Source: Planctomycetota bacterium
GTDB lineage: Bacteria > Planctomycetota > Planctomycetia > Pirellulales > UBA1268
Assembly: GCA_014238855.1 (NCBI GenBank)
Contig: JABAAH010000028.1
Span: 1 to 36,085, forward strand
Reading direction: 5' to 3'
DNA length: 36,085 bases
The notes under the pieces were generated by a model. The model was not told where the DNA came from. It was given only the letters and a program-made list of their open reading frames with translations, and did not search any database. Shown one piece after another: positions 1-36,085 of the stretch (positions within the stretch are counted from its first letter, which is position 1; every line of letters begins with the position of its first letter). The position numbers and the translations under genes were made by a program.

Positions 1-3000
1 CCTTGATGCACCGCAGACCGCCTGTTGGCAATAGGCTTTGTTAAATTGAACGCCTGAAGCGGCAAGCTTATCTATGTTCGGGGACAAGACATGTCGGCCA
101 TAGCAGCCGAGTTCCGGGCGTAGATCATCAATTGCAATAAATAGAACATTCGGTTTCTTCAGTGAACGTGAAGTCGCTTTCGCCGTGGTCTGCTCTGTTG
201 GTTCTTCAAACGTTGTAATTGGCTTACGAGCTGTGATTTTTGTTCGGACAGCCGGTGGTGCTGGCGAAGACGAAACAGTTGCGATGGTGACAGGCTCTGA
301 GAGGTCTGCTGAACTTCCACCGACCCGCAGAAGATACTTTCCTTTGGGAAGTACACGTTCGAGCGCCATGTCATGAAAAAATAGATCGTCTGCTGCCAAG
401 GGCATTGTGAGTCTTGTGGATTCGCCCGCCTGTAGTGTCGTACGGCAGAAGCCTTTGAGCTCTAAGGTAGGCCGAGCGATCGAAAATTCTTCCCCACTTA
501 CATAAAGCTGAGAGATTTCCGTTCCAGGCTGGCTGCCGGTGTTTTTGAGTGTAAATTGAACATCAACTGTTGTGCCCTGTTTGATTGTTTTCTTTGACAC
601 GGAAACATCCGAATAGGCAAACGTTGTGTAGCTTAAGCCGTGGCCAAAGGGGTACTGAGGACTGCTGGGCGAATCGAGATAGTCAAACACAAGTGAACTT
701 CCGTGTTGGCTGTAATGTGCGGGGATATGTCCAACTGTTCGTGGCCAGCTGAGTGTAATTTTTCCTGACGGATTTACTTTTCCGAAAAGTATTTCAGCAA
801 GGGCCGTTCCAGTTCGCTGCCCAGCATAATGAAGTGTCAGCACTGCTGGAATATCTGAAGCGGTATTATTAAGAACGACAGGCTTGCCGTTATTGAGCAC
901 AAGAACAATAGGTTTTCCGGTACTTATTACTTGGGAGGCAAGCTCTTGCTGAGACGCAGTTAATTCAAATGAGGTTCTATCTCCGATATGATTTTCTCCC
1001 CACGCTTCACGTGAAAGAAGAACATTGTCACCGAGTGCAAGCACGACGAGATCAGCATCTTGTGCCGTCTGGACTGCCTCAGCGATCAAGGAGCTATTTT
1101 GTTCGACGCTTACAAACTCAACTTCATCGACATACCTCCAATTCTTGTAGGAGCTCCCGGTGTCATTCTTTGCAATCTTACAACCCTCAGCATGGACAAC
1201 AGTTGCCTGGTTATTAACGTAGTCCCGTATTCCTTCAAAAGGTGACACTGTATGACGTGGCATGCCAGAGTAATTCCCGAGACGGCACACTGCGGCGTTC
1301 GGCCCAATGACAGCTATCTTTTTGTGTTGGCCTATCCGAAGTGGTAGGAATTTTTTCTCATTTTTGAGGAGAACAATAGACTGACGTGCGGCATCACGGG
1401 CCAGTGAATCAGTTTCCTGTGAGTCTGCCAGTGCTTCCGCTTTGTTGCCATCAAGGGTCATTTCTGCTTCGAAAAGCCCAAGGCGAAATTTTAATGAAAG
1501 AACCTGACGAACTGCCGTATTAATGTCTGGCTCTTGCACGTCTCCTTTTTGAACCAGCTTTTGTAAATGCTTAAACCCAAAAGCGTTTGGTAGCTCGAGC
1601 TGGAGTCCAGCTTTCAGCGCCATCCTACCGACGTCGGCGTCACTCGTTCCAATTTTCTGGTACCGCCGTACAAGATTCAGTCCTTGGTAGTCGCCAACGA
1701 GAAGGCCTTCGAAGCCAAGTCGTTTGCGCAGCACATCTTGAAGCATCCACTGATTGACGTGGCAGGGCAGGCCCTCAATTTCATTAAATGCAGCCATGAC
1801 TGATGCAGGGTGAGTGGTGTTGATAACATGCCGAAACGGCGGGATTTCGGTGTCAAGCAGGTGCCGTAGTCCATTTGGATACGGAGATCTGTTCCGTCCA
1901 CCGGTGGTGCCTGCGTATCCTGCGAAATGTTTCAGAGTTGCTGCTACGTGGTCCGGGGCAATCTCACCACTCGATGAACCCTGGAGCCCTCGCACCATTG
2001 CAGCGCCGAGCCTGCCGACCAAAAAAGGATCTTCACCAAGTGTTTCATCGACACGTCCCCAACGGAGTTCACGAGCCACGTCTACAACTGGAGACAACAC
2101 GTGAGACACCCCGCGTGAACGTGCCTCCTTGCCAGTAGATGAATAGATCTTTTCAATCAGTGAGGTGTTCCACGAGCACGCCAGCCCGATAGGAGCAGGA
2201 AACGAGTTTGCTTCAAATTTCATAAAGCCATGTGCAGCCTCGTCATGAAGAATCGCCGGAATTCCCAGTCGTGTCCTATTTCTGAAATATTCCTGTACGG
2301 CCGCGTACTGACGCAGGTCCTCTTCGATCGAAAGATTATGGAGGGGACCAAGTTCACCAATGCCATGAGGGCACTTGGCTGCATAAAAATCGGGGGTAAA
2401 GATGGCACCTTCACGTCGGAGTTTTTTCTCATCATAATGCCACCAGCCACATATCTGTGCGATTTTTTCTTCGATCGTCATTCGAGTAAGTAGATCTTCA
2501 ACACGCTCAGTGATTGATAGCGACGCATTTTTGTACCCCAGTCGACTTGGGTTGTTACTCTGTGGAAGAGTGGTCGGTGCAGAGAAATGAATCACTGTAT
2601 GGGGGCTATCAGTAGCATTGATAAAGGTGCTTTCAGCCATCTTTTCTTGCCACCGCTGCTGAAGAAGTGGAGCCGTTTCGATACGGGTTTGTCCCCATCC
2701 ATCCCACATGTCTTGACCATCCCAGTCAGCATTGATGTACGAGACTGCTCGGATGACATCTTTGTTGGCTTCAATATGTTGAAAGAATTCTTTAAACCAG
2801 CCAGACCATAGGTCTTCTGGATTTTCCTCATCAAAGTAGTGCCCACGTGCTGTGGACTCAGCAACAAAAACGGGCTTCTTGAGTTTGCGTGCATAGGCAA
2901 GAGCCGGTGCAGCATCACCAAACTTCTTCTCATTGCCCCACCACGAGTACCCGATCCAGTCGTAATATTCGGAGCCAGGGTCGTACTCTTCAAACTGTCC

Positions 3001-3617
3001 AGGTTTCACTGTGCTTGAAGAAGCAAATACGGTTGCGTAATTCGACAGATTACGCTTTCGAAGTGACTCTACAATGCGTCGGAATGCTTTCTTAAAACTC
3101 TCGGGCTGGTATTTATTCCAACTTCCATCAAATTCATATCCAATCCGTATAAAAAAGACGCGGTCCGGATGATCGGCAATGAATTGCACAAATTCTTCAA
3201 TAAGGTGGTCAAAGGTACCATTCGCGACTTTGACCTCTCCGCCACCCTCCATAGAAATGGAAACATGCATGACGCACTCTTTGAGTTTTGGTGAATCCAT
3301 GTATGACTTTTGACACATAGGACCGGCGGCCCACTCCACCTCAGAGTTCAACCCTGCAACAGAGCCCTTAGAGAACGTACGGCCAAATTTATTTGTCCAT
3401 CCCTCAGAGAAATACACGTAATGAGTGATTCCCGCAGGAATGCCGATGTTATCGATATAGCCATCGCTATACCTCTCGGTGCCTCCAACGGAGATATTGT
3501 CCTGTCCGGCAAAGATAAGCACCTTGCCGGCGGGAGGTGCAAATCGCCCAGTAACTTCGGCAGAAGCTGCTGGGAGAGTGAAAATAAAAAGAAGTAATGA
3601 GAAAGAAAATTTCATAA
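1..3617 (-). CDS. Secreted multi-enzyme fusion: GH26-like glycosidase + GH3 glycosidase + FnIII-like + type I sulfatase (3' end outside window, apparent frameshift in signal peptide)
   Basis: Hand translation gives one minus-strand frame, open from about 3615 to base 1. Order: a hydrophobic signal peptide ending LPAASA (to about 3556); a GH26-like domain (about 3550-2600) with acid/base Glu in [13 protein letters not shown] (codon 3133-3135) and nucleophile Glu in [10 protein letters not shown] (codon 2857-2859), 92 residues apart; a GH3 domain (about 2540-650) with LKHFAGYA, nucleophile Asp in LLVGDYQGL (codon 1690-1692) and likely acid/base Glu in [11 protein letters not shown] (codon 994-996); a fibronectin-III-like domain (about 600-300); and a sulfatase start (from about 158) with [14 protein letters not shown] and the formylglycine signature CGASR at bases 1-15. 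About 1.3 kb of sulfatase should lie outside the window. ATG 3617 has an AGAG six bases upstream but is one base out of frame with the rest; one extra T in the T4 run at 3608-3611 would restore a perfect MK-plus-hydrophobic signal peptide. It lies 14 bases after the symporter stop, so it is the last gene of that operon. Domain families are secure; the substrate is inferred. Confidence 0.82.
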
Positions 3618-3631
3618 ATACTCTGAATGGG

Positions 3632-4978
3632 TTATTGAGATGAGCGTGCGTCAAGTTCTTGCCGTATCTCGGTACAGCGTTGTGTGCTGAGGCGATAAAA
3701 ATAAATAATCGGTAGAAGAAGAAAGTGCCCGATTGCTGGAAAAATTGATATGGAGAGCAGAATGCCCCGGATTGCTGCTGGAGTTTGTGTTGCAGCTTCA
3801 CCGTCATAACCATAGTTTGCTAACACTGAACCAATGCACCAGCCGGCTATTGCCACACCAAGTTTTATCGCAAAGAGAAAGCCCGAGAAAATCAGGCCTG
3901 TGACACGACGACCTGTTTTAAACTCCCCATAGTCAGCAGTGTCAGCTGCCATGGAGAAGAGAATCGGTGCTGCCATCTGCGTAAAAAAGTTTACGAGAAT
4001 ATAAAGCCCGAAAATCAAGGAGATATTTTGAATTGGTACAAAATATATTCCAATTGAACCGATTACAATAATGATTTGCAGCATTGCATAGGATGGCCCT
4101 TTATCCAGTTTTGCCGTAAGCGGTGCCGCAAATGCAGCGCCAATCATGGCAGCAAAAGTTCCTGCGGTGAGAAATTCTGCAGTGAGGTCAGGCCTGCCGA
4201 CGGCACACCGGATGTAAAATGCTGCAGACCCAGCCCTCAAGACGATTGCGACCAGCGATACAAGGCCAAGAAGTGCTACAACCACCCATTGATCATTCTT
4301 TACAAGCGTGCCGACATCACTCCAAAAGCTGCCTTTCGCAGGCTGTGCTTCAACGACTCGTTCCTTCGTGAGGGCAAAACAGCCAATAAAAGCGAATACT
4401 GCCAAGACCCCAAATACAGCCATTGCCCAGGGGTACCCAATTCGGTCATCACCTTTCCCAAAGTAGCTAATCAACGTCGGCCCGAAATACGTGATGAGGA
4501 CGCCTGCGGACGTGGCAAGAAAAAATCGGTAGGAATTTGCAGACACACGTTCTTGGGAGTCAGCTGTTATGACACCCCCTAATGCACAGTACGGAATATT
4601 CACGACCGTATAAAGAAGCATCAGGACTGCATACGTGACATACGCATAAAGCAGTTTTTGGTTCCCTGCAAGGTCTGGTGTCCAGTAGGTCAAGACAAAG
4701 ACAACAGCAAATGGAACTGAAAACCAAAGAAGATACGGACGAAATTTTCCCCAGCGGGTATTTGTTTTATCTGCAATAACACCCATGATCGGGTCCGTCA
4801 CCGTGTCAAGCAGACGGACCACAAGAAACATGAGGCCCATGGCTGCTGGTGCAAGACCAAACACATCTGTGTAAAAGGACGGGAGCAGAATAATGACCGT
4901 CTGAAAGACGACGTTCGATCCAAAGTCACCGAGTCCGTATCCAATTTTTTCAATTGGTGAGAGTCGAGTGTTTGCCAT
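3632..4978 (-). CDS. GPH-family sugar:cation symporter (MelB/XynP-like MFS)
   Basis: A 448-residue polytopic inner-membrane protein that should import oligosaccharides or glycosides together with Na+ or H+. The N-terminus carries the hallmark of the glycoside-pentoside-hexuronide family ([13 protein letters not shown]), followed by the cation-site/loop signature [20 protein letters not shown] and KFRPYLLW. About 12 hydrophobic segments are visible, and the length is normal for the family. The ATG start has no strong SD. It sits 21 bases after the GH43 stop and 14 bases before the GH26-GH3-sulfatase fusion, so the three are probably co-transcribed. By context the cargo is the product of the secreted fusion enzyme, plausibly xylo-oligosaccharides; the exact sugar cannot be read from the sequence. 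Confidence 0.9.
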
Positions 4979-4999
4979 AATGCATGTTCAGTTCAAATT

Positions 5000-6550
5000 C
5001 TAGGTAAGAAATTCAAGAAAATAAAATTCTGCCGGGTTCTTCATGCCACTCATGTCGACCGAGGTCATTCCGACAAATGTTCCCGTGAAATCGAGATGTT
5101 TGCCGTAGTCATCAGAGAGAATTGAAGCATCGAGCGGGGGCCCGATTAATGAGAAACGTTCTCCATCAGTCGACCAGGAAAATTGTAGAGCTGATTCTTT
5201 GAAAGCTATTCGAAGAAAAAGTTCCTTACAGTTGACTGGCACAGGTGACGTGTCCAGCGGAAATTTTGACGCACCATCGTCGCAGGTATGTATATGAAGG
5301 CAGTTGCCAATCGTTTCATCATGTGAAAGGTATAAGTGATGAAAAAGCCGATTGTTATAATACGCGGTGATACCAGCCATCTGTTGGAATGACGACGGTT
5401 TACATGAGAGTTTTGTTGTTGCCGTGAGATTGTGGTGTGTGAGACGTCGAGCGAGCAAAGATTTCGGAAAGCATGACTCGAGTGACTCTGAGCCATACAG
5501 TGTTAATTTTTTCTCCGAAGCCACAATCGTACTGGACGGTCCACGAGGTGTGGCAAAGTGGGGTGATGTGAAGGGTAGTCGTGAGGGTAGTTTCGGCCAT
5601 GGATGAGGCTTAAGTACAGGGGACTCAACGTCTTCTTTCGGTGAATTTCCACCACCAGCAACGTATAACCACCCATCGTCTCGCCACTCCATTTTCTGAA
5701 TGGCTGTTTCTCTTCCGAGATTACATCGCCGTGTCTCTGGAAGTGGTCGTCCACAAAGGTGTGGGAGATACCATTCGCCTCCTTGGGTTTCAACAAGACT
5801 TGCGTGCCCTGCTTTCTGGAGACGGAGAGTTTCATCGCCTTTTGATGTAAGAACAGGATTATGCGGGTGTACTTCGTAAGGCCCATTGATGTGGCTGGAG
5901 CGAGCAAGTGTTACTGCGTGATCATATTCAGTACCACCTTCGGCAGTGAGCAAGTAGTACAAACCGTCTTTTTTATAGATATGTGGACCTTCGGTAAGTC
6001 CAATTTCTGTACCTTTGAAGATTAGTTTTGGTTGCCCAATAAGTTCAAAAGAAACAGGATTCATCTCCTGCTTCATAATTCCATAAAAAGGATGGTGCTC
6101 GGGCCGATGGTCCCAGATCATATTGAGCCAATATTTTCTTCCGTCATCATCGTGAAAGAGCGATGGGTCAAAACCTGAGGAGTTGATATACACAGGAACA
6201 GACCAAGGCCCGTGAATTGATGCGGACGTAATAAGAAAGTTTGGAGTGTCTTTTGTCGCGGCCTCGTGCTGATGAACAACGGTATAGCAGAGGTAAAAGA
6301 GACCATCGTGCCAACTAAGAGCAGGCGCCCAGATGCCACCCGAGCTCGGTACACCTTGTAAATCAAGGAGACGTTTTTCACCCAACGCATGTGTGAGTAA
6401 GTGCCAATTCACGAGGTCTCGAGAATGATGGATTTGAACACCAGGAAACCACTCAAATGTGGAGGTTGCTATGTAGAAATCTTCATCTACACGGCAGATG
6501 GACGGGTCCGGATTAAATCCAGGTAGAATCGGATTCCTAATAATTGGCAT
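5000..6550 (-). CDS. Glycoside hydrolase family 43, beta-xylosidase-like, cytoplasmic
   Basis: A 516-residue protein when started at ATG 6550; a GTG sits one codon upstream at 6553. The N-terminal five-bladed propeller starts with NPILPGFNPDPS, giving catalytic base Asp15. The pKa-modulating Asp128 lies in SSGFDPSLFHDDDG, and the acid Glu187 in GLTEGPHIYKKDG. The C-terminal half (about 330-516) resembles the beta-sandwich of XynB-type GH43 beta-xylosidases, ending in FTGTFVGMTSVDMSG. There is no signal peptide, so it should act on imported oligosaccharides in the cytoplasm. It is the first gene of a three-gene operon with the symporter and the secreted fusion. Substrates in GH43 also include arabinosides; beta-xylosidase is preferred because the N-terminal motif STFEWFPGVQIHHSRDLVNW is typical of that group. 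Confidence 0.88.
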   Translation of the reverse strand: MPIIRNPILPGFNPDPSICRVDEDFYIATSTFEWFPGVQIHHSRDLVNWHLLTHALGEKRLLDLQGVPSSGGIWAPALSWHDGLFYLCYTVVHQHEAATKDTPNFLITSASIHGPWSVPVYINSSGFDPSLFHDDDGRKYWLNMIWDHRPEHHPFYGIMKQEMNPVSFELIGQPKLIFKGTEIGLTEGPHIYKKDGLYYLLTAEGGTEYDHAVTLARSSHINGPYEVHPHNPVLTSKGDETLRLQKAGHASLVETQGGEWYLPHLCGRPLPETRRCNLGRETAIQKMEWRDDGWLYVAGGGNSPKEDVESPVLKPHPWPKLPSRLPFTSPHFATPRGPSSTIVASEKKLTLYGSESLESCFPKSLLARRLTHHNLTATTKLSCKPSSFQQMAGITAYYNNRLFHHLYLSHDETIGNCLHIHTCDDGASKFPLDTSPVPVNCKELFLRIAFKESALQFSWSTDGERFSLIGPPLDASILSDDYGKHLDFTGTFVGMTSVDMSGMKNPAEFYFLEFLT

Positions 6551-6773
6551 CACACTTTGGGGTCAAATTGAGACGTAAGGATAAGGAACATTGGTGCATT
6601 AAGAATGCGTCTCGTAGCCTACCATCCAACAAAGCGACCAACTACAAGCGCACCAGGTTGTACGAACCTATGTGCCAGTCTGCTTGCATGAAACCGGTTT
6701 CTTTTGTGTCTTCTGCATTGGCTTAGTTATTGCCAGAGAGGCAGGGAGTACCGACCTGCTAATCCAGGGTGGC

Positions 6774-9209
6774 TTACTCATCATTGCGTGGTCGTATATC
6801 TGGCACGGGTGAGCGAACAAGTTCAACCTTTTCGATCGCGTTGAGTACCTGCGACTCGGTGACTAGATCCCGCAGAATAATAGGTGATGATCCCTCCATG
6901 CCTTTTGTATTGGGTGGAAAGAATGCAAGTACAGGTATCGACTTGCTGCTGAGGCTTTCCAGCATGGCTTTAATTTCTGGAGATCCATCCGTCCAGTCAG
7001 CGAGCATTGGAACAATCTTGCTTTTTTCGAGCGCAGTTTTCACTCGTGAGGTCTCAATTGCAAAGGCAAGATTGTATTTACAGGTGAGACACCACTCAGC
7101 TGAGAAATCAACCATGACAGTTGACCCATTACTGCGCAACTCGGCAAGTCGCTCTTTGGAAAATGGCTTCCAATCAATGACTGAATCGGAGGGGCCAAGA
7201 AATGAGAAGACGAGAGTGCCTAGCGTTACTGAGACGGCAGCAGCTTGAAGCCACTGTATCAATCCAGCCATGCCTTTTGTCTTCTGGTACCGTCCAACCC
7301 ACCAGCAGCCGATCCAGATACTAATCAATAATGCGAACGTAGGTACAAAGTAATTACTGTCGAGGAAGGTAAATAGAAAAACGACAGTGCCCAACATGAC
7401 AAACCCAAGAACTTCCTTAAGGGTTTCCATCCATGGGCCGGGCTTCGGAACAAACCGGATGAGCGAAGGGAATATGCCAACGATAAAGTAAGGAAGCGCC
7501 ATTCCTGTTGCGATGGCTGCAAAAACGGCATAGGTGACACCAGTTGGCTGTGTGAGCGTAAAGCCAAAGACAGGGCCAAGAAATGGCCCGCTGCATGGAG
7601 TTGCGAGTACGGTACTCAGCACGCCTTTGAAGAATGAACCAGCCGGTCCTTCCTGAGTCTGGACTTTACCCGCAGTTGATCCTATGAAACCAGGTATGGG
7701 CAACTCCCACACCCCAAGAAAGGATAAAGCAAAGCTGAAAACGATTGCCGCCATAGTGATGTTGAAACCGGAAGAGGTGAATTGTTCGCCCCATGCAAGA
7801 TTATTGCCTGCTAAGCCTAGGTTGGCTGCAACGCTTGCAGTTGCTAAAACAAAAAATACGGCATATAGGCCCGCGCAATACCAGAGATTGAGTTGAAAAA
7901 TCTCTTGTCGGGCACGCCCCGATTGCTGTGCAAACGACATCAGCTTGAGGCCAAGCACCGGCAGCACACATGGCATGAGGTTGAGGATAAGCCCACCGAG
8001 TAATCCAGCGAGTAGGGCGACTGGCAGAGAAAGCGATTGGGCGGGTACGGGTTCTGCTGGTCGAGTGGCAGAAGACAGCTGGAGTTTTTCCTGAGACGGA
8101 AAAGTGAGAGTCGCCGGATGTTGTGCTGCTTCACCGTAACGACTATCTGAGAAGACAAGTTTCGGACTGTCGTCATTTCCCTTTGGAAGTGTAATGCTCA
8201 GGCGGCTTGCCCAGGGAGGGTCGCATGTGACATCACTACAGGTTTGATAGCCAATGATAGCTTCAAGCTGGCGAGTCTGGTCGGAATCATTACTGAGACC
8301 GCTGTCCTGTTTTTCGACTTGGAGTGTGAATTGTATTGAGCCTTCTACAGCGCCTGCAGCCCGTAGTTCGGGGTCATCCAGAAGTTGTGGCTCATTGGCC
8401 AGAATCTCACACACGCGAACAGCCCCACTGGGGGCTAGTGAAATAATAGACGGTTTGCCTTGACCAATTGCGGTTGTCGGATCGGTCTTCGGAGCGTAGA
8501 GATGCCAGCCAGGTTGGGGAAGTAATTCAATGCGAATTGGCCAGGCTAAACACCCATTGTCAGATTGTGTTGGTGGGCCAATTGATCCTTCGATTGCAAC
8601 ATGACCCCGTTCCGGAAGATGCTGGATGACAGGTGTTGTCGTTTCCTCGTTTGTTTCAGTGAGCAGGGCACTGAAAGGAATGGTCTGCGGTGGCGTGCAA
8701 GCATTGTCCTTGCATAGCTGCAGGCTGATATTTCCGACAACTGCGTCTTTCTTCGATTGTGGATTCTTTTCTAAGGGGGCGGTCCAAGTCACTGTCCCAG
8801 CGTGCTCTTCAACAATTAATCCTTCCCAGCCCGGTACACCATCAATCGTCTTCTTTTCAGGCGGGGGCGTTGCAACAAAAGGTGCCTCGGGAAGGTAGGC
8901 AGATTCATCGGCGATGGTAATTTTTGTTGGGCGTGGTCCACCCGGTTTCTGTTCGAGAGAATAGAGATGCCAGCCAGAACCAAGTTTGGCAACAATGACC
9001 AAAACGTTGGACGTGTCTCGAGCTTCAATCCGTGCAGAAATAACTACTGGTTCGTTGACCAAAATTCCCGGGTTCAGCAGAGCTTCATCTGAAAACAAAG
9101 TTGCTGGTGGACTTGTTGGCGCGGCTTCAGGAGTCGTGGCGTGGAACAGTAGACATAATGTAGCTACAATTGTACGCCGAGAGAACAATCGAAATCTTTT
9201 GTCTGGCAA
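6774..9209 (-). CDS. dsbD: DsbD-type thiol:disulfide interchange protein
   Basis: An 811-residue membrane protein that would carry electrons from cytoplasmic thioredoxin to the periplasm. The TTG start at 9209 precedes a signal-like segment (RRTIVATLCLLF). Two tandem DsbD-alpha-like domains follow (about 45-190 and 200-350), each with a GWHLY motif. The transmembrane DsbD core (about 395-660) carries the redox cysteines Cys414 (NLMPCVLPVLG) and Cys539 (ATPCSGPFLGP). The C-terminal thioredoxin-like domain has Cys707 and Cys710 (AEWCLTCKYN). All catalytic cysteines are present, so it should be functional. The duplicated N-terminal domain makes it longer than E. coli DsbD. The SD is weak, so an in-frame TTG a few codons downstream is an alternative start. 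No redox partner gene adjoins it. Confidence 0.88.
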   Translation of the reverse strand: MPDKRFRLFSRRTIVATLCLLFHATTPEAAPTSPPATLFSDEALLNPGILVNEPVVISARIEARDTSNVLVIVAKLGSGWHLYSLEQKPGGPRPTKITIADESAYLPEAPFVATPPPEKKTIDGVPGWEGLIVEEHAGTVTWTAPLEKNPQSKKDAVVGNISLQLCKDNACTPPQTIPFSALLTETNEETTTPVIQHLPERGHVAIEGSIGPPTQSDNGCLAWPIRIELLPQPGWHLYAPKTDPTTAIGQGKPSIISLAPSGAVRVCEILANEPQLLDDPELRAAGAVEGSIQFTLQVEKQDSGLSNDSDQTRQLEAIIGYQTCSDVTCDPPWASRLSITLPKGNDDSPKLVFSDSRYGEAAQHPATLTFPSQEKLQLSSATRPAEPVPAQSLSLPVALLAGLLGGLILNLMPCVLPVLGLKLMSFAQQSGRARQEIFQLNLWYCAGLYAVFFVLATASVAANLGLAGNNLAWGEQFTSSGFNITMAAIVFSFALSFLGVWELPIPGFIGSTAGKVQTQEGPAGSFFKGVLSTVLATPCSGPFLGPVFGFTLTQPTGVTYAVFAAIATGMALPYFIVGIFPSLIRFVPKPGPWMETLKEVLGFVMLGTVVFLFTFLDSNYFVPTFALLISIWIGCWWVGRYQKTKGMAGLIQWLQAAAVSVTLGTLVFSFLGPSDSVIDWKPFSKERLAELRSNGSTVMVDFSAEWCLTCKYNLAFAIETSRVKTALEKSKIVPMLADWTDGSPEIKAMLESLSSKSIPVLAFFPPNTKGMEGSSPIILRDLVTESQVLNAIEKVELVRSPVPDIRPRNDE

Positions 9210-9354
9210 GGGTAGGTTACCTAGGAGGGGCAGGGGGAGCGATCGTATGTTTTGGAGCGAGCAGATCGTATTCCGGGAAGGTGGCTCGTATGCAAAAAAA
9301 CAGCATCAGGTATTTGTGAGAACTGTTGGCTGCAGGCAAGTCATAGGTTCATCT

Positions 9355-9390
9355 GTTGCGAGGGTATCGGGTGTTGCGAGTGTATCGGGC
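9355..9390. repeat. Tandem duplication of an 18-bp unit
   Basis: Two adjacent copies, GTTGCGAGGGTATCGGGT (9355-9372) and GTTGCGAGTGTATCGGGC (9373-9390), differ at two positions. They lie in the intergenic region between the dsbD start and the phosphotransferase stop. No function is evident; two copies may simply be slippage. Confidence 0.7.
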
Positions 9391-9425
9391 TCAAATCAAT
9401 CCAGTCAATTTCTATTACGTATGGG

Positions 9426-10547
9426 TCAGTGAGCCCCAAGTCGCCTGAGGGCATGCGGAGTGGCCAGAAACAGCCGGCGTATTCGTTCCATGACCCATGG
9501 CATGTTTAAAAATTGACGGTTTTCAATCAGAATCCAAGAAAACCATCGGTCAAGCCCACAAACAATAGCCGTGTCGTGGAGACGCTGTACACGTCTCGAG
9601 AAATCAGGATTACAGCGATAGGTCTGTTTGTAGATTTCGAACGCCTCTGGCCAGAGGTCGATAAGTTTTTCGCTACACAGGGCGTTTTCAATCTGCCAGG
9701 ACCCCAGAAGGCGTGCCATATCAACGGCCGGGTCATCACGGCTGGCCGAATCTAAATCAATAATACCTGTGATACGTTGTTGTGTTTTGGAAAAGAAAAT
9801 GTGCCCCCACCAGCAGTCCTGAAGGACAGGCACCTGCATTGTGGGCATTCTGTGTGCAATCATCCGCGTGAGAGCACGGACAACATCAGGTGAGCGAAGT
9901 ACCTTGTCAAATTGCTCACACAACGCACGGACTTCGGCATTCGATGGCTCAGGGCGGTTTGACTTCTTTGGAAGAACTCGCGGTGAGAGCATGATTGAAG
10001 AAAGTTGCCGGACGCGACGTTGCCAGCCGGTCAATCCTTGAGGTCTTGGGGTTGTGAAGGACTTCGCCTGACAGTGCAATGCTGCTACCGCCTTGACAGC
10101 CACATGGACATCTTGAGTGGTGGGAGTTTTCCGAGGACTGCCTTCCATAAACTCAATGCATTGCCAATACGTGCCATCACAATCGGAAGCGATCATGGGA
10201 CTGAAACATTGTGGCCGGCGTCCATTTACACGACAGGACGTTGCGATTGGGGTCACTGCGTATCCGGAGGTGCGAAGCCAATGAGAGAACTTCTGTGTCC
10301 ATGCAATTTTTTCGAGGGAAATATTTCTTGGAAGTTCTTTAAGAATGTGTTTCTGTGTGCTATGGGGACGACTAAGAATATATGTCGCAGACCCACTCGC
10401 TCCATTTAGTCGCGGCAGAGAAAATTTAAAATTTTTGGCGAGATCTGGATCGAAAAAATGACAGGCTACTCGTCGTGGTTGAGAATCAGGATCTTCACGT
10501 AGCCGTTTCTGGGAGATATCTAGATTACTATGTGTTGGTTCGTTCAC
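9426..10547 (-). CDS. APH/choline-kinase-like phosphotransferase family protein
   Basis: The C-terminal half has the aminoglycoside-phosphotransferase/choline-kinase arrangement. LQDCWWGHIFF replaces the usual HGDxxxxN catalytic loop (Asp kept; the His-Gly before it reads Leu-Gln; Asn replaced by His). GIIDLDSASRDDPAVDMA is the metal-binding GxIDxxxAxxxDPxxDLA motif. A kinase N-lobe is suggested by HILKELPRNISLEKIAWTQ. The frame is open back to GTG 10652, but that would overlap the divergent gene at 10634. GTG 10547, with a GAG nine bases upstream, gives 373 residues and is my choice. There is no ATG in the first 150 codons of the open frame. It is transcribed divergently from the EboF-like protein. 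The substrate is unknown, and there is no reason to call it an antibiotic-resistance gene. Confidence 0.72.
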   Translation of the reverse strand: MNEPTHSNLDISQKRLREDPDSQPRRVACHFFDPDLAKNFKFSLPRLNGASGSATYILSRPHSTQKHILKELPRNISLEKIAWTQKFSHWLRTSGYAVTPIATSCRVNGRRPQCFSPMIASDCDGTYWQCIEFMEGSPRKTPTTQDVHVAVKAVAALHCQAKSFTTPRPQGLTGWQRRVRQLSSIMLSPRVLPKKSNRPEPSNAEVRALCEQFDKVLRSPDVVRALTRMIAHRMPTMQVPVLQDCWWGHIFFSKTQQRITGIIDLDSASRDDPAVDMARLLGSWQIENALCSEKLIDLWPEAFEIYKQTYRCNPDFSRRVQRLHDTAIVCGLDRWFSWILIENRQFLNMPWVMERIRRLFLATPHALRRLGAH

Positions 10548-10633
10548 TGAGAGACGCTCTAATGTTGCTGCCTGAAACCAGCAAATTTTTAATCTAGACA
10601 CTGGTTTGAGAAGGTGGTGGTATTCTAGATGAG
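10548..10633. promoter_or_regulatory. Short divergent promoter region
   Basis: This 86-base interval separates the two divergent starts and must hold both promoters if GTG 10547 is correct. TCTAGA occurs at 10593-10598 and again at 10624-10629, with a third copy at 10519-10524 just inside the phosphotransferase gene. No convincing -35/-10 pair was found. Confidence 0.3.
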
Positions 10634-12028
10634 ATGAACAAAGCGAAACCACTTGTTGTAATTAATGTAGTTGGATTAACCCACAGCATGCTGGGCCATG
10701 ATACCCCGCATATCTCGGCTTTGGCGGCTACGGGCTTTTCTCGGCCTCTGCATACTGTGTTTCCAGCAGTGACATGCTCAGTTCAATCAAGTCTATTGAC
10801 CGGTCTACAACCGAGTGAACATGGCATTGTGGGAAACGGTTGGTATGACCGAGAACTAGCGGAAGTGTTTTTCTGGAGGCAGTCGAATCGCCTGGTACGG
10901 GGTGAACGAATTTATGATGCCGGGCGGAAAGTCGATCCGTCTTACACAACTGCCAAAATGTTTTGGTGGTACAACATGTATGCAGATGTTGATTACTCGG
11001 TGACGCCACGACCAACATATCCGGCAGACGGCCGCAAAGTTTTCGATTCCTACAGCCAGCCAACAACGCTAAAAGACAGCCTGCAAGACCGGCTTGGTAC
11101 GTTCCCCTTGATGAAGTTCTGGGGGCCTGGTGCAGATATAACAAGTTCAGCCTGGATAGCTGATGCATCAGTTGCTGTGTTTGAGACGTATCGCCCTTCG
11201 CTGACACTCGTGTATTTGCCGCACCTTGACTATAACCTGCAGCGATATGGTCCGAAAGACCCACGTATTACACAGGACATCGTGGCCGTTGATGCGGAAG
11301 CTGGCAAGGTCATTCGGTCTGCGCAATCGCAGGGTGCCGATGTAGCCGTGGTGTCGGAGTATGCGATCACTCCGGTCAATACGCCTGTCCACATCAATCG
11401 GGTGCTTCGAGAACATGGCTTCCTTCGGGTCCGGCAGGAACGAACCGGGTGGGAAACGCTTGATTGCGGCGCGTCAAAGGCATTTGCCGTTGCAGACCAT
11501 CAGGTGGCACATGTGTACATAAAAAATCAGGCCGACGTCGTTCCTGTTCGTACGCTTCTTGAAGGCATCTCTGGCGTTGAGTGCGTCTTGAGTAGAGAGA
11601 TGCAGAAAGCGTTTGGTGTTGAGCACGAGCGAGCAGGTGAATTGATTGTTGTTGCAGAGCAGCAGTGCTGGTTTACCTACTACTTCTGGTTGAATGATGA
11701 ACTCGCTCCAGATTACGCGAGAACAGTCGATATCCACCGAAAACCTGGATATGACCCTGTTGAATTACATCTTGATAAAAAGTTGTATTTCCCGAAGCTG
11801 CGGATCGCAAAAAGACTCATACAGAAAAAACTTGGATTCCGGTATTTGATGGATGTCATTGGGCTTGATGCGACTGTAGTCAAAGGAAGCCATGGTCGAC
11901 TGCCTGGTAGGGGTCATGAAGAAACAGATTCACCAGTATTAGTGTGTTCATCACGAAATATCGAGTCGGATGAATTCACGATAACAGGGCTCAAGAATCA
12001 GTTTTTACACCTTCAGTTTGGCAGCTAA
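10634..12028 (+). CDS. Alkaline-phosphatase-superfamily protein, EboF-like (type I phosphodiesterase/nucleotide pyrophosphatase fold)
   Basis: A 464-residue protein with no signal peptide. The nucleophile region of the phosphodiesterase/pyrophosphatase fold is clear: TVFPAVTCSVQSSLLTG with a Thr nucleophile, then PSEHGIVGNGWYDR. Several canonical metal ligands are replaced: the first Asp motif reads INVVGLTHSML, the DxxxH site reads HLDYNLQRYGP (His to Gln), and the DHGM motif reads SEYAITPV. The final His is kept in GSHGRLPGRGHE. From memory, the same pattern (YLPHLDY, SEYGITPV, DIHRKPGYDPVEL) marks the subfamily to which EboF of the bacterial ebo cluster belongs. No other ebo genes (eboA-E) are present. 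It is divergent from the phosphotransferase. The substrate is unknown. Confidence 0.75.
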   Translation: MNKAKPLVVINVVGLTHSMLGHDTPHISALAATGFSRPLHTVFPAVTCSVQSSLLTGLQPSEHGIVGNGWYDRELAEVFFWRQSNRLVRGERIYDAGRKVDPSYTTAKMFWWYNMYADVDYSVTPRPTYPADGRKVFDSYSQPTTLKDSLQDRLGTFPLMKFWGPGADITSSAWIADASVAVFETYRPSLTLVYLPHLDYNLQRYGPKDPRITQDIVAVDAEAGKVIRSAQSQGADVAVVSEYAITPVNTPVHINRVLREHGFLRVRQERTGWETLDCGASKAFAVADHQVAHVYIKNQADVVPVRTLLEGISGVECVLSREMQKAFGVEHERAGELIVVAEQQCWFTYYFWLNDELAPDYARTVDIHRKPGYDPVELHLDKKLYFPKLRIAKRLIQKKLGFRYLMDVIGLDATVVKGSHGRLPGRGHEETDSPVLVCSSRNIESDEFTITGLKNQFLHLQFGS

Positions 12029-12045
12029 ACGAGATTTGTCGTTCA

Positions 12046-12061
12046 CGATTGGTGTCAATCG
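12046..12061 (+). terminator. Possible weak terminator hairpin after the EboF-like gene
   Basis: CGATTG-GTGT-CAATCG forms a six-bp stem with a four-base loop, 18 bases after the stop. No T-tract follows, so intrinsic termination is doubtful. Confidence 0.25.
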
Positions 12062-12132
12062 CAGGGCGATGCTAGCCTGTAGTACTGACGACTGTTTCAG
12101 TGCTTTGAAATCCGAAAGGCTTTGAATTCTTT

Positions 12133-14940
12133 ATGGTACGAACTTTTGCTCTCAAAAATGTATGTATTTCGATGCTCTGGTGTGCTGTCCTCGAATGCGT
12201 TTTGGGGTTCTGCGGAGGCATCACTATCGTTAATGCCGAAGAGAACAAGACTGAAAGTGTTGCACAGGCCAGCAAGCAGACTGAGGCTTCCCCTGCAGCG
12301 ACACAGGCAACAAGTACAAAAGCTCCTGCTTCGACAACTGCAAGTGCTCAGGATTCATTTGAGAAGGTCGTAAAAGATACTAAAAGAATTGATGGTCTCC
12401 TTCCGCTTTATAGAAAAGAAGACAAACTTTTTATCGAAGTGCCTCACAAGCTTCTTGAAAAAGAGTTTTTTGTCAGTATTTCGATCGCACAAGGAATTGG
12501 TGACCGGTCCTTACTTGGAGGTATGAGTTGGGGAGACGGGGATGATTGGGTGTGGGTTTTTCGTAAGCGTGCAGACAAGCTTCAGGTAGTCCGGAAAAAC
12601 GTTAGATTCTTTGCGAAGAGCGGGAGCCCTGAAGAGAATGCCGTAGCAAACGCGTTCACAGACAGTATTTTGTTCAGTGTTCCAATTCTTGCGAAGACTC
12701 CGACGGGTGGTGTTTTATTTGATCCCGAAAAAATATTCTTTACTGATCTGCCAAAAATATCAAAACAACTTTCTGGTTTTTCTTTCGCCAAGGACAGAAC
12801 CAACTGGGCAAGCACAAAAGGGTTTGAAGATAATGTGGAACTACGGGTAGCCGCAACATACTCCTCGAGTGGCAAGAGCGTGCTTGAAACAGTTCCCGAC
12901 TCTCGGGCTGCAACTCTCACGGTGCATTATTCAATCAGTCTTCTTCCCCAGAATAATTATCGGCCGAGGCTTACGGACGCGCGTGTGGGCTACTTTGTTA
13001 CAGCACTCAAGAACTTTTCTGAGCATTCAGGCGAGGAACGGTTTGTGCGATATATCAACCGTTGGCATCTAGAGAAAGCAGATCCGAAAGCAGAATTATC
13101 TCCACCGAAAAAGCCAATAGTTTTCTGGATAGAGCGAACCGTTCCATATAAATATCGTCAGGCTATTCGAGATGGAATTTCAGAATGGAATGACGCCTAT
13201 AGAAAAGCTGGATTTGTTTCTGCTATCGAGGTCCGACAACAACCCGATAAAACTGATTGGGATCCGGAGGATATTAACTACAACACGTTCCGGTGGATTA
13301 CATCAGGTCGTGGGTTTGCAATGGGTCCCAGTCGTGTTAATCCAAGAACTGGCCAGATTCTTGACGCAGATATTATTTTTGATGCCGACTTCGTAAAGCA
13401 CTGGCGGAATGAATTTGAAACATTTACGCCTGATAATATTGAACTGCTTACTGGCGGACACGTTAATGAATACACGAACAGATTGGGGTATGGTCATGTT
13501 GCCTCGTGCGGTTGCGGACAGTGTGGTGTTTTTTCAGGTCATGCCTTCCAGACAGCCCTGGGAATGACAGCGTTGGCAGCGACCACGTCACCGGGAGTGT
13601 CAGACAAAGAACAGGAGAAGCTTATTCAGCAGGGGCTAAAACTTGTTGCCATGCACGAAGTTGGACATACCCTTGGCCTACGTCACAATTTTAAAGGGAG
13701 TGCAGTTGCATCCCTCAAACAGATCAATTCGGCAAAACCGCGAGAAAGACGATCAGCGACAACAAGTGTGATGGATTATGTTCCTGTGAATATTGTACCG
13801 AAGGGTAAATTTCAGGGGCCATACTATCCAAGTCAACTCGGAGACTACGACTTCTGGGCCATCGAGTATGGCTACCACCCTCTTGGCGGAAACAGCCCGG
13901 ACTCTGAAAAGGCAGCTCTTCGTAAAATTGCATCTCGCAGTGGTGATCCTGTTCTAGCTTTCGCGACTGATGAAGACACAATGCCAGGCGATCCTGATCC
14001 GCTCTCAAATCGATACGATCTCGGTAATGATCCAATTGCATTTGCACAGCAGCGATCAAAAGTCGTTCAAGAATTGATCCCACAGTTAATCGAACGCTTT
14101 ACGGCAGACGATGCCGGATACGAGCGGGTACGCCAAGCCTTTGGTGTCCTTCTTAGTGCCCATGGCCAAGCCAATTATTTCGCTTCACGGCTCATCGGCG
14201 GTCTCTATAGTTCACGCAGTCATCGAGAAGACCCCCACGCGACGGTACCTTTTCGTGTTGTGGATGCTGGGCAGCAGCGAGAGGCACTATCGCTTCTTGC
14301 TGAGCAGGTTTTCAGTGATCAATCGTATCAATTTCCTCCAGAGTTTTATAATCAGCTAGTCTCAACACGATGGATTCATTGGGGTGCCGTTGACGTGGAT
14401 AGGCCAGACTATCCGGTCCACGAAGCAGTACTAATGTGGCAGAAGCGAATGTTACAACAACTGTTGGATACACGAACGCTGACACGTCTTGCTGATAACG
14501 GAATGAAGGTTGATCCTAAGGACGATCGGTTCACTACAGCAGAACTACTGCGAACACTGACAGATTCAATTTATTCAGAAGTGTTTAAATTTGAAGTAGG
14601 AGAGTATTCTGATCTCGATCCGGCCATTTCCAGCCTGCGGCGTAATCTCCAGGCGGAGACGTTAAGTGCCCTAGGAAAAATTGCTCTAGGCGTCGGAAAC
14701 CGTGCAACTCTGTCCATAGCTAGTTTCAGTGCCCGTGGTAGTGTTGTGGCTCCGGATGCTCGTAGCCTCGCCAATTTCCAGCTCAATCGGCTCCAGAAAC
14801 AGGTTGTTAAAGTGCTGAAACAGAGTGATCAAAAGGCATCGAAGTTGGTTCTTGATGATGCGACTAGAGCCCATCTCGAGAGCATTATTCGGCGGGTTGA
14901 CGCAATTCTTCGTGCAGAAATAATGACATCCTCGCCGTAA
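12133..14940 (+). CDS. Secreted zinc metalloprotease, metzincin type (DUF5117/DUF4953)
   Basis: A 935-residue exported protein. An N-terminal hydrophobic signal (about 1-36) is followed by a low-complexity Ala/Thr/Ser/Gln linker (about 37-75). Next is a segment typical of DUF5118/DUF5117 (FEKVVKDTKRIDGLLPLYRK, then the beta-rich region to about 320), and then the DUF4953 catalytic part. The extended zinc motif HEVGHTLGLRH gives His508, Glu509, His512 and His518, and the Met-turn is SVMDYVP with Met547. It is therefore a metzincin with all zinc ligands present. A Cys pair (SCGCGQCG, about 456-463) precedes the active site. The gene stands alone between the EboF-like gene and the receiver-like gene. 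The biological substrate is unknown. Confidence 0.88.
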   Translation: MVRTFALKNVCISMLWCAVLECVLGFCGGITIVNAEENKTESVAQASKQTEASPAATQATSTKAPASTTASAQDSFEKVVKDTKRIDGLLPLYRKEDKLFIEVPHKLLEKEFFVSISIAQGIGDRSLLGGMSWGDGDDWVWVFRKRADKLQVVRKNVRFFAKSGSPEENAVANAFTDSILFSVPILAKTPTGGVLFDPEKIFFTDLPKISKQLSGFSFAKDRTNWASTKGFEDNVELRVAATYSSSGKSVLETVPDSRAATLTVHYSISLLPQNNYRPRLTDARVGYFVTALKNFSEHSGEERFVRYINRWHLEKADPKAELSPPKKPIVFWIERTVPYKYRQAIRDGISEWNDAYRKAGFVSAIEVRQQPDKTDWDPEDINYNTFRWITSGRGFAMGPSRVNPRTGQILDADIIFDADFVKHWRNEFETFTPDNIELLTGGHVNEYTNRLGYGHVASCGCGQCGVFSGHAFQTALGMTALAATTSPGVSDKEQEKLIQQGLKLVAMHEVGHTLGLRHNFKGSAVASLKQINSAKPRERRSATTSVMDYVPVNIVPKGKFQGPYYPSQLGDYDFWAIEYGYHPLGGNSPDSEKAALRKIASRSGDPVLAFATDEDTMPGDPDPLSNRYDLGNDPIAFAQQRSKVVQELIPQLIERFTADDAGYERVRQAFGVLLSAHGQANYFASRLIGGLYSSRSHREDPHATVPFRVVDAGQQREALSLLAEQVFSDQSYQFPPEFYNQLVSTRWIHWGAVDVDRPDYPVHEAVLMWQKRMLQQLLDTRTLTRLADNGMKVDPKDDRFTTAELLRTLTDSIYSEVFKFEVGEYSDLDPAISSLRRNLQAETLSALGKIALGVGNRATLSIASFSARGSVVAPDARSLANFQLNRLQKQVVKVLKQSDQKASKLVLDDATRAHLESIIRRVDAILRAEIMTSSP

Positions 14941-14965
14941 GAAATCTGTCTCGACGAACGGCCTC

Positions 14966-15001
14966 TCATCTGGGTATTGTACCCCGGCCCGTCATCTGGG
15001 T
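14966..15001. repeat. Direct repeat and small hairpin after the metalloprotease gene
   Basis: TCATCTGGGT occurs at 14966-14975 and 14992-15001. Between and around the copies, GGGTA-TTG-TACCC can form a five-bp hairpin, and a T6 run starts at 15001. This is a possible, unconvincing transcription terminator for the metalloprotease gene. Confidence 0.35.
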
Positions 15002-15058
15002 TTTTTATCGGCGTGTTCTTACATCCGCGTGTCGTCAGTCAAGTAAGTGCTACCACCA

Positions 15059-15445
15059 ATGCGTATTTTGTTGATTTCACCAGACCTCATGTCAACTAGT
15101 AAACTCGCTGGACTTGCGAGAGATGCAGACGGCCTCCTTGAGACACTACGCAGCCTGAACGAGAAGCCGCGTTCGAGTCACTATGACCTCGTATTGCTTG
15201 ACCTACAAGCGTTTCGGGATGATCCAGCGGTACTCGTGGCTAAGGTCTGCGTTCTGTTAGACAGTCTGCCTGAGAAAAATAAGTTAATGAAGGTTGTGGC
15301 TTTTGGGCCACATGTTCATAAACAAAGGCTTGATGATGCGGTTGCAGCGGGTGTAGACGAATCTGTGAGTCGGGGAGAATTATTTGGCTCCTTCCCGGCT
15401 CTTCTCCGACGCTGGCTGCCATCACTTCCAAGAAAAGACGGTTAG
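15059..15445 (+). CDS. Small receiver-domain-like protein (response-regulator fold), function unknown
   Basis: A 128-residue protein starting at ATG 15059; an in-frame GTG at 15047 would add four residues. The start MRILLISPDLMSTSKLAGLA and the strand YDLVLLDLQAF resemble a CheY-like alpha/beta receiver fold, with Asp in LLDL at the usual phosphorylation site. VVAFGPHVHK occupies the strand that normally ends in Ser/Thr. The N-terminal acidic pair and the conserved Lys are not obvious, so it may be a pseudo-receiver. There is no output domain and no kinase nearby. The fold assignment is moderately certain; the function is unknown. Confidence 0.6.
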   Translation: MRILLISPDLMSTSKLAGLARDADGLLETLRSLNEKPRSSHYDLVLLDLQAFRDDPAVLVAKVCVLLDSLPEKNKLMKVVAFGPHVHKQRLDDAVAAGVDESVSRGELFGSFPALLRRWLPSLPRKDG

Positions 15446-15887
15446 CACTTTCCACGTGAAAAGAACGGTTTGCATGAAACCGAGACCCTTGTAGCCAGTG
15501 TATGGAAGCAATTTTTTTATAAACCAAGGAAATCGTTAACGTGTCCGACGGTTTTGCTTAAAGAGGCGAGTCTCAGTCTGAGAAAAGAAGTCAGTCTAAC
15601 TTGCCATTGTTCAGTGTCTATGAAAGGGAACAGGTGGGGCTCTCTTACTTGGCAGAATCTAACACTTGAACGAATCGCGTCGTCTGATCCAGTCATATGA
15701 TCATTCAACACAAAGTTTTCCTTGAGCGTGGCATTCGCAAACACGAATAGCCAAAGCCTTAATCCCTTAAAGGTGGGTGGGCAAAGGCGCTTCGCAATGG
15801 CTCATGAGGCCATGGTCTGGGACCTTCGCACCTAGGGACTGCGGGTGCCAGACGAGGACAGCGTGTTTCTTCCTAAAACTCGCAGAA
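15446..15887. other. 442-base gene-free convergent region
   Basis: This lies between the receiver-like gene (plus) and the membrane-protein gene (minus), whose stops face each other. Short open frames on both strands have no recognisable features. No tRNA or known RNA gene was recognised. The right part holds the hairpin series listed separately. Confidence 0.6.
15787..15853 (-). ncRNA. Possible structured RNA or 3' UTR element (three adjacent hairpins)
   Basis: Three helices lie side by side. GCG/CGC is at 15787-15795. ATGGC/GCCAT with a seven-base loop is at 15797-15813. A two-part helix, GTCTG (15815-15819) with CAGAC (15849-15853), encloses GCACC (15828-15832) with GGTGC (15844-15848). 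The element starts 35 bases downstream of the membrane-protein stop, so it may be a 3' UTR or terminator structure rather than a separate gene. The strand is a guess. The middle stem-loop looks like an anticodon arm with CAT, but the rest does not fold as a tRNA. Confidence 0.25.
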
Positions 15888-17048
15888 TCATTGAGTGCCA
15901 GGCTCATCCAAGACAATCTCATCCAGTTCTGTGGCATCAACACTTTGCCTTAACAGAAGATAAATTGCCGGGACAACACACCAGAAAAATCCCCACCCGA
16001 ATGATCCAAGCAGGATACGCAGACCTTCTGTCCAAAACTGTAGTATCTGTATGCCCCACCGAGGGTCTGCACTGCCACGTGTGATCGCAAGAATTACCTC
16101 AGTTGTTCGCTCGTGGCCCATTCCAAAACTACCTGCCCATAATGCAAGCACTACGGTTGTATCTGCAAAAAGCCCGGCTGCAAAAAATCCTAAAACAGCA
16201 AGAATGCAAGCGACAAGACCATAGAAAGCAAAATGAAGTGGTCGTTGATAAAGGTAGGAAAACGCCGTTGAAATAGCCTGAAAGCTATCACCACGTTCAA
16301 CACTCACAGCTGCAACCATGAGTGGCCACCCTGCTGCTAATCCGATTCCTAGAATTGCCAGGATAACCGCTCCGGCGAGAATAAGCGGCCAGACAACTCC
16401 GATGATTGCGAGACCCCAGTCGAATCGCATCACAAGCCCGAGAAGACCACCCGGGACTGCAAGGGCCACTATTCCAAGAAAAACAAAAGCTGCGGAGTTA
16501 AATGCTGCTGGCCATTTGACAACACCAAAACGCAGGACTTGACGGAAACCTGGAAGTTCTTCATCGACTAAACGAAGCGCAACGTAGCGAGTGATACTTG
16601 TAGCAAAAATGGACCAGACAAGAAGAAACCAGATGCATCGCAGCAGACTTCCAACAAACTCACTCCACGTCGCAAGCGGATTCCACGGTGTTGTGACAAG
16701 GGCCAGAAACTCACGAACTGGCACAGGCAATTGGGCGATTTGGGACGAGATTGTCGGCAGAACAACCCTGCTCGGTGTTGGCAGGAGTATCTCAGTTGAT
16801 TCACAACTGGTACAGCCTTCGGTGACAGATGAACTTTGGTTTATCCCACCACTGGGTAAGCCGATTGAATCAATGGCAGAAAAGCCAGCCCAGATGCCTG
16901 CTGTTGCAAGCGTTGCGAGAAGTATAACAGCTGGCGCGAAAGCAACACCAGCTGCTTTGAAGAGAATCCACCACGGGAAGGCTTCACTCCAAATGATTTC
17001 ATGGATTATTTGTGCACGGCTGGGAGGTTGGGATTTGTCGGTCATCAT
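15888..17048 (-). CDS. Polytopic inner-membrane protein, unknown function
   Basis: A 386-residue protein with about six to seven hydrophobic helices and one longer non-membrane stretch near 65-110. That stretch contains Cys-x-x-Cys (GCTSCES) and is probably periplasmic. It begins with two Met codons, and the C-terminus is acidic (ATELDEIVLDEPGTQ). A conserved-looking patch, STAFSYLYQRPLHFAFYG, lies in the C-terminal half. No enzymatic motif was recognised. It follows yacG by about 90 bases on the same strand and may be the last member of the chaperone-led transcription unit. I do not recognise a named family. Confidence 0.75.
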   Translation of the reverse strand: MMTDKSQPPSRAQIIHEIIWSEAFPWWILFKAAGVAFAPAVILLATLATAGIWAGFSAIDSIGLPSGGINQSSSVTEGCTSCESTEILLPTPSRVVLPTISSQIAQLPVPVREFLALVTTPWNPLATWSEFVGSLLRCIWFLLVWSIFATSITRYVALRLVDEELPGFRQVLRFGVVKWPAAFNSAAFVFLGIVALAVPGGLLGLVMRFDWGLAIIGVVWPLILAGAVILAILGIGLAAGWPLMVAAVSVERGDSFQAISTAFSYLYQRPLHFAFYGLVACILAVLGFFAAGLFADTTVVLALWAGSFGMGHERTTEVILAITRGSADPRWGIQILQFWTEGLRILLGSFGWGFFWCVVPAIYLLLRQSVDATELDEIVLDEPGTQ

Positions 17049-17138
17049 GGTGTACCAGAACGAGAGGTTGTGTAACTCGGAAGCGAAGTGAGAAGACTAC
17101 CAAAGTAATCCTTAGGACGCCTAATCGACTGTCAAAGA

Positions 17139-17336
17139 TTAACAGTCAGGGTAGATTTCTTCGTCACCATCATCGTCATTTCGAGCGATATGAGGGACGT
17201 TGTATCTTTCGTCAAGCCATCGACCGAGGTCGATAATTTTACAGCGTTCGCTGCAAAAAGGTGCGGTTGGCATTGAGGGGTTCCCTGAGTCACTCTTGAG
17301 AAACACCTGCACGTTACAGACTGGGCATTGAGGCAT
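17139..17336 (-). CDS. yacG: DNA gyrase inhibitor YacG-like zinc protein
   Basis: A 65-residue protein with the full YacG signature: a four-cysteine zinc site made of CPVC near the start and CSERC (about 28-32), followed by KIIDLGRWLDERYNVP, then an acidic tail. The family binds zinc, and E. coli YacG inhibits DNA gyrase by binding GyrB. The length matches the family. It lies between the FmdB-like gene and the membrane-protein gene on the same strand. Confidence 0.88.
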   Translation of the reverse strand: MPQCPVCNVQVFLKSDSGNPSMPTAPFCSERCKIIDLGRWLDERYNVPHIARNDDDGDEEIYPDC

Positions 17337-17433
17337 GAGTTTTTCGGTCCAAGACAGCTCGGGTTAGGGCAATGCAGAATGGTACGGAATGCAGAATAGT
17401 ACGGGGGGTCGAGGGTACGATGAGGTCCTTGTC

Positions 17434-17733
17434 TTAGTCCGACGAGGACTTGGACCCGTCTGCCGCAGGTTTCGAGCCATTATCTTTTTTTGGTGTTTCG
17501 CCCTTGGTTGAAGCCGGTTTATCTGCTGCCGCCGCCTTCTTGTACGACTCACTGCGGTAGTCTGTTTGGTAGAAGCCGGACCCTTTAAATACGATAGCCC
17601 CACCTGTACCAATGAGCCGCCGCAGTTTGCGTTTTTTGCACTTTGGGCACGTTCTTTTTACGGAGTCCGTCATGGACTGAAACAGTTCATATGCATGGCC
17701 ACACGCATCACATACATAGTCATAAGTTGGCAT
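17434..17733 (-). CDS. FmdB-family zinc-ribbon protein
   Basis: A 99-residue protein. The N-terminal zinc ribbon is MPTYDYVCDACGHAYELF, followed by a second Cys pair in RTCPKCKKRKLRRLIG, the standard FmdB/CxxC_CxxC_SSSS regulatory-protein layout. After FKGSGFYQTDYR, also typical, comes a low-complexity Lys/Ala/Ser-rich tail. It lies 62 bases after grpE and is probably co-transcribed with it. The family is often called regulatory, but its role is not established. Confidence 0.85.
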   Translation of the reverse strand: MPTYDYVCDACGHAYELFQSMTDSVKRTCPKCKKRKLRRLIGTGGAIVFKGSGFYQTDYRSESYKKAAAADKPASTKGETPKKDNGSKPAADGSKSSSD

Positions 17734-17795
17734 GGCATGTCATCCTTTGTTGCAAGATAGTGAGGAATAATTACGAGGCAATGCTGCAGAGTGTT

Positions 17796-18344
17796 TTATT
17801 TATTTGCAGCAACGATGACTTGAGCGGGACGAACAACCCTGTCATGAAGTACATATCCTCGACTTGTTACACCAATTACTGAACCCGGATCAGCACCGTT
17901 GCCAGGCTGTTGAGAAATCGCTTCGTGTACTGCGGGGTCAAAGACTGCGTTGTCAGTCTCAATATGTTTACAGTTATGATTCTCCAGAATCTTTTCTATT
18001 TGTTTTGCTGTCATTCGAAAACCTTCTCGCAGACTTTCCATATCGGTTGTCTGCTCACTGGCATCGACAGCGCGTTCGATATTATCAAGCACTGGAAGAA
18101 TATCTCTTAGAAGTTCCATTTCTCCATATCGTAGGAGATCTTGCAATTCTCGTTGTCCTCGTTTTCGGACATTGTCGATTTCCGCCTGTGCTCGTAAAAC
18201 CAATTCCTCGGCATCCTTGAGCTTATTCTCAGTATCATCACTGCTTACCGCTGCCTCAGTGTGGTCGGATTTCACTACTGGCACATCGTCGATGTTTTCT
18301 GGTGTTGTTTCGTCTTGCATGGTCGCTTCCTCAATCGTCGTCAT
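17796..18344 (-). CDS. grpE: GrpE nucleotide exchange factor
   Basis: A 182-residue GrpE, the cofactor that releases ADP from DnaK. An acidic N-terminus (to about 45) leads into the long coiled coil with AQAEIDNVRKRGQRE and LLRDILPVLDNIERAV. The beta-domain signature is FDPAVHEAI, then GSVIGVTSRGYVLHDRVVRP and AQVIVA. An internal ATG eight codons in is an alternative start. It follows dnaJ by 27 bases. No dnaK is present in the window, so GrpE and DnaJ must work with a DnaK encoded elsewhere. Confidence 0.95.
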   Translation of the reverse strand: MTTIEEATMQDETTPENIDDVPVVKSDHTEAAVSSDDTENKLKDAEELVLRAQAEIDNVRKRGQRELQDLLRYGEMELLRDILPVLDNIERAVDASEQTTDMESLREGFRMTAKQIEKILENHNCKHIETDNAVFDPAVHEAISQQPGNGADPGSVIGVTSRGYVLHDRVVRPAQVIVAANK

Positions 18345-18371
18345 TGAAAAGTCAAAAATTCTTATGTGCTA

Positions 18372-19535
18372 TTAGGTACCATTCGTTGTCTGTGATTCTT
18401 CCGTCGCGTCATTTTGTTCAGGGTTAAAGTATTCCGCGAGCCTCGTGAGAAAACTTGATCGCTTCGGACTGACTTCAGCTTGTTCCTCTTCCGCTAATTC
18501 TCTAAATAATTCTTCGGCCCGGGGCGACAGTTTCTTCGGTACTTCAACATGAATGTGGACATGAAGATCACCGACTCCACGACCACGAACATCAGGCATC
18601 CCAAGACCACGGACACGAATGATATCACCTGGTTGGGTGCCCTTTGGTATTTGAAGGGGTTTTGCTCCGGCTAACGTAGGGGCATCGAGAGTGGTTCCCA
18701 GTGCACACTGACTAAACGTCAATGGCACCTCGCAGTGGAGTTCGTGGCCATCCCGAGTGAGAAACGGATGTTCAAGTATTTCAATAACACAGTAACAGTC
18801 GCCGGGGGGGCCACCGCTTGCTCCCGGCTCGCCCTCACCACCAAGTCGCACTCGGACATCATTGTCAACACCGGGTGGGATGGTTACTTTTCGTTCTACA
18901 GCGACTTCGGTGAGCCCGTGTCCTCTGCAAGCCGAACATTTTTCGCGAATCGTTTTTCCTGCGCCCCGACAGGCCGGGCATGTTGTCTGAAGACGGAAAA
19001 TACCTGTACTCTGTAGAACCTGTCCTTGCCCACCACAGTAGTCACATGTCTGTGGTGAAGTGCCGGCTTTCGCGCCACTACCATTACAGGTCACACACTC
19101 TTCATGTCGTCTGAAATGAATGGTCTTGCTTTCGCCCCGAGAGGCCTCAAGAAGGGTAAGCGATACCTCGCAGAACACATCTCGGCCCTTCTGGGCTCTG
19201 GCTCCACGACCGCCGCCCCCAAACATTCCGTTACCAAAAAGATCACCAAAAGCCTCAAAGATATCAGAGATGTCATTGAACTCATGTTGACCACCGCCGC
19301 CACCGCCATTCTGCAAACCTGCGTGGCCGAATCGGTCATAACGTCCTCTCAGAGAATCATCTGAGAGGACCTCGAAGGCACGGGCAGCCTCTTTAAATTT
19401 GCTTGAGGCCTCTTCGTCCCCCTGGTTTTTATCAGGGTGAAACTGAATTGCGAGCCGTCTGTAGGCTTCGGTTATCTGACCCGAGGTTGCACGTCGTTCA
19501 ATGCCTAATACTTCGTAGTAACATCTTTGATCCAC
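18372..19535 (-). CDS. dnaJ: DnaJ (Hsp40) co-chaperone
   Basis: A 387-residue type I DnaJ. The J domain (about 1-70) contains the HPD tripeptide in IQFHPDKNQG. A Gly/Phe-rich region follows (about 75-115), then four CxxCxGxG zinc repeats (CVTCNGSG, CDYCGGQG, CPACRGAG, CSACRGHG), then two C-terminal beta domains with the usual IPPGVDND and IPKGTQPGDIIRVRGLGMP motifs. The start is GTG 19535, with GGAGG eight bases upstream, so it is well supported. It lies between groEL2 and grpE on the same strand. Confidence 0.96.
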   Translation of the reverse strand: MDQRCYYEVLGIERRATSGQITEAYRRLAIQFHPDKNQGDEEASSKFKEAARAFEVLSDDSLRGRYDRFGHAGLQNGGGGGGQHEFNDISDIFEAFGDLFGNGMFGGGGRGARAQKGRDVFCEVSLTLLEASRGESKTIHFRRHEECVTCNGSGAKAGTSPQTCDYCGGQGQVLQSTGIFRLQTTCPACRGAGKTIREKCSACRGHGLTEVAVERKVTIPPGVDNDVRVRLGGEGEPGASGGPPGDCYCVIEILEHPFLTRDGHELHCEVPLTFSQCALGTTLDAPTLAGAKPLQIPKGTQPGDIIRVRGLGMPDVRGRGVGDLHVHIHVEVPKKLSPRAEELFRELAEEEQAEVSPKRSSFLTRLAEYFNPEQNDATEESQTTNGT

Positions 19536-19656
19536 CGCTCATTCCTCCAGGCGGACAACAGCGTGGATTACACTGACGTTGCCTTGTGTTGTTTGCTGAC
19601 ACGCCTTCTAATGTACGTTTTTCATGCGCGTGAAAATGATGAGCAGATCAACAGAC

Positions 19657-21276
19657 TTAGCGTACGGACCCTTCAATTCGCTGCTTCTTTGCATCCTCTT
19701 TCTCGAGATTTGTCACGAGTGCTTCTGTTGTAAGCAACAGGCCTGAGATGCTAGCTGCGTTTGTGAGTGCCACACGCACAACCTTGACGGGATCAATGAT
19801 TCCGGCCTTTATCATGTCAACGTACTCGCCTTTATTTGCGTCGTAGCCAGTATTAAGATCTTTTTGGGAAACCTCATCAGCAACAACAGCACCATCAATT
19901 CCGGCATTTTCAGCGATTTGCCGTAAAGGTGCTTCGAGGGCACCGAGGATTATATTGATCCCAATTTTTTCGTCACCCTTGGCCTGCGAGCGTGCTTTTT
20001 CTATCGCCTCTCGACATCGCACTAAGGCAACACCACCACCGGGAACAATGCCTTCTTCGACAGCTGCGCGTGTTGCGTGCAGTGCATCTTCAACACGCGC
20101 TTTTTTCTGCTTCATTTCAGCTTCAGTTCCGGCACCAACAGAAACAATGGCAACGCCACCGGTCAGTTTTGCGAGTCGTTCTTGGAGCTTTTCACGATCG
20201 TACTCGCTCTCCGTTGCTTCCAGCTGGTTTCGTATTTGTTGAACCCGAGCCTTCACGTCTGCAGGTTTTCCAGCTCCTTCAACAATCGTTGTTTCATCCT
20301 TGTCAATTGTGATGGTACGGGCAGAACCAAGATGTGAAAGTTCGACGTTTTCAAGTTTAATGCCAAGGTCTTCACTAATCAGGGTGCCACCGGTGAGTGT
20401 GGCAATGTCACCAAGCATTGATTTTCGACGATCACCAAAACCAGGTGCCTTGGCGGCAGAAATGTTCAATACACCGCGGAGCTTATTCACAACGAGTGCA
20501 GTGAGGGCGTCACCGTCAATGTCTTCAGCAATGATGAGAAAAGGCTTTGCTGATTGAGCAACTTTTTCAAGTAACGGCACCAATTCTCGGAGGTTTGATA
20601 TTTTCTTCTCATGAATGAGAATCAGCGCGTCTTCAAACTCACAGGTCATTTCTGCTGGCTTATTGATGAAATACGGCGATATATAGCCCTTGTCAAATTG
20701 CATTCCGTCAACAAACCGAACGGCTGTTTCTGTTGTTTTACCCTCTTCAACAGTGATCACGCCATCCTTGCCAACTTTCTGCAATGCCTCGGATAACAGA
20801 TTCCCAATGAAAGTGTCATTATTTGCACTAATCGAGCCAACCTGAGCAACTTCTTCTGGCCGACTCACTTGGCGTGCGATTTCCATCAGATGTTGTACCG
20901 CGGCTGCGACGCCTTTTTCGATACCCCGACGCACTGCCGTAGGATTACTTCCCGCGACAATGTTGCGAATTCCCTCACGGAATATCGATCGGGCAAGAAC
21001 CGTTGCAGTAGTCGTTCCATCGCCGGCGAGATCAGAGGTTTTTGACGCTACCTCATTGACGAGTTTCGCACCCATGTTTTCAAAAGCATCTTCGAGATCA
21101 ACTTCTTTACTGACAGTCACTCCGTCTTTGGTCACTGTTGGGCCACCAAAACTTTTGTCGATAATCACGTTGCGACCAGTCGGTCCCATTGTGACGGCGA
21201 CAGCATCAGCGAGTTTTTCAACACCCTTGAGAAGTTTTCCACGGGCATAGTCTTCAAAAAGCAATTGCTTAGGCAC
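19657..21276 (-). CDS. groEL: GroEL paralogue 2 (60 kDa chaperonin without GGM tail)
   Basis: A 539-residue chaperonin. GTG start at 21276, preceded by AAGGAGAG about eight bases upstream. The ATPase motif [11 protein letters not shown] is intact and the apical substrate-binding motif is canonical (KGYISPYF). The equatorial domain ends normally, but the C-terminus is [16 protein letters not shown] instead of the flexible Gly-Gly-Met repeat. It lies downstream of groES, separated by 130 bases that contain a terminator-like hairpin, so it may be expressed separately from groEL1-groES. This copy may be specialised in clients or regulation; it should still form rings. Confidence 0.96.
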
Positions 21277-21371
21277 GACTTGTCTCTCCTTCGATAGCCA
21301 ACCATTCCCGGCTGGAACGTAATTGTTGTTTTTCAGAACTCACTACAGCGTTGGTTTTTAACCTACGCAAA

Positions 21372-21394
21372 AACTGGTGACTGCGGACAGTCAC
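21372..21394 (-). terminator. Intrinsic terminator or attenuator between groES and groEL2
   Basis: On the minus strand GTGACTG-TCCG-CAGTCAC forms a perfect seven-bp stem with a four-base loop (21377-21394). CAG and a T5 run follow directly. It begins about 13 bases after the groES stop. With a short T-run it could be a partial terminator that lowers groEL2 expression relative to groEL1-groES. Confidence 0.6.
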
Positions 21395-21406
21395 GTGAAT
21401 GACCGG

Positions 21407-21712
21407 TTAATTGAGCACCTTTGCTAGAATATCACTCTCACGGAGGATTTTGACATCGTGGCCGTCCACTTCCATGTCGTTACCTGAATACTTGCCGTAG
21501 ATGACTTCGTCACCAAGCGAAACTAACAAACTGGCACGTTGACCACTCTCCAGAAGGCGGCCAGGTCCCACGGCTACAACGTGTCCACGCTGCGGTTTTT
21601 CTTGAGCTGAGTCGGGCAGCACGATGCCGCCTGATGTACGCTCTTCTGCTTCAACAGGCTCAACAACAATCCTGTCGTCAAGCGGGTGAATTTTTAGTTT
21701 TTTTGCAGCCAT
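21407..21712 (-). CDS. groES: GroES co-chaperonin
   Basis: A 101-residue GroES, the heptameric lid of GroEL. It has the conserved start [13 protein letters not shown], the mobile loop [19 protein letters not shown] with the Ile-Val-Leu contact triad, and the closing [18 protein letters not shown]. The ATG start is preceded by GGAG in TTTGGAGTGAAAA. It follows groEL1 by 86 bases, the reverse of the usual groES-groEL order. Confidence 0.97.
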
Positions 21713-21750
21713 TTTTCACTCCAAAGTAATTATCAACAAACGTCAACGGT

Positions 21751-21775
21751 AGGGGCCTTTCAACGAGGAACCCCT
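21751..21775 (-). other. Hairpin in the groEL1-groES intergenic region
   Basis: AGGGG-TT-CCT and AGG-CCCCT pair around a seven-base loop, with a two-base bulge. No T-tract follows on the minus strand, so it is more likely an mRNA-processing or stability element than a terminator. Confidence 0.35.
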
Positions 21776-21798
21776 CAATTTTTGTATTATAAACGGGT

Positions 21799-23529
<1,731 letters not shown>

Positions 23530-23580
23530 TCATGAGATGGGCTGTTCTGGCAGCCACATCGATATTCAGCAAGGTAAGAA

Positions 23581-23596
23581 TGCAACCTTTGTGCCG
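23581..23596 (-). promoter_or_regulatory. Sigma54-like -24/-12 promoter upstream of groEL1
   Basis: On the minus strand CGGCACAAAGGTTGCA matches the -24/-12 consensus TGGCAC-N5-TTGCA except for the first T, with exact GG-to-GC spacing. The expected start near 23570 leaves a leader of about 80 bases before GTG 23490. The upstream activator site and factor are not visible. It is a pattern match only. Confidence 0.4.
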
Positions 23597-23752
23597 GAGT
23601 GCCAAAAGTGGGGAATTTTTTTTTTGCCCCTGATTTTGATGGGTTTCTGTTGCTGTCGATGAAATAAGTAGTTGTTCGTCGATGAGGGCAATGCCAGACG
23701 GTGCCTTTTTGGCAGGTTTGGCACGTGACGTCATAAATTCTTGGCACCCGGA

Positions 23753-24817
23753 TTACTTTGGAGACCAATCAATGTCCCCTTCAAGATTTCTACAGAATGC
23801 AGCAAGAAGGTCCGCTGTGTTATCGGCATCCTCCAATGAGATAGTTTCTACGGCAGAATGCATGTATCGATTGGGTACGCTCACAAGACCGGTTGCAACA
23901 CCATCGCGAGAGACCTGAAGGACGTTGGCATCCGTCGGGGTTGCTCGGCCAAATGCTGCCAATTGAACTGGAATATCTTGTGTTTCACCAGCCTTAAGAA
24001 GTCGTTCGACTACTTGGGGGTGCATATTTGGACCTCGATACACTACCGGTCCTTGCCCAAGTGAGATATCACCTTCGGTTTTCTTGTCAATCGTCGGGCA
24101 ATCTGTTGCATGAGTGACATCGACAGCGATTGCGACATGGGGATTTACCCGGTGACAGCTCGTTTTTGCACCGCGTAGTCCAATTTCTTCTTGTACTGTT
24201 GATGCCACCGAAAGCGCGCAGGGTAGGGGACCAGCGGCTACTGCCCGGCGAAATGCCTCCACAACAACCCAGAGACCAATTTTGTCGTCCATAGCTACAG
24301 ATGCTGCAAGGCCATTTCGGAGCGGCTGATATTTAAGAGCAAATGTCGCGGAGTCTCCCACACAAACAACCTGCTCTGCTTCTTCTTTTGTGCGAGCACC
24401 AATATCGATCCATAGGTCCTTCATCTTCGGAACCGTCTTTCGCTCTTCGTCGGTAAGGAGGTGTATGGGTTTTCTACTCATGACCCCAGGAACCCCACCG
24501 TTGGAAGTCCAGATGACGACATGAGCCCCAATGAGTTGCATGGGGTCCCACCCGCCAATTGGTTGTACAGAGATATATCCATCACCGTCGATATGCTGCA
24601 CAATGAGCCCAATCTGATCACAATGCCCTGCCAGAAACATTCGGCACGCACCATCCGGGTTTGCTGTTCCGATAACATTTCCGTGTGCATCGGTCTCGAT
24701 TTTTTCAGCACAGGATTTTAGGTATTCACGGACAATTTTTTGAACGGGCTCCTCATAGCCAGAAGCACTTGGTGTTTCAAGAATCCTGACCAGGAAATCA
24801 TGGGCAGCAGTATCCAA
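23753..24817 (-). CDS. M42-family metallo-aminopeptidase (glutamyl aminopeptidase/endoglucanase-like)
   Basis: A 354-residue cytoplasmic peptidase. The M42/M20-clan di-metal ligands are present: AGHCDQIGLI (HxD), AMDDKIGLW (bridging Asp), VQEEIGLRGA (catalytic Glu pair), AVDVTHATD, and the last His in NRYMHSAVE. TTG start at 24817, supported by AAGGAG eight bases upstream. Such enzymes are dodecameric aminopeptidases that trim peptides; older annotations as cellulase are not supported by mechanism. It is divergent from hom across 186 bases. Confidence 0.88.
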   Translation of the reverse strand: MDTAAHDFLVRILETPSASGYEEPVQKIVREYLKSCAEKIETDAHGNVIGTANPDGACRMFLAGHCDQIGLIVQHIDGDGYISVQPIGGWDPMQLIGAHVVIWTSNGGVPGVMSRKPIHLLTDEERKTVPKMKDLWIDIGARTKEEAEQVVCVGDSATFALKYQPLRNGLAASVAMDDKIGLWVVVEAFRRAVAAGPLPCALSVASTVQEEIGLRGAKTSCHRVNPHVAIAVDVTHATDCPTIDKKTEGDISLGQGPVVYRGPNMHPQVVERLLKAGETQDIPVQLAAFGRATPTDANVLQVSRDGVATGLVSVPNRYMHSAVETISLEDADNTADLLAAFCRNLEGDIDWSPK

Positions 24818-25003
24818 GGGTGAAACTCCTTACGAGGTTTAAGTTGAAAATCGTCAACTGAAGACTACCAAAGTTTTTCACTCAGTGGGGTGATGTTGCA
24901 TCGTCTGCGACCTGAACATGCATCGCTTCCAGTGAGACACGCAGCGAAGTACTCTTGTAGGACATAAATCAGAAAACAGATACGACACTTTTGGGATAAT
25001 AAA

Positions 25004-26299
25004 ATGACGAGTCCTATACGTATTGGCCTTATCGGCATGGGAACGGTAGGCACTGGCGTTGTACGTGTTCTTCAGGATTCACCAGAACATATTTCGCGGC
25101 AGGCCGGCTCTGAAGTGATTGTTGAACATGTCGTCGTCCAGAATCCTGGTAAGCAACGAAGTATCAAACTGCCGAGCGACAAAGTATCAAATGATTTCGC
25201 TCGAGTTAGAGATAATCCAGAAATCAGCATCGTTGCTCTTCTTTTGGGCGGCCTTGAGCCTGCTCGGACACTGGCGATCGAACTTCTAAAGAGTGGGAAA
25301 GATTTAGTTACAGCGAATAAGGCGTTACTCGCAGAGCACGGCCCCGAACTCTTTGGAGTGGCTCATGAAATGGGACGGTCCATTGCTTTTGAGGCGGCTA
25401 TTGCGGGAGGCATTCCGATTGTGGCAGCTATATCAGAATGTCTCACGGGAAACCGGATATCCTCGATTCGTGGAATTCTAAATGGAACAAGTAATTTCAT
25501 CCTGACGAAAATGGAACAGGACGGCAGTGATTATCACGAGGTGTTATCGCTCGCGCAGGCTGAAGGATATGCGGAAGCTGACCCAACTATGGATGTTGAT
25601 GGCACTGACGCCACTCAAAAGCTCGCTCTGCTGACGCATCTTGCATTCGGCCAGTGGGTACCATGGGCCAGTATTCCACGCTTTGGGCTCGAATCTATTG
25701 ATCAAGAACTCTTACGTTTCGCAGATGAGCTAGGATGCAGAATTCGCGTGGTGGCTGATGCATGTCGTAGTAAGGATACGTTGTCACTACGAGTTGGCCC
25801 TGCACTTGTACGGAAGGGCACACCTCTTGCAGAGACACAAGGTGTCTTCAACGCAGTGAGTGTTGCGGGGCACGCGGTTGGACCCTTGTTTTTTCATGGG
25901 CTCGGTGCGGGGCAGATGCCAACGGCGTCGGCGGTTGTTGCAGACATCATCAGCACTGTTGTTGGACGGTCAGCCATTACGTTTTCGCAATCGGGATTGG
26001 TTGGAACAATGCCGAATCCAGCCACCGTTGTTTCTGGCAGCGATAGCCCGAGCTTCCTGCGGCTCCATGTGACAGATCAGCCGGGGGTTCTGGCCGATTT
26101 GACCGGAATTCTGGGTGTAGAGGGAATTTCCATTGATTCAGTTATTCAACATCCTGCCGAGAATGGAGAAAATGGAGTGCCACTGGTTATCATGACCCAT
26201 TGTTGTAGTGCCACAGCAATTGATCGGGCAGTCAGAGCATTGGATCACAACCCTGCGGTCACGAGTCCGATAAGCTGTCTCCCAGTGATCAATGAGTAG
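25004..26299 (+). CDS. hom: Homoserine dehydrogenase
   Basis: A 431-residue enzyme that reduces aspartate-semialdehyde to homoserine. The NAD(P) Rossmann motif is GLIGMGTVGTGVV at the N-terminus. TANKALLAEHG and the substrate region RGILNGTSNFILTKM are canonical, with AEADPTMDVDGTDATQKLA following. A C-terminal ACT domain (about 345-431; LRLHVTDQPGVLADLTGIL) suggests feedback control, probably by threonine. It is the first gene of an operon with the phosphoglycerate-mutase-like gene (29 bases later) and lysC. Confidence 0.96.
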   Translation: MTSPIRIGLIGMGTVGTGVVRVLQDSPEHISRQAGSEVIVEHVVVQNPGKQRSIKLPSDKVSNDFARVRDNPEISIVALLLGGLEPARTLAIELLKSGKDLVTANKALLAEHGPELFGVAHEMGRSIAFEAAIAGGIPIVAAISECLTGNRISSIRGILNGTSNFILTKMEQDGSDYHEVLSLAQAEGYAEADPTMDVDGTDATQKLALLTHLAFGQWVPWASIPRFGLESIDQELLRFADELGCRIRVVADACRSKDTLSLRVGPALVRKGTPLAETQGVFNAVSVAGHAVGPLFFHGLGAGQMPTASAVVADIISTVVGRSAITFSQSGLVGTMPNPATVVSGSDSPSFLRLHVTDQPGVLADLTGILGVEGISIDSVIQHPAENGENGVPLVIMTHCCSATAIDRAVRALDHNPAVTSPISCLPVINE

Positions 26300-26328
26300 G
26301 GAATGGATTGAAAGAGAAGTATCCGCCA

Positions 26329-27597
26329 ATGAAATATTTTGTCCTGATCCCAGACGGTGCTGCTGATGAGCCACAGGAATCACTTGGCGGTAAGACACCG
26401 CTCGCAGCGGCATCGACACCGATGCTCCAACGGCTTGCTAAACAGGGCACGGTAGGACTTACAAATCACGTGCCAGATTCACTTCCTCCCGGGTCGGAAG
26501 TGGCGTGCATGAGTTTGCTGGGATATGATCCGTTGCAGTATTTTACAGGTCGCGCACCTCTTGAGGCCGCTGCAAAGCAAATATCACTGGGTCCATACGA
26601 CTGGGCTGTTCGCTGCAATCTGGTTTCCATTGAGGACCGAGGCGACGGGCCGACAATGGTTGACTTTACGGCTGATCATATCACGACAGAAGAAGCAACA
26701 GCCTTGCTTGAAACTGTGCAGGAAGGTCTCCAGTCAGACTTTCCATCACTGAAGGGATGGCGTTTCGTTCCAGGTGTCAGTTACCGCAATTTATTGCTTT
26801 ACGAGACAGAAGAAGCAATACAGTGCGAGCTTGGAGAAGACCTGCGTACAACTGCACCACATGATCGTATCAACCAGCAAATAGCGGATTCATTTCCTCG
26901 AGGTACAGGGAGTAAATTGCTTACCGAGATTATGGCGCGTAGCGAGGCATGGCTGAAAAACCATCCGGTGAACCAAGCTCGAAAAAGCAAAGGACTCGGC
27001 CTCGCAACCCATGTTTGGCTTTGGGGTGCTGGGCAGCGACCAGCGTTCAAGTCTTTTCAGTCGCTCCATGGTGTAGATGGAGTGATGATTACCGCGGTTG
27101 ATCTTCTTCGCGGGCTGGCACAGCTTGCAGGATGGCGATGCCGTGAAGTTGAAGGCGCGACTGGATATCTCGATACTGATTACACCGCAAAAGGAAGAGC
27201 GGCTATCGATGAATTGAAATCCTCAGATTTAGTCTGCGTTCATGTCGAGGCGCCGGATGAAGCTGCACATGAAGGCAATGCCGCTGCAAAAGTAAAGGCA
27301 TTAGAAGAGATAGATGAGAAGATATTGGCACCTGTCATGAATTTTCTTGACACTGCGGCGGCCAATGGTGAACCATACCGAGTTCTTGTGTGTCCGGATC
27401 ACCCGACGCTGTGTTCAACACAGATGCATTCGCGGGGACAAGTACCATTTCTAATAGCCGGAGAGGGCATCAAGTCATCTTCGGTAACGTCTTATAGTGA
27501 GGAGTCGGCGACAGCAGGTCCAAAAGTGTTGACCGGTTCTTCTCTTATTGGGCAGTTGTTTAATGAGGTATCGGGTGATGATATAGGGGCACGATGA
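26329..27597 (+). CDS. Cofactor-independent phosphoglycerate-mutase-like protein; proposed homoserine kinase
   Basis: A 422-residue alkaline-phosphatase-superfamily protein of the archaeal ApgM type. ATG 26329 fits the family start MKYFVLIPDGAADEP; the frame also contains an upstream TTG at 26308. Metal and phosphate motifs are visible: PDGAAD, GSEVACMSLLGYDP (Ser nucleophile region), HVEAPDEAAHEG and CPDHPTLCSTQMHSRGQVPF. A bacterial subgroup of this family has been proposed, from gene context, to be a non-orthologous homoserine kinase. Placement exactly between hom and lysC supports that role. Glycolytic mutase activity remains the alternative. No ThrB-type kinase gene is in the window. Confidence 0.85.
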   Translation: MKYFVLIPDGAADEPQESLGGKTPLAAASTPMLQRLAKQGTVGLTNHVPDSLPPGSEVACMSLLGYDPLQYFTGRAPLEAAAKQISLGPYDWAVRCNLVSIEDRGDGPTMVDFTADHITTEEATALLETVQEGLQSDFPSLKGWRFVPGVSYRNLLLYETEEAIQCELGEDLRTTAPHDRINQQIADSFPRGTGSKLLTEIMARSEAWLKNHPVNQARKSKGLGLATHVWLWGAGQRPAFKSFQSLHGVDGVMITAVDLLRGLAQLAGWRCREVEGATGYLDTDYTAKGRAAIDELKSSDLVCVHVEAPDEAAHEGNAAAKVKALEEIDEKILAPVMNFLDTAAANGEPYRVLVCPDHPTLCSTQMHSRGQVPFLIAGEGIKSSSVTSYSEESATAGPKVLTGSSLIGQLFNEVSGDDIGAR

Positions 27598-27650
27598 CGT
27601 ATTTGTCCTTTTGACCGAGGGAAGCTTTTTTTCGCGACGGATTTTTTTCT

Positions 27651-29411
27651 ATGGCTCGAGTTGTTCAAAAATTTGGTGGCACGAGTGTAGCTGACCCTGA
27701 GAAGATTGTGCGCGCTGCAAAAAAAGTTGCTCGCAGACATGCCGCAGGCGACCAGGTGGTTGTTGTGGTGAGTGCGATGGGAAAGCAGACCGATGCGCTT
27801 GTGCATCTTGCACAGCAGATAACTGATAGCCCGAGTGCACGCGAGATGGATATGCTGCTATCGACAGGCGAACAGGTCAGCGTGTCACTGTTTGCGATGG
27901 CTCTTCAAAGCATGGGTCATAAGGCGGTAAGCCTGACAGGTGGTCAAATCGGCATACGTACTGATTCAAGCCACACGAAGGCCCGCATACAATCGATTTC
28001 GACGGATCACGTGAGCAGGCTTCTCGATGGGGGTGCTGTTGTCATCGCCGCTGGGTTTCAGGGGTATGATCCAGACGGCAATATCACGACACTTGGCCGA
28101 GGTGGCTCCGACACAACCGCAGTCGCGCTCGCTGCTGTATTAAATGCCGATTGTTGTGAAATTTATACGGATGTTGATGGAATCTATACGACTGATCCAC
28201 GGGTCCATGCCAATGCAGCGCGTTTGTCGACGGTGAGCCATGATGAAATGCTTGAGCTGGCGAGTCTCGGCGCGGGTGTGATGCATTCCCGATCAATAGA
28301 ATTTGCGAAAAAATTCGGTGTTCCAATTGTTGTTCGGTCCAGTTTTGAGGACGGACCTGGAACCACTATTGTGTCATCTCAGTCATCGAGTCAACGTACT
28401 GTGAGTGGCGTTGCGCTTGCCAAGAATGAGGCGAGGATTACCGTTGAGGATGTGCCGGACAAACCGGGTGCGAGCCATCAGTTGTTTGCCAAGCTCGCAT
28501 CTGAAGGCATCGCAGTCGACATGATTATCCAAAACGCTGGCACTGGAGGCACTGCAGACATATCGTTTACGGTGACGGATGAGAATCTTGCTTCTGCACT
28601 CCGAATTGCCACAGGCGTTGCGGAGTCGATTGCTGCAGCAGGTGTAACCCACAACGCTGACGTCGCGAAGGTGTCAATTGTTGGTGTGGGGATGGTTGGT
28701 GCAGAGGGCGTCGCTGCAACACTGTTTCAGGCAATCTCTGCCGCCGAAATCAATGTTCATATGATTACAACAAGTGAAATAAAAATCTCAGTACTTGTTG
28801 ACCGAATTGATGCGAAAAGGTGCGTGCAGGCAGCCCATCAGGCATTCAATCTCGATGGTTACGTTGATGCAAGTTCTCCAAGCGGGGAAATATCCATTCA
28901 GAAATCAGATCCCCTCGAGGTAGTGAGAAGGCTTGAGGGGATGGAAGACCTGGCAATTGAAGACTGTCAACTTGACATGTCTCAAGCGCTTGTCACTTTT
29001 TTCAATCTTCCGAATACTCCGGGTGTCGCTGCAGATGTCTTTCAAGCAGTGGGGCGAGCTGGCTTAAACGTGGATATGATTGTGCAGAGTTTCCCAAGGA
29101 ACGGGAGGGCCGAGATATCATTCACGGTTCCCGGATCTGATCGCGAGCAAGCACTTGATACTGCACGAAATATTGCAAATGATCTTGGAGCCAATGCTAC
29201 TGATGTTCCAAAGGTTGCCAAGCTATCACTTACCGGAGTTGGTATACGAAGTCATGCCGGCGTTGCGGATAAGCTTTTTGCGCCGTTGGCCAACGCCGGC
29301 GTCAATATCGACCTTATTAGCACGAGTGAGGTCAGAGTCAATGTTATTGTCTCTGCTGAACATGGAACGAGTTCGCTCAAGATTCTGCGAAATGCTTTCG
29401 GGCTCGAATAA
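27651..29411 (+). CDS. lysC: Aspartate kinase with four ACT repeats
   Basis: A 586-residue aspartokinase, the first step of lysine, threonine and methionine synthesis. The kinase domain (about 1-240) has VQKFGGTSVAD, TLGRGGSDTTAVALAA and CCEIYTDVDGIYTTDPR. The regulatory half holds two tandem ACT pairs (about 265-405 and 430-586), seen from the repeated motifs VPDKPGASHQLFAKLA and LPNTPGVAADVFQAVG, then INVHMITTSEIKISVLV and VNIDLISTSEVRVNVIV. Most bacterial enzymes have one pair; a four-ACT form is known in cyanobacteria and others. Both lysine and threonine may bind. It is the last gene of the hom operon. No close SD was seen before the ATG. Confidence 0.96.
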   Translation: MARVVQKFGGTSVADPEKIVRAAKKVARRHAAGDQVVVVVSAMGKQTDALVHLAQQITDSPSAREMDMLLSTGEQVSVSLFAMALQSMGHKAVSLTGGQIGIRTDSSHTKARIQSISTDHVSRLLDGGAVVIAAGFQGYDPDGNITTLGRGGSDTTAVALAAVLNADCCEIYTDVDGIYTTDPRVHANAARLSTVSHDEMLELASLGAGVMHSRSIEFAKKFGVPIVVRSSFEDGPGTTIVSSQSSSQRTVSGVALAKNEARITVEDVPDKPGASHQLFAKLASEGIAVDMIIQNAGTGGTADISFTVTDENLASALRIATGVAESIAAAGVTHNADVAKVSIVGVGMVGAEGVAATLFQAISAAEINVHMITTSEIKISVLVDRIDAKRCVQAAHQAFNLDGYVDASSPSGEISIQKSDPLEVVRRLEGMEDLAIEDCQLDMSQALVTFFNLPNTPGVAADVFQAVGRAGLNVDMIVQSFPRNGRAEISFTVPGSDREQALDTARNIANDLGANATDVPKVAKLSLTGVGIRSHAGVADKLFAPLANAGVNIDLISTSEVRVNVIVSAEHGTSSLKILRNAFGLE

Positions 29412-29461
29412 TGCACGAAAATGGTGTGCGATGCTGATGTGTCAGGCGAAAAGATTCATCT

Positions 29462-29866
29462 TCATTGCCCGATCACATTCTCAAGCACTTCCTCCGCAAC
29501 ATAGATCGGAAGGCTTGGTTCACAAGTAATCGCAATGGCAATTGCATCTGAGGGCCGCGCATCGATCTCGACGACTTCACCCTCTTTTTCAACGCGCAGA
29601 GTGGCATAATACGTGTGCTCTTTTAGCTCGGCAATGACGACGTCTTGGAATTCCCCTCCCATGAGTTCAACGGCTGCGACTAAAAGATCATGAGTTAAAG
29701 GCCTTGGTGTCGGACTAGCCTTTACCCTCCGATCAATACTCGTGGCTTCGAACAGCCCAATAAGAATTGGGAATGTACGATCGCCCTCGACCTCCTTCAG
29801 GTAGACAACCTGCTGATCATTGACTTCGCTAATAATGATTCGTGAGAGTTCCATTTCAACGCTCAT
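29462..29866 (-). CDS. Bifunctional nuclease domain (BFN/DUF151) protein
   Basis: A 134-residue single-domain protein. ATG 29866 has GAGG about six bases upstream and is preferred over TTG 29878. Family motifs are clear: VYLKEVEGDRTFPILIG near the N-terminus, then RPLTHDLLVAAVELMGG, and the C-terminal IDARPSDAIAIAI. The family was named from plant nucleases; the bacterial function is uncertain. It is convergent with lysC and lies upstream of valS on the same strand. Confidence 0.88.
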   Translation of the reverse strand: MSVEMELSRIIISEVNDQQVVYLKEVEGDRTFPILIGLFEATSIDRRVKASPTPRPLTHDLLVAAVELMGGEFQDVVIAELKEHTYYATLRVEKEGEVVEIDARPSDAIAIAITCEPSLPIYVAEEVLENVIGQ

Positions 29867-29983
29867 AACGAACCTCAAACTCTTCGGATTGTTGTGTAGG
29901 TAAAAATTTAAACATGGTGTGCGGACAGTATTGCTCGCCTTAAGACTACCTCATTCCCATTACGAAAACACTCGGAGATTGGG

Positions 29984-32900
29984 TTATGGACTGTCTTTTT
30001 CGGTTTTTCGAGTTCTAAGACCACTCAGGATAGCGTCCTGTTTTGTTCGAAGTTCTTCGAATTCAGCGAGTTGTTCGCGCTCTTTTGTGACTATTTGTGA
30101 AGGCGCATTCGCGACAAATTTTTCATTGCCTAGTTTTCCACGTTTGGCTTTTATGGCCGTATCAAGCTTGGCGACCTCCCGGCTGAGCCGTAGTATTTCT
30201 GCCTCCACATCAATGAAGTCTGCCAGGTCAATAAAGATATCACAGTCTGCTGCAGAAATTTCAGCGGCATTCACTATCGGTTCAACATCAGGACCCAGAG
30301 CGACTACCTGACACGCAGTCATCGCTTCAAGGGCAGACGCCATGGGAGTGAGCAGTCTCTGTTGCGGCGGTGGTGTCCGGATTGCTATGTCCACGGAAGT
30401 GCGTGGAGGTACGTTTTGGCGAGACCTGATTTCTCTGACTGCGGTAACAATGTGTAGAAACGTATGGAACTGTGTTTCGGTAGTTCGGTCCTGCCACGAG
30501 TCTGGCGGAGTTGGCCACGCTGCTAGCATAATGGATGGGGGTATTGGCTTCTTGTCCCACGGTGTGGTCCGGTTTTCATATTCCTGTGAGAGATACTGCC
30601 ATATCTCTTCAGTTACGAATGGCATAATCGGATGAAGAAGTCTCAAAATTGTATCAAGGCCAAGAAGCAACATCTGGCACGCTTGTTGCTTTTGTGTTGC
30701 GTTCTGCAGTCGGGGCTTACAAAGTTCAAGGTAGGCACTGCAGAACTCATCCCATACAAATGCGTAAAGAACACGAGCGGCTTCCGCGAAGTGGTATTCC
30801 TCGATGCTGCCTGTAACCTCAATAGAGACAGACGCTAGCCGACTTAACAACCAGCGGTCCTCCAAGGGCAGGTGTTCAAGTTCAGCAAAATGAAGATGTG
30901 TGTCAAGATCGGTAACATCCTCGAGATGCATGAGTACAAACCGAGTTGCATTCCAGAGTTTATTGGAGAAATTACGTCCTGACTCGAAACGTTCGCTGAC
31001 CGCTGGACCACGGGGCAGGGCTAGGTCAGCATCCTGCGTTGCCCACTGTGTTCTGAAGTCTTCTTTGCATTTCGGGCAGGTGATCCGAGCTTTCGTACGA
31101 TTCTGGTTGGTTTGATCAATTCGGCTGGTACAGGTTGGGCATTGGTATTCCACTGGCATACGGACATCTTGTGTTTCGGTTGCCATGGTCGCCATGCCGA
31201 AACGAAGGGCGTCGGCCCCAAGGAGGGTGATGACATCGAGTGGATCGACGCCATTCCCTTTACTTTTGCTCATTGTCTCACCATAGCGGTCAAGTATCTT
31301 TGGATGAATTGACACATGATGAAACGGGATTTTACCGGTATTAAAAATCCCTAAGATTACCATTCTCGCTACCCAGAGCGTGATGATGTCTCGACTTGTA
31401 ATGAGTGTACTTGTTGGATAGAAACGCGCGAGTTCAGCGGTATTTTCTGGCCAGCCAAGGGTGGAATGAGGCCAGAGTGCAGATGAAAACCATGTGTCAA
31501 GTACGTCCGGATCGCGAAGCACTGGCTTTCCTTGGATAGTCTCAACGCCGAGCGATTCATCAGCAGAGCATACGAACCAATCCCCGGGTTCGTCTTCTTT
31601 CGGCTCTGTTCCATCAAAAGTCCATGCAACGTTTGGTCTTTCAGAAAAAGTGGTTTCGAGGTCCTGACGAGTGATACCCATGATATGCCATATTGGAATC
31701 TGGTGACCCCACCACAGTTGCCGGCTCACTGGCCAGTCACGTTTTTCTCCAAGCCAGTCAAGATAACTTTTGGCATAACGCTCAGGATGAATCTGAATGT
31801 TTTTCTCTCGTACGGCATCGAGTGCTGGATCTGCAAGGTCTGCCATACGAATGAACCATTGGTCGGCAAGGTATGGCTCTATAGGTGTTTTCGATCTGTC
31901 AGAATGTGCTAATTCAATCGTTCGATCTTCTACCTCGAGAAGTTGTTGGGCGATTTCGAGGTCCGTGATCACTTGGACCCGGGCCTTCTTCATGCTTAAT
32001 CCTTCGTAGGGCCCAGCCATTTGATTGAGTGTCCCGTCAGGATTCATGATATTGACCATAGGCAGGTCATTTCGAATCCCAACGTCATAATCATTTGGAT
32101 CGTGCGCTGGGGTGATTTTCACGCATCCTGATCCCATCCCTGGTTTAGCCCATTCGTCGGCAATCAGTGGAATAGAGCGGCCTAAGAGCGGAAGGGTGAC
32201 GAGTCTTCCGTCATGAGCCATTGCGACAAGCTTCTCGAGAAGTGGCAAATGACTTTCTCGCCGATCTTCGGCCGATGCGATAGCACGTTTGATATCGGCG
32301 TGCTCCTTTTCTGAAGCATTTTTTAATTTGTCATGAAGTTCTCGTATTGTTTGTTCGAGAGCTTTCGCTGGCTGCGGATGAACGGCTATTGCCGTGTCAC
32401 CGAGTAATGTTTCAGGTCGTGTTGTGGCAACACTAACTTCTTTTGGTTCACCGGGCTTTGGGTTCAGTACGGAATAGCGGATGTGCCAAAAGTGCCCTTT
32501 CACCTCCTCGTGGAAAACTTCATCATCACTCACAGCAGTTTGGAGAAATGTATCCCAGTTCACTAATCGTTTGCCACGACGCACGAGACCCTTTTGGAAG
32601 AGACGAAAGAACGTTTCCCGAACAGCAAGGCCACACTGGTCGTCAAGCGTAAAGCGAGTGCGATCCCAGTCACAACTTGCACCAATATCACGTAGCTGTC
32701 CGAGGATGCGCTTTTCATACTGTGTTTTCCACTCCCAGATTCGTTCGACAAGTTGTGGTCGGCCAAGGTCGTGACGCGAAACACCTTCCTCTTCGAGAAG
32801 TCGTCGTTCCACAACTGCTTGCGTTGCTATGCCAGCGTGATCAGTTCCTGGCATCCAAAGTGTCACATAACCTTGCATTCTCTTGGTACGGACAAGGATA

Positions 32901-33088
32901 TCTTGAAGCGTGTTATTGAGTGCATGCCCGAGATGCAGCGCGCCGGTTACATTTGGCGGAGGAATGACGATCGAAAATACTTCACCCTCCTGCTGTGGGT
33001 CGGCATGCCAGTACCGACCAGCATCCCAAAGAGCGTGGCAACGGCTCTGCGCTGCAGCATGATCATAATGTTTCGGTAATTCGTGCAT
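29984..33088 (-). CDS. valS: Valyl-tRNA synthetase
   Basis: A 1034-residue class Ia synthetase that charges tRNA-Val. The HIGH motif is in PPNVTGALHLGHALNN (about 48-63) and the KMSKS loop is TMSKSKGNGVDP (about 604). The editing domain contains ATTRPETLLGDTA. The C-terminus is the usual Val-specific coiled coil (about 965-1030). After the KMSKS region (about 650-705) an insertion carries two Cys pairs, CPTC and CPKC, a zinc ribbon absent from E. coli ValS. ATG start at 33088. A long perfect hairpin lies just upstream. Confidence 0.97.
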   Translation of the reverse strand: MHELPKHYDHAAAQSRCHALWDAGRYWHADPQQEGEVFSIVIPPPNVTGALHLGHALNNTLQDILVRTKRMQGYVTLWMPGTDHAGIATQAVVERRLLEEEGVSRHDLGRPQLVERIWEWKTQYEKRILGQLRDIGASCDWDRTRFTLDDQCGLAVRETFFRLFQKGLVRRGKRLVNWDTFLQTAVSDDEVFHEEVKGHFWHIRYSVLNPKPGEPKEVSVATTRPETLLGDTAIAVHPQPAKALEQTIRELHDKLKNASEKEHADIKRAIASAEDRRESHLPLLEKLVAMAHDGRLVTLPLLGRSIPLIADEWAKPGMGSGCVKITPAHDPNDYDVGIRNDLPMVNIMNPDGTLNQMAGPYEGLSMKKARVQVITDLEIAQQLLEVEDRTIELAHSDRSKTPIEPYLADQWFIRMADLADPALDAVREKNIQIHPERYAKSYLDWLGEKRDWPVSRQLWWGHQIPIWHIMGITRQDLETTFSERPNVAWTFDGTEPKEDEPGDWFVCSADESLGVETIQGKPVLRDPDVLDTWFSSALWPHSTLGWPENTAELARFYPTSTLITSRDIITLWVARMVILGIFNTGKIPFHHVSIHPKILDRYGETMSKSKGNGVDPLDVITLLGADALRFGMATMATETQDVRMPVEYQCPTCTSRIDQTNQNRTKARITCPKCKEDFRTQWATQDADLALPRGPAVSERFESGRNFSNKLWNATRFVLMHLEDVTDLDTHLHFAELEHLPLEDRWLLSRLASVSIEVTGSIEEYHFAEAARVLYAFVWDEFCSAYLELCKPRLQNATQKQQACQMLLLGLDTILRLLHPIMPFVTEEIWQYLSQEYENRTTPWDKKPIPPSIMLAAWPTPPDSWQDRTTETQFHTFLHIVTAVREIRSRQNVPPRTSVDIAIRTPPPQQRLLTPMASALEAMTACQVVALGPDVEPIVNAAEISAADCDIFIDLADFIDVEAEILRLSREVAKLDTAIKAKRGKLGNEKFVANAPSQIVTKEREQLAEFEELRTKQDAILSGLRTRKTEKDSP

Positions 33089-33177
33089 AAGGTACAGTGC
33101 CTGCTGAAGTTGTCTAGAAGTTGACGAACTTCCAGCGATTTTAATCGTGGTCTACGTTCGCAAGAGATGATTAAACA

Positions 33178-33213
33178 GATACGGCGTCACTCCGGCTAGA
33201 GTGACGCCGTATC
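33178..33213. terminator. Perfect 15-bp inverted repeat between the MFS gene and valS
   Basis: GATACGGCGTCACTC (33178-33192), loop CGGCTA, and GAGTGACGCCGTATC (33199-33213) pair perfectly. It starts 50 bases after the MFS stop and 90 bases before the valS ATG, both on the minus strand. No T-tract follows, so it is either a strong factor-assisted terminator/3' end of the MFS mRNA or a regulatory hairpin in the valS leader. Confidence 0.65.
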
Positions 33214-33262
33214 AAGCGGTGTTGAGTAAAACTTGTGGTAGAAGCACTTCCGCGACGGAGCG

Positions 33263-34855
33263 TCAGTATTCGCTCGCAGCGGGTGTGTCTTCTGGGCCCG
33301 TTCCGTCGACGGCAGTTTTACCCGCGGCAGCTTCATGCGAATCTTCAGATCCGTCGAGGTGAATAACCTTGTAACCACCGATTGCTCGGTAATAGATAAG
33401 AAGTCCGAGAAACCCGACGGCCATTGCTGCCGGTATATAACTTGTCATTGTTAAGGCTCTTCGGCCACCGAACAAATATGAGTCTTGAACTGCCTCGAAA
33501 TCTTTGGCAGCATTTTTTACGAGTGTTTTTTTCTCACCCTGTGGTATCAACTCCGCGGAAGAAATAGCATCCGTTGTTCTCGGTTTGCCATCTACTAATT
33601 CTGTTCCATTTGCAGCATTTAGTTTCGCAGCGTTGAGTTCACGGTATTCGTATCCCCATGATTTTGTCATATCTTGCGAAGCGTATCGATTGAAGGTGTC
33701 CGGTGCAGTTTGTTCGAGGTTGCGGCTCATCTCGAACCCTTGCTGCGTTCCAATCCTTGGTCCAGCAATTTGCCCTACACAGAGCATTCCAGCTGCCCCA
33801 AGAGCGCCCATGGCAACTGATCCACACTGCGGATACCGCTCTCCGGCAACACCAAGCATGGTGGGCCAGAGAAATGCCTTACCGAAGGAATAAAACGTTG
33901 CTGCAGCAAAAATCATAAATACCGTTTGGTTTGGAGCACCAAGCCAGAGCAAGCCAAGACAGGCGATAACGCTGCTGCCAAACAACAGACCGATCGGATT
34001 AACTTTGTGAACAATCGGTCCCGCAAAGAACCGAAGGATGAACATAAGTAACGAGGTGTATACGAGAATTAAGATGGAGTTTGGTAGCAAATTTTCCATG
34101 AGTTTTGTCATCCATGAATCAACACCCAGTTCCATGTACCCAACAAGCGCGTGGAGTACGATCAGAACCAGAAATGGAATCGATATAAAGCATGAAAAGA
34201 CTGTTGCAAAGTTTCCTGAAGATTCGCCAACTGTCTCAGGGAACTTCTCAGGTAAGACCATAATTGCATACACGACAACCACGACCGCAAAACTTGAGAG
34301 TGCCCATTGCCATGGGATTTGCATAAACCAAGCGTTCTCCCCGATAAATCCTGCTGCAAATAAGCCACCAATGATCATCCCTGCCGGCCAGCCAGCATGC
34401 AATATATTGAGGTAGTGCGTCTTATTGTCTGGGTACAACTGTGCGATCAGTGGATTAATAACCGCCTCATAAAGACCTTGGCATATAGAAAATATAAATG
34501 CACTCCAAAAGAGCACACCAAAGACTCGTGCTGTTGCAGTCTCAGGAGCTGCCGCCCTCCAGGTGTCGAAGAGAGGATTCGCAAGGAAGAGCATGCCAGC
34601 ACTTATTAGATGCAAGAGACAGGCAATCACGAGCAGCTTTTTGTATCCGAATTTTTCGACAAGAATGCCACCGAAAAAAATCATGAGACCAAAGCCGAGA
34701 AAACCAGCACCTAAGATTCCCCCAAACTCAGCTCCACCGATATTAAATTCCCGTTCCCAGTCCCCACCTGCTGCGGTTCGCGTGGCAAACCCAATACCGG
34801 AAGCTACCAGCGTTAAGAAACTTGCCAGCATTAATTTGCCACGGGAAAAATTCAT
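33263..34855 (-). CDS. MFS transporter with a long hydrophilic insertion, substrate unknown
   Basis: A 530-residue protein when started at ATG 34855, which is preceded by AGGAG at ideal spacing (TAGGAGATTACTG); TTG 34876 is upstream but poorer. About 12 membrane segments; a typical MFS loop 2-3 motif is present in GGILVEKFGYKKLLV. Between the tenth or eleventh and the last helix lies an insertion of about 100 residues (from about GPRIGTQQGFEMSRN to FGGRRALTMTSYIP). The C-terminal tail is acidic. Neighbours are valS and pdxA, which do not suggest a substrate. A sugar-type carrier is possible but unproven. Confidence 0.82.
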   Translation of the reverse strand: MNFSRGKLMLASFLTLVASGIGFATRTAAGGDWEREFNIGGAEFGGILGAGFLGFGLMIFFGGILVEKFGYKKLLVIACLLHLISAGMLFLANPLFDTWRAAAPETATARVFGVLFWSAFIFSICQGLYEAVINPLIAQLYPDNKTHYLNILHAGWPAGMIIGGLFAAGFIGENAWFMQIPWQWALSSFAVVVVVYAIMVLPEKFPETVGESSGNFATVFSCFISIPFLVLIVLHALVGYMELGVDSWMTKLMENLLPNSILILVYTSLLMFILRFFAGPIVHKVNPIGLLFGSSVIACLGLLWLGAPNQTVFMIFAAATFYSFGKAFLWPTMLGVAGERYPQCGSVAMGALGAAGMLCVGQIAGPRIGTQQGFEMSRNLEQTAPDTFNRYASQDMTKSWGYEYRELNAAKLNAANGTELVDGKPRTTDAISSAELIPQGEKKTLVKNAAKDFEAVQDSYLFGGRRALTMTSYIPAAMAVGFLGLLIYYRAIGGYKVIHLDGSEDSHEAAAGKTAVDGTGPEDTPAASEY

Positions 34856-34947
34856 CAGTAATCTCCTAGGATCCAAAAAGTATGCAGTGTGCGGTGATAG
34901 CTTCTACCGTTGACTCACCCAGATGAAGCAGTTTCCCCGATGACAAG

Positions 34948-34977
34948 AGAATAGGGTTGTGCACGGCAAAATCTCAA
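34948..34977 (-). promoter_or_regulatory. Possible sigma70-type promoter of the MFS gene
   Basis: On the minus strand TTGAGA and TATTCT are separated by 18 bases, about 95 bases upstream of ATG 34855. The match is fair (four of six in each box), so this is a weak prediction. Confidence 0.3.
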
Positions 34978-34997
34978 GAGGGGGGCGTAAGCCACTG

Positions 34998-35015
34998 AAA
35001 ACAGAGAGGCTCTGT
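34998..35015 (-). terminator. Weak terminator after pdxA
   Basis: On the minus strand ACAGAG-CCT-CTCTGT forms a six-bp stem with a three-base loop, then TTTC. It lies about 40 bases after the pdxA stop. Confidence 0.4.
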
Positions 35016-35053
35016 GTCATGTGTGGGTCACTGACTTTGTGAAATGGTTATTT

Positions 35054-36049
35054 TTATTGGACTGTTTTCGACAAGTTGGCGGCAAGTCGCACTGCTTCAA
35101 ACAGACTTCCCGGGTTTGCTTTTCCTGTCCAGGCGATATCGAATGCTGTGCCATGATCGACGCTTGTTCGGATGGCAGATAATCCGAGTGTCACATTGAC
35201 GGCGCGGTCAAATGCAATCATTTTAATCGGTATGTGCCCTTGGTCGTGATACATGCAGACAACGCCGTCGAACCTTGCGCGTGACTGTGGAGTGAACGCG
35301 GTGTCTGCCGGAACCGGACCGGTCACATCAATACCTAGCTCCTGTGCCTTCTTAATTGCTGGGATAATCAGGAATTCTTCCTCACCATTACCGAAGCGTC
35401 CGTTTTCGCCAGCATGCGGGTTAAGCCCACATACCAGCAATTTCGGAGCAGTGCCTCGGATTAACTTTAAAGCGTCATTGGTTAATTCGATCACTTCGGC
35501 TATGCGATCAACGGTGAGGTGGTGGCAAACTTCTGCGTATCCAATGTGAGTGGTTGCAAAACTACATGCAATGTCTGGGGCATATTGCATCATACATGTT
35601 TTTGAGTCTGCGAAATGTTCTGCAAACAATTCTGTATGCCCGGGATATGAATAGCCTGCGTTTGCGATGGCTTCTTTATTGATAGGGCAGGTGATAATGC
35701 CGTCGACAGCGGTACGTTTCATTTCGGCAATTGCGTGAAGGCAATATTGAATCGATGCTTCTCCGCAGTTGGCCTGCACTCGCCCTGGCACAATGTTACT
35801 AAGGTCTATGGTGGGGCAATGAATAATCGATGGTCCTGTGACTAACGTTTCGGCAGACACGACTGGTGCTTTTATAGGTAGATCGAGTAACTCGGACACC
35901 TTCCTCAAAATGCTTGCATCACCAAAGACAACAGGTGTGTAATTTTCGTGTACTTCATTGAGTAATCGAAGGCATAATTCAGGGCCAACACCAGCGGGGT
36001 CGCCCATGGTAACAGCCAGCCGGGGACGTCTACCAGGGATTTTCGTCAC
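35054..36049 (-). CDS. pdxA: 4-hydroxythreonine-4-phosphate dehydrogenase
   Basis: A 331-residue enzyme from GTG 36049 that oxidises 4-phosphohydroxy-L-threonine in the DXP-dependent pyridoxal phosphate route. The start LAVTMGDPAGVGPEL is canonical. The three metal-binding His are visible in YPGHTELFAEHF, LNPHAGENG and CMYHDQGHIPIK. It ends with TSVDHGTAFDIAWTGKANPGS, as expected. The frame stays open from 36049 to the right edge with no stop and no SD at GTG 36049, so a start outside the window cannot be excluded. The PdxA2 group, linked to sugar-acid degradation, is an alternative reading. Confidence 0.93.
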   Translation of the reverse strand: MTKIPGRRPRLAVTMGDPAGVGPELCLRLLNEVHENYTPVVFGDASILRKVSELLDLPIKAPVVSAETLVTGPSIIHCPTIDLSNIVPGRVQANCGEASIQYCLHAIAEMKRTAVDGIITCPINKEAIANAGYSYPGHTELFAEHFADSKTCMMQYAPDIACSFATTHIGYAEVCHHLTVDRIAEVIELTNDALKLIRGTAPKLLVCGLNPHAGENGRFGNGEEEFLIIPAIKKAQELGIDVTGPVPADTAFTPQSRARFDGVVCMYHDQGHIPIKMIAFDRAVNVTLGLSAIRTSVDHGTAFDIAWTGKANPGSLFEAVRLAANLSKTVQ

Positions 36050-36085
36050 GGCTGCACCGAAGGGTTGCGTTGAGCTTCGTGAGCC

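Follow-up and report, generated by a model that had tools for sequence, protein, structure and literature searches.

Heat-shock chaperones are usually placed under the control of sigma-32, HrcA, HspR or CtsR. The HrcA/CIRCE system is repressor-based and coordinates the groE and dnaK operons upon heat, while the RpoH regulon relies on an alternative sigma factor for the positive control of groE, dnaK, clpB and ibp. A sigma-54 promoter in front of a chaperonin operon is known from Bradyrhizobium, where the NifA-controlled groESL is one of several copies and is tied to nitrogen fixation. In Myxococcus xanthus, HsfA/HsfB, a two-component system with an NtrC-like regulator, control the heat-shock gene lonD, but to our knowledge groEL and dnaK have not been found to be jointly under their control.

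For planctomycetes, sigma-54 promoters were predicted to be enriched before the gene categories GroEL, GroES, GrpE, DnaJ, DnaK and IbpA, with a concentration in Planctomycetia and fewer cases in Phycisphaerae (PMC12316311, PLoS One 2025). The regulon is predicted there at the level of gene categories and the chaperones are given no assigned activator in the part on which we draw; the main text mentions neither UAS, upstream activating, TGCCA nor HrcA. In Rhodopirellula baltica, heat induces GroEL, Cpn10, DnaJ, GrpE, DnaK, ClpB, Hsp20 and SecA, and rpoH, rpoE and rpoN are not heat-induced (PMC2754498). HrcA has been stated to be absent from Planctomycetes, which seem to encode RpoH (PMC4989314).

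Here we analyse a stretch of 36,085 nucleotides (hereafter the window), a contig of a 3.1 Mb metagenome-assembled planctomycete genome that is 90.9% complete. It carries a chaperonin operon for which an earlier note had proposed a sigma-54 promoter. The locus resembles the Bradyrhizobium groESL in having such a promoter before a chaperonin operon, but differs from it in that a general chaperone set is concerned and the enhancer sequence is another one. With the RpoH regulon it shares the use of an alternative sigma factor; sigma-54, however, belongs to another sigma family, recognises another promoter and needs an ATP-driven activator. We regard it as very probable that a sigma-54 promoter with its own enhancer and a dedicated activator constitutes the heat-shock regulon of a lineage in which HrcA/CIRCE was not found.

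The promoter and the putative enhancer upstream of groEL1

The operon lies on the minus strand and begins with groEL1 (21799-23490; Cpn60, 563 aa, GTG start, Pfam PF00118), followed by groES (21407-21712; Cpn10, 101 aa, PF00166) and groEL2 (19657-21276; Cpn60, 539 aa, PF00118). The genes dnaJ (18372-19535; 387 aa, Pfam DnaJ and DnaJ_C) and grpE (17796-18344; 182 aa, PF01025), on the same strand, are probably carried on the groEL1 transcript, as strand and short gaps suggest in the case of dnaJ. In front of groEL1, positions 23596 to 23581 of the minus strand read CGGCACAAAGGTTGCA, with GG at 23595-23594 and GC at 23583-23582, i.e. GG-N10-GC with the spacing that sigma-54 needs, and agree with the sigma-54 consensus (near TGGCACG-N4-TTGCW) at 11 of 13 positions. 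The 3' end of this element lies at a distance of 90 nt from the GTG start codon at 23490, which is directly preceded by AAGGAG and is kept in relatives; transcription would start near 23570. The earlier note had described a GGCAC-N5-TTGCA pattern of exact spacing about 90 bases before groEL1, and this description proved accurate.

Within the window the motif is, taken alone, modest evidence. GGCAC-N5-TTGCW is present in three exact copies against 0.19 expected, and a longer sigma-54 consensus with 3 mismatches allowed gives 47 sites against 36 expected. The two other exact copies, one inside the homoserine dehydrogenase gene (25817-25831, plus strand) and one antisense in the valyl-tRNA synthetase gene (30676-30690, plus strand), are probably due to chance. 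It is the conservation in relatives that indicates a real element. We collected 110 loci from the relatives with the closest GroEL1 sequences, most of them labelled Pirellulales, Planctomycetaceae or Planctomycetota, and dropped 12 that were identical to another one over the last 120 nt, which left 98 distinct upstream regions. These were scanned over 300 nt for sites with the required GG and GC, scored at 13 positions, with at least 11/13 as the strict score. On the sense strand 90 of the 98 reach this score, against 1.1% of simulated controls (sequences drawn from the dinucleotide steps of each stretch itself) and 0/98 on the antisense strand. In each of the eight regions below the strict score within 300 nt, an enhancer-like palindrome is present together with a GG-N10-GC site that is weaker or lies farther away. 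Within the genus, eight genomes contain the stretch; CCGGCACAAAGGTTGCA is identical in six of them and differs at two to three inner positions in two. Across these homologous upstream regions, to which the earlier note had pointed, the motif is retained in close relatives and not lost. As part of the explanation as a whole, we thus hold it to be highly probable that the groEL1-groES-groEL2 operon is driven by a sigma-54 promoter whose -24/-12 element is this motif of 16 bases.

The earlier note was right about the promoter and overlooked two further elements, a CTGCCA at 23548-23553, to which we return below, and a putative enhancer (upstream activator site). The latter, CTGCCAAAAAGGCAC, occupies positions 23701-23715 of the minus strand, 105 nt upstream from the GG in the -24 element, and is a conserved palindrome; its core, TGCCAWWWNGGCA, has no second exact match anywhere in the window. 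Directly upstream, at 23718-23726 of the same strand, the sequence suggests a possible second half-site, CGTGCCAAA. In a word count, CTGCCA or TGGCAG was found upstream of the sigma-54 sites of 76/93 groEL1 genes (9.0 expected; 93 of the 110 loci kept after removal of 12 duplicates and 5 low scores) and of 26/26 dnaK genes (2.5 expected; kept from 30 loci, themselves taken from 37 genomes with a match). The distance from the -24 element is 80-120 bp in groEL1 and mainly 110-160 bp in dnaK. When the groEL1 regions are aligned, the word becomes a palindrome, CTGCCA-AAAT-GGCAC, the right half of which is mostly GGCAC or GGCAT. The palindrome of dnaK mostly has the opposite orientation to that of groEL1 and one weaker half, and before dnaK in the genome of the window one good half is left. 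The full dyad CTGCCA...TGGCAG is rare (4/93 in groEL1, 1/26 in dnaK).

For scoring we used TGCCANNNYGGCA (10 positions) in the range of -85 to -165 relative to the sigma-54 site. Scores of 9-10/10 were obtained in 88 of 97 testable groEL1 upstream regions and in 0.6% of the controls, while in the other nine no good enhancer is present in that range. Since the groEL1 and dnaK sequences scored are those from which the consensus had been derived, more weight is given to a decoy window 250-330 bp upstream, where the score was met in 1/91 groEL1 upstream regions, and to the phylum-wide results presented in the next section. Judging from its place, the palindrome would bind an activator, not a repressor. 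The open-access PMC literature that we searched yielded no report of this enhancer or of its activator.

Distribution of the enhancer and promoter among planctomycetes

A sigma-54 score of at least 11/13 was also reached by 26 of the 30 dnaK upstream regions (controls 1.5%), one of the remaining four being cut short; in the genome of the window, dnaK is followed by clpB. We then searched for an exact composite pattern, consisting of the enhancer, a distance of 78-108 bp and GGCAC-N5-TTGC. In 39 genomes of the order, taken as Pirellulales from the labels of the nearest GroEL1 relatives, it returned 23 sites in 22 genomes and none with the pattern reversed as a control; 21 of these sites belong to groEL1, as identified by position, and two precede Pfam HSP20 genes. 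The genome of the window also has a third GroEL copy, situated outside the window (G000:C149:6512-8116), with no composite match of enhancer and promoter. In 294 genomes of the phylum, the pattern returned 56 sites in 47 genomes with 24 family labels, against 2 sites for the control. The modest numbers of genomes (22/39 and 47/294) are partly a consequence of the strictness of the pattern.

Of the 56 phylum sites, 46 were inspected, in two rounds of 29 and 40 with 23 common to both; in one region (L347) the composite site was not located on inspection. In 44 of the 46, a same-strand gene for GroEL, DnaK, ClpB or Hsp20 follows within 1.5 kb; the chaperone labels derive from tblastn with proteins of the window or its relatives; the 40-region round includes eight Hsp20 sites, five confirmed by Pfam and three assigned by tblastn only. 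One of the two remaining sites has no recognised gene and the other precedes secA; in this latter case, seen in one genome (G320, L385 position 9664), both the enhancer and the sigma-54 promoter are upstream of the gene. The occurrence of the composite before clpB and hsp20 is not circular, since only upstream regions of groEL1 and dnaK had gone into it.

The genome of the window has sigma-54 motifs before two P-II genes (glnB, glnK) and the ammonium transporter gene amtB, which provided the motif scan with a positive control. At these three promoters the paired TGCCA...GGCA enhancer is absent, amtB having a lone TGGCA at -92, so that the enhancer marks, within the sigma-54 regulon, the branch that serves chaperones. 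As one enhancer and promoter serves groEL, dnaK, hsp20 and clpB across families, the set would represent the heat-shock regulon of the lineage; it looks like a general chaperone (heat-shock) sigma-54 regulon in many planctomycete families rather than a NifA-like oddity. The predicted enrichment of promoters and the heat induction in R. baltica, as given in the respective texts, fit such a regulon (PMC12316311; PMC2754498). The earlier note had also presented such control of chaperonins as known mainly from a few rhizobial copies, and here the surprise becomes smaller, as planctomycete cases were among the predictions of 2025 (PMC12316311).

Alternative modes of control

The genome encodes a complete RpoN of 539 aa with the Pfam domains AID, CBD and DBD. 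Near rpoN there is also a helix-turn-helix and receiver-like protein (L184:4024-4761, domains assigned by eye). HrcA was found in none of the 39 genomes of the order, 30 of which are at least 90% complete, with a search that was positive in 7 of 14 known genomes. The window has no match to CIRCE (TTAGCACTC-N9-GAGTGCTAA) with up to 3 mismatches, and CIRCE-like scores in the 98 groEL1 upstream regions are near those of controls (34 at 11/18 or more against 23 expected, none above 12). The locus differs from HrcA/CIRCE systems, in which the groE and dnaK operons answer to a repressor. The earlier note had found no HrcA/CIRCE repeat and left rpoN to be confirmed, and on both points its expectation agrees with our searches. 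Its further idea, that chaperonin expression would depend on an enhancer-binding activator, follows from a sigma-54 promoter and gains support from the promoter, the presence of RpoN and the lack of a recognisable HrcA.

A basal promoter is usual for housekeeping chaperonins, and the operon might be driven by a sigma-32-like or a housekeeping sigma-70 promoter, the sigma-54 site being secondary and used for nitrogen or stationary-phase needs. Many of these genomes indeed encode a sigma factor of 282-330 aa that is distantly RpoH-like and matches the RpoH model with up to 162 bits. This best score falls well below the cut-off of that model (TIGR02392, 323 bits), which was reached in 0/39 genomes, although rpoH is said to be present in R. 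baltica in the text of PMC2754498, a statement repeated in PMC4989314. Before the groEL1 genes the sigma-32 consensus CTTGAA-N11..16-CCCCATNT stands at control level, with at least 10/13 in 14 of the 98 upstream regions against 18 expected. A sigma-70-type promoter was not found at 23480-23900, but in these 421 bases 0.5 would be expected, which gives the result little power and makes it a weak objection. Furthermore, the absence of the enhancer from the three nitrogen promoters examined does not accord with a secondary role of the site in nitrogen supply. On balance we consider control by sigma-32 or sigma-70 unlikely.

Repressors bind palindromes just as activators do, and the palindrome may be the operator of a heat-shock repressor, with a general activator working the sigma-54 promoter. 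The second element overlooked before, CTGCCA at 23548-23553 of the minus strand, is relevant here: located at about +18 relative to the predicted start, a position from which repression could act, this half-site copy is found (once as TTGCCA) 23-28 nt past the promoter in 79/90 relatives and, over 70 nt downstream, in 5.5% of controls. Across the phylum, however, it is rare (2/40 sites), and the main palindrome, at -85 to -165 relative to the -24 element, is distant from the polymerase, as is usual for an enhancer. A sigma-54 promoter is inactive unless an activator is present, so there is no need to postulate a repressor. A repressor operator is, in our view, decidedly improbable, and our guess is that the +18 CTGCCA would be a fine-tuning site for the same regulator that binds the enhancer. 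A reading of this element as an RNA hairpin was dropped after a look by eye. In several relatives, CCGACAAAA, which resembles it, is present in dnaK promoters at roughly this position.

The earlier note had compared the locus with the rhizobial groESL copies under NifA, that is, with control of the sigma-54 promoter by a NifA- or NtrC-type nitrogen regulator. TGT-N10-ACA, which we take to be the NifA site, is present at 23543-23558, but this is downstream of the promoter; the near upstream region of the -24 element has none, the next match lying more than 500 bp upstream at 24104, and such matches are not enriched in the window (8 against 11.4 expected). Moreover, the P-II and ammonium transporter promoters do not have the paired enhancer, which is instead common to dnaK, hsp20 and clpB, and the targets are general chaperones across many families. 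The comparison with NifA does not hold, and a nitrogen regulator is very unlikely to control the operon. Finally, a chance motif devoid of function, to which the location of the two other exact copies in coding DNA might point, is scarcely conceivable given that enhancer, promoter and gene keep their order and spacing throughout the order and, more sparsely, the phylum.

The candidate activator and the proposed heat-shock response

If the operon is governed by an activator at its enhancer, the genome offers six candidates, i.e. strong PF00158 enhancer-binding proteins (A-F). Protein A is a REC-AAA-HTH regulator encoded between mutL and pnp (contig C111) together with a small histidine kinase in which Pfam detects HisKA and HATPase domains alone. 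B is encoded beside glnB and has a weak REC match below the cut-off; C is FHA-GAF-AAA-HTH (GAF below the cut-off; L179:3990-5966, contig C88), an arrangement of sensors that is less common in such activators; D is an AAA-HTH protein lacking a sensor; and E and F are of the REC type, E adjoining a larger kinase-like protein, as judged by eye. On contig C55 (L180:2456-6050), a frame of 841 codons has its end overlapped by a downstream activator gene of sensorless AAA-HTH type on the same strand. A choice of the activator by conservation alone failed, as the four families A, C, D and E are all conserved in the order, including the helix-turn-helix, in a sample in which 78 of 90 loci were kept among the matches listed and several of the 12 left out belong to family A. 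Searches with tblastn for the six activators of the genome revealed no activator gene near the groEL1, dnaK or composite loci collected from the order.

A single case in the phylum points to family A. In a distant planctomycete (G096), a kinase, a regulator, the enhancer, the sigma-54 site and dnaK follow each other in a row, with the enhancer starting 46 bp past the stop codon of the regulator. The kinase is 40% identical to that of A, the regulator is 52% identical to A, 38% to E and 47% to C over the AAA part, and its recognition helix, ERTLYRKIK, is the same as in A. This link of kinase and regulator to dnaK was seen in 1/40 phylum regions; three others of the 40 have activators, two of them at least 6 kb off and one 1.6 kb upstream with a gene between. 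With this one supporting case, we tentatively propose A and its small histidine kinase as the activator, an assignment that falls somewhat short of probable. Such a system would, like HsfA/HsfB of M. xanthus, be a two-component NtrC-like regulator of heat-shock genes. In five regions (L392, L394, L396, L398 and L399), a CheY-like single-domain response regulator, confirmed by Pfam in L398, heads a groES-groEL operon with the composite upstream. Response regulators as first operon genes in five distant regions hint at two-component signalling.

In the model that we favour, RNA polymerase with RpoN would wait at the groEL1 promoter as a closed complex, and a dedicated AAA+ enhancer-binding protein would bind TGCCAWWWYGGCA about 110 bp upstream and open this complex when the cells meet protein-damaging stress. 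Sigma-54 would accordingly be the factor transcribing from the promoter and heat the presumed signal, and the same enhancer and promoter would serve dnaK in this genome and hsp20, clpB, groEL and dnaK in other planctomycete families. A more speculative extension, which we put forward with greater reserve than the choice of A itself, is a phylum-wide two-component switch, in which protein damage is sensed by a small histidine kinase, and the REC-AAA-HTH activator phosphorylated by it binds the TGCCAWWWYGGCA enhancers. If true, this switch at groEL, dnaK, clpB and hsp20 would replace HrcA or sigma-32.

With central chaperones under a sigma-54 promoter and one enhancer, an ATP-driven activator would be required for their expression, which could be shut off completely in its absence. 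The sequence of the enhancer (TGCCAAAATGGCA) makes the heat sensor of planctomycetes directly testable, by pull-down or deletion. The results suggest that the heat-shock response of planctomycetes is organised unusually, and a sigma-54 heat-shock regulon would explain the remark, in the text of PMC2754498, that the heat-shock cascade of R. baltica seems "significantly different".
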